A DNA stretch of 64,000 nucleotides. Source: Thermosyntropha sp. (GTDB lineage: Bacteria > Bacillota > Syntrophomonadia > Syntrophomonadales > Syntrophomonadaceae). A program made the translations under genes and the position numbers. The stretch is from contig NZ_JACDOH010000008.1 in the NCBI RefSeq assembly GCF_017656155.1, positions 1 to 64,000 on the forward strand, read 5' to 3'. A model generated the notes under the pieces. It was not told where the DNA came from, did no database searches, and saw nothing but the letters and a program-made list of their open reading frames with translations. Below, in pieces: positions 1-64,000 of this stretch (positions within the stretch are counted from its first letter, which is position 1; each line of letters begins with the position of its first letter).

Positions 1-2
1 TA

Positions 3-62
3 ACTGACAAGGGCGTAATTGATGCCAATAATTACTGTGTAATTCCGACTATTAAGGAGTAA
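3..62 (+). CDS. 3' end of an unidentified gene
   Basis: An open frame enters from the left edge and ends at a TAA at 60-62, giving about 19 C-terminal residues ending in PTIKE. It sits 42 bases ahead of the next gene in the same direction, so it is probably the last part of an upstream gene of the same catabolic operon. The stretch is too short to assign a family, and an open frame of this length could also arise by chance. Confidence 0.45.
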   Translation, partial: TDKGVIDANNYCVIPTIKE

Positions 63-104
63 AGTTAGAGCGGGAAATTATAAAGCGAAAGGAGCAGATG
101 TAAA

Positions 105-833
105 GTGAAAAAGAGCTATCATGAGAGATTTGAAGTAATCAACCTTTCCCAGGAAATCTATGAAGGCATGCCGGTATTTGGTATGCACCAGAAGACCTTC
201 TTCATGCTCAATCAGACCCATGAGCAGAACATGAAGGATACCGGTTCAAAAACATTAGGTTTTGCAGCCCGCAATATGCTGATAAGCGAACATGGACCGA
301 CCCATTCTGATGCAGTGTGGGAATACAATCCGGAAGGGCCGACCATTGAAAAAATGCCTTTAGAATACTTCTGGGGAGATGCCATCTGTGTAGACTTAAG
401 CCATATTCGTTATCCTGACTACATCGAAGTAGAAGACTTAAAAGCAGCTTTAGAAAAACACGGTCTTGAAATAAGAAAAGGCGACATCTTCCTCATGTAC
501 ACCGGACATTATGACAGAACTTATCCGGACAAAGACTACGGCGGACCGAAGAGCAAACATACCGGATTATCTTATGCAGCAGCTGAATGGCTGGCAGAGC
601 AGGGAGTAGTAAACATCGGGGTAGATGCACCTGCTATCGACTTAACTCCTGATGATTTAGATTTCTCCGGACACTGGGTATGCGGCAAATACGGCATAAC
701 CAACACCGAAAACCTCTGCAATTTAGATAAAGTAGTAGGAAAGAGATTCTTATACATCGGACTTCCCTTAAACATCAGAGACGGCAGCGGTTCACCGGTT
801 CGTGCAGTAGCATTTATTGAAAAAGAAGATTAA
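105..833 (+). CDS. Cyclase-family metal-dependent hydrolase (kynurenine formamidase-like)
   Basis: 242 aa, GTG start with an AAAGGAG ribosome site about ten bases upstream. Around residues 62-70 lies HGPTHSDA, the metal-binding H-G-x-T-H-x-D pattern of the cyclase/arylformamidase family (PF04199), and residues 125-140 carry the family's GDIFLMYTGH-type segment. Family members hydrolyse amide or cyclic amide bonds with bound metal. Its position directly ahead of formimidoyltransferase and cyclodeaminase genes suggests a ring-opening or deformylation step in purine or histidine breakdown, but the substrate cannot be read from sequence. The family call is firm; the role is inferred. Confidence 0.85.
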   Translation: MKKSYHERFEVINLSQEIYEGMPVFGMHQKTFFMLNQTHEQNMKDTGSKTLGFAARNMLISEHGPTHSDAVWEYNPEGPTIEKMPLEYFWGDAICVDLSHIRYPDYIEVEDLKAALEKHGLEIRKGDIFLMYTGHYDRTYPDKDYGGPKSKHTGLSYAAAEWLAEQGVVNIGVDAPAIDLTPDDLDFSGHWVCGKYGITNTENLCNLDKVVGKRFLYIGLPLNIRDGSGSPVRAVAFIEKED

Positions 834-841
834 AAGAAAAA

Positions 842-870
842 AAGGATTAAGGCTTAAAGCCTTAATCCTT
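842..870. repeat. Intergenic palindrome without U-tract
   Basis: Two perfect 14-base arms (842-855 and 857-870) separated by one base form a near-continuous palindrome between the hydrolase gene and ftcD. It is not followed by a T run, so it is not a normal intrinsic terminator. It could stabilise the 3' end of the upstream message or weaken readthrough. A similar hairpin with the same TTAAGCC/GGCTTAA core lies between grdB and grdC. Confidence 0.7.
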
Positions 871-899
871 ACTATAAAAAAACAAGGAGGAGACCAGAA

Positions 900-1802
900 T
901 TGAAGAAGTACATTCATGCAGTGCCGAACTTCAGTGAAGGAAGACGGACTGAAGTAATCGAAGCAATAGTAGCACCATTAAAAGGAGTACCGGGAGTAAA
1001 ACTTATAGACTACTATCCGGATTATGACTTTAACAGGACAGTAGTAGAAGTAATAGGGGAACCTGAACCATTAAAAGAAGCTCTTTTACAGATGGCAGGG
1101 AAAGCATATGAACTTATAAACATGGAAGAACAGAGTGGAAGCCATCCGCGCATAGGAGCTCAGGACACCATTCCCATCTTCCCGTTAGCTAACATAACCT
1201 TAGAAGAATGTGTTCAGTTGGCAGAAGAAATCGGGCAGGAGATATACAATCGTTATAAGGTGCCGGTATATTTCAGCGGAGAAAATGCCCGCAATGAACA
1301 GAGAAAAGACCTGGCATTTATAAGAAAAGGGCAGTATGAAGGGTTGAAAGAAGTAGCCCATACACCTGAGAGAGCTCCGGATATTGGACCTGCAGCACTG
1401 CATCCGACCGCAGGAGCAACCATAGTAAGTGCAGCCACAAGAGGGCTTACTGCAGTAAACATAATCTTAAACACCAATAATTTAGAAATAGCCAAGAAGA
1501 TAGCCAAGATGATGAGAGGACCGTCCGGAGGATTTTCAACTGTTCGTGCAGTAGGATTCCGTTTGGAAGACAGAAATCAGGTAGCAGTATCCATGAACAT
1601 GTTTGATACAGACAACACCCCGATATACAGGGCATTGGAAGTAGTAAAATTTGAAGCGGCCAGATACGGCCTTCAGGTAGTAGGAACCCAGATAGTAGGA
1701 ACAGTTCATTTAGATGCACTGCTTAATTGTGTAGAATATTACCTCCAGCTGGTTGACTGGGATAGAAAACAGATTATTGAAAATCATCTCATTGGACTGT
1801 AA
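900..1802 (+). CDS. ftcD: Glutamate formimidoyltransferase
   Basis: 300 aa, TTG start behind AAGGAGG. It matches the formiminotransferase part only (N- and C-subdomains); the cyclodeaminase is a separate gene just downstream, unlike the fused animal enzyme. His82 lies in SHPRIGAQD, matching the catalytic histidine region of the family. The enzyme moves a formimino group from formiminoglutamate, or in purine fermenters from formiminoglycine, to tetrahydrofolate. Thirteen bases separate it from fchA. With a glycine reductase operon downstream, formiminoglycine from purines is an attractive donor, because the other product would be glycine; this substrate choice is an inference. Confidence 0.93.
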   Translation: MKKYIHAVPNFSEGRRTEVIEAIVAPLKGVPGVKLIDYYPDYDFNRTVVEVIGEPEPLKEALLQMAGKAYELINMEEQSGSHPRIGAQDTIPIFPLANITLEECVQLAEEIGQEIYNRYKVPVYFSGENARNEQRKDLAFIRKGQYEGLKEVAHTPERAPDIGPAALHPTAGATIVSAATRGLTAVNIILNTNNLEIAKKIAKMMRGPSGGFSTVRAVGFRLEDRNQVAVSMNMFDTDNTPIYRALEVVKFEAARYGLQVVGTQIVGTVHLDALLNCVEYYLQLVDWDRKQIIENHLIGL

Positions 1803-1814
1803 GGAGGAAGAGGA

Positions 1815-2444
1815 ATGTTAGTTGAAATGAAAGTAAAGGATTTTATTGCTGAGCTCGCATCAGATTCTCCCGCTCCTGGCGGCGGAAGTGTATCGGCAGT
1901 ATCTGGTGCTTTAGCTGCTGGGTTGGTAGCTATGGTATGTCGTTTAACTATCGGCAAAAAAGGCTATGAAGAAGTGCAGAGTGAAATGGAACAGGCTTTA
2001 GCTAAAGCTGAAGCTCTTCATCAAAAGCTGACCCAGTTGGTTGATGATGATACTAATGCTTTTAACGAAGTAATGGCTGCTTTTAAAATGCCTAAAGAAA
2101 CTGACGAAGAAAAAGAAGCTAGAAGAGCCGCTATTCAGGAAGCTTATAAAAAAGCTGCAGATGTTCCTTTTAATATTGCAAAAACCTGTTTGGACGTTTT
2201 AACTCTAGCTGAGAGCATTGTTGATAAAGCTAATACCAATGCCATCAGTGATGTTGGAGTAGCTTCTTTGGCAGCTCATACTGGTTTAGAAGGTGCGGTT
2301 ATGAATGTAAAAATAAACCTGCCTTCTATTAAAGATGAAGCTTATGTAAACAATAGAAAGAAAGAAATCGAGGAATTTTTAAAGCAAGGTAACGCGAGCA
2401 AGGAAAAAATTTATCAGGCCGTATGTAAAATGTTAGAAGCTTAG
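1815..2444 (+). CDS. fchA: Formimidoyltetrahydrofolate cyclodeaminase
   Basis: 209 aa, ATG behind AAGGAGG. The N-terminal SPAPGGGSVSAVSGALAA segment (residues 17-34) is the signature of the FTCD_C/cyclodeaminase family; the rest is helical, as expected. It converts 5-formimino-THF to 5,10-methenyl-THF and ammonia. It follows ftcD directly and probably shares its transcript. The methenyl-THF made here needs a cyclohydrolase (FolD or FchA-type), which is not in this window, before fhs at 10667 can recover ATP and formate. Confidence 0.93.
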   Translation: MLVEMKVKDFIAELASDSPAPGGGSVSAVSGALAAGLVAMVCRLTIGKKGYEEVQSEMEQALAKAEALHQKLTQLVDDDTNAFNEVMAAFKMPKETDEEKEARRAAIQEAYKKAADVPFNIAKTCLDVLTLAESIVDKANTNAISDVGVASLAAHTGLEGAVMNVKINLPSIKDEAYVNNRKKEIEEFLKQGNASKEKIYQAVCKMLEA

Positions 2445-2497
2445 AATTTTTTTCGGACGGAACGGTTTAATTTGAACGGACTTTAAAACTTTATAGC

Positions 2498-2696
2498 TTC
2501 GGATGACAGAGGCGAGAGAGTTAAGGAATATTTATTATTCCTTACACCGAAGGAGCAAGCTGGCATACCGAATCCAGTATCCAGTGAAACTCTCAGGTTT
2601 CAGTATCGTCTCTGGACGAAACTCTGGGAAGTCGTAAGACACCGAAGGTGCAAGCCTTTTAAATAAGGCGAATCTCTCAGGTCAAGGAACAGAGGA
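2498..2696 (+). ncRNA. Tandem glycine riboswitch
   Basis: Two consecutive aptamers can be read by eye. The first runs about 2500-2612 with GAGAG (2514-2518), ACCGAAGGAGCAAGC (2546-2560) and CTCTCAGG (2590-2597). The second runs about 2613-2696 with ACCGAAGGTGCAAGCC (2641-2656) and CTCTCAGGTC (2674-2683). These are the conserved cores of the glycine (gcvT) riboswitch class, and the short linker is typical of the cooperative tandem form. An intrinsic terminator follows at once, and the glycine reductase operon lies downstream. Glycine binding most likely prevents termination and turns the operon on; the sign of control is inferred. Confidence 0.93.
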
Positions 2697-2729
2697 CAAG
2701 GATCACCTGAAGTCTTCTGTTCTTTTTTT
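2687..2729 (+). terminator. Riboswitch-controlled terminator (expression platform)
   Basis: The arms GAACAGAGGAC (2687-2697) and GTCTTCTGTTC (2712-2722) pair over 11 positions with one G-U pair and are followed by seven T. The left arm begins right behind the last conserved bases of the second glycine aptamer, so ligand binding can compete with the hairpin. The ATG of grdX follows 24 bases later. Confidence 0.85.
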
Positions 2730-2753
2730 AAGTTAATTCTGGAGGATAAAGGA

Positions 2754-3140
2754 ATGCGTCAGGATGAGCTTTTAATAATAACTAACAATCCACTGGTTAA
2801 AAATATAGATAGGTATGAAATCTGCTGGATAGATGGAAACCCGGAAGAAGTTTATTATAAAACCTTAAATTTTATAGGTTTAGGACATAAACTGCTTTCC
2901 CATCCTCTAGCAGGAAGTATTAAACCAAATCAGAATCCTTATCGTTCAATCGTTGTTACTAAAAATAGTGTGGGAGCGGCAGATGAGGATTTGAAAATTA
3001 TAAATCAGTGTTTAGAAAAGGTTGAAAATATGGCTTTAGAAGCAACTCGTCCTGACCTTAAAGTAAACTATGCTGAAGATTTTCAGCTGGTTGATAAAGA
3101 ACTTTTGCTTAATGCTTTAGCTTCATTACTTGAAAGGTAG
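2754..3140 (+). CDS. grdX: GrdX protein of the glycine reductase operon
   Basis: 128 aa, ATG with GGAGG seven bases upstream. Both the sequence (ITNNPLVK near the N-terminus) and the position as first gene before trxB-trxA-grd match GrdX, a small protein of unknown function found at the head of glycine, sarcosine and betaine reductase operons. No membrane segment or metal motif is visible. It is the first gene behind the glycine riboswitch. Confidence 0.85.
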   Translation: MRQDELLIITNNPLVKNIDRYEICWIDGNPEEVYYKTLNFIGLGHKLLSHPLAGSIKPNQNPYRSIVVTKNSVGAADEDLKIINQCLEKVENMALEATRPDLKVNYAEDFQLVDKELLLNALASLLER

Positions 3141-3150
3141 GTGACTTTAA

Positions 3151-4368
3151 GTGGAAAATGTCTATGATCTTCTGATTTTAGGCGGTGGTCCCGCCGGGCT
3201 TTCCGCTGCTATGTATGGCGCAAGAGGGCGTTTAAAAACTGCAATAATTGAAAAAGGAAGGGCAGGCGGACAGGCTGCCACCACTTCCGAATTGGAAAAT
3301 TATCCGGGATTTGGCCGGGGAACTACCGGACCGGGTCTCACCGAAGCTATGCTCAATCATGCTTTAGATTTTGGAGCTGAATTGATAAAGGACACCATAG
3401 TTTCTTTAGACCTTAAATCGAATCCTAAAAAAGTGGTAGGCAGAAAAGGTGAATACTACGGCAAGGCAGTTATCTATGCCTTAGGTGCGGTTCCCAGAAT
3501 GATTAATGTTCCTGGGGAAGGCAAACTCAGAGGAAAAGGCGTCAGCTACTGTGCTACCTGTGATGCCGACCTTTTTGAAGAGCTAGATGTAGTAGTAGTC
3601 GGCAGTGGAGATGCAGCAGTTGAAGAAGCTGAATATCTTACTAAATTTGCCGAAACTGTAACTGTTATCGTAATCCATGACGAAGGTAAGGTAGATGCCA
3701 ACAAGGTATCAGCAGAAAGAGCCTTCAAGAATCCCAAAATCAAATGGATCTGGAACTCAACCGTAAAATCGATCAATGGTGATGAACTGGTAGAAAGCGT
3801 AACCTTAAAGAACATCAAGACCGGTGAAGAAACCGTATATCCGACTAATGGAGTATTTATCTTCATCGGAACCCAGCCGATGAGTGATTTGGTAAAAGAT
3901 CAGCTTGAGCTTAATCCCCAAGGCTATATCATCACCGATGAAAAAATGGCAACCAATATAGAAGGGGTATTTGCGGCTGGAGATGTCCGGGCAAAATATT
4001 TAAGACAGGTAGTAACTGCAGCAGCAGATGGAGCAATAGCAGCAGTAGCAGCTGAAAAATATGTGCAGGAAACTGACCTGTGGGAAAATGAGGTATTAAA
4101 AGCTGAAAAACCGGTATTAGTAGCATACTACAATCCTACTGATATGGAAGGAACCGAAAAAGTAGGTATAGTAGACCAGTTTGTCCGTGAAAACAGCGAC
4201 AAACTGTCACTGGTAAAGGTAGATGCTACCCGGAATGAGCTGGTAGAAAGGCGTTATGGAATAGATAAGAGCAAACTGCCTTTAGTGCACCTCTTTGTAA
4301 ATGGCGAAATAAAGGCAGAGACTTATGATTTAAGCTTGGAAAGCTTAAAAGCTATAACCAATTTATAA
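3151..4368 (+). CDS. trxB: Thioredoxin reductase with an extra C-terminal thioredoxin-like domain
   Basis: 405 aa, GTG start. Residues 1-310 are a complete FAD/NADPH thioredoxin reductase: GGGPAGLSAA near residue 11, the redox disulfide CATC (Cys134, Cys137), GSGDAAVEEA for NADPH, and the C-terminal GVFAAGDVR motif for FAD. Residues from about 318 to 405 form an additional domain that resembles a thioredoxin fold but has YYNPTD where a CxxC would be, so it cannot be a normal dithiol. The usual reductase is about 310-320 aa. The enzyme passes electrons from NADPH to the thioredoxin that recharges glycine reductase. Confidence 0.92.
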   Translation: MENVYDLLILGGGPAGLSAAMYGARGRLKTAIIEKGRAGGQAATTSELENYPGFGRGTTGPGLTEAMLNHALDFGAELIKDTIVSLDLKSNPKKVVGRKGEYYGKAVIYALGAVPRMINVPGEGKLRGKGVSYCATCDADLFEELDVVVVGSGDAAVEEAEYLTKFAETVTVIVIHDEGKVDANKVSAERAFKNPKIKWIWNSTVKSINGDELVESVTLKNIKTGEETVYPTNGVFIFIGTQPMSDLVKDQLELNPQGYIITDEKMATNIEGVFAAGDVRAKYLRQVVTAAADGAIAAVAAEKYVQETDLWENEVLKAEKPVLVAYYNPTDMEGTEKVGIVDQFVRENSDKLSLVKVDATRNELVERRYGIDKSKLPLVHLFVNGEIKAETYDLSLESLKAITNL

Positions 4369-4385
4369 AAAAAAGGAGGTAAGAA

Positions 4386-4721
4386 ATGATGAGTGCAAAG
4401 CTTTTAGAAGTCGATAAGGACAACTTTGAACAGGAAGTTCTCAATGCAGAAGGGGTTGTCATGGTGGACTGGTGGGGCCCTAAGTGTGAAAAATGCTTAG
4501 AGCTCATGCCGTATGTAGAAGAACTTGCTGAAAAATACCAGGGTAAGATGAAATTCTGTTCCTGCAATACCCAAGGCAACAGAAGACTGGCAATAAGCCA
4601 GAAGGTATTAGGCCTGCCGGCTATGCTCTTTTATAAAAATGGTGAAAAAGTAGATGAGCTTTCCGGTCAGGATATTACCCCGGAGGATATAGAAGAAAAG
4701 ATTAAAAAGTATGTTGAATAG
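4386..4721 (+). CDS. trxA: Thioredoxin of the glycine reductase system
   Basis: 111 aa, ATG behind AAAGGAGGT. The active site is CEKC (Cys34, Cys37) in the context DWWGPKCEKC, instead of the common WCGPC; atypical active sites are usual for thioredoxins in Grd operons. The cis-proline region LGLPAMLFYKNG near residue 77 supports the fold. It should reduce the selenenylsulfide left on GrdA after each turnover, taking electrons from the trxB product encoded just upstream. Confidence 0.9.
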   Translation: MMSAKLLEVDKDNFEQEVLNAEGVVMVDWWGPKCEKCLELMPYVEELAEKYQGKMKFCSCNTQGNRRLAISQKVLGLPAMLFYKNGEKVDELSGQDITPEDIEEKIKKYVE

Positions 4722-4736
4722 TCTGGAGGGATAAAG

Positions 4737-6020
4737 ATGCGATTGGAACTTGGCAATATCTATGTCAAGGATGTACAGTTCGGGGCTAAAACCGAATTTA
4801 AAGATGGAATAGTATATGTCAACAAAGAAGAATTAATTAAAGAATTACAGGATGAACGTCTTTCTAAAATTGATGTTGACATAGTACGTCCTGGTGATTC
4901 GGTAAGAATTTGCCCTGTAAAGGATGTCCTAGAGCCAAGGGTTAAAGTATCCGGTAACGGACAGGTTTTTCCTGGATTCTTTGGCAATGCTGAAGTAGTA
5001 GGTTCCGGAAGAACTCATGTTTTAAAGGGTATGACAGTTTTAACCGTAGGTAAAATTGTTGGCTTCCAGGAAGGAATAATTGACATGACTGGACCTGGTG
5101 CCGATTATACGCCTTTTTCCAAAACAATAAACCTGGTTATATTAGCAGATAAAGTTGAAGGGCTTAAACAGCATGAACATGAAGCAGCTGTAAGAATGGC
5201 AGGATTAAAGGCTACCCGTTATATTGCTGAAGTAGCAAGAAATGTTGAGCCTGATGAAATCAAAGTATATGAAACTAAGCCTTTAGCTCAACAATTGAAT
5301 GAATATCCCGAACTTCCTAAAGTTGCTTATGTTTATATGCTGCAGAGCCAGGGATTAATGCATGATACTTACCTTTATGGTGTAGATGCAAAACAGATTT
5401 TACCTACTTTTATTTATCCGACTGAAGTTATGGATGGAGCAATAATAAGCGGTAACTGTGTTTCATCATGTGATAAGAATACCACTTTCCATCACATGAA
5501 TAACCCGATTATCTATGACCTTTATGAAAGACATGGGAAAGACTATAACTTTGTTGGGGTTATCTGCACCAATGAAAATGTTACTCTCTTAGACAAAGAA
5601 CGCAGCTCTAACTTTACCGCCAAATTGGTTGAATTTTTAGGTGTTGATGGAGTAATCATCAGCGAAGAAGGATTTGGCAATCCGGATGCTGACCTTATTA
5701 TGAACTGCCGCAAGATTTCAGCTTTAGGAGTTAAGACTGTTTGTGTAACTGACGAATATGCCGGAAGGGACGGTGCTTCTCAATCTCTTGCCGATTCACA
5801 TCCTTCAGCTGATGCAGTGGTAAGCGGCGGGAACGCTAACGAAGTAATTACTCTTCCTAAATTAGACAGAGTAATTGGTTATATAGATGCAGTCAATGTA
5901 ATTGCAGGCGGATTTGACGGATCATTAGCTGAAGATGGTTCTATAACTGTTGAAATTCAGGCCATTACTGGTGCAACCAATGAGTTAGGTTATAACAAAA
6001 TGGGTGCTTTAGGATTCTAA
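4737..6020 (+). CDS. grdE: Glycine reductase protein B, alpha/beta precursor
   Basis: 427 aa, ATG with GGAGG. The precursor is cut at a cysteine that becomes the pyruvoyl group binding the glycine amine; here the conserved GNCVSSCDKNTT puts that residue at Cys241. Cleavage would give subunits of about 240 and 187 residues. With GrdB it forms the substrate-specific protein B. The order grdE-grdA-grdB-grdC-grdD in one run is a complete set. The substrate class (glycine rather than sarcosine or betaine) is supported by the glycine riboswitch. Confidence 0.93.
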   Translation: MRLELGNIYVKDVQFGAKTEFKDGIVYVNKEELIKELQDERLSKIDVDIVRPGDSVRICPVKDVLEPRVKVSGNGQVFPGFFGNAEVVGSGRTHVLKGMTVLTVGKIVGFQEGIIDMTGPGADYTPFSKTINLVILADKVEGLKQHEHEAAVRMAGLKATRYIAEVARNVEPDEIKVYETKPLAQQLNEYPELPKVAYVYMLQSQGLMHDTYLYGVDAKQILPTFIYPTEVMDGAIISGNCVSSCDKNTTFHHMNNPIIYDLYERHGKDYNFVGVICTNENVTLLDKERSSNFTAKLVEFLGVDGVIISEEGFGNPDADLIMNCRKISALGVKTVCVTDEYAGRDGASQSLADSHPSADAVVSGGNANEVITLPKLDRVIGYIDAVNVIAGGFDGSLAEDGSITVEIQAITGATNELGYNKMGALGF

Positions 6021-6052
6021 TAAAAAAAGAGTTGAAGGAAGGAGTGTTTTAA

Positions 6053-6520
6053 ATGGACAAAAGCTTTTTTGAGAATAAAAAAATCTGTATATTAGGAGAC
6101 CGTGACGGTATTCCCGGTCCGGCAATAGCTGCTTGCATGGAAACTATCGGAGGAGAAATCATCTTTACCAGCACCGAATGCTTCGTCTGAACTGCAGCCG
6201 GGGCCATGGACATGGCCAATCAGGCTCGCATAAAAGAAACTGCTGAAAAATACGGCAATGAAAATGTTGTAGTAGTGATAGGTGCTGCTGAACCTGAATC
6301 AGCCGGATTAACTGCTGAAACAGTAATGGTAGGAGATCCCACTATGGCTGGTCCCTTAACCAATGTGGCACTTAAGTTAAAGGTATTCCATATTTTTGAA
6401 CTTAAAGACCTCATCGATCCTGCTGTATATGATGAACAACTCAGCATGATGGAAATGGTTTTAGATGTAGATGCTTTATGTGAAGAAATGGAAAATATAA
6501 GAAAAGAATGTGGATGCTAA
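6053..6520 (+). CDS. grdA: Glycine reductase selenoprotein A (in-frame UGA = selenocysteine)
   Basis: 155 aa when the TGA at 6188-6190 is read through. The true ATG at 6053 has GGAAGGAG nine bases upstream; translation gives an N-terminus ending in CFV before the UGA and TAAGAMD after it, which is the conserved CFV-Sec-TAAGAMD motif of GrdA with Sec at residue 46. Without recoding only residues from a later ATG would be called. GrdA carries the Se-carboxymethyl intermediate from protein B to protein C. Selenocysteine machinery (selA, selB, selC, selD) must be elsewhere in the genome. Confidence 0.95.
6191..6226 (+). promoter_or_regulatory. SECIS-like hairpin behind grdA UGA
   Basis: GGCCAT (6202-6207) and ATGGCC (6212-6217) form a perfect 6-bp stem with the loop GGAC, extended by an outer AGCC/GGCT pairing (6196-6199 with 6223-6226). 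The loop begins 17 bases after the UGA and starts with GG, which fits the known bacterial SECIS consensus (short apical loop with a G among its first two bases, at a set distance from the UGA). Confidence 0.75.
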
Positions 6521-6547
6521 TCGGTTAAGAGAAGGAGTTGAAACAGA

Positions 6548-7855
6548 ATGGCAGAGATTAGGGTAGTCCATTATTTGAACCAGTTTTTTGGTCAAATAGG
6601 TGGAGAAGAAAAAGCTGATATAGCTCCCTTGAAACAGGATGGACCGGTAGGACCGGGAACTGCACTTCAGCAGGCTTTAGATGAAGATATGAAAATTGTA
6701 GGAACCGTAATCTGCGGTGACTCCTATTTCAATGAAAATACTGAAACTGCTTTAAATAAAATAATTGAAATGATTAAAAGCTATAATCCAGATATAGTAA
6801 TTGCAGGTCCTGGCTTCAACGCCGGCCGTTATGGAATGGCTTGCGGAACTGTATGTAAAGCAGTTCAAGAAAGGCTTAATATTCCGGCTTTAACCGGATT
6901 ATATGAAGAAAATCCCGGTACTGATATGTTTAAAAAAGATATTTATATCATAAAGACCGGTAATTCCGCTGCTCAGATGCGTAAAGCAGTTCCCGCCATG
7001 GCAAAACTGGCAGTTAAACTGGCTAAAGGCTTGCCGGTAGGTTCGCCGGATGAAGAAGGATATTTTGCCAAAGGAATTCGCAAAAATGTATTCCATGAAA
7101 AAAGAGGTTCTGCCCGTGCAGTCGATATGCTGGTTGCTAAACTTAAAGGCGAACCTTTCAAAACTGAATATCCTATGCCTATATTTGACCGGGTTACTCC
7201 GCGTCCGGGAGTTAAAGATCTAAGCAAAGCTAAAATTGCTCTGGTTACTTCCGGCGGTATTGTTCCCAAAGGAAACCCGGACAGAATCGAATCTTCCAGT
7301 GCTTCTAAATATGGCAAATATGATATTACCGGGGTATATGACCTTACTGAAGAGACTTATGAAACTGCCCATGGCGGATATGACCCGGTTTATGCAAATC
7401 AAGACGCCGACCGGGTTCTGCCAGTAGATGTCCTGAGAGAAATGGAAAAAGAAGGTATCATTGGCAGTCTACACAATGTTTTCTATACTACAGTTGGAAA
7501 TGGTACCTCTGTTGCCAACTCCAAAAAATTTGCTCATGAGATTGGCCTAGAACTTAAAGAAGCTGGAGTAGATGCAATTATACTTACATCTACCTGAGGT
7601 ACCTGTACACGTTGCGGTGCAACGATGATAAAAGAGCTGGAAGATGTAGCTGATGTTCCTGCTGTTCATATTTGTACAGTAGTTCCGATTTCCAAGACGG
7701 TTGGAGCGAACCGAATTGTTCCGGCTATAGCAATTCCGCATCCGTTGGGAGATCCTAAGATGAGTCCGGAAGAAGAAAAAGCTCTACGGAGACAGATTGT
7801 AGAAAAAGCCCTCAAAGCTTTGACTACTGATGTTGAAGAACAGACTGTTTTCTAA
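6548..7855 (+). CDS. grdB: Glycine reductase protein B gamma subunit (in-frame UGA = selenocysteine)
   Basis: 435 aa when the TGA at 7595-7597 is read as selenocysteine (residue 350). The sequence around it reads STST-Sec-GTCTRCGATM-like, with the conserved Sec-G-T-C-x-R-C-G-A motif of GrdB, and the frame stays open to TAA at 7855. ORF callers would split it into a 349-residue piece and a short tail. With the cleaved GrdE subunits it forms the selenoprotein B that activates glycine and hands the carboxymethyl group to GrdA. Confidence 0.95.
7598..7624 (+). promoter_or_regulatory. SECIS-like hairpin behind grdB UGA
   Basis: CGTTGC (7610-7615) and GCAACG (7619-7624) pair perfectly around a GGT loop that begins 18 bases after the UGA. 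The spacing and the G-G loop start match the hairpin in grdA, although the coding context is unrelated, which supports a shared SelB recognition element. Confidence 0.75.
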
Positions 7856-7860
7856 ATTAT

Positions 7861-7894
7861 AGAGGTTAAGCCTCGAATTTGAGGCTTAACCTCT
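7861..7894. repeat. Intergenic hairpin without U-tract between grdB and grdC
   Basis: Perfect 14-base arms (7861-7874 and 7881-7894) around a GAATTT loop, immediately after the grdB stop. No T run follows on either strand that would make it a strong terminator. It shares the TTAAGCC/GGCTTAA core with the palindrome at 842-870. It may act as a processing or stabilising element that sets grdC-grdD-fhs levels apart from grdE-A-B. Confidence 0.7.
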
Positions 7895-7922
7895 GATTTA
7901 ACAAACAAAGGAGGTAAGGAGA

Positions 7923-9467
7923 TTGACTTATCCAGTAATAAAAGCAGCAGCTTATGTTCTGGTACATGCTCCCAATATCCTTTTAGAGCATGGAACCACC
8001 ATTACCACAGAAAGACTTTTAAATCCCGACTCCGAATACCTTAAAGTCCTACCTAAATATTTAAGAAGCTTCGATGATGCAGTAAATTATGCTCCCAACC
8101 AGGTATATATCGGCAACATGAAACCTGAAGAATTAAGAGGATATCCCACCCCCTGGTATGCCAATCCTGTGTCTGGTAGCAGAGACGGGAAATATGGTGA
8201 AATCATGCCTGAAGATGAATTCTATGGTCTTTTAAGAATAGTAGACCGTTTTGAGTTAGTAGAACTTAGTCCTGAGTTTGCTTCACAAATCAAGCCCAAA
8301 ATTGAGGCTAGAAACCTTTTCAGTGCGAAACAGCTTGCCGCATTAGATAAAACCCTTGACTTATCCGAAATAGAAAAAATGGTAGCAAATAATGAAGCAG
8401 ACGGCTTATACCTTGACGGTAAGCTGGTAGGATGTGTAAGAGCTGCTCATGAGACTGATGAAAATCTTTCTGCCCATGTAGTATTTGAAAACCTGGTATC
8501 CAAAGCCTCAGGAGCCTTAGTATTAGCAAATCTTATCAAAAAACACGGTATCAATCCTTTAGATATAGATTATATAATTGAAACTTCCGAAGAAGCCATA
8601 GGAGATATGAACCAGAGAGGCGGCGGCAACTTGGCCAAAGCTATTGGGGAAGTATGTGACTGTTTGAATGCTACCGGATCTGATGTCCGAGGATTCTGTG
8701 CCGGACCTGCCCATGGGATAATACATGCCTGTGCAATGGTAAAAGCAGGGGTATTCAAAAATGTAGTAGTCTTGGCAGGGGGATCTTCAGCAAAATTAGG
8801 AATGAACAGCCGCGACCATGTTAAAAAAGATATGCCTGCGCTGGAAGATATGGTAGGAGGCTATGCTATATTAATAAGTGAAAATGATGGAGTAAGTCCA
8901 GTAGTAAGAACAGATATAGTAGGAAAACACAAAATTGCATCTGGATCATCTCCACAGGCAGTAATACAAGCAATAGTAGCAGATCCGTTAGAAGAAAACG
9001 GGCTTAAAATAACTGATATAGATGTATTTGCCCCTGAGCTGCAAAATCCGGAGCTTACTGTACCGGCTGGAGCAGGAGATGTTCCGATGGCCAACTACAA
9101 AATGATAGGAGCAATGGCAGTTAAAAAAGGCGAAATAGATAAAAAAGACCTGATGATGTTTGCAGAAAAACATGGGGTGCCTGGATTTGCACCTACCCAG
9201 GGACATATACCATCAGGGGTACCGCTTGTTGGGCATGTAGTAGATGAAATAAAAGAAGGCAAAATGCAAAGAGCGATGATAATTGGAAAGGGCAGCTTGT
9301 TCTTGGGCAGAATGACTGACCTGTTTGACGGAATAAGCTTTATAATTGAGAAAAACAGCGGTAAAACCGAAGAAATAAAAGAAGACAGTGAAGCATTAAA
9401 GCAGGAAATAAGAGAACTGATAGCAGGAGCAATAAAAGAGGTAGCAGATTCTCTGGCTGGGAGGTGA
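7923..9467 (+). CDS. grdC: Glycine reductase protein C, beta subunit
   Basis: 514 aa, TTG start behind AAAGGAGGTAAGG. It resembles the ketoacyl-ACP synthase III/thiolase-like GrdC family, with CAGPAHGIIHACAM near residue 260 and a GxGSLFLGR segment near residue 460. Together with GrdD it turns the Se-carboxymethyl group on GrdA into an acetyl thioester and releases acetyl phosphate. It lies directly behind grdB, separated by the hairpin at 7861-7894. Confidence 0.92.
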   Translation: MTYPVIKAAAYVLVHAPNILLEHGTTITTERLLNPDSEYLKVLPKYLRSFDDAVNYAPNQVYIGNMKPEELRGYPTPWYANPVSGSRDGKYGEIMPEDEFYGLLRIVDRFELVELSPEFASQIKPKIEARNLFSAKQLAALDKTLDLSEIEKMVANNEADGLYLDGKLVGCVRAAHETDENLSAHVVFENLVSKASGALVLANLIKKHGINPLDIDYIIETSEEAIGDMNQRGGGNLAKAIGEVCDCLNATGSDVRGFCAGPAHGIIHACAMVKAGVFKNVVVLAGGSSAKLGMNSRDHVKKDMPALEDMVGGYAILISENDGVSPVVRTDIVGKHKIASGSSPQAVIQAIVADPLEENGLKITDIDVFAPELQNPELTVPAGAGDVPMANYKMIGAMAVKKGEIDKKDLMMFAEKHGVPGFAPTQGHIPSGVPLVGHVVDEIKEGKMQRAMIIGKGSLFLGRMTDLFDGISFIIEKNSGKTEEIKEDSEALKQEIRELIAGAIKEVADSLAGR

Positions 9468-9472
9468 TAAGG

Positions 9473-10621
9473 GTGACAGAAAGAGCCAGGAAACTAGCCA
9501 TAGAAGTACTAAATGAAACAGCAGAGATGCTAAAAAGTGGAAAAGGTAGGCCATCGGTAAAAATAGGGCTGACCACCTTTGGAAGCGAAGTAGGAGTAGA
9601 AGCATTGGTTGCCGGAGCTAAACTGGCGATGCAGAGGGATTCTGGTATAGAAGTGGTAATAATAGGGCCGTGTTCTGATGACAGCTTGAAATCGTATCCG
9701 GCTGAAGATGAAGAAACTGTTCATAAGACATTGGAAAACCTCTTAGACAGTGGAGAAATACATGGAGCGGTAACGATGCATTACCCATTCCCCATTGGAG
9801 TATCAACTGTAGGGAAAGTAGTAACTCCGGCGCGTGGAAAGACCATGTACATTGCAACCAGTACCGGAACTAGTGATACCAATCGGGTTCAGGCTATGGT
9901 AAAAAATGCAGTATATGGCATAGCAGTAGCTAAAGCAGACGGAATAGAAAACCCGACAGTAGGAATTCTCAATATAGAGGGAGCAAGACAGGTAGAAAGA
10001 CAGCTTAAGGCTATGCAGGAAAAAGGATACAGCTTCAAATGGGGAGAATCCGCTAGAAGTGATGGTGGACAGGTCTTAAGAGGAAATGATTTAATAATGG
10101 GTAGTGTAGATGTGTTGGTAACAGATACCTTAACCGGAAATGTCTTAATGAAAATGTTTAGTGCATACAGCAGTGGAGGCAACTATGAAACTACCGGTTA
10201 TGGGTATGGCCCAGGTATAGGAAAAGGATTTAACCGTTTAATTCATATACTGTCGCGTGCATCCGGAACCCCGGTAATAGCCAATGCGATAGAGTATTGT
10301 GCATCAATGGTAAGAGGTAAATTATTGAAGATAAAAGAAGAAGAAATAGCAAAAGCAGAGAGAGCCGGCTGGATAGTAGAAGCCCCAAAAGCAGAGAAAA
10401 AAGCAGAAGAAGAAACAGTAGAAATGCCGCCAGAAAAAGTAGTAGAAAGCCAGATAAGCGGAATTGACATATTAGAAATAGATGATGCGGTAAAGGCATT
10501 GTGGAAGAATAAAATTTATGCTTCAAGCGGTATGGGCTGCACCGGTCCGGTAGTATTAGTAGCCAAGGAAGACTATGAAAAAGCTTTAGAAGTTCTTAAA
10601 AACAGCGGATTTTTAGGCTAA
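9473..10621 (+). CDS. grdD: Glycine reductase protein C, alpha subunit
   Basis: 382 aa from the GTG at 9473. An in-frame GTG at 9464 overlaps the grdC stop, but it lies inside the likely ribosome site GGGAGGTG (9459-9466), so the later start is preferred. The protein belongs to the PlsX-like phosphotransacetylase fold family of GrdD; GMGCTGPVVLVA near the C-terminus is characteristic. It performs phosphorolysis of the enzyme-bound acetyl group to acetyl phosphate. A charged Glu/Lys-rich linker of about 30 residues precedes the C-terminal segment. Confidence 0.9.
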   Translation: MTERARKLAIEVLNETAEMLKSGKGRPSVKIGLTTFGSEVGVEALVAGAKLAMQRDSGIEVVIIGPCSDDSLKSYPAEDEETVHKTLENLLDSGEIHGAVTMHYPFPIGVSTVGKVVTPARGKTMYIATSTGTSDTNRVQAMVKNAVYGIAVAKADGIENPTVGILNIEGARQVERQLKAMQEKGYSFKWGESARSDGGQVLRGNDLIMGSVDVLVTDTLTGNVLMKMFSAYSSGGNYETTGYGYGPGIGKGFNRLIHILSRASGTPVIANAIEYCASMVRGKLLKIKEEEIAKAERAGWIVEAPKAEKKAEEETVEMPPEKVVESQISGIDILEIDDAVKALWKNKIYASSGMGCTGPVVLVAKEDYEKALEVLKNSGFLG

Positions 10622-10666
10622 ATGCCTAAAAATAGATAATTTTTTTTAATGAAGGAGGACTGAATA

Positions 10667-12334
10667 ATGAAAAGCGATATTCAAATTGCACAGGAAGCCA
10701 AAATGCTTCCCATTGTTGACGTGGCTAAAAAGATAGGCCTTACCGAAGATGATCTTGAACTTTACGGCAAGTACAAAGCTAAAGTTTCTCTTGATGTATG
10801 GGAAAGAATCAAAGATAAACCTTGCGGAAAATTGATTCTGGTTACTGCTATCAATCCTACTCCGGCCGGAGAAGGTAAAACAACTACTACAGTAGGTTTA
10901 GGACAGGCATTAAATCGTGTAGGCAAGACTGCTATTATTGCTCTTCGCGAGCCTTCCCTTGGACCGAGCTTTGGAGTAAAAGGTGGAGCAGCTGGTGGTG
11001 GATATGCACAGGTTGTACCTATGGAAGATATAAACCTCCACTTTACCGGTGATATTCATGCAGTATCTACTGCCAACAATCTTTTAGCTGCTTTAATTGA
11101 CAATCACCTGCATCAAGGCAATGAGCTTAACATAGATCCGCGTCAGGTTGTATGGCGCAGAGTAGTTGACTTGAATGACAGAGCCCTCAGAAATGTTATT
11201 GTAGGATTGGGCGGAAAAGCTAATGGTGTTCCGCGCGAAACCGGGTTTGACATCAGTGTTGCTTCTGAAATTATGGCATGTCTCTGTTTAGCGAAAGATT
11301 TGATGGATCTTAAAGAAAGATTTAAGAAAATGGTAGTTGCTTATACCTATGACGGTAAACCGGTAACTGCTGATGATCTGAAGGCTGCTGGTTCTCTGGC
11401 TCTGTTAATGAAAGATGCTATAAAACCCAATCTGGTACAAACCTTGGAAAATACCCCGGCTTTTGTCCATGGTGGACCTTTTGCCAACATTGCTCATGGA
11501 ACTAACAGCTTGATGGCTACCCAGATGGGATTAAGACTTGCTGATTACATGGTAACTGAAGCAGGATTCGGTGCTGACTTAGGTGCTGAAAAATTCTTCA
11601 ATATTGTATGCCGCTATGGCAACATGAAGCCTGATGCCGTAGTTATAGTTGCAACTATAAGGGCATTAAAGAATCATGGTGGAGTACCTAAAGATAAGTT
11701 GGGCGAAGTGAATATGGAAGCCTTGGAAAAAGGCGTTGCCAACTTAGAAAAACAGTTAGAAAATGTTCAGAAATTCGGCTTACCGGTAGTTGTAGCTTTG
11801 AATGAATTCCCAACTGATACTCAGGAAGAAATCGACCTCATTGTTAAGAAATGTAATGCCCTGGGTGCAGAAGTAGCTGTATCTCAGGTATGGGCTAAAG
11901 GTGGTGCTGGTGGAGAAGAACTGGCACGCAAGGTCATTGCTGCTGCTGAAAAACCCAGCAACTTCAAGTTCCTCTATGATGTAGATATGCCTGTTAAAGC
12001 AAAAATTGAAAAGATTGCTACTGAAATTTATGGGGCAAAAGGAGTAGTTTATACTCCGAATGCAAATAAAGTTATTGCTAAAATTGAAGAATTAGGCTAC
12101 GGCAATCTGCCGATATGCATGGCCAAGACTCAATTCTCACTGTCAGATGATCCGAATCTCAAAGGAAGACCCAGTGGTTTTGAAATCACTATAAGAGATG
12201 CAAAAGTATCTGCAGGAGCAGGATTTATTGTAGCTTATGCCGGCGAAATTATGACCATGCCGGGATTAGCAAAAGTTCCTGCTGCTGAAAAGATTGATAT
12301 TCTGCCGAATGGAGAAATTGTTGGGTTGTTCTAA
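10667..12334 (+). CDS. fhs: Formate--tetrahydrofolate ligase
   Basis: 555 aa, full family length, ATG behind [26 protein letters not shown] (about residues 65-82) is the ATP-binding loop, and [22 protein letters not shown] follows it as in other synthetases. In an acetogenic direction it makes 10-formyl-THF from formate and ATP. At the end of this operon it can run in reverse, gaining ATP from formyl-THF derived through ftcD and fchA. A strong terminator follows, so it closes the transcription unit. Confidence 0.97.
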
Positions 12335-12338
12335 GAAT

Positions 12339-12381
12339 AAAAAAAGGGGGGATTTAAAATATCCCCCCTTTTTTTTTTTTT
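12339..12381 (+). terminator. Strong intrinsic terminator after fhs
   Basis: A GGGGGGAT / ATCCCCCC stem (12346-12353 with 12361-12368), flanked by A-rich sequence on the left and 13 T on the right. It ends the grd-fhs transcription unit; the A and T tracts make it potentially active on both strands. Confidence 0.93.
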
Positions 12382-12463
12382 GCATAAAACCAAGAAAGTT
12401 TCTCTACTTGTATTTTTATTTCACTTTAGTATTTTGATAAACTTCAAAATGGAGATGAAAATA

Positions 12464-13465
12464 ATGCCTAGTTTTTCGCAGTCAGTTCGTTTTGTTAAAG
12501 AGATTGAGAAAAAAATAATTGAATGGAATTATAACATTGATTTTAATGAAGCAATTATGCTTTATGAAATCGCGCAAAAAGATGCTGCTTTAATACATAA
12601 TTTAGCTGATACCATTAAAAAATATCATTTCAAAAATAGTGTCGAACTGTGTTCGATTTTTCCTGCCAAGATAGGATTATGTCCGGAGGATTGTAAGTTT
12701 TGTTCACAATCTGTTTATCATGATTGCAAAGTTGAAATTAAAGATATAGCATCAGTTAAAGAAGTTGTAGAATACATTGAGAATATAGTGACCTTTCCTG
12801 TCCAAAGGCTTTCACTTGTTACTAGCGGCAGACAGTTAAGCGACTCTGAATTTGAGAAAATTGTAAATATTTATTCATATATTTCAAGAAATTATGATAT
12901 TTTTTTATGTGCTTCATTAGGATTTCTCAACAGAGAAAGGGCTAAAAAACTTTTGCAGGCAGGGGTAAGAAAATATCATAATAATTTAGAAACATCCAGC
13001 AGCTATTTTAGAAATATTTGTTCAACCCATACTCAGAAGCAAAAGTTAGAAACCTTGAAAATTGCAAAGGAGGCGGGACTTGAGGTCTGCAGCGGTGGAA
13101 TAATTTCGATGGGTGAGGATATGACAGAAAGGATCAGGCTGGCCTTTGAACTCCGGAAGCTAGATGTTGATTCTGTCCCAATCAACATTTTGAATCCTAT
13201 AAAAGGCACACCTCTTGAAAATATAAAAGTCATAGAAATTGAGGAGATTTTTACTACCCTTGCACTTTTTAGGATTATTCTTCCTGAAAAGACTATAATT
13301 CTTGCTGGAGGAAAAGAGAATGCGCTTGGAGATAGGGAGATGGAAGCTTATGAGTGCGGAGTTAATGGTTGTATAATTGGAAATTATCTTACAACTAAAG
13401 GAATGGAGATACAGGAGAAGGTAGACATATTAAGCTCCCGGTATCAGATAGCAGCCGGAAGTTAG
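12464..13465 (+). CDS. BioB-like radical SAM protein (biotin synthase family, atypical)
   Basis: 333 aa from the ATG at 12464, which has GGAG nine bases upstream; a longer TTG frame from 12380 overlaps the fhs terminator and is unlikely. CPEDCKFC (Cys73, Cys77, Cys80) binds the radical-SAM cluster and the fold follows BioB throughout ([24 protein letters not shown]). Of the four ligands of the second cluster known from E. coli BioB, Cys149 and Cys209 are kept, but the first Cys is Ser117 and the Arg is Ile279. An extra Cys186 lies in NICSTHT. It may be a biotin synthase with a different auxiliary cluster or an enzyme with another sulfur or methyl chemistry. No other biotin gene is nearby. Confidence 0.8.
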
Positions 13466-13478
13466 GAGGTTTATTTAG

Positions 13479-14006
13479 ATGGAAGACAAGTTGTTTACGG
13501 TGATAACCTGTATGGAAGAAAGGGATTTTCATAAATTTCTTTATATAGCAACCTTTCGCAGAAGTAAGATAATAATTCCTTTTATATTTTTTATATCTGC
13601 ATTAATGGCCTTCTTACTTGTATATGGTGAAAAACAGTTCGGTATGGTGAAGTTTTTTATATACTGGATTATACTGGTCTTTATTGCTATTCTTGTAGTG
13701 TTTTTCAAGGTTGAAATAAAAAACAGACAAAGAATAAAGACAGATAAAACAGGGGTATTTAATTCTCAGGAAACCCTGGATTTTTACGAGGATTTTTTTG
13801 TTAGGGAAAGTTCAGCTTTTGAAGGTGAGTTCAAGATTAAGTATGATCAGCTTTACCAGGTGTTGGAGTCGAAGGATTATTTTATAAACTATTTTAATGT
13901 TAATCAGGCATTTTTAATAAGGAAAAAGGATATGGGGACGGAAACAGTTGAAAGATTAAGAAGTTTGTATCGGAGGAAGATGGGAGATAAGTATAAAAGG
14001 ATTTAG
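13479..14006 (+). CDS. YcxB-like membrane protein
   Basis: 175 aa, ATG behind TAGGAGG, 13 bases after the BioB-like gene. Two hydrophobic segments (about residues 31-50 and 58-77) are followed by a charged region and a C-terminal domain with the SQETLDFYEDFF and YDQLYQVLESKDYFINYF pattern seen in YcxB-like proteins (PF14317). Function is unknown. It is co-directional with, and probably co-transcribed with, the BioB-like gene. Confidence 0.65.
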   Translation: MEDKLFTVITCMEERDFHKFLYIATFRRSKIIIPFIFFISALMAFLLVYGEKQFGMVKFFIYWIILVFIAILVVFFKVEIKNRQRIKTDKTGVFNSQETLDFYEDFFVRESSAFEGEFKIKYDQLYQVLESKDYFINYFNVNQAFLIRKKDMGTETVERLRSLYRRKMGDKYKRI

Positions 14007-14025
14007 TAATAAAGTTTTCCGATAT

Positions 14026-14067
14026 AAAAAAACCGATTTCAGAATAGAAACTGAAATCGGTTTTTTT
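14026..14067. terminator. Bidirectional terminator between YcxB-like gene and folE
   Basis: AACCGATTTCAG (14031-14042) pairs with CTGAAATCGGTT (14051-14062), with A and T runs outside, between two converging genes. It can stop transcription from both sides. Confidence 0.9.
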
Positions 14068-14084
14068 AGTTTGGAAGAAATACT

Positions 14085-14663
14085 TTACCTTTTGTTTAAA
14101 ATCAGTGAGAGAAGTTCTTCCCGTGTTTGATGTCTAGTTTCGAAAAGTCCTCTTAAAGCTGATGTTACAGTTACAGAGCCGGGTTTTCTTATTCCCCGCA
14201 TAGTCATGCACATATGTTCCGCTTCGATTACCACTCCTACTCCGTGCGGATTAAGGGTTTCATAAATACAGTCAGCAATTTGGGAAGTAAGCCTTTCTTG
14301 AAGTTGAGGTCTTTTAGCATAGGCTTCTGCTACCCGCGCCAATTTACTTATCCCTATGACTTTTCCTCCGCGGGGAATATAAGCAACATGGGCTTTCCCA
14401 TAGAAAGGAAGAAAATGGTGTTCGCACATTGAGTATAATGGAATATCTTTTACTAAAACCAACTCGTCATGAAACTCGGAAAAAGATACCTGAAGAAATT
14501 CCTTAGGTTCACACCATAAACCGGAGAAAATTTCTTCATACATTTTCGCTACCCGTTTGGGCGTATCTTTGAGTCCTTCTCTTTCCGGATCCTCCCCAAT
14601 CGCTTCTAAAATCATACGGAAAGCCTGTTCGATTTTAGGTTTATCAATCTGTTTATTGATCAT
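14085..14663 (-). CDS. folE: GTP cyclohydrolase I
   Basis: 192 aa, full family length, ATG preceded on the minus strand by GGAGG. The zinc and catalytic motifs [19 protein letters not shown], the [17 protein letters not shown]-type segment and the C-terminal MRGIRKPGS are all present. It makes 7,8-dihydroneopterin triphosphate, the first step towards folates. It stands alone here; folate demand is high in an organism running the formimino and formyl-THF reactions encoded upstream. Confidence 0.97.
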
Positions 14664-15016
14664 TTTAACTCCTCCAGACTTTAGAAGATTAAGTATATTA
14701 AATGTCTAAAAAAGTCATTTTATTTTTATTATTTTATTTTTATATAGTTTAGACAATAGTAAACAAAAGTATTTATACTCATGTTTGCATATAAATCAAG
14801 TTTAGCACATCTTGTTGGAAAAAGTAATTGGTATGCTGAAAATGGAATATTAAATAATTTTATGAGATGTTGTAAGGCTGTTTATAGTGGGACTTGTTGT
14901 TTTAATTATCTGGTAGTTAAAATATTATGTGCCTTGTGCAATACTAAAATAGAGGAGAAAAAAAGTGTTTTATAGAAATCAAATTAATTATTTATATTTT
15001 TGGTGGAAAGGAAAGG
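14664..15016. other. AT-rich intergenic region between divergent folE and rluB
   Basis: About 350 bases with long T/A runs. A 64-codon open frame (14781-14975) lacks a ribosome site, shows no recognisable domain and is not taken as a gene. A promoter candidate for the + strand lies at 14750-14779. I see no riboswitch or repeat. Confidence 0.5.
14750..14779 (+). promoter_or_regulatory. Candidate sigma-A promoter for rluB operon
   Basis: TAGACA (14750-14755) and TATACT (14774-14779) with an 18-base spacer. Transcription would start near 14786, leaving a leader of about 230 bases before rluB. Confidence 0.35.
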
Positions 15017-15763
15017 TTGAGGCTGAGGTTGAGATTAGCAAAGTATTTGGCAGAGGCAGGGATTGCTTCGAGACGCAAGGCAGAAGAGATGATTGCCTTA
15101 GGAAGGGTAAAGGTTAATGGCCAATTAATACAAAAACAGGGAGTTAAGATTAATCCGGAAGAAGATGTAGTTGAAGTTGATGACAAAATAGTAAGAAAAA
15201 CTGGTTCTGATAAAATATACATTTTATTGAACAAGCCTGCAGGTTATATAAGCAGTGTCCATGATCCACAGGGCAGGCCTACGGTAGTTGATCTGATTAA
15301 AAATATAAATACCAGGATTTATCCGGTGGGAAGGCTGGATTTTGATACAGAAGGGCTCCTTTTGCTTACCAATGATGGAGAGTTTACCAATCTCATGATT
15401 CATCCCCGCTACAAAATAACCAAGAAATATGAAGCATGGGTAAAGGGTAATATAACTGAAGAAGCATTAAATATTTTACGGCGGGGGGTTATTTTAGAAG
15501 ACGGGATTACTGCTCCAGCTGGAGTAAAGATAGTGAAAAGGAAAAAAGATAAAACTTTATTGGAAATAAAAATTCATGAAGGAAGAAAAAGGCAAATAAA
15601 ACGCATGTGTGCTGCAGTAGGATACCCGGTTATTAAGCTTAAAAGAACTGCTTTCGCATTTTTAAATCTGGAAGGATTGGATACTGGGGAATATCGCTAT
15701 TTAACCCTTGATGAAGTAAAGAAATTAAAGCAAATAGCCTTAAATGAAGGAGTTAAATCATGA
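15017..15763 (+). CDS. rluB: Pseudouridine synthase of the RluB/RsuA family
   Basis: 248 aa from TTG 15017; a TTG at 15029 would give the more usual MRLAKYLAEAG N-terminus and is equally possible. Residues 5-60 form an S4 RNA-binding domain (AGIASRRKAEEMI). The catalytic domain has GRLDFDTEGLLLLTNDG with the essential Asp in RLD, and a C-terminal GRKRQIKRMCAAVG. The enzyme makes a pseudouridine in 23S rRNA. Its last codons overlap the start of the next gene by four bases. Confidence 0.92.
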   Translation: MRLRLRLAKYLAEAGIASRRKAEEMIALGRVKVNGQLIQKQGVKINPEEDVVEVDDKIVRKTGSDKIYILLNKPAGYISSVHDPQGRPTVVDLIKNINTRIYPVGRLDFDTEGLLLLTNDGEFTNLMIHPRYKITKKYEAWVKGNITEEALNILRRGVILEDGITAPAGVKIVKRKKDKTLLEIKIHEGRKRQIKRMCAAVGYPVIKLKRTAFAFLNLEGLDTGEYRYLTLDEVKKLKQIALNEGVKS

Positions 15764-16320
15764 AACTTATATTTACAGGTGATGGAAAAGGCAAAACCTG
15801 CAGTGCAGTAGGTTTGGCTTTAAGAGCATGGGGACAGGGCAAAAAGGTTTTATTTATTTCTTTTTTGAAAGATGCCCTTAGAAGCGGTGAATTTAAAGCT
15901 ATCAATCTCCTATCCAGTTCTGATTTAGTTTTTTTTTCGTTTGGCCGCAGATGTCCTTATGAGGAAAATGAGGATTGTTGTCCGGGAAAATGTGAATGTA
16001 TAGTTTTACCTTCAAATATTGAAGAAGATGATTACGATATAATAAATAAAGGATTAGAAATAGCGGAGAAGGAGATATTGTCCGAACTTTGGGATGTAGT
16101 AGTATTAGATGAAATAGTGAATGTTTATAACCTTTTTCCACGCTTTAAAATAGATATTATGCGTTTGTTGAAGAATATCCCCGATAAAACTGATATTGTG
16201 TTTACTGGGAGAAACTGTCCGCCAGAACTTTTGGATTTAGTTGACTTAGTAAGTGAAATTAAAAACGTAAAGCATCCGTTTAATGAAGGAATTAAAGCTA
16301 AAAGAGGAATAGATTACTGA
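15760..16320 (+). CDS. CobA/BtuR-type cob(I)alamin adenosyltransferase-like ATPase
   Basis: 186 aa, ATG overlapping the rluB stop (ATGA). FTGDGKGKTCSAVGLALRA is the P-loop of the family, VVLDEIVN the Walker B-like segment, and the C-terminal EIKNVKHPFNEGIKAKRGIDY is the conserved tail. The family adenosylates corrinoids. A Cys-rich stretch with six cysteines around residues 68-84 (CPYEENEDCC and CECI parts) is seen in some clostridial members and could bind metal. Corrinoid dependence of the organism is a reasonable inference. Confidence 0.85.
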   Translation: MKLIFTGDGKGKTCSAVGLALRAWGQGKKVLFISFLKDALRSGEFKAINLLSSSDLVFFSFGRRCPYEENEDCCPGKCECIVLPSNIEEDDYDIINKGLEIAEKEILSELWDVVVLDEIVNVYNLFPRFKIDIMRLLKNIPDKTDIVFTGRNCPPELLDLVDLVSEIKNVKHPFNEGIKAKRGIDY

Positions 16321-16443
16321 ATATATATAAGCTTTGTTATAATAAATTAAAGAACTTTGGTTTTGATTTAATATTTTTCAATAGATAGGCTAATAACGAT
16401 AGCAACATATAAGCATTTAAAAAGCAGAGATGGGGGTAAATAC

Positions 16444-16878
16444 ATGTCGAAAAAGATAAAAATCAGGGTTAGATTTGACTTTCTGGGAAAAGCCAAGCAA
16501 GGCAAATTATTTGGAGGCAAAACAAGTGAACAGGTAGCAGAAGAAATAAGGCAAAATAAGGTTTTACTTATGAGAAATGTTCCTGTTCAGGGAATAACCA
16601 TTGAAGATATTGATATGAGCCAAGAAGTTTATTCGGTCCATGATGAGTTTACTGGTAAAATTTTAGCCTATGCTCCCGTGATTGTAACTTTTTACGCCGA
16701 TTCTTTGGAAGATGTAATAAAATTTACCATGAAGGAAGAATTTAGAACTATTGAAGTTTTAGAACCGGAAGAGATGGTTTTGTCAAAATTGGAAATGGGA
16801 AGGATTTTGCTCAGAATTTCCGAAGAGTTGGCCAACTATAAGGTTTATCTGGAGAGAAAGATAGATAGCTGGAAGTAA
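16444..16878 (+). CDS. Conserved hypothetical protein next to HDOD gene
   Basis: 144 aa, ATG behind GGGGG. No membrane segment or catalytic motif is evident. The first half has an alternating strand pattern with a FGGKTSEQVAEEI stretch, and the C-terminal 30 residues look helical. It ends 19 bases before the HDOD gene and probably shares a transcript with it, so a signalling partner role is possible. I do not recognise the family. Confidence 0.7.
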   Translation: MSKKIKIRVRFDFLGKAKQGKLFGGKTSEQVAEEIRQNKVLLMRNVPVQGITIEDIDMSQEVYSVHDEFTGKILAYAPVIVTFYADSLEDVIKFTMKEEFRTIEVLEPEEMVLSKLEMGRILLRISEELANYKVYLERKIDSWK

Positions 16879-16897
16879 GGGTTGAGGAGGGAAATAA

Positions 16898-17746
16898 ATG
16901 GGCAGGATTTCTATTGAGGATATAGTGCAGGCAGTAAGAGATCTGCCGGCGCTACCGAGTGTGGTAACTAAAATAATGAAGCTTACGGAAGATCCAAATT
17001 CTACTGCTCAGGATATAAATAATGCTTTAAGCCAAGATCAGGCTATGACAGCGAGGGTCTTAAAATTAGCCAATTCTGCTTTTTATGGGTTTCCCAGGCG
17101 TATTGCTACAGTAACTGATGCTACTGTGTTTTTGGGATTTAAAACTATTAAGAGTATTGTTATGGCTGCTTCTGTAAGCGATATCCTAAATACTGAGATA
17201 CCAGGTTATGCTTTAGAACATGGAGAATTATGGAAACATTCCCAGTGTGTAGCTATGGCAGCCAGACATATTGCCCGCAAGGTTAAATTTGCTCAGCTTG
17301 ATTTGGCATATACCGGCGGACTTTTGCATGATATTGGAAAAGTTATACTTAATAATGCCATGAAAGAAGCCTATCATGAAGTAGTAGCCCGGATAAATGA
17401 AAAGAACATAGATTTCATAGAGGCTGAAAATGCTGTATTAGGTTTCAATCATGCCCTGGTAGGGGCTAGGGTGGCAGAAAAATGGAATCTTCCCCCTGAG
17501 CTAGTAGATACTATTGCTCATCATCATAATCCGGAGAGGGCGCATGTAAATAATAGGCTTACCTCTATAGTTCACCTGGCTGATGTAGTTTGTGTATCTA
17601 TGGGAATAGGGATAGGTATTGACGGGATGCTTTATACTGTTTCAGCTGAAGCCTTGAAGATTTTAGGTTTAGACGAAAATGATATTTATGTTATAATTAA
17701 CGAATTAACAGATATATTTGTGGATGAGCAAAGCTTCATGATTTGA
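16898..17746 (+). CDS. HDOD domain protein
   Basis: 282 aa, ATG behind GAGGAGG. It is almost entirely one HDOD domain: LPALPSVVTKIMKL at residues 14-27, AMTARVLKLANSAFYG near 48, and the HD-like LLHDIGKVIL near 145. HDOD proteins act in bacterial signal transduction without an obvious enzyme activity; here no second output domain is attached. Function in this organism is unknown. Confidence 0.9.
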   Translation: MGRISIEDIVQAVRDLPALPSVVTKIMKLTEDPNSTAQDINNALSQDQAMTARVLKLANSAFYGFPRRIATVTDATVFLGFKTIKSIVMAASVSDILNTEIPGYALEHGELWKHSQCVAMAARHIARKVKFAQLDLAYTGGLLHDIGKVILNNAMKEAYHEVVARINEKNIDFIEAENAVLGFNHALVGARVAEKWNLPPELVDTIAHHHNPERAHVNNRLTSIVHLADVVCVSMGIGIGIDGMLYTVSAEALKILGLDENDIYVIINELTDIFVDEQSFMI

Positions 17747-17775
17747 CAAATTTCGCTAATTTAATATACGCAGAA

Positions 17776-17812
17776 AATAAACTGGACTGTGGAAGCAGCA
17801 GTTTATTTTTTT
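17776..17812 (+). terminator. Terminator after the HDOD gene
   Basis: AATAAACTG (17776-17784) pairs with CAGTTTATT (17799-17807), followed by T5. It lies 30 bases behind the HDOD stop. Confidence 0.75.
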
Positions 17813-17926
17813 ATAAATGGAATAATTTTGTATACTTTACACAAAAAACACTGGAAATATATTTTTTTTGATAATATAATTTCTTATTATATATTTTTTT
17901 TTTGTTTGAAAAAGGGTGGATTTCTT

Positions 17927-18592
17927 TTGCAAAGTACCAGAATATTTTCAGGTGGATTTGGTAGCGGAAAAAGCGAAATAGCATTAAATTTTGCTTTACA
18001 AAAAAAGAGCGAAGGCAGCGGGGAAGTAATATTAGCAGATTTGGATCTGGTTAATCCTTACTTTGCGTCCCGTGAGGTTAAAGGGGCTTTAAACTCAAGA
18101 GGGATAAGGGTGTTGTGTCCGGCGGAAGAGTTATCTTTTGGGGATGTTCCCAACATACCTCCGGAAATTATTGGTATTTTAAAACAAGATAATGATATGA
18201 TAATTGATTTGGCAGGTGATGAGATAGGGGCAATAGTGTTGGGCTATATTCACGAGTATTTAATCGAAAGGCAGGGTTTTGAATTTTTTCTGGTAATAAA
18301 TCCTTACCGACCTTTCGCCGGGGATATTGAAAGCATAAAAGAATTAAAGAAATGTCTGGAAAGAGCTTCTGGTTTGAAGTTTACGGCTATTATAAGTAAT
18401 CCCAATCTGGTAGAAGAGACTACCGCAGATATTATAAAAAAAGGACATGAAAAGGTTGTGCGGTATGCTGACAAATTAAATCTTCCCATAAGGTATTTAA
18501 CTGTTGAAGAAAGGTTTTATCCTGAACTTGCAGCTTTTTATCCGGATATAATAAAAGGATTAAATCTCAATTTGCGGCCGCAATGGCTCTAG
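17927..18592 (+). CDS. P-loop NTPase upstream of the 2-oxoacid oxidoreductase genes
   Basis: 221 aa from the TTG at 17927, which follows AAGGGTGG; a longer frame from 17789 runs through terminator and AT-rich leader and is not credible. GGFGSGKSE (about residues 9-17) is a Walker A loop, and the LADLDLVNPYFASREVKG segment resembles switch regions of SIMIBI-class ATPases. It lies 27 bases ahead of the ferredoxin gene of the KOR operon, so a role in cofactor insertion or assembly is conceivable, but unproven. Confidence 0.75.
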   Translation: MQSTRIFSGGFGSGKSEIALNFALQKKSEGSGEVILADLDLVNPYFASREVKGALNSRGIRVLCPAEELSFGDVPNIPPEIIGILKQDNDMIIDLAGDEIGAIVLGYIHEYLIERQGFEFFLVINPYRPFAGDIESIKELKKCLERASGLKFTAIISNPNLVEETTADIIKKGHEKVVRYADKLNLPIRYLTVEERFYPELAAFYPDIIKGLNLNLRPQWL

Positions 18593-18619
18593 TTTAGCTG
18601 GTATAGGGGGAAGTATAAT

Positions 18620-18835
18620 ATGGCTAAAGGAAGGGTCAGATTTTATTCTGATCGTTGTAAAGCATGTGAATTATGTATAAAGTTTTGTCCCAAAGGTGCT
18701 TTAGGCTTAGATAAAAAGAATATCAATGCTTTAGGATATCATCCGGCTACTGTCGTAGATCCCGAAAGGTGCACAGGTTGCGGAACATGTGCTTTAATGT
18801 GCCCGGATCTGGTTATTGAGGTAGAAAGGGAGTGA
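18620..18835 (+). CDS. korD: 2-oxoacid:ferredoxin oxidoreductase, delta (ferredoxin) subunit
   Basis: 71 aa, ATG. Two 4Fe-4S motifs are complete: CKACELCIKFCP (residues 14-25) and CTGCGTCALMCP (residues 53-64). Such small dicluster subunits carry electrons from the KorB site to free ferredoxin. It is the first of four genes spaced by 14 bases or less, all on the same strand. Confidence 0.92.
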   Translation: MAKGRVRFYSDRCKACELCIKFCPKGALGLDKKNINALGYHPATVVDPERCTGCGTCALMCPDLVIEVERE

Positions 18836-18842
18836 TGGCAGC

Positions 18843-19898
18843 ATGGAAAAGGTTTTAATGAAGGGTAATGAAGCTTTAGCTGAAGGAGCTTTAAGGGCTG
18901 GTTGCAAGGCTTATTTTGGCTATCCTATCACTCCGTCCAGCGAAATTGCAGAATATATGGCACGCAAGCTTCCGGACTCGGATGGGGTTTTTTTACAGGC
19001 AGAAAGTGAAATTGCTGCGATAAATATGGTATATGGTGCAGCTTCAACTGGAGCCCGCGTCATGACAGCTTCTTCTGGACCGGGGATAAGTTTGAAGCAG
19101 GAGGGAATTTCTTATATTGCTGAGGCTGAACTTCCATGTCTTATAATAAATATATCTCGGGGAGGTCCAGGATTAGGAGGCATTCAGCCTGCTCAGTCCG
19201 ATTATTTTCAGGCTACCCGGGGTGGGGGACACGGTGACTATCATGTTATGGTATTAGCTCCAGCCAGTGTGCAGGAGATGATGGACTTTGCTATTGAAGG
19301 TTTTGAACTGGCTGATAAATATCGAATACCGGTTATGATAATGGCAGAAGGAACTTTGGGACAGATGATGGAACCGATTATTTTACGCGAGCCGGTTACA
19401 AAATTTTATGATAAACCATGGGCGACTACTGGATGCAAGGGAAGAAAACCTAATGTTATTACAACCCTGCATCTACCGCCGGAAGAATTAGAACAGAGGA
19501 ATAAACATTTAAAAAATAAATATGATGAAATAAAATCCAAAGAGAAGCGGGCAGAAGCTTTTATGGTAGAGGATGCTGAGTTGGTTTTGGTTGCTTTTGG
19601 TCTTATGTCTAGAGTAGCTAAGAAAGCAGTTATTGAAGCCCGCAAAAATGGAATAAAAGCAGGACTTATAAGACCTATAACCCTGTGGCCTTTTCCGGAT
19701 CAGCACATAATAGAAGCAGCTGAGACAGCTAAAATTTTTGTATCACTGGAGATTAATATGGGACAGATGGTAGAAGATATTAAATTAGCCTTAAATGGCA
19801 GAGCTAAAGCTGATTTTTACGGCAGGATAGGTGTTATACCCAATCCGGAAGAGATTACGAAGGTAGTCTTCGGAATTGCAGAAAGGGAGGGGCTGTAA
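18843..19898 (+). CDS. korA: 2-oxoacid:ferredoxin oxidoreductase, alpha subunit
   Basis: 351 aa, ATG. GYPITPSSEIAEYMA (residues 27-41) and the ASSGPGISLKQEG segment are typical of the pyrimidine-binding domain, and the C-terminal third forms the transketolase C-like domain (VSLEINMGQMVEDIK). With KorB, KorC and KorD it oxidatively decarboxylates a 2-oxoacid to an acyl-CoA. Substrate could be 2-oxoglutarate or a branched-chain ketoacid; the sequence alone does not decide. Confidence 0.92.
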   Translation: MEKVLMKGNEALAEGALRAGCKAYFGYPITPSSEIAEYMARKLPDSDGVFLQAESEIAAINMVYGAASTGARVMTASSGPGISLKQEGISYIAEAELPCLIINISRGGPGLGGIQPAQSDYFQATRGGGHGDYHVMVLAPASVQEMMDFAIEGFELADKYRIPVMIMAEGTLGQMMEPIILREPVTKFYDKPWATTGCKGRKPNVITTLHLPPEELEQRNKHLKNKYDEIKSKEKRAEAFMVEDAELVLVAFGLMSRVAKKAVIEARKNGIKAGLIRPITLWPFPDQHIIEAAETAKIFVSLEINMGQMVEDIKLALNGRAKADFYGRIGVIPNPEEITKVVFGIAEREGL

Positions 19899-20635
19899 TG
19901 AAGGTTGTTGCCAAAAGGCCGGAAAGCCTTTATTATAAAAAATTCCATTACTGTCCGGGTTGTACCCACGGCATTATCCACAGGATAATTGCAGAATGTA
20001 TTGATGAGATGGAGCTGAGGGAAAAAACGATTGGGGTTTGCCCGGTGGGCTGCGGAGTTTTAGCTTATGAGTATTTTAATTGTGATATGCTGGAAGCAGC
20101 TCATGGTAGGGCACCTGCCATAGCAACCGGGATAAAGCGCATGCTTCAAGATAATTTTGTTTTTACTTATCAAGGAGATGGAGATTTGGCTTCTATTGGT
20201 ATGGCAGAAATAGTTCATGCTTCGGCCCGGGGCGAAAATATCACAGTTATCTTTATCAACAATACTATTTACGGTATGACTGGTGGGCAGATGGCACCTA
20301 CTACTTTGATAGGCCAGGTTACTACCACTTCGCCTTATGGAAGAAGACCTGAACTGACAGGTTATCCGATAAGAATGGCCGAGCTTCTAGCTACCAATGA
20401 AGGATCAGCTTATATTTGTCGTACTTCAGTACATAATCCAGCCCATGTTTTAAAAACTAAAAAGGCTATTAAAAAAGCTATTCAAACTCAGATGGAGAAA
20501 AAAGGTTTTTCGATGGTAGAGATTTTATCTACCTGTCCAACCAACTGGGGAATGAATCCGATTGAAGCTTTAGAAAGAGTAGAAAGGGAAATGATTCCTT
20601 ATTTCCCGTTAGGAGAGTTCAAGGTTAAGGAATAA
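19898..20635 (+). CDS. korB: 2-oxoacid:ferredoxin oxidoreductase, beta (TPP) subunit
   Basis: 245 aa, ATG overlapping the korA stop by one base. Cys residues in YCPGCTHG and CPVGCG bind the internal 4Fe-4S cluster, and GDGDLASIGMAE plus INNTIYGMTGGQ form the thiamine diphosphate and Mg site. Conserved TGGQMAPTT supports the KOR/VOR family. Confidence 0.93.
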   Translation: MKVVAKRPESLYYKKFHYCPGCTHGIIHRIIAECIDEMELREKTIGVCPVGCGVLAYEYFNCDMLEAAHGRAPAIATGIKRMLQDNFVFTYQGDGDLASIGMAEIVHASARGENITVIFINNTIYGMTGGQMAPTTLIGQVTTTSPYGRRPELTGYPIRMAELLATNEGSAYICRTSVHNPAHVLKTKKAIKKAIQTQMEKKGFSMVEILSTCPTNWGMNPIEALERVEREMIPYFPLGEFKVKE

Positions 20636-20649
20636 GGAGGAATGGAAGG

Positions 20650-21198
20650 ATGGCAGAAAAACAGGTTTTATTTGCCGGATTTGGGGGGCAAGGGGTCTTG
20701 TCTATGGGTCAGTTTTTAACCCATGCAGCTTTAAGTGCAGGTAAACATGTATCATGGGTACCTTCATATGGAGCTGAAATGCGCGGAGGCACAGCTAATT
20801 GCCTAGTTACTATATCAGATGAGGAAATAAGTTCTCCTGTAACTGAAAACCCTTTGATGGCAGTTATTTTAAACCGACCTTCTCTTGATAAATTTGAAAA
20901 TAAGATAAAGCCAAATGGCACCTTGGTTGTAAATTCTTCTCTGGTAGATCGTGAACCTGAAAGGGATGATTTGAAAATACTCAAAATCCCGGTAAACAAA
21001 CTGGCAGATGAACTGGGAAATCCGCGGGGAGCTAATATGATATTATTAGGAGCTTATATGGAAAAAACTCAGGTAGTGGAAGTTGAAAGAACCTTAGAGT
21101 ATTTTGATGTTATATTTAAAGGGAAAAAGGAAGAAATTATTCAAAAGAATAAAGAGGCATTTTTAGCGGGAATTGAATATGCCCGCAGGCACTGGTAA
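20650..21198 (+). CDS. korC: 2-oxoacid:ferredoxin oxidoreductase, gamma subunit
   Basis: 182 aa, ATG behind GGAGGAATGG. FAGFGGQGVLSMGQFL (residues 8-23) and the PSYGAEMRGGTANC motif are hallmarks of the gamma domain. It completes the four-subunit enzyme, and a terminator follows, so korDABC, perhaps with the P-loop NTPase, forms one unit. Confidence 0.93.
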   Translation: MAEKQVLFAGFGGQGVLSMGQFLTHAALSAGKHVSWVPSYGAEMRGGTANCLVTISDEEISSPVTENPLMAVILNRPSLDKFENKIKPNGTLVVNSSLVDREPERDDLKILKIPVNKLADELGNPRGANMILLGAYMEKTQVVEVERTLEYFDVIFKGKKEEIIQKNKEAFLAGIEYARRHW

Positions 21199-21223
21199 TT
21201 TATTTGTTGATAATAAAGGATAT

Positions 21224-21256
21224 GCCTTTTGCACCAAAAGTGCAAGGGGCTTTTTT
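21224..21256 (+). terminator. Terminator after korC
   Basis: GCCTTTTGCAC (21224-21234) pairs with GTGCAAGGGGC (21240-21250) with two G-U pairs, followed by six T. Confidence 0.85.
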
Positions 21257-21326
21257 ATTTAAAAGTGATAAACTTCAGCCTCTGGGCATAATATAGAGGA
21301 GAAGCTTATCTTTGAGGTGGAGGAGT

Positions 21327-21821
21327 TTGAAAAAATTTGTTAATCTGGTAGAAAAGATATTGATTCGTATTATTGTAATAACCGTTTTAATTATAGTAGC
21401 AGTACAGGGGCTTATGACTGAAGAACCTTTTCGCTTATATTTAAGTTGGGGAGAGCGATTGGAGGGTCAAAAAATTGAATATCCGGTTAACAAAATAGAT
21501 TCATATGCAGATGAAGATTTAAGTATAAAACCCCCCTATGCATTTTTAGTTATCTCTGCGGATAAATACTCCAGCTTGCCTAAAGCAGTTGTTTTAGTTA
21601 ATAATAAGGAAGTGGAAAGCTTTAAAAACCGGGAAGTACGGCTTAAGGTTATGGCAGGGGATGTAGTGGAAATTGATTCTACTGCCTATGATATCCCGCT
21701 TGAATTTAAGATAACAGAAGTTTCAGATAATTTGGCTTATCCTGAAAAAGGAACAGTATATTGTTCAAACGGGGGACAGGATGGCGGTATGGTAATGATT
21801 GGCGAAGTTATGGTAAAATGA
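21327..21821 (+). CDS. Membrane-anchored protein of unknown function
   Basis: 164 aa from the TTG at 21327, placed behind GGTGGAGG; an upstream in-frame TTG at 21312 lies before that ribosome site. A single hydrophobic helix (about residues 10-30) follows a basic N-terminus, so most of the protein should lie outside the membrane. The outer part is beta-rich with the pairs VVLVNNKEVESF and VKVMAGDVVEID. No catalytic motif is visible. Twin features of a carbohydrate- or peptide-binding fold are possible but not supported. Confidence 0.7.
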   Translation: MKKFVNLVEKILIRIIVITVLIIVAVQGLMTEEPFRLYLSWGERLEGQKIEYPVNKIDSYADEDLSIKPPYAFLVISADKYSSLPKAVVLVNNKEVESFKNREVRLKVMAGDVVEIDSTAYDIPLEFKITEVSDNLAYPEKGTVYCSNGGQDGGMVMIGEVMVK

Positions 21822-21856
21822 AATGAAAAAACTGAATTTTTAAGGTGGGGTAGATT

Positions 21857-22273
21857 ATGGAAGTGGGAAGCAAGGTAGTAGCAAGTTCAGCTATAAAAAT
21901 GGCTTTAACCGCTACCCGTCAGGAAGAAAATATATTAAAGGAAGAACTTTTCAGCAATTATGGAGTAAAAGCAGTAGCGGTAGATTATGGAGGGGAATTT
22001 ATAACTTCAGTGGGAAAAATTGTAGAAAGGTCGGTGGTAGCAGCCAAGAGAGAAGGAGTAATAAAAGATACTCATGCAGAAGAAGGTGCAGTAGCAGGAG
22101 CAGCAAGGGAAGCAATAGCCCAGCTTATGCCAAAGGCATTGGGACTTAACGTAGGGGGGAAAATCGGAATTGCCAGACATAAAGACCATGTAAGTGTGGC
22201 AATATTTTTAGGCATTGGCCTTTTGCATTTAGATGAAGTAGCAATTGGATTAGGCCACAGGGCTGTTTCATGA
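21857..22273 (+). CDS. HutP-family protein
   Basis: 138 aa, ATG behind GGTGGGG. HAEEGAVAGAAREAI (from about residue 74) and the C-terminal VAIFLGIGLLHLDEVAIGLGHR match the HutP family (PF09021), whose Bacillus member is a histidine-activated RNA antiterminator. The first and last metal-binding histidines of that protein appear to be conserved, while the one four residues after the first is Gly here. It sits 30 bases before aroH, far from any hut gene in this window. A role in RNA binding is inferred only. Confidence 0.75.
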   Translation: MEVGSKVVASSAIKMALTATRQEENILKEELFSNYGVKAVAVDYGGEFITSVGKIVERSVVAAKREGVIKDTHAEEGAVAGAAREAIAQLMPKALGLNVGGKIGIARHKDHVSVAIFLGIGLLHLDEVAIGLGHRAVS

Positions 22274-22303
22274 AATATTTATTAAGGTGAGAGGCTGATA
22301 AGA

Positions 22304-22666
22304 TTGAAGGTAAGAGGAATTAGAGGTGCCATAACAGTAAAAGAAGATACGCCTCAGGAAGTTCTGGAGGCTACTAAAGAGTTATTGTTTAAAATTAAAG
22401 AAGAAAATGAATTTGCAGTAGAAGATATTGCCAGTATTTTATTCACAGTAACTTCTGATGTGCGTTCTATTTTTCCTGCCCAGGCTGCTCGCATGATAGG
22501 ATGGGATAAAGTGCCTTTATTGTGCTTTCAGGAGATAGAGGTTCCCGGTGCCCTTCCTAAATGTATACGGGTTCTGGTACATATTAATACCGAAAAAAGC
22601 CAAGAAGAAATAAGACATATTTATCTCAGAGAAGCTAAAAAGTTAAGGCAGGATTTAAGCAGTTAA
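22304..22666 (+). CDS. aroH: Chorismate mutase, AroH class
   Basis: 120 aa, TTG start behind GTGAGAGG. VRGIRGAITV at the N-terminus and VTSDVRSIFPAQAARMIGW near residue 48 are typical of the small trimeric AroH enzymes, including the active-site Arg residues. It converts chorismate to prephenate for phenylalanine and tyrosine; the rest of that pathway (two DAHP synthases, tyrA, aroA) starts 1.5 kb downstream. Confidence 0.95.
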   Translation: MKVRGIRGAITVKEDTPQEVLEATKELLFKIKEENEFAVEDIASILFTVTSDVRSIFPAQAARMIGWDKVPLLCFQEIEVPGALPKCIRVLVHINTEKSQEEIRHIYLREAKKLRQDLSS

Positions 22667-22675
22667 TTTCGAACC

Positions 22676-23089
22676 TTATTCCCCTATAACCTTGATAATA
22701 ACCCTCTTGCGCCTTCTGCCGTCAAATTCGGCGTAGAATATTTCCTGCCAGGGGCCTAAGTCTAAATCGCCGTCAGTTACCGGGACGATAATTTGATGAT
22801 GAACGAGGATGCTTTTAAGATGTGCATCTCCATTGTCTTCACCGGTGCGGTGGTGGTTATAGTCTGGACCAAATGGGGCGATTTGTTCGAGCATGTTATC
22901 TATATCCTGAAGGATTCCGCTTTCATTATCATTTACAAATACTCCTGCACTTATATGCATAGCGCTTACCAGTATAAAACCTTCCTTTATTCCGCTTTTT
23001 TTGCAGGCTTCACGCACTTTATCAGTTATGCGAATATATTCTCTTCTTTTGGCTGTGTTAAACCACAAATATTCGGTGTAGGATTTCAT
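22676..23089 (-). CDS. YjbQ-family protein (UPF0047)
   Basis: 137 aa, minus strand, ATG behind AAGGAGGAAAAA. The conserved [13 protein letters not shown] and [19 protein letters not shown] segments and the C-terminal [19 protein letters not shown] define the YjbQ family (PF01894). Some members have thiamin phosphate synthase side activity, but the true role is not settled. It lies just downstream of the nitrilase gene and is probably co-transcribed with it. Confidence 0.9.
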
Positions 23090-23111
23090 TTTTTTTCCTC
23101 CTTAAAACGAT

Positions 23112-23942
23112 TTATTTTTTATATATTGTTTCATATACATCATGTCTAAACTGTTTAAGAAGCGGCAGTTCTTCTCGTATTTTATCGACCAATGAAAGAT
23201 CGAGTTCAGCATAAATTATTTCTTCCTCACTGCCTGCTTCAGCGATTATTTCTCCCCAGGGATTGACTATCATGGAATGTCCCCATACCTGGAAAGAAGC
23301 TTCAGGATTACGGGCTGGGGAAGCGGCAATTACATAAACCTGATTGTCTACTGCTCGGGTTCGCATCAAGAGTTCAAAGTGGGCAGCCCCGGTTTTAAGG
23401 CTGAAAGCGGCAGGTATAATCAGTATCTGGGCTCCTTTTAAAGCGGCTAATTTTGCCCATTCTGGAAAACGACAGTCATAACATATTATAACGGTAAAAG
23501 CTGCTTTAGGATGTGAAATTATGCTGAGTTTATTACCAGAGGTAAAAATATTTGATTCTTTGAAAGTTATTTTGCCGGGAATATCTACATCAAAAAGATG
23601 GACTTTGCGATATATTCCTTTCAGTTCCCCTCTGTCGTCAAAGGTAAAACTGCTGTTGTATATCCTGCCTTTTCTATCTTTTTCCGGAATAGATCCTCCC
23701 ACCAGGTAAATCTGATTTTTTTGTGCCTGGTTTTTTAAAAATGAGGTGGTAGGACCGGGATAAACTTCTGCATATTGTGGGAGAATATCTGTTTGATAGG
23801 GTGCATTGAAAATCTCCGGTAATACAACCAGTTCGCTTCCTTTTTTTGCCGCTTCAGCTATCATTTTTTCTGCTTTTTTAAGATTTTTTTCTTTGTCATT
23901 TTCTACTTTCATTTGACATACAGCAACATTGAGCTTTGACAT
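23112..23942 (-). CDS. Carbon-nitrogen hydrolase (nitrilase/omega-amidase type)
   Basis: 276 aa from the ATG at 23942, which has GAGGAAGGG just upstream; a longer TTG start is less likely. The catalytic triad is visible: Glu43 in VLPEIF, Lys113 in YRKVHLFD and Cys154 in ICYDCRFPE. The family hydrolyses amides such as 2-oxoglutaramate or deaminated glutathione; the YRKVHLFD pattern is close to the omega-amidase/Nit2 group. Exact substrate is not determined. Confidence 0.92.
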   Translation of the reverse strand: MSKLNVAVCQMKVENDKEKNLKKAEKMIAEAAKKGSELVVLPEIFNAPYQTDILPQYAEVYPGPTTSFLKNQAQKNQIYLVGGSIPEKDRKGRIYNSSFTFDDRGELKGIYRKVHLFDVDIPGKITFKESNIFTSGNKLSIISHPKAAFTVIICYDCRFPEWAKLAALKGAQILIIPAAFSLKTGAAHFELLMRTRAVDNQVYVIAASPARNPEASFQVWGHSMIVNPWGEIIAEAGSEEEIIYAELDLSLVDKIREELPLLKQFRHDVYETIYKK

Positions 23943-24084
23943 ATGTCCCTTCCTCAATTATTGGAATCTATAAATAAACAGATTTTTTTTACTAATTATA
24001 TACCATTTTATTGTATTATACTAATAGAGTAAGAACACCTGTTTTAAGGTCAGCAAAGAGATACTGGCTTTAAAATTGGGCAAT

Positions 24085-24104
24085 ATTGGGCAATATAATT
24101 AAAG
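24085..24104 (+). repeat. Tandem GGGCAATATT repeat upstream of the short DAHP synthase
   Basis: The ten-base word occurs twice in direct succession near 24079-24100, giving also a CAATATTG palindrome at the junction. It lies 35-60 bases before the ATG and could be an operator. No gene product binding it is identified. Confidence 0.4.
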
Positions 24105-24138
24105 GATTTATTTTTTATGTTTTTATGGAGGAAAGTTT

Positions 24139-24972
24139 ATGCGGCCGTTTAAATTGGCATCTAAGGAATTTAAGGATCAGAATACGATAATTGAAATAAA
24201 ATCAGATTTTAAACCTGTTTTTATAGGTGAAGGCTACTGCACGGTTATTGCCGGTCCTTGTGCAGTAGAAAGCTGGGAAGGATATCTTGAGACTGCTAAG
24301 TTTCTTAAAAATATAGGGGTGCATATGTTAAGGGGAGGGCTTTTTAAGCCGCGTACGTCTCCTTATTCTTTTCGGGGATTGGGTAAGGAAGGTTTGGATA
24401 TAATGGTTGAAGCCAAGAAGCAAACAGGGCTTCCTCTCGTAACGGAGATTATGGATATAAGAGATTTGGATATTTTATATGACATGATAGATGTTTTACA
24501 GGTTGGAAGCCGAAATATGCAGAATTTTGCGCTTTTAGACGAGCTGGGCAAAGTGGACAAGCCGGTCTTGCTTAAGAGAGGTTTATCAGCGACTATTGAA
24601 GAATGGCTTTTAGCAGCGGAATATATTTTAAATGGCGGCAATGGAAAAGTTATTCTCTGCGAACGGGGAATCAGGACTTTTGAACATTATACCCGTAATA
24701 CTCTGGATATGGGGGCAGTTGCCTTAGTAAAAAATCTTTCTCATCTTCCAGTTATTGTTGATCCTAGCCATGCTACCGGCAAATGGGAACTGGTAACTCC
24801 AGTGGCTAAAGCAGCCATAGCAGCAGGGGCAGATGGTATAATGGTTGAGGTGCATCAAGATCCAGAAAAGGCTTTATCTGATGGCAAACAATCGCTTGAT
24901 CTTAATAGTTTTGCCAATCTGATGGAAAAAGTAAAAAAACTTTCCAGTCTGGAAAATAAGAAAATTATTTGA
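24139..24972 (+). CDS. aroF: DAHP synthase, short form (3-deoxy-7-phosphoheptulonate synthase)
   Basis: 277 aa, ATG behind ATGGAGG. It is a type I-beta catalytic domain: [34 protein letters not shown] and the metal/ligand-binding [13 protein letters not shown]. It lacks the N-terminal ferredoxin-like regulatory domain that its paralogue at 27254 has, so it may be insensitive to aromatic amino acids. The upstream 180 bases hold a tandem GGGCAATATT repeat. Confidence 0.93.
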
Positions 24973-25018
24973 GCTTTTTATGTCTTGGAATAAGGGAGAA
25001 TGGTTGTGGGGGAGAGGT

Positions 25019-27007
25019 ATGGAGTTTGAAATTTTAAGAGAAATTGTAGTTATTTTTGTTTTAGCGGTGGGAGTGCTTTTTTTATGCCACCGTCTCAAGA
25101 TTCCGTCTATAGTCGGTTTTTTGCTTACGGGTGTTTTAGTTGGGCCTTACGGATTAGGTCTGGTAGAATCGTCCGAGCATGTTCATGTAGTAGCGGAAAT
25201 TGGGGTTATTATGCTTCTCTTCAGTATAGGCCTTGAATTTTCTTTTAAAAATCTCGCCAGTATTAAGAAGACTATTTTATTAGGTGGCAGTATTCAGGTA
25301 GGTTTAACTATTCTGTTTACTTTTTTATTGGCTAGTTTTATGGGAATACAAGCAAACAACGCTGTTTTTTTAGGTTTTTTAGTTTCATTAAGTAGTACTG
25401 CTATTGTCTTAAAACAGCTTACCGAAAGGGTAGAAATAAATGCTCCCCATGGAAAGACTGCTTTAGGGATACTTATTTATCAGGATATAATTGTAGTTCT
25501 TATGATGCTTTTTACACCTTTGCTGGGAGAAGGTGGAGGAGCCTCTGAGCCTCTTTCTCTGATTTTGCTTAAAGCAGTTGGCATAATTATTCTGGTATTG
25601 ATACTTTCTCTTTATGTAGTTCCGCCTCTTTTATATCAGATTACCCGCACCCAGAGCCGGGAGCTTTTTATGTTCAGCATAATAGCCATATGCTTTTTTG
25701 TAGCCTGGCTTACTTACAGTGCCGGATTATCGTTGGCTTTAGGTGCTTTTTTGGCCGGGCTTATTATTTCTGAGTCTGAATACAGCCATCAGGCTTTGTC
25801 GAATATTATGCCTTTTATAGATACCTTTACCAGCTTATTTTTTGTTTCTATAGGTATGCTTTTGGATATAAATGTCTTGGCAGGGCATATAGGTGTAATC
25901 TTGTTATTTACCTTTTTACTTATCGCAGGTAAGAGTATAATTGCTGGTTTAGCTGCTGTTGTGTTAGGTTATCCTTTAAGAATAGCTGTTTTAACAGGAT
26001 TTGCTTTGGCTCAAATTGGGGAATTTTCTTTTATTCTAGCTCAAGTAGGTATGAAATATGGACTTATAACTGACAGTCTTTATCAGGGTTTCCTTTCATC
26101 AGCTATATTGACCATGATGTTAACTCCGTTTCTTATGAATTTTGCTCCCAGAGTAGCGCGTTTAGTTTATAAACTGCCTTTGCCGAAAAAGCTTTTGAAA
26201 GGGGCAATACCGGAAATGGAGGAAATAGATGAAGATATAAACAAGGAAAACCATTTGGTTATAATCGGTTATGGACTTAATGGCAGGAACCTTTCCCGGG
26301 CAGCTTCCTATGCCGGAATACCTTATGTTATTCTGGAAATAAATGCTGATACTGTCCGTCAGGAAAAGGCTAAAGGTGAACCTATATACTATGGAGATGC
26401 TACTCATGAACTGGTTTTAAAACATGTTAGTGTGGAAAAGGCCAGGGTGGTAGTTGTTGCCATATCTGATTCGGCTGCTACCCGAAGGGTTACTTATATG
26501 GTAAGAAAGTTAAACCCATTAGCTTATATCATAGTCCGAACCAGGTTTGTGGCTGATATGCATGATTTGTATGAGCTGGGTGCTGACGAGGTTATTCCGG
26601 AAGAATTTGAGACATCTATTGAAATTTTTGCCCGGGTACTGGCTAAATATCTTGTTCCCCATGAAGAGATTGAAGCTTATGTGGAAACAGTACGGCGCGA
26701 AGGTTATGAAATGCTGCGCAGCCTTTCAGAAACAGATCTAAAGATAGATAAAAATAAGCAGATTTTTATGGGAATGGAAATCACCAGCCTGAGAGTGCCG
26801 TCTAATTCATTTGTTGCCGGAAGAAAAATTGAGGATTTGGAGTTGCGAAAGAAACACGGAGTTACAGTTGTTGCTATCCAACATGAAAATAAGGTTGTCC
26901 CCAATCCCGGCGCCCGTGATTTAATCATGCCTGGCGATGTTTTGTTTTTGCTGGGGGAAGCTGAAAAACTGCGGAATTTTGTTCATAAATTTGGGCTTAC
27001 AGATTAA
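25019..27007 (+). CDS. Kef-type monovalent cation:proton antiporter with TrkA domains
   Basis: 662 aa from the ATG at 25019, behind GGGGGAGAGG; an ATG at 24980 is in frame but has a weaker site. Residues 1-380 form about 12 transmembrane helices of the CPA2 family, residues 398-515 a TrkA-N (RCK) domain starting with HLVIIGYGLNGRNL, and the last 90 residues a TrkA-C domain. Such proteins export K+ or Na+ in exchange for protons and are gated by nucleotides. It sits between two DAHP synthases, an arrangement without obvious functional logic. Confidence 0.93.
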   Translation: MEFEILREIVVIFVLAVGVLFLCHRLKIPSIVGFLLTGVLVGPYGLGLVESSEHVHVVAEIGVIMLLFSIGLEFSFKNLASIKKTILLGGSIQVGLTILFTFLLASFMGIQANNAVFLGFLVSLSSTAIVLKQLTERVEINAPHGKTALGILIYQDIIVVLMMLFTPLLGEGGGASEPLSLILLKAVGIIILVLILSLYVVPPLLYQITRTQSRELFMFSIIAICFFVAWLTYSAGLSLALGAFLAGLIISESEYSHQALSNIMPFIDTFTSLFFVSIGMLLDINVLAGHIGVILLFTFLLIAGKSIIAGLAAVVLGYPLRIAVLTGFALAQIGEFSFILAQVGMKYGLITDSLYQGFLSSAILTMMLTPFLMNFAPRVARLVYKLPLPKKLLKGAIPEMEEIDEDINKENHLVIIGYGLNGRNLSRAASYAGIPYVILEINADTVRQEKAKGEPIYYGDATHELVLKHVSVEKARVVVVAISDSAATRRVTYMVRKLNPLAYIIVRTRFVADMHDLYELGADEVIPEEFETSIEIFARVLAKYLVPHEEIEAYVETVRREGYEMLRSLSETDLKIDKNKQIFMGMEITSLRVPSNSFVAGRKIEDLELRKKHGVTVVAIQHENKVVPNPGARDLIMPGDVLFLLGEAEKLRNFVHKFGLTD

Positions 27008-27074
27008 GATTAAATTTTTATTCACGGGGCTTTAATAAAAATAGGCAATGCAGTTTAAAAAAGCTATTGAATTT

Positions 27075-27103
27075 TTAACTTATTTAATTTACCCTAGTAT
27101 AGT
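27075..27103 (+). promoter_or_regulatory. Candidate promoter of the second DAHP synthase
   Basis: TTAACT (27075-27080) and TATAGT (27098-27103) with 17 bases between them. A start near 27110 would produce a leader of about 144 bases that includes the aromatic-rich leader ORF and the hairpins described separately. Confidence 0.4.
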
Positions 27104-27135
27104 GTAGGACGGTTTTAAAAATAAAAAATTGTAGT

Positions 27136-27216
27136 ATGGTAGGATGGTGGGAATATACGCGTGAGCTGTGTTACCATTGGTGTGCCCATTTTTACTGCCA
27201 ATGGTTTTATTTTTAG
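27136..27216 (+). CDS. Candidate aromatic-rich leader peptide upstream of DAHP synthase
   Basis: An ATG at 27136 opens a 26-codon frame ending in TAG at 27214-27216. Eleven of the 26 residues are aromatic: Trp at 4, 5, 15, 23; Tyr at 7, 13, 20, 25; Phe at 19, 24, 26. This is far above expectation and is the pattern of attenuator leader peptides for aromatic amino acid genes. There is no clear ribosome site, which lowers confidence. The frame overlaps a terminator-like hairpin (27173-27213), and bases 27136-27141 can pair with 27172-27177, excluding that hairpin. Confidence 0.45.
   Translation: MVGWWEYTRELCYHWCAHFYCQWFYF
27173..27215 (+). terminator. Leader hairpin with U-tract (possible attenuator)
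   Basis: ACCATTGG (27173-27180) and CCAATGGT (27198-27205) form a perfect 8-bp stem with a 17-base loop, followed by TTTATTTTT. It lies in the leader of the second DAHP synthase gene, 40 bases before its start, not behind any gene that still needs a terminator. An alternative pairing of AUGGUA (27136-27141) with UACCAU (27172-27177) overlaps the left arm. Confidence 0.6.
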
Positions 27217-27227
27217 CTCTTTCTCAC

Positions 27228-27246
27228 CCTCCAGAAAAAAAGGAGG
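27228..27246 (+). promoter_or_regulatory. Possible SD-sequestering hairpin of the second DAHP synthase
   Basis: CCTCC (27228-27232) is complementary to the ribosome site GGAGG (27242-27246), with a nine-base A-rich loop. The stem is only five base pairs but strong, and could lower translation when formed. Confidence 0.45.
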
Positions 27247-27253
27247 TAGTAAA

Positions 27254-28264
27254 ATGATCATTGTAATGAAAAAAAATGCGGCTGAACAAGAGATTAATGC
27301 AGTAGCTGAGAAACTGCAGGAGAAAGGATTCAAGGTACATCTTTCAGAAGGGGTAGAAAGGACTATTATCGGAGCTATTGGTGAAAGAACCCAGGCCATT
27401 ATGGAGTATTTTATGCGCCAGCCCGGAGTAGAAAAGGTTATTCCTATACTTCAGCCTTTTAAAATGGCTTCGCGGGAGTTTAAACCTGAACCTACGACAG
27501 TTAAAGTGGGAGATAAAATTATAGGAGATGGAAGCCTTACTATAATTGCCGGACCTTGTGCGGTAGAAGGCCGGGAAAAGCTGATGGAAGTGGCGTTAGC
27601 CGTAAAGGAAGCAGGGGCTGATATGTTAAGGGGCGGGGCATTTAAGCCACGCACTTCACCTTATTCTTTTCAGGGGCTAGAACGCGAAGGGCTGGAGATA
27701 CTGGCAGAAGCCCGTAAGGTTACCGGTCTTCCGGTAGTAACTGAGGTTATGGATCCGCGCATGATTGAAGTTGTATCTGAGTATGCAGATATTTTACAGG
27801 TTGGCGCCAGAAATATGCAGAATTTCTTTTTGCTGAGAGAGCTTGGAAAAGCGGGTAAGCCGGTTCTTTTGAAAAGAGGGCCTTCTTCCACTATAGAAGA
27901 ATGGATAATGGCTGCAGAATATATTATTTCTTCAGGCAATGAACAGGTCATAATGTGCGAAAGGGGTATTCGGACTTTTGAAAAATACACCCGCAATACC
28001 CTGGATTTAAGTGCTGTGCCTTTAATCAAGCAGCTTACCCACCTGCCTGTGATTGTGGATCCCAGCCATGGCACCGGCAAGTGGGAGCTGGTTGAGCCTA
28101 TGGCTGTGGCAGCCGTAGGAGCAGGCTCCGATGGGATTATGGTTGAGGTTCATCAAAATCCAAGCGAAGCTTTATCAGATGGACCTCAGTCTTTAATGCC
28201 CGATAATTTTGAATCCCTGGTCACTAAAGTCAGGGCTATTCATGAGGCACTTCAGAATATATAA
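27254..28264 (+). CDS. aroF: DAHP synthase with N-terminal regulatory domain
   Basis: 336 aa from the ATG at 27254 behind AAAGGAGG. Residues 1-70 form the ferredoxin-like regulatory domain (IVMKKNAAEQEINAVAEKL, RTIIGAIGE) that binds tyrosine or phenylalanine in Thermotoga-type enzymes; the catalytic domain follows with [27 protein letters not shown] and VDPSHGTGKWELV. It heads tyrA-aroA-cmk-plsC and so is the pathway-linked copy. About 60 percent of catalytic residues look the same as in the short copy at 24139 by eye. Confidence 0.94.
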   Translation: MIIVMKKNAAEQEINAVAEKLQEKGFKVHLSEGVERTIIGAIGERTQAIMEYFMRQPGVEKVIPILQPFKMASREFKPEPTTVKVGDKIIGDGSLTIIAGPCAVEGREKLMEVALAVKEAGADMLRGGAFKPRTSPYSFQGLEREGLEILAEARKVTGLPVVTEVMDPRMIEVVSEYADILQVGARNMQNFFLLRELGKAGKPVLLKRGPSSTIEEWIMAAEYIISSGNEQVIMCERGIRTFEKYTRNTLDLSAVPLIKQLTHLPVIVDPSHGTGKWELVEPMAVAAVGAGSDGIMVEVHQNPSEALSDGPQSLMPDNFESLVTKVRAIHEALQNI

Positions 28265-28279
28265 GAGGTATGAGAAATT

Positions 28280-29359
28280 ATGAAAAAAAATCTTTTTATA
28301 ATAGGTCTGGGGCTTATAGGTGGTTCTCTGGGACTTGCGCTCAGGGAATCACCTCTTGTTAATAAGATATTTGGTTTTGATATTGATATTAAAACAGTTG
28401 AAACAGCTTTACAAATTGGAGTTATCGATGAATTTAAAAGTATAGACGAGGGCGGGAAAAATGCAGATGTGATTTTTCTTTGCACTCCTATAAGTTTTTT
28501 TCCGTTGATAATTAATGAGCTGCGGAATGTAGTAAGGCAAGGAACTATCATTACTGATGTTGGAAGCACCAAAGAAGAAGTTATGCAGTTTTTCAGTAAT
28601 CTTCCTCAAGGGGTATGGGCTATAGGGGGACATCCTATGGCTGGCTCCGAGATTAAAGGCATAAATGGCATTGACCGTTATCTTTTTGAAAATGCGGTTT
28701 ATGTCCTGACTCCTGCTCCCGATGTTCCAGAAGAACAGGTAAATTTGCTTGGAGAACTTTTAAGCTTTACGGGGGCAAAAATAAAAACAATGCCTGCTTC
28801 TCTGCATGATGAACTGGTAGCTACTATAAGCCATGTTCCCCATTTAGCAGCTGCTGCCTTGGTAAACCTTACTGAGGGCAGGGATGATAATTTAATGATG
28901 GCAGCAGGGGGGTTCAGAGATACTACCCGTATTGCTTCTTCAAGCCCTGAGCTGTGGCAGGATATACTTTTTTCTAACCGAAAATATGTTGGACAAAAAT
29001 TGGACAAACTTATTAAATTTTTATTTAAAATAAAGAAAGCATTAGAAGAGGATGACTCTGAAACAGTATATACGGAACTTTGCCGTGCCAAGGAGATTAG
29101 GGATCAGATACCGCATAAACGGAAAGGACTTTTGCCTGAATTTTCTGAACTTGTTTGTATAGTCCCGGATAAACCCGGAATAATAGGAAAAATAGGAGAG
29201 ATTTTAGGAAAAGAAAATATAAATATTGTAGATATTGAGATATTACGGGTTCGTGAAGGTGATGGAGGAAGTATTCGCATCGGGGTTAGAAACAGGGAAG
29301 AGGCAGAGCGCGCTGTTTCTATTTTACAGTCCTGCAACATAAAGTCATGGGTAAGATGA
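28280..29359 (+). CDS. tyrA: Prephenate dehydrogenase
   Basis: 359 aa, ATG. GLGLIGGSLGLAL (about residues 6-18) binds NAD, and HPMAGSEIKGI plus TISHVPHLAAAALV carry the catalytic and substrate-binding histidines of the family. The last 70 residues form an ACT domain (PGIIGKIGEILGKENINIVDIEILR), which usually gives tyrosine feedback. It lies 15 bases behind the DAHP synthase gene. Confidence 0.95.
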   Translation: MKKNLFIIGLGLIGGSLGLALRESPLVNKIFGFDIDIKTVETALQIGVIDEFKSIDEGGKNADVIFLCTPISFFPLIINELRNVVRQGTIITDVGSTKEEVMQFFSNLPQGVWAIGGHPMAGSEIKGINGIDRYLFENAVYVLTPAPDVPEEQVNLLGELLSFTGAKIKTMPASLHDELVATISHVPHLAAAALVNLTEGRDDNLMMAAGGFRDTTRIASSSPELWQDILFSNRKYVGQKLDKLIKFLFKIKKALEEDDSETVYTELCRAKEIRDQIPHKRKGLLPEFSELVCIVPDKPGIIGKIGEILGKENINIVDIEILRVREGDGGSIRIGVRNREEAERAVSILQSCNIKSWVR

Positions 29360-29371
29360 GGAGGAAATGTT

Positions 29372-30658
29372 TTGCGAAAGACAATAGAAAAATCAAAAGG
29401 CATAAAAGGAGAAATAAGAGTAGCAGCAGATAAGTCTATATCTCATCGGGCTGCTATTTTTTCGGCTTTGGCAGAAGGAGAGAGTATAATAAGAAACTTT
29501 TTGCGGGCAAACGATACTCTGTCTACCTTAAATTGCATGCGCCGTTTAGGTGTGGATGTAGAAGAATGTAAAAATGAAGTCATAATTAAAGGCAGAGGTT
29601 TTTATGGTCTGAGAGAACCTGGGACTGTTCTGGACTGTGGCAATTCGGGGACTACCATGCGCCTTTTAACTGGCCTTTGTGCTTCTTATCCTTTTTTTAC
29701 GGTTTTAACCGGAGATGATTCCCTTAATAAAAGACCTATGAAACGGGTGATAGCTCCGCTTGCTCTGATGGGGGCAGAAATATGGGGAAGAAATGGAGGC
29801 AACTATCCCCCTCTGGCTGTAAAGGGGAAAAGACTCAAAGGGATAAAATATGATATTCCGGTAGCCAGTGCCCAGGTTAAATCTGCTTTAATACTGGCAG
29901 GACTTAATGCAGAAGGGAAAACGATATTGACAGAACCTGCCAAATCCAGGGATCATACGGAAAGGATGCTTAAGGCGATGGGGGCTGATTTAGCGGTTGA
30001 CGGTCTTACCATAACTTTAACTCCGGGACAGAGACTTTCACCACAGGAATTTATTGTACCTGCTGATATATCATCAGCTGCCTTTTTTCTGGTGGCTGCC
30101 AGCATAGTCCCGAATTCTGAACTCGTAATAAGGGAAGTTGGGATAAATCCTACACGTGCAGGAATTATTGAAGTTTTACAAAAAATGGGTGCGGATATAA
30201 AGATTTTAAATCAGAAAACTGCTGGGGGGGAAATAATTGCAGATATCCTGGTTAAAAGCTCAGAACTTAAGGGGATAGAAATAGAAGGGGAGATAATTCC
30301 GCGTCTTATTGATGAAATTCCGGTTATTGCGGTGGCTATGGCGGCAGCAGAAGGAACTTCTGCGGTGAGAGGGGCCGAAGAATTGAGGGTTAAAGAAACT
30401 GACCGCATAAAAGCAATAGCTTTAGAACTCGGGCGAATGGGAGTAAATATTACTGAGCTTGAGGATGGATTTATAATTGAGGGTGATAAGGAAAAACTCA
30501 AAGGAACATGTGTAGAAAGCCATGATGATCACCGCATAGCTATGAGTCTGGCTGTTGCTGGTTTAATTGCTGATGGAGAAACATGCATTGATGATGCTGA
30601 AGTAGTAGCTATTTCTTTTCCGGAATTCTGGTATATATTGGATGACATAGTGATTTGA
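29372..30658 (+). CDS. aroA: 3-phosphoshikimate 1-carboxyvinyltransferase (EPSP synthase)
   Basis: 428 aa, TTG start behind GAGGAGG. DKSISHRAAIFSALAEG near residue 20, LDCGNSGTTMRLLTG near 88, GDDSLNKRPMKR and the C-terminal RVKETDRI and DDHRIAMSL motifs are all present. It joins shikimate 3-phosphate and phosphoenolpyruvate. It follows tyrA by 12 bases in the aromatic operon. Confidence 0.97.
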   Translation: MRKTIEKSKGIKGEIRVAADKSISHRAAIFSALAEGESIIRNFLRANDTLSTLNCMRRLGVDVEECKNEVIIKGRGFYGLREPGTVLDCGNSGTTMRLLTGLCASYPFFTVLTGDDSLNKRPMKRVIAPLALMGAEIWGRNGGNYPPLAVKGKRLKGIKYDIPVASAQVKSALILAGLNAEGKTILTEPAKSRDHTERMLKAMGADLAVDGLTITLTPGQRLSPQEFIVPADISSAAFFLVAASIVPNSELVIREVGINPTRAGIIEVLQKMGADIKILNQKTAGGEIIADILVKSSELKGIEIEGEIIPRLIDEIPVIAVAMAAAEGTSAVRGAEELRVKETDRIKAIALELGRMGVNITELEDGFIIEGDKEKLKGTCVESHDDHRIAMSLAVAGLIADGETCIDDAEVVAISFPEFWYILDDIVI

Positions 30659-30726
30659 ACAGGAAAATCTTTTATACAAAATTGGACTGTGCTAAAATGA
30701 AAAAGAATATTTGCAGGTGATGGTTT

Positions 30727-31383
30727 ATGAAAATAGCTATAGATGGACCGGCAGGAGCTGGCAAGAGCACGGTTGCTAAAATTTTGGCAAAAAGACTGGG
30801 TTTTACTTATATAGATACTGGAGCTATGTATCGAGCTCTTACCTTGAAGGCTTTGCAAAATAAGGTTGATTTAAATAATGAAAAGGAACTTGCGAGTCTT
30901 GTGCATGATACCGATATAACTTTTGTTTATCATGATGGGGAACAGAGGGTTTTTTGTGATGGCATAGATGTAAGTGAAGCTATAAGAGCACCCCAAGTAA
31001 ATGAAGCTGTTTCTAGGGTAGCATCATTTCCTGCGGTTCGAAAAATTATGGTAGAAAAGCAGCAGAGATTGGCAGAAAAAAAATCAGTAGTTATGGATGG
31101 AAGAGATATTGGTGAATGTGTTCTTCCTGATGCTGATTATAAATTTTTTATTACCGCCAGTGTAGAGGAAAGAGCCAGAAGAAGAAAAAAGGAGCTGGAT
31201 GATAAAGGATATGATGTGGATTTACAGGATTTAAAAGAAAATATAATAAAGAGAGATAAAGCTGATGCAAGCCGTGAAGTGGGGGCTTTGAAGATATTGG
31301 ATGATTCTATTGTTATAGATACTACCTGTATGAGAATAGAAGATGTAATAGAAGAATTATTAAAGATAATTGGGGAGAAATGA
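30727..31383 (+). CDS. cmk: Cytidylate kinase
   Basis: 218 aa, ATG. IAIDGPAGAGKSTVAK at the N-terminus is the P-loop, DTGAMYRALTLKAL follows, and MDGRDIGECVLPDADYKFFITA contains the CMP-binding Arg-Asp. It phosphorylates CMP and dCMP. The order aroA-cmk-plsC-ispH-rpsA is common in Clostridia. Confidence 0.97.
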   Translation: MKIAIDGPAGAGKSTVAKILAKRLGFTYIDTGAMYRALTLKALQNKVDLNNEKELASLVHDTDITFVYHDGEQRVFCDGIDVSEAIRAPQVNEAVSRVASFPAVRKIMVEKQQRLAEKKSVVMDGRDIGECVLPDADYKFFITASVEERARRRKKELDDKGYDVDLQDLKENIIKRDKADASREVGALKILDDSIVIDTTCMRIEDVIEELLKIIGEK

Positions 31384-31384
31384 G

Positions 31385-31978
31385 ATGTTTTATAGGTTTG
31401 CCTGGTTTATTATGCGAACTTTTTTTACTTTGTTAGGTTTGAGAATGGAAAATGTACATAACCTGCCGGAAAAAGGGGCAGCAATTGTGGTTGCCAACCA
31501 TGTAAGCAACTGGGATCCTATCGTAGTTGCCATATCTTTTAAAAGACCTATTTATTTTATGGCCAAAGCGGAACTTTTTGAAAATAGTTTTTTAGCGCGA
31601 ATTCTTACTATGCTCAATGCGTTTCCGGTAAAAAGGGGTAGTGCTGATCGCGCGGCAATAAAAAATGCGTTAAAGGTCTTAGAAAAAGGTCAGATTTTGG
31701 GAATTTTTCCCGAAGGTCAGCGCAATAAAACCGGAGAAGATCTGGAAGCACAAAGCGGAGCTGCTATGCTTGCACTTAAAACAGGGGTTCCTGTTGTTCC
31801 GGTAGCATGTATTGGCACCGATCGCAAACTGCCGATAGGATGGCTAAAACCTCTTAAGGTAAAGGTTGGCAAACCTATGTTTTTAGAAGAATTTAAAGGG
31901 CAGAAGATTAACTCTCTTATGTTAAAAGAAGTAAGCGAACAGATTATGTATGAAATTAATCTTCTTTTGCAAAAATAA
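31385..31978 (+). CDS. plsC: 1-acyl-sn-glycerol-3-phosphate acyltransferase
   Basis: 197 aa from ATG 31385 behind GGGGAGA; an in-frame TTG at 31370 lies inside the end of cmk and before that ribosome site. The catalytic NHVSNWD (His39, Asp44) and the FPEGQRNKTGE phosphate-binding motif are intact. A hydrophobic N-terminus anchors it to the membrane. It makes phosphatidic acid. Confidence 0.95.
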   Translation: MFYRFAWFIMRTFFTLLGLRMENVHNLPEKGAAIVVANHVSNWDPIVVAISFKRPIYFMAKAELFENSFLARILTMLNAFPVKRGSADRAAIKNALKVLEKGQILGIFPEGQRNKTGEDLEAQSGAAMLALKTGVPVVPVACIGTDRKLPIGWLKPLKVKVGKPMFLEEFKGQKINSLMLKEVSEQIMYEINLLLQK

Positions 31979-32031
31979 GCAGGATTTATATTTTTTTTTG
32001 CGAATATTATAAATGTTGTGAGGTGTTAAAT

Positions 32032-34014
32032 TTGCAGATTCGCCTGGCCGATAAGGCGGGTTTTTGTGCCGGAGTCCGAAGAGCTTTTGAAATTGCAGAA
32101 GATGCAGTGGATAAGCCTGAAAAGTGGTATACTTTAGGGAGTTTAGTTCATAATCGTCAGGTGGTAGAATATTTTAAAGAAAAAGGCATTATGCCGGTAG
32201 AAAGCATAGAAGATATAGCTGAAGAGGGCAGTGGCGTCATCCTGCGTTCGCACGGGGTTCCGCCGGAGGTGGTAAAACAGGCACGAAAAAAGGGTCTAAT
32301 TATAAAAGACGCTACCTGTCCCTTGGTAAAAAGGATACATGACCTGGTGTCTATGTTGGAGAATGAAGGGTATGATATTGTAATTTTCGGAGATATAAAT
32401 CATCCTGAGGTTCAAGCTATTTTAGGATGGTGTAAATATAAAGCCCGAGTAGTTGCCGATACAGATGAAGCGAAGAAAATTGAAGGAAGTAAGAAAATAG
32501 GGTTTTTATCTCAGACTACTAAAGATGAATTTGAATTTTTGAAAGCGGCTGAAGCTTTGTTGTCTAAAGCATATGAAGTAAGGATTTTTAATACCATCTG
32601 TTCGGCGACCAGGCAAAGACAGGAAGCAGCTGTAAGGCTTAGCCAGCAGGTAGATTTGATGTTAGTTATTGGCGATAAGAACAGTTCAAATACCAACACT
32701 CTATTTGAAGAGTGTAAAAATACCGGGGTAAAAACATATTTAATTCAAAATGCTGCAGAGATTAAGGATGAATGGCTGAAGGGAGTTGCTGTGGTAGGTG
32801 TAACTGCAGGAGCTTCCACCCCGGATTGGATAATTAAGGAGGTAGTGGATAAAATGGCAGCTTATAAGGAAAACAACAAACAGGAACAAGGGGTGGAAGA
32901 ATCATTCGCCAGGCTTGAAGCGGAAATTGCGGATTTTATCCCCCCGGAACGCGGGGATATTATAAAAGGTGTAGTAGTTGAAGTTCGCGATAATGAAGTA
33001 ATGGTCGATGTAGGAGGAAAGTCAGAAGGGGTTGTCCCACTACGTGAGTTAACAGTAAAAGAAGTCAATTCAGCCAGGGAAGTAGTTAAAGTAGGAGATA
33101 CCATTGAGGTTCTTGTGTTAAGATGGGATGATGATGGAACTATTCTTTTGTCAAAGAAAAAGGTTGATGCTATAAAAGCCCTGGATCACTTAGAAGAAGC
33201 ATATCGAAAAGGTAGTCTGATAGAAGGAACGGTAATTGATGTAGTTAAAGGTGGGCTTTTAGTAGATGCAGGGGTAGTAGCTTTTGTGCCTGCTTCACAT
33301 GTTGAGGAAGGATATGTAAAGAATCTGGATGAATATAAAGGAAAAACTTTTACCTTTAAGGTTATCGAATTTAACCGCAGTAAAAGACGGGGTTCACAGG
33401 TAGTTCTTTCCCGTAAAGAGGTTATGGCCCAGGAAAGAGAAAGAAGAAAACAGGAATTTTGGAATAGTATTGCGGAAGGACAGATAAAAAAAGGGATAGT
33501 TAAACGTATTTTAGATTATGGGGCTTTCGTTGATTTAGACGGTTTTGAAGGTCTTTTGCATGTATCTGAATTAGATTATAAGCGCATTGAACATCCTGCT
33601 GATGTTCTAAAAGAAGGGGATGAAATAGAGGTTAAGGTTATAGCAGTAGATTCTGAAAAAGGAAGGGTATCTTTAAGCCGCAAAGCCTTGCTCAAAAATC
33701 CCTGGGAGATAGTAGTAGAAAAATATAAACCGGGCGATATAATTGAAGGAACTGTTGTTAGAATGGCTCCATTTGGGGTTTTCATTGAAGTTGAACCGGG
33801 AGTAGACGGGCTCTGTCATATTTCCCAGATGGCTAACCACAGGGTAGAAAAACCGGAACATGTAGTTAAAATAGGAGAAAAAGTTCGCGTTAAAATATTA
33901 GGCATTGATAATGAAGAAAAAAGAATAAGTTTATCAATTAAAGAGGCATTAAGCGATATTGACCGCAGAGAAGTTGAAGAATATCTTGCAAAACAGGGGG
34001 GAAATAATGAATAA
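32032..34014 (+). CDS. ispH: IspH-ribosomal protein S1 fusion
   Basis: 660 aa from the TTG at 32032 behind GTGAGGTG; a GTG at 32023 is in frame but overlaps that site. Residues 1-280 are 4-hydroxy-3-methylbut-2-enyl diphosphate reductase with cluster cysteines Cys12, Cys96 and Cys190. Residues 300-640 hold four S1 RNA-binding domains, each with the GxVxxVxxxGxxVDxG type pattern, the third and fourth most typical. This fusion is well known in Clostridia. It joins the last step of the MEP isoprenoid route to an S1-like RNA-binding protein; whether the parts cooperate is unknown. Confidence 0.95.
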   Translation: MQIRLADKAGFCAGVRRAFEIAEDAVDKPEKWYTLGSLVHNRQVVEYFKEKGIMPVESIEDIAEEGSGVILRSHGVPPEVVKQARKKGLIIKDATCPLVKRIHDLVSMLENEGYDIVIFGDINHPEVQAILGWCKYKARVVADTDEAKKIEGSKKIGFLSQTTKDEFEFLKAAEALLSKAYEVRIFNTICSATRQRQEAAVRLSQQVDLMLVIGDKNSSNTNTLFEECKNTGVKTYLIQNAAEIKDEWLKGVAVVGVTAGASTPDWIIKEVVDKMAAYKENNKQEQGVEESFARLEAEIADFIPPERGDIIKGVVVEVRDNEVMVDVGGKSEGVVPLRELTVKEVNSAREVVKVGDTIEVLVLRWDDDGTILLSKKKVDAIKALDHLEEAYRKGSLIEGTVIDVVKGGLLVDAGVVAFVPASHVEEGYVKNLDEYKGKTFTFKVIEFNRSKRRGSQVVLSRKEVMAQERERRKQEFWNSIAEGQIKKGIVKRILDYGAFVDLDGFEGLLHVSELDYKRIEHPADVLKEGDEIEVKVIAVDSEKGRVSLSRKALLKNPWEIVVEKYKPGDIIEGTVVRMAPFGVFIEVEPGVDGLCHISQMANHRVEKPEHVVKIGEKVRVKILGIDNEEKRISLSIKEALSDIDRREVEEYLAKQGGNNE

Positions 34015-34041
34015 AGTAAATTGCGGTGAGGTGCTGATGTA

Positions 34042-34245
34042 ATGCCGGTATATGATTTTAAGTGCAAAGAATGTGGAAACAAATTTGATTTATTGCTCTC
34101 TTTTAAAGAATTAGATAAAGCAAGGTGCTCCAAATGTGGCTCATATAAGGTCGAAAAACAATTGTCATCCTTCTTTGCACCAGGTTCGGCTGCTTCTTCC
34201 TGCACTGCTACCAGTTGCTCAGGTTGCAGCGGCTGTAAAAACTAA
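34042..34245 (+). CDS. FmdB-family zinc ribbon protein
   Basis: 67 aa, ATG behind GTGAGGTG. MPVYDFKCKECGNKFDLL at the N-terminus and CSKCG near residue 33 form the CxxC...CxxC zinc ribbon of the FmdB/CxxC_CXXC_SSSS family. The C-terminal tail is rich in Ser, Cys and Gly, as in many members. Function is mostly unknown; some are linked to regulation. Confidence 0.85.
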   Translation: MPVYDFKCKECGNKFDLLLSFKELDKARCSKCGSYKVEKQLSSFFAPGSAASSCTATSCSGCSGCKN

Positions 34246-34261
34246 AGGCTAAAATTTTGCT

Positions 34262-34287
34262 GAGGCTGCTTTATGCAGTCTCTTTTT
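34262..34287 (+). terminator. Terminator after the FmdB-family gene
   Basis: GAGGCTGC (34262-34269) pairs with GCAGTCTC (34275-34282) with one G-U pair, followed by five T. Confidence 0.75.
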
Positions 34288-34333
34288 ATCAGAGATAAAA
34301 GCAGTAAAGTGTAGTTTTCGGGAGGAAAAGGGA

Positions 34334-34936
34334 ATGAAAGAGGTAACGGGGGTAATTTTAGCCGGGGGAAAGAGCTCCCGCATGAATTTTAATAATAAGG
34401 CTTTTGCCTTGATAAATGGGCAAAAAATAATTGAAATAATTTTATCCAAGTTTTTTTCTTACTTTGATGAAACTATTATCATAAGCAATGAACCTTTGTT
34501 ATACAGCAGTTTAAATGTTCCTGTATATACAGATATTTATCCAAGACTGGGTCCTATGAGCGGCATACATTCGGGGTTGACATATGCTAAACATGATGCT
34601 TCTTTTGTTTTGGCTTGTGATATGCCTTTTATACCTGTGGAAATGATAGATTATATGCTGGAGAGGATAAACGGATATGATGCGGTAGTTCCTGAAATTG
34701 ATGGTTTTTTGCACATGACGGCAGCAGTTTATAGGAAAAGCAGCTTACCAGTATTAACGGAAAATTTACAGCATAAGAAGCTTAAAATGTCTCTTTTATT
34801 CAAGGAGTTAAATGCTTTAGCGTTAGATGAAGAAGAGTTAAAGAGATTTGGGGATAAGACCGAAATGTTTCATAATATAAATTGTGAAGAAGACTTAATC
34901 AAGGCAGAAAAAATAGCAGGGAGGTTATTATTATAA
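34334..34936 (+). CDS. mobA: Molybdenum cofactor guanylyltransferase
   Basis: 200 aa, ATG behind GGGAGG. LAGGKSSRMNFNNKAF (about residues 9-24) is the nucleotide-binding signature and FVLACDMPFI the metal-binding Asp motif. It attaches GMP to molybdopterin, or acts as a related nucleotidyltransferase. Its stop TAA at 34934-34936 overlaps the proposed start of fni. Confidence 0.9.
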   Translation: MKEVTGVILAGGKSSRMNFNNKAFALINGQKIIEIILSKFFSYFDETIIISNEPLLYSSLNVPVYTDIYPRLGPMSGIHSGLTYAKHDASFVLACDMPFIPVEMIDYMLERINGYDAVVPEIDGFLHMTAAVYRKSSLPVLTENLQHKKLKMSLLFKELNALALDEEELKRFGDKTEMFHNINCEEDLIKAEKIAGRLLL

Positions 34937-35982
34937 GAGGCAAGCGAAAGGATGAACATATTAATATTGCAGTTCACTCGAAAGATGGCCCTAATACCAG
35001 CGGTTTTGAGGAGATTTATCTTGTGCACAATTCAATACCAGAGCTTGATATGGATGAAATTGATTTATCATGCTGTTTTTTGGAAAAAAAGTTGAATTTG
35101 CCGGTGATTTTGAATGCCATTACCGGTGGAACTGAAAGAGCGAAAGAAATAAACCGTGATTTGGCATATATTGCGCGGAAATACAACTTGGCCATGGCTG
35201 TAGGGTCTCAAACTATAAGTATAGATGAACCTCAGCTTAAATCTACTTTCAGTGTAGTTCGCGAAATTAACCCCGAAGGGATAATTGTTGCCAATGTAGG
35301 CGCAAATCGCTCTATTCAAGATGTTCTGAAAGCAGTTGAAATGATAAAGGCTGATGCAGTTCAACTGCATTTTAATGTTCCTCAGGAATTGGCTATGCCT
35401 GAAGGAGATCGCTGTTTTAAGGGGATAATTGAAAATGTAGCTTATATTATAGAGAATTGTCCGGTTCCAGTTATAGCTAAAGAAGTTGGATTTGGTTTTT
35501 CAAAGGAAAGCGCCTCTCTCCTTTACCAAGCAGGGGTAAGAATAATTGATATAGGCGGAATGGGGGGAACTAATTTCATAGTTATTGAAGATAAAAGGGG
35601 GGGCTTATTTAACCGTGAGCTAGATAGTTGGGGGATATCTACTGCCTGCAGCTTATCTGAGGTGTTAAGCCTTGACCTCCCGATTACGGTTATAGCTTCG
35701 GGGGGGATAAGAACTGCAGCAGATACAGCTAAGGCTTTGGCTATGGGAGCTGATTTAGTAGGAATTGCCGGATCATTTCTCAAGATTTTGCTATATAAAG
35801 GTGCAGAGGAATTGGACCAAAAAATAGAGGAAATGATTTATCGTCTTAAATCTGTTTTTCTTATGACCGGCTCCCGGAATATTGATGAAATAAGACAAAA
35901 ACCGGTTTTAATAACCGGCAAAACCGGCGAATGGCTGAAGCTTAGAGGTATAGATCCTTCTTACTGGTCACAGAGGTTATAG
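34933..35982 (+). CDS. fni: Isopentenyl-diphosphate delta-isomerase type 2, non-AUG start
   Basis: About 349 aa if started at the ATA at 34933. The conserved N-terminus of the family (R-K-x-E-H, here GKRKDEHINIAV, then SGFEEIYLVHNSIPEL) is encoded from 34936 on, but there is no ATG, GTG or TTG between an upstream in-frame stop and a GTG at 35023 that would remove these residues. The ribosome site GGGAGG (34919-34924) is eight bases before ATA 34933 and five before ATT 34930. Downstream motifs for FMN binding (GIRTAADTAKALAMGADLVG) are intact. It interconverts IPP and DMAPP and complements ispH upstream. Confidence 0.88.
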   Translation: MRGKRKDEHINIAVHSKDGPNTSGFEEIYLVHNSIPELDMDEIDLSCCFLEKKLNLPVILNAITGGTERAKEINRDLAYIARKYNLAMAVGSQTISIDEPQLKSTFSVVREINPEGIIVANVGANRSIQDVLKAVEMIKADAVQLHFNVPQELAMPEGDRCFKGIIENVAYIIENCPVPVIAKEVGFGFSKESASLLYQAGVRIIDIGGMGGTNFIVIEDKRGGLFNRELDSWGISTACSLSEVLSLDLPITVIASGGIRTAADTAKALAMGADLVGIAGSFLKILLYKGAEELDQKIEEMIYRLKSVFLMTGSRNIDEIRQKPVLITGKTGEWLKLRGIDPSYWSQRL

Positions 35983-36020
35983 AACTATTCGCAGCTATTA
36001 ACTGGGAAAGGAGTTTCGGT

Positions 36021-37382
36021 GTGTATAAGAAAATCTTTCTTTACAGCTTAACTTTTATTTTTTTAACAATTTTCTTTTTGTCTGTACCTGTATATTCCGT
36101 AAGTTCAAATCAGGCGGAATTTTATGTTGGGAAAAATTATTTTTGGCTTAACGATGTCAGATATTCCATGGATGTTGCTCCTTATATCAAAGATAACCGC
36201 ACATTTATGCCTTTGCGGTTTGCCGCTTACGCAGCAGGTGTTAAGGACGAAGATATTTTGTGGGATCAAGCTTTGAATACTGCACTTTTAAAGGCAGAAG
36301 ACAAAAGGGTAAAGGTAAAGCTGGGGAGCCGTATTTTATATGTTGATGATAAACAGGTTGTAATGGATGTCGCTCCAGAAATATATAAAAATCGATTGAT
36401 GCTCCCGGTAAGGTGGATAGCCGAGGCTTTAGACGCACAGGTTGAATGGAACCAGTTAGAAAAAAAAATCACGGTTATGGTAAAAGACAATGACCCGAAA
36501 AATTCGGAACTGTATTTCGTAGAAGAAGATACACTGGAAACTGCGGTTTATAACAATTATGATGCGTTTATAACCAAAGAATATACATGGCATGATAGAT
36601 ACGGAAACAAATGGACATGGAAAGTTGATATTCCTGAGGCAATATATTCTTATTCCTATGATAAACTTAGACTACATGAGCAGTTGGTTAAGGATTACAA
36701 GACAGAAATCGAAAAGCTGAAGCACAAGGAGAATGAGATTGATCAGCAAATAGAATACTGGTACTGGTATTATAAGATATATCCGGAGGATTCTCCCCAA
36801 GAAGCCATGTATAAATATCAATCCTTAAATCAGGTAATGGCAAGCCTTAATCAGGAGAGAATAAGGCTTAATCAGGAATATCAGAGATTAAAGAGGTATT
36901 ATGAGGAAGAGGTGGAGCGACTTATTCGGGAAGGGTATGTGCCTTATGTTATAGAACAGATTAACTTTGCTCTGGTTGAAAAGCTGGCAGAATTGCTGAA
37001 GGTTAAAGCACCTTCAAATGATAGAGATAGAATAGAATTTGTGGCAGCATTTGTTCAGGAAGCTCTGCCATATGTATTTGAGGAAGGCGAATATCCTAAA
37101 TATCCGGCCGAAACTCTGGTAGAAGGCGGAGACTGTGAAGACAAGTCTATACTTTTGGCTGCTTTATTAAAATCGCTGGGTTATAAGACAGCTTTGCTTA
37201 TTTTTGAAGGCGATCCGGGACATGCAGCCGTAGGGGTAGAATGTCCTGGTGCATATGGAAGCTACTTTGCAAAAGATGGAGTAAAATATTTTTATATCGA
37301 GACTACCAATAAGGGCTGGAAAACAGGGCAGATTCCTCCTGAATATCAGGGCAAAAGCGCTCTGGTTTTTCCGGTACCTTAA
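36021..37382 (+). CDS. Secreted protein with copper-amine-oxidase-like and transglutaminase-like domains
   Basis: 453 aa, GTG start behind GGAAAGGAG. A signal peptide covers residues 1-27. Residues 32-160 carry two PF07833-type repeats (NRTFMPLRFAAYAAG and NRLMLPVRWIAEAL), a wall- or surface-associated module. A coiled, charged middle (about 210-300) is followed by a transglutaminase-like fold with GGDCEDKSILLAALLKSLG and GHAAVGV supplying Cys and His of a possible catalytic pair. Likely acts outside the cell, perhaps on the wall or spore coat. Confidence 0.8.
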   Translation: MYKKIFLYSLTFIFLTIFFLSVPVYSVSSNQAEFYVGKNYFWLNDVRYSMDVAPYIKDNRTFMPLRFAAYAAGVKDEDILWDQALNTALLKAEDKRVKVKLGSRILYVDDKQVVMDVAPEIYKNRLMLPVRWIAEALDAQVEWNQLEKKITVMVKDNDPKNSELYFVEEDTLETAVYNNYDAFITKEYTWHDRYGNKWTWKVDIPEAIYSYSYDKLRLHEQLVKDYKTEIEKLKHKENEIDQQIEYWYWYYKIYPEDSPQEAMYKYQSLNQVMASLNQERIRLNQEYQRLKRYYEEEVERLIREGYVPYVIEQINFALVEKLAELLKVKAPSNDRDRIEFVAAFVQEALPYVFEEGEYPKYPAETLVEGGDCEDKSILLAALLKSLGYKTALLIFEGDPGHAAVGVECPGAYGSYFAKDGVKYFYIETTNKGWKTGQIPPEYQGKSALVFPVP

Positions 37383-37389
37383 AAATGCG

Positions 37390-37418
37390 AAAACGGGGAA
37401 GTATTAGTCCCCGTTTTT
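37390..37418 (+). terminator. Terminator after the transglutaminase-like gene
   Basis: AAAACGGGG (37390-37398) pairs with CCCCGTTTT (37109-type arm at 37409-37417) around a ten-base loop, ending in a T run. Confidence 0.85.
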
Positions 37419-37555
37419 GTAGTTTTAAAACAAATATAAAATATTTGTATTAAAAAACACAGTTTTAAATTTGCGGTGTGCCGGAATGAAAGCATAAAAA
37501 AAGCTCAGCAGGGAAAGATATTTACAAAAAAATATGAATGGAAAGGATGATATAA

Positions 37556-38287
37556 ATGACCAACTTCCCTATTGGGCTGATTGCTCTGGTGGCAGTGTCT
37601 ATATTGATATATTTTGGAGCTGCTCACCGGGTTTTGGACCGGATGCGCCTCAGTGACAAAGCCGCTTTAGCAGTTATTGCGGCTATTATTATCGGTAGCT
37701 TCTTTGATGTCCCTTTAACTTCCAGGGTAACAATTAATTTAGGCGGGATTATAACTGTTATACTGGCTATTTATCTGCTGGCTGGAGCAGGAACAGCTTA
37801 TGAAAAAATAAGAGCTATAGTAGCAGCGGCTGTAACTGCCCTGGTATTGTTCCTGGCGGCTAGATTTTTAGGAGCAGAACCGGAGCAGATATTTATTGAT
37901 CCTATATATATTTATCCGATAGTTGCAGGTATAGTTGGATACCTGGCAGGAAGATCCAGAAGAGGGGCTTTCTTTGCAGCAGTAATAGGGGTATTAGCCC
38001 TTGATATTGGACAGTATGTATATCTGGTAACTAACAATATCAGAGGAACGGTTGCAGTTGGTGGGGGTGGGGCTTTTGATTCTCTGGTTTTTGCCGGAAT
38101 ACTAGCAGTTTTATTGGCTGAAATTATAGGTGAAACCTTGGAAAGAATACAGGGGGGGCCGGATACCGATGACAGGCCAGAAGAACTTATACAGAATTTA
38201 AGAGAACCACAGCCGGCTGCTAAGCCTTTGGAAAGAGAAGGCTTTATGAATGAGAGAGGAGGGGAAAATAATGAAAATCAGGAATAA
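37556..38287 (+). CDS. DUF1614 membrane protein
   Basis: 243 aa, ATG. About six to seven hydrophobic helices fill residues 5-195, including SDKAALAVIAAIIIGSFFDVPL and IYPIVAGIVGYLAGRSRRG, both typical of DUF1614. The last 40 residues are polar and acidic, probably cytoplasmic. Its 3' end overlaps the spoIIP-like gene by 17 bases. DUF1614, SpoIIP-type and YIEGIA genes occur together in spore formers, so a role in sporulation is likely but unproven. Confidence 0.8.
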   Translation: MTNFPIGLIALVAVSILIYFGAAHRVLDRMRLSDKAALAVIAAIIIGSFFDVPLTSRVTINLGGIITVILAIYLLAGAGTAYEKIRAIVAAAVTALVLFLAARFLGAEPEQIFIDPIYIYPIVAGIVGYLAGRSRRGAFFAAVIGVLALDIGQYVYLVTNNIRGTVAVGGGGAFDSLVFAGILAVLLAEIIGETLERIQGGPDTDDRPEELIQNLREPQPAAKPLEREGFMNERGGENNENQE

Positions 38288-39353
38288 ACTTTTTATTTTA
38301 ATTTTTCTTTCTGCTTTTATTTTAACCTTAAATCCAGCTTCGCTGTGTGCTCATGAGGAAACCCCAGCAGGGCAGCATTATACACTGGTTGATGAACATA
38401 ACAATATAATCCATCAAACTTCTATTAAAGTTCATGTAGGAGATGAATATATAAGTGAAGATAACTCCAGATATGAAGTGGTAGAAATTATAGGGCATAC
38501 TGCACGCTGTAGATATAAAGGCAAAGAAAAAATGCCTGAAATAAACTGGGAAAAAGATAAAAACAAAACTGCCGAAAGAGACATTTTAGCTGAAAAGGCA
38601 GTTCCAACTGTTAGTGGAAAAAATAAACCGACTATTGCTGTATATTGCACTCATAGTGATGAATCATATGTGCCAACTGATGGTACTGAAAGTAAACCAG
38701 GAAATGGTGGTATTTATGATGTAGCTGAGGCCTTTGTCGGTGAACTTAGAAAAAATGGCTTTGAAGTTAAATACAGCAAAAACAATCATAATCCTCATGA
38801 TATTAATGCTTATAGTCGTTCAAGAAGAACGGCAATAAAACTTTTAAAAGAAAATCCGGAAATTATATTTGATGTTCACAGGGATGCAGTTCCCCCACAG
38901 CAGTATCAGGCTAATGTTGAAGGAAAGGAAGTTACCAAGGTTAAACTGGTAGTAGGAAGATCTAATCCTAATTCCAAAACTAATCTGGAGTTTGCCAAAA
39001 GGATTAAAACGGTTATGGACAAACAGAAACCTGGACTTTCTAATGGAATATTTATAGGTAAAGGAGATTATAACCAGGATTTAAGCCCTAGGGCAATGCT
39101 TATAGAAGTTGGCGCCCATACCAATGATAAAAATGATGCAATAGAAGGAATAAAAGAGTTTGCTAATATTATGCCTACTCTTTTAAGGGTAGAAGGACAG
39201 GGGGCACCTCCTGCTCAAAAGCCTTTATCTCAGAATCGGGAAGAAAATAAAAGCGCTTATAGTACTATTATAGGTATTATTGTAGTCTTGGCAGCAGCTG
39301 TAGGAGGATATTATCTTTTAAATCAAGGGTCGGCAGGTAAGCGTAATGGATAA
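38271..39353 (+). CDS. spoIIP: Stage II sporulation protein P-family
   Basis: 360 aa from ATG 38271 behind GAGAGGAGGGG; an earlier in-frame ATG at 38250 precedes that site. A signal/anchor helix (residues 8-27), a central SpoIIP domain (VYCTHSDESYVPTDG, IFDVHRDAVPP, and LIEVGAHTND near 285) and a C-terminal helix (about 330-350) are visible. SpoIIP is a peptidoglycan amidase/endopeptidase of engulfment. The context with YIEGIA rather than gpr suggests a second or variant copy. Confidence 0.88.
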   Translation: MKIRNKLFILIFLSAFILTLNPASLCAHEETPAGQHYTLVDEHNNIIHQTSIKVHVGDEYISEDNSRYEVVEIIGHTARCRYKGKEKMPEINWEKDKNKTAERDILAEKAVPTVSGKNKPTIAVYCTHSDESYVPTDGTESKPGNGGIYDVAEAFVGELRKNGFEVKYSKNNHNPHDINAYSRSRRTAIKLLKENPEIIFDVHRDAVPPQQYQANVEGKEVTKVKLVVGRSNPNSKTNLEFAKRIKTVMDKQKPGLSNGIFIGKGDYNQDLSPRAMLIEVGAHTNDKNDAIEGIKEFANIMPTLLRVEGQGAPPAQKPLSQNREENKSAYSTIIGIIVVLAAAVGGYYLLNQGSAGKRNG

Positions 39354-40236
39354 GTATGGTGAAGTAATTTTTATGGGGGTTTTAGCTGGGTTTTTATCAA
39401 GGCTTTTAACCCTGCGCAGTGATTACAGACATTACCCAGCATTTCCTCATGGATATTTTACCCATTTGGCTTTAGGGTTTATTGCTTCCTGTTTAGGGGC
39501 AGTAGCAGTTCCTGCTATAGCAAAACCGGATTATACAGCGGTGACTTTCCTCGTTCTGGCTGCCCAGCAATTTAGGGAAATAAGAAATATGGAAAGAGAG
39601 ACTATGACCAGGCTGGAAGAAACTAAACTGGTAAGACGGGGAACGGACTATATTGAGGGAATTGCTAGGGTTTTTGAGGCTAGAAATTACCTGGCTATAC
39701 TTACTGCTTTAATTACCAGTGGGGCAGCCCATCTTTTAGGTTGGCAGTATGCAATACTGACAGGGATAGTTTCGATTTATTTATCGATACGTCTTATGCG
39801 TGGTGCATATATAGGAGATATAGCAGAAGTTGAAGATGCCGATCTGCATTTTGAAGGAAGCCTTTTAATGGTAGAAGACGTGGTAATAATGAATGTAGGT
39901 CTTCCTGACACCCGACAAAAAATCTTAGAAGAAGGGATAGGGGTTTTAATAAAACCTAAAGATGATAATGCCCGACTTACCTTGCATAACCCAGGTCAGC
40001 GCATGGCGATAATTCATGATGTAGTATCTATTTTAGGAACCAAGGTGGATATAAATGAAACCGAAGTAATCCCTATGGCTAGAAAACATGTAGATAAAGG
40101 TTATTTAGCTTTTTTTGTTCTTCCCAATGAACCTGACCGGGAAATACTTAAACAGGTTATAAGAAATGTTCCGCTAATTGAAACGGCCCAGGGAACTGCT
40201 TTAAAGAGTTTTTACGGAAGAAAGGCGGCGGATTGA
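39346..40236 (+). CDS. YIEGIA family protein
   Basis: 296 aa, ATG overlapping the spoIIP-like gene by eight bases. The name-giving YIEGIARVFEARNY motif is at about residue 102. The first 160 residues hold four or five hydrophobic helices; the rest is a soluble domain. The family is conserved in spore-forming Clostridia; molecular function is not known to me. Confidence 0.88.
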   Translation: MDKYGEVIFMGVLAGFLSRLLTLRSDYRHYPAFPHGYFTHLALGFIASCLGAVAVPAIAKPDYTAVTFLVLAAQQFREIRNMERETMTRLEETKLVRRGTDYIEGIARVFEARNYLAILTALITSGAAHLLGWQYAILTGIVSIYLSIRLMRGAYIGDIAEVEDADLHFEGSLLMVEDVVIMNVGLPDTRQKILEEGIGVLIKPKDDNARLTLHNPGQRMAIIHDVVSILGTKVDINETEVIPMARKHVDKGYLAFFVLPNEPDREILKQVIRNVPLIETAQGTALKSFYGRKAAD

Positions 40237-40430
40237 TGGATACCAAAATAGCCGAATATATTTTAGCTATTGTTACCAGAGACCTGACTAAAGTAGCAGG
40301 GGGAGGATGTCCTGTTTTTTTAGCGGAGGATGAAAAAGAACAAGAAAAGATGGCTTTGCTTTTAGCCCGAGTGTTAGGTGGAGTTGTACATGATTTAGAA
40401 AATGGAGTTTATTTTATATGCAAACATTAA
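40236..40430 (+). CDS. Small partner protein of YIEGIA (capping complex subunit)
   Basis: 64 aa from ATG 40236; a TTG at 40233 directly ahead is also possible. It starts at the end of the YIEGIA gene, indicating translational coupling. The sequence (MDTKIAEYILAIVTRDL, GGGCPVFLAED) matches the small protein that regularly follows YIEGIA genes. No catalytic motif is visible. Confidence 0.75.
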   Translation: MDTKIAEYILAIVTRDLTKVAGGGCPVFLAEDEKEQEKMALLLARVLGGVVHDLENGVYFICKH

Positions 40431-40547
40431 ATAAAAAAAGAAAAATGCAGATTTTAAAATGTAAATTCATTTAAAAGGATTAAATTCCCGAAAATCAATC
40501 TTTATAGCTATTGCATGGAATTAATAAAGATAGTATCTAATAGATAG

Positions 40548-40588
40548 AAGGTCAAATAAAGTCAAAAAGAAAAATAAGGTCAAATAAA
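40548..40588 (+). repeat. Direct repeat AAGGTCAAATAAA upstream of hsp20
   Basis: The 13-base unit occurs at 40548-40560 and 40576-40588, 28 bases apart, ending just before the hsp20 ribosome site. A third partial copy (GTCAAA) lies at 40561. It may be an operator or part of the leader RNA. No CIRCE element is present. Confidence 0.55.
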
Positions 40589-40602
40589 AGGAGGGATGTT
40601 GA

Positions 40603-41055
40603 ATGTTTGGAGGTTTAACACCGTTCAACCGCAGAAGAGGAGATTTAGGGAGAAGAGGTTTTGAGGTTTTTGACCCCCAGGAAGTAATGGAAAGCTTTTT
40701 CAACGATTTCTTTTTCCCCAATTTTTATCAGCCCCACTATATGAAGGCAGACATAAGGGAAAATGAAAGCGAATATGTGGTAGAAGTTGAAATGCCAGGT
40801 GTAAACAAGGAACAGATAAATATTGAACTCAGGGATGATAGGCTTACTATTTCTGTAAATCAGAATGAAGAAATAAAAGAAGAGACTGCTAACTATATCC
40901 GCAGAGAAAGACGCTCTGGCTCTATGAGTAGAACCTTTTTGGTAGAAGATGTAGATGAAGAAAAGGTATCTGCCAAGCTTAAGGATGGAGTCCTTTCTAT
41001 TGTACTTCCCAAGAGAAATGAAGGTAAAAAGAGACGCAGAATTGATATAGAATAA
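40603..41055 (+). CDS. hsp20: Small heat shock protein (Hsp20/alpha-crystallin)
   Basis: 150 aa, ATG behind GGAGGG. Residues 45-140 form an alpha-crystallin domain: VVEVEMPGVNKEQINIELRDDRLTI and the conserved KLKDGVLSIVLPKR. The N-terminus is rich in Arg and Phe, as usual. It holds unfolded proteins without ATP. It stands alone with a terminator-like hairpin behind it. Confidence 0.95.
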   Translation: MFGGLTPFNRRRGDLGRRGFEVFDPQEVMESFFNDFFFPNFYQPHYMKADIRENESEYVVEVEMPGVNKEQINIELRDDRLTISVNQNEEIKEETANYIRRERRSGSMSRTFLVEDVDEEKVSAKLKDGVLSIVLPKRNEGKKRRRIDIE

Positions 41056-41071
41056 TAGAATAATTTTGGAC

Positions 41072-41100
41072 GGCTGGGCTTGATGCCTGGCTTTTATTTT
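41072..41100 (+). terminator. Probable terminator after hsp20
   Basis: GGCTGGGC (41072-41079) pairs with GCCTGGCT (41085-41092) using three G-U pairs, followed by TTTATTTTG. Confidence 0.55.
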
Positions 41101-41207
41101 GTTTTTATTTGACTTAATATTTTATTATTGATGAAGCAACTAACTTGCTAAAGGAAGAATTTTATTAGATAATTGTTAAGAACAAAAAGCTTTGGAGAGA
41201 TTTAGTT

Positions 41208-42509
41208 GTGAGTGCCTTGATTGTTGAAATAATAGAAAACAGTATTGCAGAAGAGATAGGATTGGAAAAGGGAGATGAACTTCTTACTATAAATGGACAG
41301 AATGTTAATGATATTTTAGATTATAAGTTTTATTCTCAGGACGAGTTTGTTCAACTTGAAGTAAAGAAAAATAACGGTGAAATATGGACAATTGATGTCG
41401 AAAAGGATTGGGACGAAGATTTGGGAATTATATTTGACAGCATAGTATTTGATCGCATGAAAGTATGTAAGAATCGCTGTATATTCTGCTTTGTAGATCA
41501 GATGCCTCCTGGAATGAGAAAGACTTTGTATGTTAAAGACGATGATTATCGTTATTCTTTTATCTGCGGCAATTTTATCACTCTTACTAACTTGAAGGAA
41601 AAGGACTGGAATAAAATATTGTCTATGCGCTTAAGCCCTTTGTATGTTTCGGTACACTGCATGGATCCGGAACTGAGAGCTAAGATGCTTAATAATCCAA
41701 AGGCTAAAAATATAATATCTGATTTAAAGAGGCTTAAAGATGCCGGAATAGAAGTGCATACCCAGATAGTGTTATGTCCGGGAATTAATGATGGAGAAGT
41801 CTTGATAAATAGCATAGAAAAGCTGGCTTCTTTTTATCCTTCAGTTTGTTCGATAGGAATTGTTCCGGTAGGGCTTACCGGATACAGGGATAAACTTATG
41901 CCTCTTAGAACTTTTACACCTGAAGAAGCGAGAGTGATTATTGATTTGACTGACAGATATCAGCAAAGATTTCGAGAGGAGTTAGGAATTGGGCTGGTAT
42001 ATCTGGCAGATGAGTTTTTTATAAAGGCAGGAAAACCTTTTCCCAAAGGAGAGTATTATGATGATTACTGTCAGATTGAAAACGGAATAGGACTTGCCCG
42101 AATTTTATTGGATGAATTTGAAGAACTTGTCCATGATCTGCCATCTAAAATAGAGCCGCGCGAAGTGTTTTTAGTTACTGGCTTTTCAGGAGTTCCAGTT
42201 CTTACGCCTATTGTGGAAAGGCTTAACCATATAGAAGGTTTATCATTAGAGCTTATTCCGGTGGAAAATAAGTTTTTCGGAGGATATGTTACAGTTACCG
42301 GACTTTTGACCGGTCGTGATATTATTGATGCATTAGGTGATAAATATAAAGGTAAGAAGGTAATTATTCCCCGTATAGTATGCAAGGAAGGGGAAGATGT
42401 CCTTTTAGACGATGTAAGTCTTAAAGAAATAGAGGATAAAACTGGTGCTGAGATTTATACGGTTGATGGAAGTGCCTTTTCTTTGGTAGAGACTATTTTG
42501 TATGATTGA
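41208..42509 (+). CDS. DUF512 family radical-SAM-like protein with PDZ domain
   Basis: 433 aa, GTG start behind GGAGAG. Residues 3-65 form a PDZ domain (AEEIGLEKGDELLTINGQNV). A cysteine motif follows in VCKNRCIFCFVDQMPPGMR (about residues 84-102), then a TIM-barrel-like region and a C-terminal DUF512 domain. The family is common in Clostridia and cyanobacteria as an FeS oxidoreductase-like protein of unknown role. It stands just upstream of der, an arrangement kept in many Clostridia. Confidence 0.9.
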   Translation: MSALIVEIIENSIAEEIGLEKGDELLTINGQNVNDILDYKFYSQDEFVQLEVKKNNGEIWTIDVEKDWDEDLGIIFDSIVFDRMKVCKNRCIFCFVDQMPPGMRKTLYVKDDDYRYSFICGNFITLTNLKEKDWNKILSMRLSPLYVSVHCMDPELRAKMLNNPKAKNIISDLKRLKDAGIEVHTQIVLCPGINDGEVLINSIEKLASFYPSVCSIGIVPVGLTGYRDKLMPLRTFTPEEARVIIDLTDRYQQRFREELGIGLVYLADEFFIKAGKPFPKGEYYDDYCQIENGIGLARILLDEFEELVHDLPSKIEPREVFLVTGFSGVPVLTPIVERLNHIEGLSLELIPVENKFFGGYVTVTGLLTGRDIIDALGDKYKGKKVIIPRIVCKEGEDVLLDDVSLKEIEDKTGAEIYTVDGSAFSLVETILYD

Positions 42510-42548
42510 TTTGCGAAGAAGTAGAATAAGGAATATGGAGGATCGATT

Positions 42549-43877
42549 ATGGCAAAACCGGTAGTGGCTATTGTAGGTAGACCTAATGTAGGCAAATCTA
42601 CTTTGTTTAACCGTCTTATAGGCGCAAGAAAAGCAATAGTTGAAGATATACCCGGGATTACAAGGGATAGGATTTATGATACTGCCGAATGGGAAGGGCG
42701 GGAATTTATTGTTATTGATACTGGTGGAATAAGGTTTGATGAAGGCGATATATTTGCGGCCGAAGTTAAGATGCAGGCTGAACTTGCTATTGAAGAAGCT
42801 GATGTTATTTTGTTTGTTGTAGACAGCCAGATTGGAATTACTCCAGAGGATGAACAGGTTGCAGAGATGTTGCGTAAATCGAAAAAACCGGTGGTTCTGG
42901 CTGCCAATAAAGTGGAAAATTTTACAAAGCAGCTTGATTATTATGAGTTTTATCAGCTGGGATTGGGAGATCCTGTACCTGTATCTGCCATCCACGGTAT
43001 GAATACCAATGACCTTTTAGATGCGGTTGTAACAAAGTTTCCTTCTCTTGATGAACCTGAAGAGGATGATGATGCAATAAAGATTGCGGTTGTAGGGCGT
43101 CCCAATGTGGGCAAATCATCCCTGGTTAATGCTTTGCTCGGTGAAAAAAGGGTTATTGTAAGTGACATGCCTGGCACTACACGGGATGCTATTGATACTC
43201 CTTTTACTTATAATGGCCGTAATTATATTCTTATAGATACAGCAGGTATAAGAAAAAGGTCTAAAATTAAAGATGCTACTGAAAAATACAGCGTGATAAG
43301 GGCTTTGCGAAGTGTGGATAGAGCCGATGTGGTTCTTATAATGCTTGATGCAGTTGAAGGTGTAACTGAGCAGGACAAGAGGATTGCAGGATATGTGCAT
43401 GAACAGGCTAAAGCTAACATAGTTGTAGTTAATAAGTGGGATTTGGTAGTTAAAGATGAGCATACCATGAATCAATATGATAAAAGCATAAGAGATGAAA
43501 TTAAGTTTTTGTCTTATTCTCCTATTTTGTATGTATCTGCGTTAACCAGGCAGAGAATTTTTAAAATTTTGGAGATAGTGGATTTTGTAGCAGAACAGCA
43601 TCACCGAAGGATTACTACGGCTGAGCTTAACCGGGTAATAAATGAAGCAGTTATGTTAAATCCCCTTCCCGGTGGCGGGGGCAAGAAAGTAAAGATTTTC
43701 TATACTACTCAGGTGAGAACTGCTCCGCCTACTTTTGTGTTTTTTTCCAACCATCCTGAGCTTATTCATTTTTCTTACTTGAGGTATTTGGAAAATATCC
43801 TGCGCCAAAATTTTGGGTTTGAAGGAACTCCGATAAGGCTTTTAACCAGACAGAATGAAAAAAAAGAATTTAACTAA
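42549..43877 (+). CDS. der: Ribosome biogenesis GTPase Der
   Basis: 442 aa, ATG behind GGAGG. Two tandem GTPase domains: GRPNVGKSTLFN with DTGG near residues 9-62, and GRPNVGKSSLVN with DTAG near 184-232, then a KH-like domain. Needed for 50S subunit maturation. Confidence 0.98.
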   Translation: MAKPVVAIVGRPNVGKSTLFNRLIGARKAIVEDIPGITRDRIYDTAEWEGREFIVIDTGGIRFDEGDIFAAEVKMQAELAIEEADVILFVVDSQIGITPEDEQVAEMLRKSKKPVVLAANKVENFTKQLDYYEFYQLGLGDPVPVSAIHGMNTNDLLDAVVTKFPSLDEPEEDDDAIKIAVVGRPNVGKSSLVNALLGEKRVIVSDMPGTTRDAIDTPFTYNGRNYILIDTAGIRKRSKIKDATEKYSVIRALRSVDRADVVLIMLDAVEGVTEQDKRIAGYVHEQAKANIVVVNKWDLVVKDEHTMNQYDKSIRDEIKFLSYSPILYVSALTRQRIFKILEIVDFVAEQHHRRITTAELNRVINEAVMLNPLPGGGGKKVKIFYTTQVRTAPPTFVFFSNHPELIHFSYLRYLENILRQNFGFEGTPIRLLTRQNEKKEFN

Positions 43878-43968
43878 AAGGCTAAGAGCAAGGGAAGATT
43901 AAAGGTTTGTCGTATATTTAGAAATATATATGCCCTTTAATGTGAAATTCAATTGGGGGAGGATAAAT

Positions 43969-44556
43969 GTGCAGAATTTAGGTGTGATAGTTTTGTGTTA
44001 CTTGATAGGATCAATCCCTTTTTCTTTTATATTCAGCCGGTTGTGGGGTGAAGAGGATATTAGAAAAAAAGGCAGCGGAAATGTAGGTGCTACCAATGTT
44101 TTGCGCACTGCAGGGATTAAAGCGGCTTTGCCCGCTTTAATTGGTGACCTTTTAAAAGGTATTGTTGCTGCATTTTTGGGTATGAAAGCAGGAGGAGAAG
44201 TTTGGGCCTCAGTTTGTGCAGCTGCTGCTGTTATTGGACATTGTTATCCAGTTTTTTTGAGGTTTAAAGGAGGCAAAGGAGTAGCTACTGCTGGTGGAGT
44301 CGTTCTTTTTCTTATGCCAAAGATTTTAGGAATTTTAGCGCTTATTTTTATTGTGGTTGTAATTATATCCCGCTATGTTTCGTTAGGCTCAATTATAGCT
44401 GCTTTTATGTTTCCTATTATGGCTATAGTTTTAGACCAGCCTCTAAGTTATATAATTCTGAGTGTTTTTCTGGCTTTCTTGGTAATATATAAGCATCGCG
44501 AAAATATTATGAGGTTGCGTCAGGGAAAAGAATTGAAATTGGGGCAGAAGGCTTAA
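43969..44556 (+). CDS. plsY: Acyl-phosphate:glycerol-3-phosphate acyltransferase
   Basis: 195 aa from GTG 43969, which has GGGGGAGG six bases upstream; an ATG at 43930 is in frame but lies before that site. GSGNVGATNVLRT, FLRFKGGKGVATAGG and the final YKHRENIMRL are the three conserved PlsY loops between hydrophobic helices. Makes lysophosphatidate and stands next to gpsA, which makes its acceptor. Confidence 0.96.
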   Translation: MQNLGVIVLCYLIGSIPFSFIFSRLWGEEDIRKKGSGNVGATNVLRTAGIKAALPALIGDLLKGIVAAFLGMKAGGEVWASVCAAAAVIGHCYPVFLRFKGGKGVATAGGVVLFLMPKILGILALIFIVVVIISRYVSLGSIIAAFMFPIMAIVLDQPLSYIILSVFLAFLVIYKHRENIMRLRQGKELKLGQKA

Positions 44557-44589
44557 AAATTTACAGGTATGGCCGGGAGGTTTAAATAG

Positions 44590-45621
44590 ATGAAAAAGGT
44601 GTGCATTATAGGTGCAGGTTCTTGGGGAACTGCCCAGGCTATCCTTTTGAGTACTAATGCTGAAAGGGTAGTCTTATGGGGGAGAAAGGAAGACGGAGTA
44701 GAAGTTATAGAGAGAAGAAGGGAAAATGAAAGGTTTCTTCCCGGAGTAAAATTACCGTCCAATATAGAAGTAAGTAAAGATATGTCTTATGCGCTTTCTG
44801 ATGCGGATTTGATAGTTTTAGCAGTACCTGCCCAGGCAGTGCGAAAAGTAACGAAAATGATGGCAGATTACTTGGAAAACCGCTCCTATCTGGTTATTAC
44901 TGCCAAAGGTATAGAAACCGCTACCGGAATGCGCATGAGTCAGGTGGTGGAAGATGTCCTGGGCAAAGAGATAAAGAAACGGTTAGCGGTGTTGTCAGGG
45001 CCAAGTCATGCCGAAGAGGTGGCCAGGAAGGTTCCTACAGTAGTTACTGTGGCTGCATTTAATCGCGAAACTGCCTTTTATGTACAGGATGCTTTTATGA
45101 CTTCATTTTTCCGTGTTTATACTAATCCTGATGTAGCTGGAGTAGAGCTGGGAGGAGCTTTAAAAAATATTATTGCTTTAGCGGCCGGGGTCGTTCAAGG
45201 GCTTAATTATGGAGACAATACCAAAGCAGCTCTTATCACCCGCGGTTTAACCGAGATAACCCGAATGGGAGTAGCATTGGGAGGAGATTCCAGAACTTTT
45301 TCAGGATTAAGCGGTATAGGGGATTTAGTTGTTACCTGTGGAAGCAGATATTCCCGTAATCTTAGGGCGGGAGAGCTTATAGCCAGGGGGTATTCCCTTG
45401 ATGAAGTCCTGGAGAGGATAGGGATGGTAGTAGAAGGGGTTCATACTACCAGAATAGTTCATCATCTAGCCTGTGAAATGAATATAGAAATGCCCATAAC
45501 CCATGCCTGTTATAACATACTTTATAATGGAAAGAGGCCTGAAGAAGAACTGGAAAATGTAATGAACCGCCGAAAAAAACATGAGATAGAAGATATAGTC
45601 CATGATATAGAAGGATGGTAA
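44590..45621 (+). CDS. gpsA: Glycerol-3-phosphate dehydrogenase [NAD(P)+]
   Basis: 343 aa, ATG behind GGGAGG. IGAGSWGTAQAILL at the N-terminus binds NAD(P), and GGALKNIIALAAGVVQGL plus GLTEITRMGVALGG form the substrate domain with the catalytic Lys. Forms glycerol 3-phosphate for phospholipids. Next to spoIVA as in Bacillus and many Clostridia. Confidence 0.97.
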   Translation: MKKVCIIGAGSWGTAQAILLSTNAERVVLWGRKEDGVEVIERRRENERFLPGVKLPSNIEVSKDMSYALSDADLIVLAVPAQAVRKVTKMMADYLENRSYLVITAKGIETATGMRMSQVVEDVLGKEIKKRLAVLSGPSHAEEVARKVPTVVTVAAFNRETAFYVQDAFMTSFFRVYTNPDVAGVELGGALKNIIALAAGVVQGLNYGDNTKAALITRGLTEITRMGVALGGDSRTFSGLSGIGDLVVTCGSRYSRNLRAGELIARGYSLDEVLERIGMVVEGVHTTRIVHHLACEMNIEMPITHACYNILYNGKRPEEELENVMNRRKKHEIEDIVHDIEGW

Positions 45622-45650
45622 AAAGTGTGAATAAAAACCACACTTTTTTT
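45621..45650 (+). terminator. Terminator after gpsA
   Basis: AAAGTGTG (45622-45629) pairs with CACACTTT (45639-45646) across a nine-base loop, followed by a T run. It separates gpsA from the sporulation gene. Confidence 0.85.
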
Positions 45651-45669
45651 CTTTTCTGGTTATATTACC

Positions 45670-45696
45670 GAATATTGATAAATATATTTATACTGT
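45670..45696 (+). promoter_or_regulatory. Possible sigma-E type promoter of spoIVA
   Basis: GAATATT (45670-45676) and TATACTGT (45689-45696) resemble the -35 and -10 of mother-cell sigma-E promoters, but the 12-base spacer is a little short. Supported mainly by the identity of the gene behind it. Confidence 0.3.
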
Positions 45697-45781
45697 TATA
45701 GCCTGAATTTGCTTGTGGGGTATCCATATATTCGGAGGGATGGTGCCTTAAGAGTCTAAATCCGAGGGAGGGAGAAGCAGA

Positions 45782-47260
45782 GTGGAAGGGACTAATATTT
45801 TAAATGATATTGCGCAAAGAACTGGTGGCGATATTTATTTGGGAGTAGTGGGCCCTGTAAGAACGGGAAAGTCGACTTTTGTTAAAAGATTTATGGAATT
45901 GATGGTAATTCCTAATATAAAAGATATATATGATAGAGAGAGAGCTAAAGATGAACTTCCCGTAAGTGGTGCAGGTAAAACAATTACTACTACTGAGCCG
46001 AAATTTGTACCTAATGAAGCCATTGAAATAGGCACAAACAACGGAATTAATCTGAAAGTCAGGCTGGTTGACTGTGTGGGTTATACAGTTGATGGGGCGT
46101 TGGGATATGAAGAAGATAATGAACCTCGTATGGTAAAAACTCCCTGGTTTGACTATGAGGTTCCCTTCGAGGAGGCAGCCGAAATAGGAACCAGGAAAGT
46201 GATAACTGATCATTCTACTATCGGGTTTGTAATAACAACTGATGGCAGCATAAGTGATATCCCCAGAGACAATTATATTAAAGCAGAAGAAAGGGTAATA
46301 AATGAGCTTAAGGAACTGAACAAACCTTTTATTGTGCTTTTGAATTCGCTCTATCCACATAAAAAAGAGACATTGGAGCTGGTTGATGAGCTTACTGTTA
46401 AATATGGGGTAACAGTAATTCCGATAGATGCAGCTAATATTACTGTTGATGAGATTTATGCTGTTTTGGAAGAAGTTCTTTATGAATTTCCAGTGCAGGA
46501 AGTAAACATAAAGCTGCCTGGATGGGTGGATGAGCTTAAAGAAGACTTCTGGTTTAGAGAAGAAATGGAAACCTCAATAAGGGAAGTGTTAAACGAGATA
46601 CAAAAAGTGAAGGACATTGAAAAAGCGATTTCTAAACTCTCGGATATTGAAAACATAAGCTATGTAAGTTTGAAAGAGATGAATTTAGGAACCGGGATAG
46701 CTTCAATTGATGTTGAGGTTCCCGAAGAAATGTTCTATCGCTGTTTGAGTGATGTAAGTGGATTTACAGTTGAAGGAACTCATGATATTATGAGGCTTAT
46801 GCAGGATTTGAGTATTGCCAAGAAAGAATATGATAAAGTGGCAGATGCTTTAAAAGAGGTTCGAGAAACCGGATATGGAGTAGTAACCCCCAGATTAGAA
46901 GAGATGTTCTTAGAGGAGCCTGAACTTATAAGGCAGGGTAGCCGTTTTGGCGTAAAACTAAAAGCGAAGGCTCCATCTCTCCACATTATAAGGGCTGATA
47001 TTACAACAGAAATTACTCCAATAATCGGAACTGAAAGCCAGTGCGAAGAATTGGTAAGATATATATTGGAGGAATTTGAAGAAGATCCTGGTAAAATATG
47101 GCAGTCCAATATTTTTGGCAAGTCACTTCATGATTTAGTTCGTGAAGGTATACAAAATAAGCTGCACCGTATGCCGGAAAATGCTCAGGTGAAACTGCAG
47201 GATACCCTGCAGCGGATAGTAAATGACGGCAGTGGAGGACTTATTTGTATAATAATATAA
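45782..47260 (+). CDS. spoIVA: Stage IV sporulation protein A
   Basis: 492 aa, full family length, GTG start behind GAGGGAGG. GPVRTGKSTFVKRFM (about residues 24-38) is the Walker A loop of this ATPase; the rest matches SpoIVA, including the conserved C-terminus. It polymerises on the forespore surface as the base of the coat and cortex. A strong sign that the host forms endospores. Confidence 0.98.
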   Translation: MEGTNILNDIAQRTGGDIYLGVVGPVRTGKSTFVKRFMELMVIPNIKDIYDRERAKDELPVSGAGKTITTTEPKFVPNEAIEIGTNNGINLKVRLVDCVGYTVDGALGYEEDNEPRMVKTPWFDYEVPFEEAAEIGTRKVITDHSTIGFVITTDGSISDIPRDNYIKAEERVINELKELNKPFIVLLNSLYPHKKETLELVDELTVKYGVTVIPIDAANITVDEIYAVLEEVLYEFPVQEVNIKLPGWVDELKEDFWFREEMETSIREVLNEIQKVKDIEKAISKLSDIENISYVSLKEMNLGTGIASIDVEVPEEMFYRCLSDVSGFTVEGTHDIMRLMQDLSIAKKEYDKVADALKEVRETGYGVVTPRLEEMFLEEPELIRQGSRFGVKLKAKAPSLHIIRADITTEITPIIGTESQCEELVRYILEEFEEDPGKIWQSNIFGKSLHDLVREGIQNKLHRMPENAQVKLQDTLQRIVNDGSGGLICIII

Positions 47261-47285
47261 AATTTAAGAACAAATAAAGTTTTAA

Positions 47286-47330
47286 AAACCTCAGCTGAAA
47301 CATTATGATAGGCTGGGGTTTAACTTTTTT
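47286..47330 (+). terminator. Terminator after spoIVA
   Basis: AAACCTCAGC (47286-47295) pairs with GCTGGGGTTT (47112-type arm at 47312-47321) with one G-U pair, followed by AAC and six T. Confidence 0.75.
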
Positions 47331-47331
47331 A

Positions 47332-47360
47332 TTGTATTTGCATATTATTGATGTTATAAT
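47332..47360 (+). promoter_or_regulatory. Promoter of the ACT-hom-thrB-lysC operon
   Basis: TTGTAT (47332-47337), 17-base spacer, TATAAT (47355-47360). A start near 47367 places TGTCCG (47367-47372) at the very 5' end of the RNA; its complement CGGACA (47401-47406) lies directly before the ribosome site GTGAGG, so a 5' stem could form beside it. Confidence 0.6.
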
Positions 47361-47417
47361 ATGTAATGTCCGTTTTAAAAAGAAAAAAATCTATGAATAG
47401 CGGACAGTGAGGTTTTT

Positions 47418-47864
47418 ATGTTGAAAGATAAGAAGAATTATTACATAGTCCGAGAAGATATCCTGCCTGAATCTATTGTTAAAACGGCTAAAGCTAAAGA
47501 GATTTTAGCTAAAGGTGAAGCGGAAAATGTTTTAGATGCAGTAAATAGATTAGGGATAGCCCGTAGTACTTATTATAAATATAAAGATGGAGTTTTGCCT
47601 TTTTTTGATGCCGACAGCATGCGCATAATAAATATTTCTCTTTTTTTAAGCCATGTTCCTGGGGTTTTGTCAGGGGTTTTAAACCTGGTTGCCTCACTTA
47701 AAGCTAATGTTCTTACTATAAATCAAAATTTGCCTTTACATGGGATGGCTTATGTAACATTATCTTTGAGCATTGAAGAGATGACAGTTACAGTTGATGA
47801 ATTTTTAATGGATTTACAAAAAATAGATGGTGTAATAAAGGCAGAAATAGTAGGAAGAAGCTGA
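47418..47864 (+). CDS. pheB: ACT domain protein (PheB/UPF0735 family)
   Basis: 148 aa, ATG behind GTGAGG. Residues 1-65 include a helix-turn-helix-like NRLGIARSTYYKYKDGVLPF, and residues 70-145 an ACT domain (HVPGVLSGVLNLVASLKANVLTINQ). The family probably senses amino acids and regulates the genes behind it; here these are hom, thrB and lysC. Confidence 0.9.
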   Translation: MLKDKKNYYIVREDILPESIVKTAKAKEILAKGEAENVLDAVNRLGIARSTYYKYKDGVLPFFDADSMRIINISLFLSHVPGVLSGVLNLVASLKANVLTINQNLPLHGMAYVTLSLSIEEMTVTVDEFLMDLQKIDGVIKAEIVGRS

Positions 47865-47881
47865 GATTAGGAGGTTTTAAA

Positions 47882-49171
47882 ATGATTAGAATAGGGCTTT
47901 TAGGATGTGGAACGGTAGGATCAGGAGTTGTCAAACTGTTAGAACAGAATAAAGATATTATTGCAAACCGGGCGGGTGAAACCGTAGTTTTGCATAAAGT
48001 TTTGGAACGCGATGTTGAAAAATGTTATCAACTGGGTATTCCTGCTGAGAAAATAGCCCAGGATATTGATGATATTTTAAATGATGAAGAAATAGACATT
48101 GTGGTAGAACTTATAGGTGGCCTCGAACCTGCCTTTAGCTATGTAATTGGAGCGATTAATCGCGGAAAACATGTAGTTTCGGCCAATAAAGACCTTATTG
48201 CGGTTAAAGGTAGGGAGATATTTAAAGCGGCTGAAGAAAATAATGTTGATTTTTATTATGAAGCGAGTGTAGGGGGAGGGATTCCTATCATATATCCCCT
48301 GAAACAGTCTTTAGCTGCTAATAGAATAAAAGAAGTTATAGGTATCTTAAACGGAACTACCAATTATATGCTTACCAAGATGACCCGGGAAGGTTTAAGC
48401 TATGAACAGGTTTTGAAAGAAGCTCAAGAATTAGGATACGCCGAGGCTGATCCTACTTCTGATGTAGAAGGGCTTGATGCCGCAAGGAAAATTGCGATTT
48501 TGTCTTCTATTGCTTTTAACAGCCGTATTACTTTAGATGATGTGTATGTTGAAGGCATAACCGGGATTACTCCTGCCGATATAAATTATGCTGCTGAATT
48601 GGGCTATGTGATAAAACTTCTAGCCGTTGCCAAACAGGATGACGAAGGTAATGTTGAAGTAAGGGTAAATCCTGCTTTTATTCCTGTAAGCCATCCTTTG
48701 GCGGGTGTTAATGATGTTTTCAATGCAGTTTTTGTTAAAGGTGATGCGGTAGGAGATGTAATGCATTACGGAAAGGGAGCAGGACAGATGCCTACTGCCA
48801 GTGCAGTAGTTGGCGATATTATTGAAATAGTGCGTAATATGCGCTGTGGGTCTAATGGGAGAATAGGCTGTACCTGTTATGATGAAAAAAGGGTCTTAAA
48901 AGTTGATGATATGAAAGCAAGATTTTATATCCGTATGACTGTGGTAGACCGTCCCGGAGTATTAGCAGGTATTGCTGGGGTTTTTGGCAACAATAATGTA
49001 AGTATTGCTGCTGTTTTGCAAAAAGAAGGCGAAGATATGGCTGAACTTATTTTGATTACCCACGAAGTTAGAGAAAGAGATTTGCGGAAATCATTGGATG
49101 AAGTTAAAACTTTAGACACAGTAGGCAGTATAAATAATATCATAAGGTTAGAGGGATTGGATAAACAGTAA
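47882..49171 (+). CDS. hom: Homoserine dehydrogenase
   Basis: 429 aa, ATG behind TAGGAGG. GLLGCGTVGSGVVKLL binds NAD(P), GILNGTTNYMLTKM and GYAEADPTSDVEGLDAARK are substrate and catalytic motifs. The last 80 residues form an ACT domain (DRPGVLAGIAGVFGNNNVSIAAVLQ) for threonine control. Confidence 0.97.
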   Translation: MIRIGLLGCGTVGSGVVKLLEQNKDIIANRAGETVVLHKVLERDVEKCYQLGIPAEKIAQDIDDILNDEEIDIVVELIGGLEPAFSYVIGAINRGKHVVSANKDLIAVKGREIFKAAEENNVDFYYEASVGGGIPIIYPLKQSLAANRIKEVIGILNGTTNYMLTKMTREGLSYEQVLKEAQELGYAEADPTSDVEGLDAARKIAILSSIAFNSRITLDDVYVEGITGITPADINYAAELGYVIKLLAVAKQDDEGNVEVRVNPAFIPVSHPLAGVNDVFNAVFVKGDAVGDVMHYGKGAGQMPTASAVVGDIIEIVRNMRCGSNGRIGCTCYDEKRVLKVDDMKARFYIRMTVVDRPGVLAGIAGVFGNNNVSIAAVLQKEGEDMAELILITHEVRERDLRKSLDEVKTLDTVGSINNIIRLEGLDKQ

Positions 49172-49180
49172 GGAGGGTCT

Positions 49181-50086
49181 ATGATTACGGTAAAAGTGCC
49201 GGCTACTGCTGCCAATTTAGGTTCAGGTTTTGATACTTTAGGGTTAGCTCTGGACTTGATGCTTGAAGTTAAGATAAAGCCGGCAGTAAACGAAAATAAA
49301 ATTGAGTTCTGTGGGTACGGGGCTTCAGATATAAAACAAAATCCTGATTCTAATTTGATCTTGAAGGCAATGCATAAAGTTTTTACAAAAGCAGGAGCTG
49401 TGATGCCTCCGATAGAGCTTTATGCAAAAAACAACATACCTGTAGGTAAAGGGTTGGGAAGCAGTGCTGCTGCAATAATAGCCGGGCTTTATGCCGGAAA
49501 TATGCTCCTTAAAAATAGATTTAATGAAAAAGAACTCATAAATATGGCAGTTTTTCTGGAAGGACATGCCGATAATGTGGTGCCTGCTGCTGTAGGCGGC
49601 TTGACAGCAGTCATGGTGGATAAAGATGAAGTTTATTATAAAAAGCTTAAATTCCCTGGTGAACTGAAAATTATAGCATTAGTACCTGATTTTATTCTTC
49701 CGACCAAAAAAGCGCGCACAGTTTTACCGGAAAAAGTAGGGATAAAAGAGGTGACCTCTGCTTTGCAAAAGGCTTGTTTCCTGGCTTTAAGCTTAAACAA
49801 TGGTGATTTTGAATTTTTAGATAAGGCTATGTCTGATGAGCTTTTTCAAACTGCCAGAAAACGATTTATTCCGGGTTTTGATGAAGTAATAAGAGAGGCT
49901 AGAAAAGCGGGTGCATTAGGGGCTGCATTGAGTGGAGCCGGACCTTCTATTATAGCATTTTCTTTAGAAAGAGAACATTTCATAGGAAAAAGGATGCAGG
50001 ATGTTTGGGCTTTACATGGCATAAATAGTGATGTATTCTATCTCAAGGCATATGAAAATGGAGTTATATGTGAAAAAACATTATAG
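49181..50086 (+). CDS. thrB: Homoserine kinase
   Basis: 301 aa, ATG behind AAGGAGG. GHMP kinase family: VPATAANLGSGFDTLG at the N-terminus, IPVGKGLGSSAAAIIAG (about 86-102) for ATP and GAALSGAGPSIIAF near the C-terminus. Lies ten bases after hom. Confidence 0.97.
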   Translation: MITVKVPATAANLGSGFDTLGLALDLMLEVKIKPAVNENKIEFCGYGASDIKQNPDSNLILKAMHKVFTKAGAVMPPIELYAKNNIPVGKGLGSSAAAIIAGLYAGNMLLKNRFNEKELINMAVFLEGHADNVVPAAVGGLTAVMVDKDEVYYKKLKFPGELKIIALVPDFILPTKKARTVLPEKVGIKEVTSALQKACFLALSLNNGDFEFLDKAMSDELFQTARKRFIPGFDEVIREARKAGALGAALSGAGPSIIAFSLEREHFIGKRMQDVWALHGINSDVFYLKAYENGVICEKTL

Positions 50087-50118
50087 ATAAATTTGGACAC
50101 AGCAAGGAGTGTGAAATT

Positions 50119-51339
50119 TTGGCCTTATTAGTTACTAAATTTGGTGGAACTTCAGTTGCATCTTTAGAAAGAATAAAAAATGTTGCTCTGCGCCTTAAAG
50201 ATATGAAGGAGAAAGGGAATGATGTTGTAGCAGTAGTTTCAGCTATGGGAGATACCACAGATGAATTGATTGATTTGGCTAAGTTAACCGGGGATAATTT
50301 AGCTCCGCGGGAAATGGATATGCTTTTATCTACCGGTGAACAGCAGTCGGCTGCCCTTCTTGCGTTGACTTTGCAAAATATGAATTGTGATGCTATATCA
50401 CTTACTGGATGGCAAGCGGGGATAAAGAGTGATGATAAACACAGCAAAGCCAAAATAAGTGAAATTAATACAGAAAGGCTAAGAGCAGAATTAGCCAAAG
50501 GGCGTATTGTAATAGTAGCTGGTTTTCAGGGTATTTCTCCCTGCGGAGATATAACTACATTAGGGCGTGGAGGTTCGGATACTACTGCTGTTGCTATTGC
50601 TGCAGCATTGAAAGCTGATCGCTGTCTTATTTTTACGGATGTAGACGGAGTTTATACTGCCGACCCCCGCATAGTACCTGAAGCCCGCAAACTTTCACAG
50701 ATTTCCTATGAAGAAATGCTTGAAATGGCAAGCCTTGGGGCAGGAGTTTTACAGTCGCGTTCAGTTGAGTTTGCTATGCTTTATGGGGTTGATGTTGAAG
50801 TTTTAAGCAGTTTTAATTTTAATCCCGGAACTTTAGTAACGGAGGTAAAAAATATGGAGAAACAGAGAGTTGTATGTGGAGTGGCAGATGATAGAAATTG
50901 CGCCCGTTTTGCGCTTTTTGATGTTCCTGATGTTCCTGGTATAGCAATGAAAATATTTAAAGCTTTAGCAAAAGAAAATATAAATGTTGATATGGTTATT
51001 CAAAGTGCTATGCGCGATAATCGAAATGATATTGCTTTTACCATAGAAAGAGATGATCTCAAGCGCGCTGTCCCAGTAGTCCAAAAGGTTGTAAAAGAAA
51101 TATCTGCTTCTGGTTTTTCTTATGCGGATGATGTTGCCAAAGTTTCTATTGTAGGGGCTGGAATGCAGACTAATCCTGGAGTAGCTGCTGACATGTTCGA
51201 GGCTTTAGCAGAGGAAAATATCAACATTCATATGATAAGCACATCTGAGATTAAAGTATCATGTGTTATAGATGAAAAAGAGTTAGAAAAGGCAGTTCGA
51301 GTCTTACATAAGAAATTCGAGCTCGACAAAATAGAATAA
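50119..51339 (+). CDS. lysC: Aspartate kinase
   Basis: 406 aa, TTG start behind AAGGAG. KFGGTSVAS (residues 7-15), the GRGGSDTTAVAIAAALKADRC segment and FTDVDGVYTADPR form the kinase; two ACT domains follow (residues 265-400), as in feedback-regulated LysC. It feeds threonine, lysine and methionine synthesis. Confidence 0.97.
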   Translation: MALLVTKFGGTSVASLERIKNVALRLKDMKEKGNDVVAVVSAMGDTTDELIDLAKLTGDNLAPREMDMLLSTGEQQSAALLALTLQNMNCDAISLTGWQAGIKSDDKHSKAKISEINTERLRAELAKGRIVIVAGFQGISPCGDITTLGRGGSDTTAVAIAAALKADRCLIFTDVDGVYTADPRIVPEARKLSQISYEEMLEMASLGAGVLQSRSVEFAMLYGVDVEVLSSFNFNPGTLVTEVKNMEKQRVVCGVADDRNCARFALFDVPDVPGIAMKIFKALAKENINVDMVIQSAMRDNRNDIAFTIERDDLKRAVPVVQKVVKEISASGFSYADDVAKVSIVGAGMQTNPGVAADMFEALAEENINIHMISTSEIKVSCVIDEKELEKAVRVLHKKFELDKIE

Positions 51340-51353
51340 ACCATTTAATTATC

Positions 51354-51382
51354 TTGACGAAACAGGGATTATGATATAAAAT
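51354..51382 (+). promoter_or_regulatory. Promoter of tRNA-Pro
   Basis: TTGACG (51354-51359), 17-base spacer, TAAAAT (51377-51382). The same -35 and -10 words and spacing precede the tRNA-Asp gene at 58165. Confidence 0.7.
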
Positions 51383-51393
51383 AGTCCTTGCGT

Positions 51394-51471
51394 CGGGGTG
51401 TAGCTCAGCTTGGCTAGAGCGCTTGCTTGGGGTGCAAGAGGTCGCTGGTTCAAATCCAGTCACTCCGACCA
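51394..51471 (+). tRNA. tRNA-Pro (anticodon GGG)
   Basis: Acceptor CGGGGTG pairs with CACTCCG (one G-U), discriminator A and encoded CCA. The anticodon stem CTTGC/GCAAG encloses TTGGGGT, giving GGG. The T arm GCTGGTTCAAATCCAGT is regular. Confidence 0.95.
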
Positions 51472-51492
51472 TTTTATTTAATCAAGAAAATT

Positions 51493-51529
51493 AAAGCTTC
51501 CAGCTCTTATGTGAGCTGGAAGCTTTTTT
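51493..51529. terminator. Terminator between tRNA-Pro and the acyl-CoA dehydrogenase gene
   Basis: AAAGCTTCCAGCTC (51493-51506) and GAGCTGGAAGCTTT (51513-51526) pair perfectly, followed by T run on the + strand and an A/T-rich tail on the other side. It probably stops both converging units. Confidence 0.88.
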
Positions 51530-51554
51530 ATTTAATCAACACCAGATATTAAAT

Positions 51555-53381
51555 TTAGAGTCCGAAAATGTTATCATCAATTTCTAAACAGGTCCTATCT
51601 TCATTTTTCAGAACCTGGAGGAAGGTTCCGATTTCTGGAATGATGTTGTTTATAAAGAAACGGGCTGATACTATTTTGCCTTTATAAAAGTTATAGTCAT
51701 AGTGATCTTCACCAAGTTCATCAATTTTCTTTTGGGCAATTAATGCCATTTCTAAGAGAAGTTTGCCTGCCCACAGTTTGCCTGTAGCATGAAGCATTCT
51801 GGTGGCATAGAGCTGAATCATGCCAGGCTTAGCATAAAGTCCCTGCCAGATTTTAAGGATTTCATCATATTTGGCTAAAGCATCTTTATAAAGAGCCATT
51901 TCTTTTTCAAAGCCGGGTGCATTTCCGGTTTCTTCAACAAACTGGCGGATGTGATCGAGCCACATAGCGAAAACCTGGCCATTTTTCATGGTCATTTTAC
52001 GGCCTACTAGATCCATTGACTGTATGTAGTTGGTTCCTTCCCATATTGGATATATACGGGCATCTCTATAAATCTGGGCAATGGGATATTCTTCGGAAAA
52101 ACCGTAACCGCCGTAGCATTGCAGAGCTTCAGAAATACATTGCAGTGCCATGTCTGAACAGTATGCTTTGACAATAGGAGTATTTACTGCCAGAAATATG
52201 GAAGCTTTTTTACGCATTTCCGGATCAGAACTGTAGTTTTCAATATCAGCCCACCAGAAAGTCTGAATTGCCATGGCCCTGAATGCTTCAATATGGGCTT
52301 TCTGGAACATCAGCATTCTCTTTATATCTTCATGTTTTATAATTTGGCATCTGCCTGATTTAGGGTTAGTGGTAGGACGCCCCTGAATGCGCTGTCTGCA
52401 GTATTCAACTGTATTGTGATAAGCTGACGCGGCTAAAGCACAGGCAGATAAACCGGTCATAAGCCTTTCTTCATTCATCATTTTAAACATCTGAGCCATG
52501 CCCTGTCCGGCTCCATCTTCACCTGGGGGATCTCCTAAAAGGAAGCCTTTACATTTACCTTCTTCACCGAAATTTATCACACAGGTGGGAGATCCGCGGT
52601 GTCCTAATTTATGTTCAATGCCTGCACAGTGAACATCATTGAATTCTCCGGGATTTCCATTTTCATCAGGCAGATATTTGGGAACTACAAAAAGGGACAA
52701 GCCTTTAGTACCGGGAGCAGCCCCTTCTATACGCGCCAGAACCAAATGGATTATATTTTCGGTTACATCCTGTTCACCGCCGCTTATGAAACATTTAGTC
52801 CCTTTGATGAGATAGACTCCCGGCTCATCAGTAGGGATAGCCTTGGTAGTTGCATCTCCTACATCAGAACCGGCATTAGGTTCAGTTAAATCCATAGTAC
52901 CTGACCATTGTCCGCTGTACATTTTGGGGAGATAAGTTTTTTTGAGCTCTTTACTGCCGAAATCCCTTATTAAACCAGCTGCACCTGAATTAGCGAGCCA
53001 TAAGGTTTGGATTGAAGGGTTGGCTGCTATGAAATATTCGTTGAGAGCCCAGACCACAGATAAAGGAAGGGCTGATTCGTCGTCGGGATCTACATTGGAA
53101 GCTGCAAATCCGTTGTTAACTATAAAATAGTAGGCATCTTTGGTGGATTGAGGGGTGATTACCCTGCCATTTTCAAATTTTGCACCTATTTTATCCGAAT
53201 CTTCATTTGAAGGGGCAACCACTTCTTTAGCGCCTTTAAGTGCATTTTCCAGGATAAAATCAAGATCCTCTACTGAATAGCCGTCTTTGAATCGTTCAGT
53301 ATTAAAAACAGTATTCATGTCCAGCCATTCTTTTAATATAAATTTGTGATCTCTGGTAGTGTTCATAAAGGTTGATGACAT
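51555..53381 (-). CDS. Acyl-CoA dehydrogenase, long form
   Basis: 608 aa, ATG behind AAGGAGG on the minus strand. The FAD- and substrate-binding LTEPNAGSDVG (around residue 166) and the catalytic Glu448 in IWEGTNYIQ are in place. Members of usual length have about 380 residues; this one belongs to the 600-residue group with an extra C-terminal domain, frequent in fatty-acid-oxidising syntrophs and delta-proteobacteria. It suggests fatty acid or aromatic acid oxidation. No ETF gene stands beside it. Confidence 0.92.
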   Translation of the reverse strand: MSSTFMNTTRDHKFILKEWLDMNTVFNTERFKDGYSVEDLDFILENALKGAKEVVAPSNEDSDKIGAKFENGRVITPQSTKDAYYFIVNNGFAASNVDPDDESALPLSVVWALNEYFIAANPSIQTLWLANSGAAGLIRDFGSKELKKTYLPKMYSGQWSGTMDLTEPNAGSDVGDATTKAIPTDEPGVYLIKGTKCFISGGEQDVTENIIHLVLARIEGAAPGTKGLSLFVVPKYLPDENGNPGEFNDVHCAGIEHKLGHRGSPTCVINFGEEGKCKGFLLGDPPGEDGAGQGMAQMFKMMNEERLMTGLSACALAASAYHNTVEYCRQRIQGRPTTNPKSGRCQIIKHEDIKRMLMFQKAHIEAFRAMAIQTFWWADIENYSSDPEMRKKASIFLAVNTPIVKAYCSDMALQCISEALQCYGGYGFSEEYPIAQIYRDARIYPIWEGTNYIQSMDLVGRKMTMKNGQVFAMWLDHIRQFVEETGNAPGFEKEMALYKDALAKYDEILKIWQGLYAKPGMIQLYATRMLHATGKLWAGKLLLEMALIAQKKIDELGEDHYDYNFYKGKIVSARFFINNIIPEIGTFLQVLKNEDRTCLEIDDNIFGL

Positions 53382-53483
53382 AGCTGTTCCTCCTTGATTT
53401 ATTAGTGAATAAAAAATGCTTGCATTTTTATTTTAACAATTATAAACATTAAATATCAATAACGGTAATAAATATTTTGACAA

Positions 53484-53516
53484 CAAAAAATGCCGACCTT
53501 AAAAGGTTAGGTCGGC
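53484..53516 (-). terminator. Terminator of the DUF2726 gene
   Basis: On the minus strand GCCGACCT and AGGTCGGC (53492-53499 and 53509-53516 on +) form a stem followed by a T run (A run at 53485-53490 on +). Confidence 0.85.
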
Positions 53517-53524
53517 GTTAGCCG

Positions 53525-54079
53525 TCAAATATTTATGTCGTATTCTTTTATTTTGCGGATTAAGCCTTGGGTTGAAGGAAGATGAGGAAAGTTAAGTGTT
53601 AAAACAGGTATTCCAGCAGTTTTGGCTGCTTTTTCTAGAAAGTTTTCAGCAATTTGTTCTTTTTTAGCATTGCTGCCTTCATGCACCTGTACTATAAAAA
53701 GAGGTTCTAAGCTTTCAAAATGGCAGATGAGAAAGTCTACACTTTTAGAATTTATTCGTTTAACATATTCGGGGCTATTTTGGACGTGTGGATCAACCTG
53801 CATAAAGTCGGACAAGCGTACTTTAGGAAAAATCTTGAAGTTATCCGCAGGCAAAGTTTTATTGAGCAGATTATAAACATCTTTTTCTGCAGCAGATAAT
53901 ATGCTTGTCTTTTTAGTATAAGGCAAGTTATTTATATCAATCCAGGCTTCGCTGACATCAATGACTTTGCCTCCTTTTTGCGGTTTGTTTTTTCTGGGTT
54001 CCGATATTTTCTCTTTATATATATCCCAGAGAAGCTTCAAAAGTATAAACCCTATTACAGCCAGTATAAACTGTCCCAT
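53525..54079 (-). CDS. DUF2726 domain protein
   Basis: 184 aa, ATG preceded by GGGAGG on the minus strand. A membrane helix (residues 4-20) is followed by a DUF2726 domain from about residue 60 (SAAEKDVYNLLNKTL, VDFLICHFESLEPLFIVQVHEGS). The domain resembles nuclease folds of the restriction-endonuclease-like type but a clear catalytic set is not visible. Membrane anchoring makes a nuclease role uncertain. Confidence 0.8.
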   Translation of the reverse strand: MGQFILAVIGFILLKLLWDIYKEKISEPRKNKPQKGGKVIDVSEAWIDINNLPYTKKTSILSAAEKDVYNLLNKTLPADNFKIFPKVRLSDFMQVDPHVQNSPEYVKRINSKSVDFLICHFESLEPLFIVQVHEGSNAKKEQIAENFLEKAAKTAGIPVLTLNFPHLPSTQGLIRKIKEYDINI

Positions 54080-54226
54080 GTTTTACCTCCCGATTAAAAT
54101 CTGCTTACCAAAAGCTGTCTTTTCCATTATTATATATATTATCAGCTATTGCAATCTTTTTGAAAATAGATATTATACTGAGTTAGGTGTAAAAATTATG
54201 TTTTAAAACAGGGAGGATTATTAATA

Positions 54227-55729
54227 ATGCAGTATGAGAGCAGCAGAGGTCAATATAAAGGGCTTAAGGGGGCAGAAGTTATCAAGTTGGGAATAGCCCC
54301 GGATGGTGGATTGTTTGTTCCAGAGTATATACCAGAACTGACCAGTGAAGATTTAAAAGGAATGGAAAACCTGACTTATCAGGAAAAGGCAGTATATATT
54401 TTAAAACAATTTTTATCTGATTTTAGCCTAAAGCAGATTGAAGAATGTGTCCATAAAGCTTATAACTGGGAAAGTTTTGATCATGAAGATATTGCACCCC
54501 TGGTGCCTCTAGATGATAAGACTTATATTCAGGAATTGTGGCATGGCCCAACCTGTGCTTTTAAAGATATGGCATTGCAGATACTGCCTTATTTACTTAC
54601 TACCAGCGCCAGCATTACCGGCGAAACTGATGAAATTGTAATTTTAGTTGCAACTTCCGGAGATACAGGCAAGGCGGCGTTGGCCGGCTTTAAAGATGTA
54701 GAAAATACCCGGATAATAGTTTTTTATCCAGATGAAGGGGTAAGTGAAGTACAAAAAAGGCAGATGATTACCCAGGAAGGAAGAAATGTTTTTGTAGCTG
54801 CGGTTAAAGGCAATTTTGATGATGCTCAAAATGGAGTTAAAGAGATATTTAATGATGAAAATATAAGAAAACTGCTTGCATCTAACCATAAGAAAATGTC
54901 ATCAGCAAACTCTATCAACTGGGGTAGACTTTTACCTCAGATAGTCTACTATATTGCGGCTTATGTAGATTTGCAGAAAAAAGGAGTAATAAAACAAGGT
55001 GAAAAAATAAATGTTGTGGTTCCTACCGGAAATTTTGGAAATATTTTGGCTGCCTTTTATACCAGAAGGATGGGTATTCCCATAAACAGGCTGATATGTG
55101 CTTCTAACGCCAATAATGTGTTGACTGACTTTATACGCAATGGGGTTTACGACCGCAACCGGAAGTTTGAAAAGACTATATCGCCATCTATGGATATCCT
55201 GATTTCTTCAAATTTAGAAAGGCTTTTATATGAGGTTACCGGACATGATGCGCAAAAAGTCAGGGATTGGATGAAAAGATTAAAAGATACAGGCAGATAT
55301 GAAGTAGACAGTTTGACCCGTGAAAAAGTGCAGGAATTGTTCTGGGCTGATTTTTGCAATGATGCAGATACTATTAGGACTATCAGGGAGGTATGGCAGG
55401 ATTATAAATACCTTTTAGACACTCATACTGCAGTAGCTGTAAATGTTTATAACAAATACCGTAAAGCTTCTGGGGATAATACGGTTGCAGTTATTGCATC
55501 TACTGCCAGCCCTTTCAAATTTGCTAGCAGTGTAGCCCGGGCAGTTTTGCCTCCTGATATGATGGAAGAAAAAAATGAATTTGAAGTTTTAGAGCTTTTA
55601 TCTTCTTATACCGGTTTAGCCATTCCTGCTGGTATTAAGGATTTAGATAAAAAACCGGTTATTCACAATACCAAATGCGACAAGACTGAAATGAGGGAAA
55701 CCGTGTTGAGATTTTTGGATATAAAATAG
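54227..55729 (+). CDS. thrC: Threonine synthase
   Basis: 500 aa, ATG behind GGGAGG. The PLP lysine lies in ELWHGPTCAFKDMALQ, and VATSGDTGKAALAGF plus the PTGNFGNILA phosphate-binding loop are present. The long form is of the E. coli/yeast type. It completes threonine synthesis from lysC, hom and thrB, although it is separated from them by 3 kb. Confidence 0.97.
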   Translation: MQYESSRGQYKGLKGAEVIKLGIAPDGGLFVPEYIPELTSEDLKGMENLTYQEKAVYILKQFLSDFSLKQIEECVHKAYNWESFDHEDIAPLVPLDDKTYIQELWHGPTCAFKDMALQILPYLLTTSASITGETDEIVILVATSGDTGKAALAGFKDVENTRIIVFYPDEGVSEVQKRQMITQEGRNVFVAAVKGNFDDAQNGVKEIFNDENIRKLLASNHKKMSSANSINWGRLLPQIVYYIAAYVDLQKKGVIKQGEKINVVVPTGNFGNILAAFYTRRMGIPINRLICASNANNVLTDFIRNGVYDRNRKFEKTISPSMDILISSNLERLLYEVTGHDAQKVRDWMKRLKDTGRYEVDSLTREKVQELFWADFCNDADTIRTIREVWQDYKYLLDTHTAVAVNVYNKYRKASGDNTVAVIASTASPFKFASSVARAVLPPDMMEEKNEFEVLELLSSYTGLAIPAGIKDLDKKPVIHNTKCDKTEMRETVLRFLDIK

Positions 55730-55783
55730 CCGTTATCTTTGGAATGATAAGGAACAAAGCGGTAGTATTTTGGGTCAATGAAT

Positions 55784-55821
55784 AATAAATAAGGCAGGGG
55801 TTGTTCCCTGCCTTATTTATT
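55784..55821. terminator. Bidirectional terminator between thrC and apgM
   Basis: AATAAATAAGGCAGGG (55784-55799) and CCCTGCCTTATTTATT (55806-55821) pair perfectly around a six-base loop, between converging genes. Confidence 0.88.
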
Positions 55822-55830
55822 AATATACTG

Positions 55831-57057
55831 TTACTTTTTATCGCCTTTTATAAAATAATCCATAAGCTCATATCCACTGGAGAAATATATTCCATCACGG
55901 GCGTATTTTTCGTTATAAGTTCTGATACTTTCTGAAACCGGATTATTTTTGTCATAAATCATAAAAGGCACCGGCTCCGCGGTATGTGTTTTTAATGATA
56001 TTGGTGTAGGATGGTCGGGCATAATCATAATTTTTAAATCATCGAATTCGTTTATCACGGATAATATAAGTCCTATTACTTCTTTATCAATCTGCTCAAT
56101 AGCCCATATCTTCTTTTCAAGGCTTCCCTGATGACTTGCTTCATCGGGAGATTCAATGTGCAGATAAACAAAATCCTGTCCTTTTTTAAGTTCATTTATT
56201 GCAGCTTCTCCTTTCCCTTTGAAGTTGGTTTCGATGCTTCCGGTAGCTCCTTCAACTAGGACAGGTCTGAGTCCGGCTGCTATCCCTAGTCCTTTTACTA
56301 GGTCAACTGCGGCGACTACTGAACCGTTCAAATTATATTTTTCCTGGAAGCTGTTCAGGGAAGGCTTTCTGCCTTCTCCCCAGAGCCATATGGAGTTGGC
56401 TTCTTTTAAACCTTTTTCCCGGCGTCTTTTATTTACCGGGTGTTTTTTAAGAATTTTCTGACTTTTTTGTATTAAATCAAGAATAATATTCGCCTTATCT
56501 CCCTCAGGCAGATATGAATCGATTTTTCGGTCAGATATATCATGAGGAGGAGTAAGCTTAAGTTTCAAGCCTGATGCGTTTTTCCAGACCATGACGTGGC
56601 GGTAGCTTATTCCCGGATAAAATGTTATTTCTCTGCTTCCCAGTTCCTTTTGTAAACAGCCGATAAGTTCTTTAGCTTCTCCGGAAGATATTTCCCCTGC
56701 ACTGTAGTCAAGCATAATTTTATCTTCTAAATTTTCATCATCGGAAAGGGTAACTAGATTGCAGCGCAGAGTGAGGTCGCTTTCCTCTAGTTTTACTCCC
56801 ATGCTTATAGCTTCCAAGGGAGAACGTCCGGTATAGTAAATTGAAGGGTCATAGCCCATCACTGAAAGATTGGCGACATCACTTCCAGGTGCAAATCCTT
56901 CCGGGATAGTTTTTACCAGACCAATAACTGCCTCTTTAGCTAGACCATCTATATTTGGGGTTTTTGCGTATTCAAGTGGGGTTTTATTACCCAATTCGGG
57001 TATAGGATAATCTGCCATTCCATCGGGAACAATGATTAGATATTTCACCTGATTCAA
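55831..57057 (-). CDS. apgM: Cofactor-independent phosphoglycerate mutase, archaeal type
   Basis: 408 aa, minus strand, GTG/ATG region with a moderate ribosome site. PDGMADYPIPELGNKTPLE at the N-terminus holds the metal-binding Asp, GSDVANLSVMGYDP the phospho-serine, and the C-terminal IMPDHPTPISLKTH the metal-binding His residues. Interconverts 3- and 2-phosphoglycerate. The name apgM follows the archaeal-type family; some members act on homoserine phosphate instead, which would fit the neighbouring thrC. Confidence 0.92.
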   Translation of the reverse strand: MNQVKYLIIVPDGMADYPIPELGNKTPLEYAKTPNIDGLAKEAVIGLVKTIPEGFAPGSDVANLSVMGYDPSIYYTGRSPLEAISMGVKLEESDLTLRCNLVTLSDDENLEDKIMLDYSAGEISSGEAKELIGCLQKELGSREITFYPGISYRHVMVWKNASGLKLKLTPPHDISDRKIDSYLPEGDKANIILDLIQKSQKILKKHPVNKRRREKGLKEANSIWLWGEGRKPSLNSFQEKYNLNGSVVAAVDLVKGLGIAAGLRPVLVEGATGSIETNFKGKGEAAINELKKGQDFVYLHIESPDEASHQGSLEKKIWAIEQIDKEVIGLILSVINEFDDLKIMIMPDHPTPISLKTHTAEPVPFMIYDKNNPVSESIRTYNEKYARDGIYFSSGYELMDYFIKGDKK

Positions 57058-57269
57058 CTCCTGTATAAAATATTAGATTTTATAAATTGCCCAGTGTATA
57101 GATTTACTTTTTAATTTTATAATATTTTTTATTTTTCTTAAAGGATGCTTGATAATCACTTGACATAGAATTATTTTTCTATAAATAAATTTAATAGCAA
57201 AAAAGGAAAAAGACACAAATAAGCGAAAAGTAAGTATAAATGGATTTGATGTTATGGAGGGATGTTATT

Positions 57270-58097
57270 ATGGGAAGCAGATTTTTAGAGGAGTTCCCGT
57301 GGATAGTGAAGATGATTTTACCGTTATTTCCGAAAGACACAACTTTTTATGCAACTGATCTGGAAAATTTTATTTTTAAAGATACTACCAATTTTGATGT
57401 TCCGTTTGTTAAGGTGGGTGCACCGTTTGCCAAAGGAGGACCGGCGGATAAGGTTATTCAAACTAAACAGCCAGTTATTATGGAAATAGATGAGAGTTAT
57501 TACGGTGTGCCTTTAAAGGTAATTTCAGTTCCTGCTTTTGATGATGATGATAAAAGTAAAGTGGCAGGGGTTTACGGAATGGCTGTTAGGCGGGAAAATG
57601 CCTTTAATTTGCGCAAGATGGCTGACACTTATCAAAAGGGAATGCAGGAGATTGCAGCTGCGATTGAACAGACTGCAGTTGCAGCTTCGGAAATAAGTGA
57701 GAGTGAGCAAAGGCTCAACCGGGAAATCAGTGCTATTTCAGATATCGCGGCTGAGATTATAAAAATCTTAGAGTACATAAGGAGTGTTGCTGATGAAACA
57801 AAAATGTTGGGGCTTAATGCTGCTATTGAAGCAGCCAGGGCAGGAGATGCCGGAAAAGGCTTTGGAGTAGTGGCAGCAGAAATTCGCAAACTTTCAGAGA
57901 ACTCTAAAGAAACCGCCGGGAAAATAAGGGAACTTACCAGACAGATTGAAGAAAAGATAAATTCTGCCTTAAAAAATTCTGAAGTTACTGCCAGGGCGAC
58001 TCAGGAACAGGCTGCAGCGGCAGAGGAAATGAATGCTGGTATACAGGAACTTACCAGTATGTTAGATGAACTTACGCGTATAGCATATGAGATTTAA
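57270..58097 (+). CDS. Soluble methyl-accepting chemotaxis-like protein
   Basis: 275 aa from ATG 57270 behind GGAGGG; an ATG at 57240 is before that site. No membrane helix. Residues 1-110 form a small sensory domain (a PFKDTTNFDVPFVKVGAPF-type pattern of unknown ligand), and residues 125-275 the signalling domain with the hairpin tip ETKMLGLNAAIEAARAGDAGKGFGVVA. It should act in the cytoplasm with CheA/CheW or a related system encoded elsewhere. Confidence 0.88.
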   Translation: MGSRFLEEFPWIVKMILPLFPKDTTFYATDLENFIFKDTTNFDVPFVKVGAPFAKGGPADKVIQTKQPVIMEIDESYYGVPLKVISVPAFDDDDKSKVAGVYGMAVRRENAFNLRKMADTYQKGMQEIAAAIEQTAVAASEISESEQRLNREISAISDIAAEIIKILEYIRSVADETKMLGLNAAIEAARAGDAGKGFGVVAAEIRKLSENSKETAGKIRELTRQIEEKINSALKNSEVTARATQEQAAAAEEMNAGIQELTSMLDELTRIAYEI

Positions 58098-58123
58098 AAC
58101 AAGATAAAAAATAATGAAAAGGC

Positions 58124-58152
58124 TTGACGATTATAAAAACAGATGATAAAAT
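58124..58152 (+). promoter_or_regulatory. Promoter of tRNA-Asp
   Basis: TTGACG (58124-58129), 17-base spacer, TAAAAT (58147-58152), 12 bases before the mature tRNA. Confidence 0.75.
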
Positions 58153-58164
58153 AAACATCGTTGC

Positions 58165-58240
58165 GGAGCTGTGGTGTAGCGGTTAACATGCCGGCCTGTC
58201 ACGCCGGAGATCGCGGGTTCAATTCCCGTCAGCTCCGCCA
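58165..58240 (+). tRNA. tRNA-Asp (anticodon GTC)
   Basis: Acceptor GGAGCTG/CAGCTCC, discriminator G, encoded CCA; anticodon loop CTGTCAC gives GTC; T arm GCGGGTTCAATTCCCGT. Confidence 0.96.
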
Positions 58241-58257
58241 TATAATTACAAATAAAG

Positions 58258-58286
58258 TTGACAACTTGTGGTGAGGCAGCTATAAT
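58258..58286 (+). promoter_or_regulatory. Perfect-consensus promoter before tRNA-Phe
   Basis: TTGACA (58258-58263), 17-base spacer, TATAAT (58281-58286): an exact sigma-A consensus, 19 bases before tRNA-Phe. It gives the Phe-Gly pair its own start. Confidence 0.85.
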
Positions 58287-58305
58287 AATTTTTGTAATAT
58301 AATAT

Positions 58306-58381
58306 GCCTCGGTAGCTCAGTCGGTAGAGCAGTGGACTGAAAATCCACGTGTCGGTGGTTCGATTCCGCCCCGAGGCACCA
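58306..58381 (+). tRNA. tRNA-Phe (anticodon GAA)
   Basis: Acceptor GCCTCGG/CCGAGGC, discriminator A, encoded CCA; anticodon loop CTGAAAA gives GAA; D arm GCTCAGTCGGTAGAGC regular. Confidence 0.96.
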
Positions 58382-58387
58382 TGATAA

Positions 58388-58462
58388 GCGGAAGTGGCTC
58401 AGTGGTAGAGCATCGCCTTGCCAAGGCGAGGGTCGCGAGTTCGAATCTCGTCTTCCGCTCCA
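58388..58462 (+). tRNA. tRNA-Gly (anticodon GCC)
   Basis: Acceptor GCGGAAG/CTTCCGC, discriminator T, encoded CCA; anticodon loop TTGCCAA gives GCC. Six bases behind tRNA-Phe, so processed from the same transcript. Confidence 0.96.
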
Positions 58463-58471
58463 TTGAAAGCC

Positions 58472-58500
58472 AAGCGTTACCTGTGTAACGCTTTTATTTT
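58472..58500 (+). terminator. Terminator after tRNA-Gly
   Basis: AAGCGTTAC (58472-58480) pairs with GTAACGCTT (58485-58493), followed by a T-rich run. Confidence 0.85.
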
Positions 58501-58551
58501 GCGATATATACCTGTTCAGTGCTTTATATATAGTAAAACCTCAAGTTTTGC

Positions 58552-58580
58552 TTGCAATAATGGAAAAAAGCTGTTATAAT
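58552..58580 (+). promoter_or_regulatory. Promoter of tRNA-Cys and tRNA-Leu
   Basis: TTGCAA (58552-58557), 17-base spacer, TATAAT (58575-58580). Confidence 0.7.
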
Positions 58581-58615
58581 AATTCCTGCGTCAGAGATTC
58601 GTTTCTTTTCAGCAG

Positions 58616-58691
58616 GGGCGGGTGGCGAAGTGGCTAACGCTGAGGTCTGCAAAATCTCCATTCACCGGTTCGAATCCGGTCCCGCCCTCCA
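58616..58691 (+). tRNA. tRNA-Cys (anticodon GCA)
   Basis: Acceptor GGGCGGG/CCCGCCC, discriminator T, encoded CCA; anticodon loop CTGCAAA gives GCA; T arm CCGGTTCGAATCCGG. Confidence 0.94.
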
Positions 58692-58709
58692 TAGAGAAAA
58701 GAATAACAT

Positions 58710-58798
58710 GCCCGGGTGGCGGAATAGGCAGACGCACGGGACTTAAAATCCCGCGGTTGGTAACAACCGTGCCGGTTCGACCCCGGCCTCGGGCACCA
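58710..58798 (+). tRNA. tRNA-Leu (anticodon TAA)
   Basis: Acceptor GCCCGGG/CTCGGGC, discriminator A, encoded CCA; anticodon loop CTTAAAA gives TAA; long variable arm CGGTTGGTAACAACCG as in class II tRNAs. Confidence 0.95.
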
Positions 58799-58807
58799 TA
58801 TTTCAAA

Positions 58808-58837
58808 AAGACGGACGCTTAAAAAGCGTCTTTTTTT
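58808..58837 (+). terminator. Terminator after tRNA-Leu
   Basis: GACGCTT (58814-58820) pairs with AAGCGTC (58824-58830), followed by seven T. Confidence 0.85.
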
Positions 58838-59096
58838 ATTGGTTTTTTATCAATGGTTAAGGTGGCAGGTATTAGTCTAAATAGTTACCACCCTCTTGTT
58901 TATTATCCAGTTATAAACATAATTCAGAAATATAAAAATGGATTCAGACCTAAAGTTGTAAAATCACATTATAGGATTAAACATTATATTATGTATAATA
59001 AAAAATATAATAAAAGACTTTTTTGAATTATTTTAATTTTAATTGCGATATGAAATAATGGTTTATGATAAAATTTGAAGACGGGAGGGGGCAATT
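58838..59096 (+). other. Leader region of the polysaccharide operon
   Basis: About 260 AT-rich bases. GGTGG (58861-58865) and CCACC (58888-58892) could close a hairpin, and a TATGATAAAAT stretch near 59065 may be part of a promoter. I looked for a c-di-GMP riboswitch core and did not find one. Confidence 0.35.
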
Positions 59097-60200
59097 ATCG
59101 AAAAATTTCGCCGTAAAAATTTGTTTTATTTAGCATTTTTTTTATTTTTACTGCTGTTTTTGTTTTTCTTTTTCCGGAATTATAAAAACGAGAGAAGGAT
59201 AGATATTTTCATTAGCCAGGTAAGATGTTTAATTCCTGAAGAGAGACAGGCAGTTATCATGCTTAAAGATAATATGCTTGATAACCGGGGGCTTATTTTC
59301 CAAAAGATTGAAAAAGGGAAACAGGTTGAGGTTAATCTTTTGGAAAGCATGGGACAGCTTCTTGAATATGCCGACTATACAGGAAATGAAAAGCTAAAAG
59401 AAGAAACCTTAGAACTTATTTTTAAATATTTTGAAACAGGAGAGGGGTATCTTTCCTGGCAGATTTATAAAGGAAAGCCTCAAAAGGCCACTGCTTTGTT
59501 TGATGAGCTTCGGATATTGAAAGTTCTTTTAGAGGACGAGAAGAGCAAGAAAAATGAATTTTATATTAAAACCCTCAAGGATTCGCTTTATAACTTTAGT
59601 TTAAGAGATGGGAAATGGGTGGATTTTTATGATGCAAGATGTGCTGATAAAGCAGATATAATTTCCCTTTTTTACATAGATATTGAAACTTTAAAAGAAT
59701 TGGCCAAAAATGATAAAAGATTTTACAATGCCTCAAAAAAAGCGGAAGAGATACTTTCCAATGCTCCTGTAAATGACTATGGCTTTTTTCCTCAGGTTTA
59801 TAACTATGAAGAACAGGCTTATATATATTCTTCCTCTGCAAATATGGTGGAAAATATTTTGACGAATATGCACTATCTGCATAATGGAGGAGATATTGAT
59901 AAATTTTTGTCTTTTCTAAAGAGGGAAATAGATAAGGGGCATATATACAATATTTATGATTATGACGGCAATCCTGTAAAAAAAGAAGAGTCAACTGCTG
60001 TATATGCCTTATCGTGCCAGCTTTTTTTGGAGGTAGGAGACTATAATTATGCTGATTTGTGTTATAAAAAAATGATGTCTTTTCGAATAAAAAAAGGTAA
60101 ATTAACTGGTGGCTTTGGAGATTCGCTAGCCAATACAGTTTATGCTTATGACCAGCTGGAAGCCCTGAAAACTATGCGGATAAGAGAGGTAAATATATGA
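59097..60200 (+). CDS. Membrane-anchored glycosidase-like protein, non-AUG start
   Basis: About 367 aa if started at ATC 59097. The ribosome site GGAGGGGG (59084-59091) is five bases before ATC, which encodes IEKFRRKN, a basic stretch just before the membrane helix (about residues 10-27). The first TTG (59121) is 29 bases from that site and would remove the basic residues. The outer domain is helical and reminiscent of the six-hairpin glycosidase fold (GH8-like: YGFFPQVYNYEEQAYIYSSSANMVE, STAVYALSCQLFLEVGD). It heads an operon with GGDEF, DUF2334 and glycosyltransferase genes, so a polysaccharide hydrolase role is likely. Confidence 0.7.
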   Translation: MEKFRRKNLFYLAFFLFLLLFLFFFFRNYKNERRIDIFISQVRCLIPEERQAVIMLKDNMLDNRGLIFQKIEKGKQVEVNLLESMGQLLEYADYTGNEKLKEETLELIFKYFETGEGYLSWQIYKGKPQKATALFDELRILKVLLEDEKSKKNEFYIKTLKDSLYNFSLRDGKWVDFYDARCADKADIISLFYIDIETLKELAKNDKRFYNASKKAEEILSNAPVNDYGFFPQVYNYEEQAYIYSSSANMVENILTNMHYLHNGGDIDKFLSFLKREIDKGHIYNIYDYDGNPVKKEESTAVYALSCQLFLEVGDYNYADLCYKKMMSFRIKKGKLTGGFGDSLANTVYAYDQLEALKTMRIREVNI

Positions 60201-61060
60201 AAGCAAGAGATAAGGAAAATAAAAGACAAGATTATCTGTGGTTTAATTTAATCATGGTTATATGGCTGGGAGTTTTAACTTTGGTTTTTGCTTCCAGCTA
60301 TAATATTAATTTTATGCAGTTTATAATGGCAGGTATGGCAATAATTGCTATGATTTTTGCCTATAACTATGGAGTATTGCGTGGTTTAGTTTTTGTATTA
60401 ATTTTAGTTTTTGCCTACGGTTCTTATATTCTTTACGGGGTAGCTGTTACCGGCGAGATTTCCGAGCTTAGGATTGAGCTTATAATGTGGCTTTTTATTA
60501 TGCCTTTAGGTGCTTATCTTTCGGGACAGATGAGCCAGTATATAGCTTCTTTATATTTTCAGAGCGGAGAATGGCAAATGCTTAGAGAAAGGTTAACCAA
60601 GGATGATTTGACCGGTTTTCTCAATAAGCGCGGTTTCTTTGAAGCTCTGGAAAGAGAGATTGACCGAACTAGGAGATTTAAAGATCCTTTATCAATTTTA
60701 ATTATAAAAATTGCCAATTTAAATGAAATGCGGACGGTATATGGGGAAGTGATTTCTAATGCCATTATAAAGTCCTTATCCGAACAGATTGATAATGTAA
60801 TAAGATCCATCGATATAAAAGGAATGCTAGAAACAGATGTTATAGGAATTATCCTGCCTGAGACCAATATAAGTGGGGCGAGAGTGGTAGCAGAAAAGCT
60901 GCATAATTTGGTGGAACTGATTACAGTGGATTTAAAAAAAGGTAGAAAGACAATAAAGCTAAGGATTTCTGTCGGAATTGCAGAATATTCAGATACTATT
61001 CCTGATGCTTATACCTTTTACGCAAAAGCTTTTGAAGATGCGGATAGGGATGTGGGCTGA
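60197..61060 (+). CDS. Membrane protein with degenerate GGDEF domain
   Basis: 287 aa, ATG overlapping the previous stop (ATGA). Four or five hydrophobic helices fill residues 12-118. Residues 132-285 form a GGDEF domain beginning DDLTGFLNKRGFFEALEREI. At the active-site turn the sequence is ETDVI (residues 212-216) instead of GG(D/E)EF, so diguanylate cyclase activity is improbable. The inhibitory-site RxxD is intact as RSID (203-206), exactly five residues before the turn. Known proteins of this type (PelD) bind c-di-GMP and switch on polysaccharide synthesis. It lies between polysaccharide genes. Confidence 0.85.
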   Translation: MKARDKENKRQDYLWFNLIMVIWLGVLTLVFASSYNINFMQFIMAGMAIIAMIFAYNYGVLRGLVFVLILVFAYGSYILYGVAVTGEISELRIELIMWLFIMPLGAYLSGQMSQYIASLYFQSGEWQMLRERLTKDDLTGFLNKRGFFEALEREIDRTRRFKDPLSILIIKIANLNEMRTVYGEVISNAIIKSLSEQIDNVIRSIDIKGMLETDVIGIILPETNISGARVVAEKLHNLVELITVDLKKGRKTIKLRISVGIAEYSDTIPDAYTFYAKAFEDADRDVG

Positions 61061-62704
61061 TTGGCAAAGCTAAAACTGAAATGTAAGGTTTTGGGGAGCT
61101 TGATTTTGTTTCTGTTAATATGGAACTCTGTTTGTCCGCCTGTTTTAGCAGAAGCAGAGGATGAAACTGAAGTAATTATTCTGTATGAGGAGCCTTATCG
61201 TAAGGATAATCAGGTTTTTTCTCTGGTGGATGCCCTTTATGAATATTTAGGACATTTTAAGGTTCAATTTTCAGATTTGGCAGTTGAAGATTGGAAATCT
61301 GGAATTTTAAAGGATTACCAGGTTGTGATATATGTAGGAAGCCGACAGAGAAGCCTTCCAGAATCTATGTTGAAAGAACTAGCGGAGAGGCCAGCCGTAA
61401 TATGGCTGGAAGATAACATAGATGGCCTAGCAAAATTTAAAGGTTGGAATGATTTTGTTTATTACGGTAAGAGCTACTATTATGTCCGCTTGTATGCAGG
61501 GAAAGAAGAAGTTGCTATTGACCCTTACATTCCTTTATATCTGTCTCAGCCTGGCACTGAGGCGAAGGTTTTGGCAAGTGTAAGCAACCTTAAAGATACT
61601 TTGCCTTTAGCCTGGCAGAGAGAAAATGTTTTCTATCTGGGAAAATTTGATTTCGGTTTTCCTTTTTACATACTCTTAGCCGATATTTTGCACAGGGTTT
61701 TGCCTTGTTCGGTTTCCTCCAGTTACAATGTGCTTTTGCGTATAGAAGATGTAACTCCTTTGACTGATCCGGAAAATCTTGCGAATCTGATTGATATTAT
61801 TGCATCTTATGATATCCCGTATGCAGTTGCAGTTACTCCTTTTGACAGACATAAGGGAAAAGAGACCGGCTTGAGCCAGGCTAAAAAGCTGGTTAAAGTT
61901 TTGCGAAAGGTAAGAGAAACCGGCGGTTTTGTAATCATGCACGGATGTTATCATGAAAACTGTTATTCTCCTGAAACAGGGGAAGGCTTTGAATTTTGGA
62001 ATCTTAAAGATGAAAAGCCGATGGAGGGAGAACCGGATTTTACAAGGCAGCGATTGGAAAAGGGACTTGATGAAATGGCTAAATCAGGCATATATCCGGT
62101 AGCTTTTGAGGCTCCCCATTATGCGATGAGCAGCGTAAGCTATAGAGAGTTATCCCGCTATTTTTCAACTTATATAGGACAGATTCAGCTTAGTGATGAA
62201 ACTTATAAAGCTAGCCTGGAATTTCCTTATGTTATTAATTCTTATCGACTTAATGGCATGAAGGTTTATCCTGAAACATTGGGTTATGTTGATCCTCAGG
62301 ATATTATGTCAGTTGAAAAAATAATACAAAAGGCACGATTTCAAAAGATTTTGCCTCATACGGAAACATGCGTTTTTTACCATGGCTTTCTTCCCCCTGA
62401 AGGTTTAGATAAGCTTATTAAAGCTCTTAATAGAGAAGGCTATAAATTTATTTCCTTGGGTGAGGAGGATTTTTGGGTTAAAGGTAAAGCTCTCAGGGTA
62501 TGGGGGGGGAAAGGTATAATGAGATGGGAATCGGATATTACGCCAATAAATCCGGATGACAAGGAACCGCTTTACAAAGGGCCGAAAGTTGTAGCTAAAG
62601 GAATTACAGCCCTGGCTTTGCTTATAACAGGTTTAGTTTTATTTTTCGGTATTATAGTTTTGAATCTGCGCCGCAAAAGGAACAGGCTTTATGAAGAGGG
62701 TTGA
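61061..62704 (+). CDS. DUF2334 polysaccharide deacetylase-like protein
   Basis: 547 aa, TTG start right behind the previous stop. Signal peptide residues 1-31 (cleaved near LAEAEDE), a large outer domain and a C-terminal membrane helix (about 513-537). The DUF2334 core begins VLLRIEDVTPLTDPENL near residue 225, with VTPFD, MHGCYHENCY and FEAPHYAMS providing Asp and His residues of a deacetylase-like metal site. It probably modifies the nascent polymer made by the next gene. Confidence 0.85.
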   Translation: MAKLKLKCKVLGSLILFLLIWNSVCPPVLAEAEDETEVIILYEEPYRKDNQVFSLVDALYEYLGHFKVQFSDLAVEDWKSGILKDYQVVIYVGSRQRSLPESMLKELAERPAVIWLEDNIDGLAKFKGWNDFVYYGKSYYYVRLYAGKEEVAIDPYIPLYLSQPGTEAKVLASVSNLKDTLPLAWQRENVFYLGKFDFGFPFYILLADILHRVLPCSVSSSYNVLLRIEDVTPLTDPENLANLIDIIASYDIPYAVAVTPFDRHKGKETGLSQAKKLVKVLRKVRETGGFVIMHGCYHENCYSPETGEGFEFWNLKDEKPMEGEPDFTRQRLEKGLDEMAKSGIYPVAFEAPHYAMSSVSYRELSRYFSTYIGQIQLSDETYKASLEFPYVINSYRLNGMKVYPETLGYVDPQDIMSVEKIIQKARFQKILPHTETCVFYHGFLPPEGLDKLIKALNREGYKFISLGEEDFWVKGKALRVWGGKGIMRWESDITPINPDDKEPLYKGPKVVAKGITALALLITGLVLFFGIIVLNLRRKRNRLYEEG

Positions 62705-62707
62705 AAA

Positions 62708-63973
62708 ATGCAGGAATTAACAAGAATTGACCTACTTTTTCTTATAGCACTCAGTGCTACCTGGATTTTGCTTTTATATCATGTTTTTTTAACTTATGGC
62801 GGTTATCGCTGTTTTCTAAGAACTTTAGAAGCAGATGAAAAGAGTTACCAAGATATTGTGGGGAATTTGCCTTTTGTAACTGTATTAGTGCCGGCCCACA
62901 ATGAGGAGATGGTTATAGGAAGGACGGTAGATGCCATCTGCCGCAGTGATTATCCTAAAGATAAGCTGGAAGTAATAGTAATAAATGACAGTTCGACTGA
63001 TAAAACCGGAGAAATTTTAGAAAAAAAACAAAAAGAATATTCATTTTTAAAAGTTGTAACTTTAAAACCTCCATTAGGAGCCAAGGGAAAATCAAATGCT
63101 TTAAATAACGGATTTAAGGCAGCTAGTGGAGAATACATAATAGTATATGATGCCGACAATACTCCGGAAAGAAAGGCTATACGCTATCTGGTATCAACTA
63201 TTATTTCTGATCCTAGATTAGGGGCGGTAGTGGGAAAATTTCGCACCCGCAACCGGGATGTAAACCTGTTAACCCGCTTTATAAATCTTGAAACCATAAG
63301 TTTTCAATGGCTGGTTCAGGCTGGAAGGTATTACTGGTTCAGGCTTACCACAATAACGGGAACCAATTTTATTATAAGAAGGGATATACTTGAAAAAGTT
63401 GGGGGCTGGAGGCTTGATGCCCTTACTGAAGATACTGAGCTTACCATAAGAGTATATAATGAAGGCTATTATATAAAATGGATTCCGGAAGCAGTTACCT
63501 GGGAACAGGAACCTGAAAACCTTAAGGTTTGGCTAAAACAGCGCACCAGATGGGCGCGCGGCAATATGTGGGTAATATCTTATTATATACGCAGGATTTT
63601 CAGTTTAAAAAGGAAAATAAGCTGGGATGTGATTTATTTTTTCTTTACCTATGCGATTTTTTTCACTTCTGTGATAATTTCTGATGCAATATTTATATTA
63701 GGAATTACTGGACTAGCTAAGTTGTCGATAACAGGGCCTTTTGTTATTATATGGATAATGGCTTATATTTTATTCATAATTGAAACCTTTATTTCTTTGA
63801 GCCTGGAAAGAGGGGAAGGAAACTTTGAAAACTTTTTGCTTACTGCCTTGATGTATTTTACTTATTGCCAGCTTTGGCTTTATCTGGTTTTTCGGGCAGC
63901 ATGGATAGCTTTGAAAGATAAAATAACCGGTAAAGGGTTTTACTGGTATAAAACGGAAAGGTCGGCGAGATAA
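62708..63973 (+). CDS. Processive family-2 glycosyltransferase
   Basis: 421 aa, ATG four bases after the DUF2334 gene. VTVLVPAHNEEMVIGRTV, the DADN nucleotide-sugar motif, a TEDTEL motif and QRTRWARGN (QxxRW) form the complete set of a processive GT2 such as cellulose, hyaluronan or PNAG synthase. One helix lies before and three or four after the catalytic domain. No PilZ domain is attached, so c-di-GMP control would need a partner such as the GGDEF protein. Confidence 0.92.
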   Translation: MQELTRIDLLFLIALSATWILLLYHVFLTYGGYRCFLRTLEADEKSYQDIVGNLPFVTVLVPAHNEEMVIGRTVDAICRSDYPKDKLEVIVINDSSTDKTGEILEKKQKEYSFLKVVTLKPPLGAKGKSNALNNGFKAASGEYIIVYDADNTPERKAIRYLVSTIISDPRLGAVVGKFRTRNRDVNLLTRFINLETISFQWLVQAGRYYWFRLTTITGTNFIIRRDILEKVGGWRLDALTEDTELTIRVYNEGYYIKWIPEAVTWEQEPENLKVWLKQRTRWARGNMWVISYYIRRIFSLKRKISWDVIYFFFTYAIFFTSVIISDAIFILGITGLAKLSITGPFVIIWIMAYILFIIETFISLSLERGEGNFENFLLTALMYFTYCQLWLYLVFRAAWIALKDKITGKGFYWYKTERSAR

Positions 63974-64000
63974 TGCGCAGATTGATGGCTTTTATTATTA
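63973..64000 (+). CDS. Start of a further gene of the polysaccharide operon (partial)
   Basis: ATG at 63973 overlaps the previous TAA by one base (TAATG). Nine codons are present, beginning MRRLMAFII, a basic then hydrophobic start like a signal peptide or membrane anchor. The rest is outside the window. Confidence 0.6.

Follow-up and report, generated by a model that had tools for sequence, protein, structure and literature searches.

Degenerate GGDEF receptors of exopolysaccharide operons

The closest described counterparts of the locus presented here are the ydaJKLMN operon of Bacillus subtilis (PMC13274460) and the pss genes of Listeria monocytogenes, and this type of operon is both known and experimentally studied in the two organisms. 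The B. subtilis protein YdaK carries an RxxD I-site at residues 202-205 and an SDERI motif, and an RxxR sequence at residues 157-160 was proposed as a secondary I-site (PMC5422440). YdaK does not synthesize c-di-GMP and binds it at ~1 uM, disruption of its I-site inhibits polymer production, and hydrogen-deuterium exchange (HDX) revealed a conformational change upon c-di-GMP binding that is abolished in the R202A variant (PMC5422440; PMC7064775). SigB control of the system is also known in B. subtilis. In the Listeria receptor PssE, DKDDA replaces the GGDEF motif; the protein takes up two c-di-GMP molecules with a Kd of 0.79 uM, and polymer formation requires PssE (PMC4125290).

Here, a Thermosyntropha operon at the end of a 64-kb window, which is the whole stretch of DNA that was analyzed, is identified by gene content and order as ydaJKLMN of B. 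subtilis, near Listeria pssA-E/pssZ. Its second gene, K, very probably encodes the c-di-GMP receptor of a synthase-dependent exopolysaccharide machine of this ydaJKLMN type, which is also pss-like. Since the counterparts of K are YdaK and PssE, the arrangement is already known, and K is a well-supported but ordinary relative of these receptors. The locus places a well-studied signaling-polymer operon of Bacillus and Listeria in a deep clostridial lineage, with Desulfosporosinus and one Dictyoglomaceae genome as close kin. No description of a ydaJKLMN-type operon in clostridia was found in the openly accessible literature, and one may still exist.

Gene order and operon partners

All five genes are encoded on the forward strand and are tightly packed: the stop codon of J (59121-60200) is overlapped by the ATG of K (60197-61060), L (61061-62704) starts one base past the K stop, and the stop of M (62708-63973) is overlapped by the ATG of N, of which only the start (63973-64000) lies in the window. 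N comprises 673 aa and ends beyond the window, at contig position 65994 (L013:8974-10995). For comparison, 80 named loci were gathered by a scan with the GT2 protein M. The initial annotation had proposed a search for the four-gene order in other genomes. Of the 80 loci, 41 have the full order J-K-L-M-N, B. spizizenii (L074) among them, and 13 further loci show the order K-L-M-N; L-M-N-K also occurs. The taxa with J-K-L-M-N or K-L-M-N loci include B. spizizenii, B. velezensis, Brevibacillus, Paenibacillus, Clostridium, Romboutsia, Desulfosporosinus and one Dictyoglomaceae genome.

The neighbors of K had initially been described as a glycosidase-like protein, a DUF2334 protein and a GT2 without PilZ, and this was borne out by Pfam and, for J, by profile and structure matches. 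J is a membrane-anchored glycosidase without a Pfam match, and its family profile retrieves CPF_2247 (3ren) at E 1.2e-95 and PssZ of Listeria (6r2m) at E 1.5e-63. The predicted structure of J (pLDDT 95.8) gives the same two proteins as best Foldseek matches (3ren, TM 0.80; 6r2m, TM 0.69), and on this profile and model evidence J is classified as a GH126 (alpha/alpha)6 barrel of the PssZ/CPF_2247/YdaJ type. Two residues invariant in the J family, E75 and D128, fall in segments aligned with those bearing Glu84 and Asp136 of CPF_2247, the proposed catalytic residues of that enzyme (PMC7479077). A strong Shine-Dalgarno sequence (59084-59091) lies far ahead of the first ordinary start codon of J, a TTG at 59121, and an in-frame ATT at 59094 or ATC at 59097 may be the true start. 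The J of the nearest relative (L016:4448-5465) is broken into two reading frames, by a frameshift or a sequencing error.

L is the YdaL counterpart and carries a DUF2334 domain (PF10096, E 2.1e-40), as does the B. spizizenii protein. M is a processive GT2 synthase (PF13641, E 5.6e-33) and the counterpart of YdaM and PssC; it is 52% identical to M of B. spizizenii, and its score against the NCBIfam PgaC/IcaA model (184 bits) is under the 422-bit cut-off of that model. Pfam detects no PilZ domain on M, and the genome encodes one PilZ protein elsewhere. N, the counterpart of YdaN and PssD, is a BcsB homolog (PF03170, 149.5 bits). The pairing of a GT2 with a BcsB-type partner is also found in the cellulose synthase BcsA/BcsB; BcsA, however, senses c-di-GMP with its own PilZ domain (PMC4125290), which M does not have.

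The operon thus shares with ydaJKLMN its gene order, the DUF2334 protein, the GT2 without PilZ, the BcsB-like subunit and the putative glycosyl hydrolase (PMC13274460; PMC5422440; PMC7064775). With Listeria it has in common the degenerate GGDEF I-site receptor and counterparts of the GT2 PssC, the BcsB-like PssD and the GH126 protein PssZ (PMC4125290; PMC7479077). The arrangement differs, as the Listeria receptor gene stands last in its operon and pssZ (lmo1913) belongs to a separate cyclase operon, whereas J and K head the operon in Thermosyntropha.

The I-site is kept while the cyclase motif is lost

K is a protein of 287 aa with an ATG start and a GGDEF match at residues 135-267 (PF00990, E 2.1e-20). 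The initial annotation had read ETDVI as the replacement of GG(D/E)EF and RSID as an RxxD I-site at the usual spacing, and the sequence and the family alignment confirm both: ETDVI (residues 212-216, 60830-60844) aligns exactly onto the GG(D/E)EF position of cyclases, and RSID (residues 203-206, 60803-60814) precedes it at the usual five-residue gap. Structure prediction, which had been suggested as a check, was performed with AlphaFold2 on 48 sequences and yielded a GGDEF fold with a mean pLDDT of 91.2, for which GGDEF proteins, including 3ign with bound c-di-GMP, are the top structural matches. In this model, the domain is preceded by long hydrophobic N-terminal helices at residues 2-33, 39-58, 60-85 and 93-134, so that the expected membrane helices are indeed predicted and their count becomes four instead of "four to five". 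Four membrane helices followed by a degenerate GGDEF domain, with RxxD five residues ahead of the lost motif, is likewise the layout of YdaK. K differs from YdaK in its sequence, being 19% identical to the B. spizizenii protein, and carries ETDVI where YdaK carries SDERI; the motifs of the B. spizizenii protein are RETD and SDERI, in agreement with those reported for YdaK (PMC5422440).

The motifs were scanned in an alignment of 69 K proteins, including that of the window. RxxD is present in every one of the 69, and none has a canonical GG(D/E)EF; relatives with a canonical GGDEF turn, which had been named beforehand as evidence against a receptor role, were sought and are absent from this set. 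In a second alignment of 48 of these proteins, with a mean column identity of 30%, the only fully invariant positions are M1, T139, R160, R203 and D206, the last two being the R and D of the I-site. R160 (codon at 60674-60676), invariant in 48/48 relatives, falls where a secondary I-site was proposed in YdaK and appears to match the final Arg of the YdaK RxxR. The 11 other GGDEF domains of the same genome behave differently: GG(D/E)EF and the metal-site Asp are retained in 11/11, and RxxD in just 7. The metal-site Asp common to these cyclases is Lys171 in K. In a tree that takes its cyclases from this one genome only, the K sequences, Bacillus YdaK among them, form one group separate from all 11 (support 100/100).

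The pattern of the K family is far beyond chance, and an invariant I-site beside a vanished active site is direct sequence evidence that the binding site is under selection and the active site is not. By the loss of its cyclase motif, K itself is judged to make no c-di-GMP. Across this broad family, the I-site is what selection retains after loss of the cyclase motif.

Proposed mechanism and alternatives

By analogy with YdaK and PssE, we infer c-di-GMP binding by K, activation of the synthase and the identity of the polymer in Thermosyntropha. Cytosolic c-di-GMP would be made by another GGDEF protein of the cell and would bind in dimeric form to the RxxD I-site of K, where R160 would probably complete the pocket. 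Binding would reshape the GGDEF domain, the change would be passed on to the membrane helices, and the M synthase and the BcsB-like N would be switched on to polymerize the glycan and export it. The glycan would then probably be modified by L, with its DUF2334 domain, and trimmed extracellularly by the GH126 protein J. Since M has no PilZ domain, a receptor in trans is needed, and the genome encodes an EAL domain and, besides K, 11 GGDEF domains, which indicates that a c-di-GMP signal is available. No c-di-GMP riboswitch was detected upstream, and an Rfam search of 19 kb returned just five tRNAs. We found no description of K contacting M or N in the literature, model organisms included; the many natural variants of K are material from which the way the receptor switches the synthase could be learned.

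K could alternatively bind c-di-GMP mainly in order to dock a particular cyclase at the synthase and thereby create a local pool, instead of acting as an allosteric switch. In B. subtilis, DgcK and YdaK do bind each other through their soluble portions in an I-site-dependent manner (PMC7064775). On the other hand, overproduced non-cognate cyclases also activate the yda system (PMC5422440), and a search of the genome for 5TM-5TMR_LYT (PF07694), the type of sensor domain on DgcK, gave no hit; the cyclase serving K therefore probably differs from the 5TM type of the model systems. Docking as the main role is accordingly held to be improbable, and the two roles are compatible with each other.

The initial annotation had proposed a PelD-like receptor that controls a GT2 synthase not of the Pel type. 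This was right about the kind of protein, an I-site receptor with a dead GGDEF domain, and about the non-Pel GT2, so that the observation and the general interpretation both stand; the nearest relative is YdaK/PssE and not PelD. The PelD proteins of Pseudomonas aeruginosa and Bacillus cereus resemble K as degenerate GGDEF membrane proteins that bind c-di-GMP at an I-site and enable polymer synthesis post-translationally (PMC7112168), and it is very improbable that K is a receptor of this type transferred into a GT2 operon, even though the logic of a degenerate GGDEF domain, an RxxD I-site and membrane helices is common to both and PelD is also found in Gram-positive bacteria (PMC7112168). PelD possesses a GAF domain and belongs to a pel operon, and K has neither: helix 93-134 runs straight into the GGDEF domain in the predicted structure, which contains no GAF domain, and no pel genes lie beside K, the operon being a complete J-K-L-M-N set and not pelDEADAFG. 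In addition, the PelD domain PF16963 was detected in 0/48 members of the K family at E 0.01, a result that is weak alone because B. cereus PelD escapes the same model in HMMER searches (PMC7112168). Membership of K in PelD is rejected on these three grounds.

That K is a cyclase which remains active or is regulatory, or else a functionless, decaying pseudogene, would fit its retained GGDEF fold but is extremely improbable, as the cyclase motif and the metal-site Asp are gone, the open reading frame is intact, the operon is tight and the I-site is invariant throughout the aligned family. The reading of K as a catalytically dead I-site receptor of a GT2 synthase is consistent with every test applied and with the published work on this operon type.

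Operon variants and a possible link between K and N

Eleven of the comparison loci have no K (L053, L056, L059, L060, L064, L067, L077, L083, L084, L087 and L092). L and M are kept in all 11 and J in 10, and N is missing as well in each of the 10 that have enough flanking sequence. All belong to Bacillaceae or Sporolactobacillaceae, many of the genera being salt-loving, and their M proteins group as a single clade (FastTree support 99), which makes a single event probable. Additionally, a shortened K in locus L048 occurs together with no N detected past M. The joint absence of K and N weakly suggests that the two work together. That K acts on the synthase via the BcsB-like N, with K and N as one signaling-export unit, is a tentative and rather unlikely extension of the proposed mechanism. 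The K-less form of the operon is probably free of this c-di-GMP control, and were K and N such a unit, the polymer of the K-less clade would be free of it.

In a close relative represented by a MAG contig (L015:4314-5417), the reading frame of L is headed by the beginning of a GGDEF domain; this looks like a K-L fusion through a deletion that removed the I-site, or is an assembly error.

Origin and genomic slot

In the K tree, the nearest sequence is that of Clostridia bacterium 41_269 (100/99), followed by Desulfosporosinus and a group that includes the Dictyoglomaceae sequence. M has a match in just four other genomes among 100 related ones, the closest of which (79%) comes from a different family, and in none of 36 same-family genomes. 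The operon is bordered on the left by a cluster of five tRNAs (58165-58795, forward strand) and on the right by nadA. In a genome of the same genus (L132:6225-16993), five tRNAs and nadA-iscR flank ~9 kb of unrelated genes, which encode repeated small proteins and a surface-like protein of 1029 aa. The absence of M from the same-family genomes, combined with the unrelated DNA in the same-genus slot, makes horizontal acquisition likely, and the simplest reading is that the operon was acquired horizontally at a variable tRNA-nadA slot. Vertical descent with loss in all other relatives is less likely, and vertical inheritance within the family is disfavored by the same 0/36. Just upstream of the tRNA cluster, the window encodes a soluble protein of the methyl-accepting-chemotaxis type (57240-58097; MCPsignal, 90 bits), which is conserved in the same-genus genome, where it is located on a different contig.
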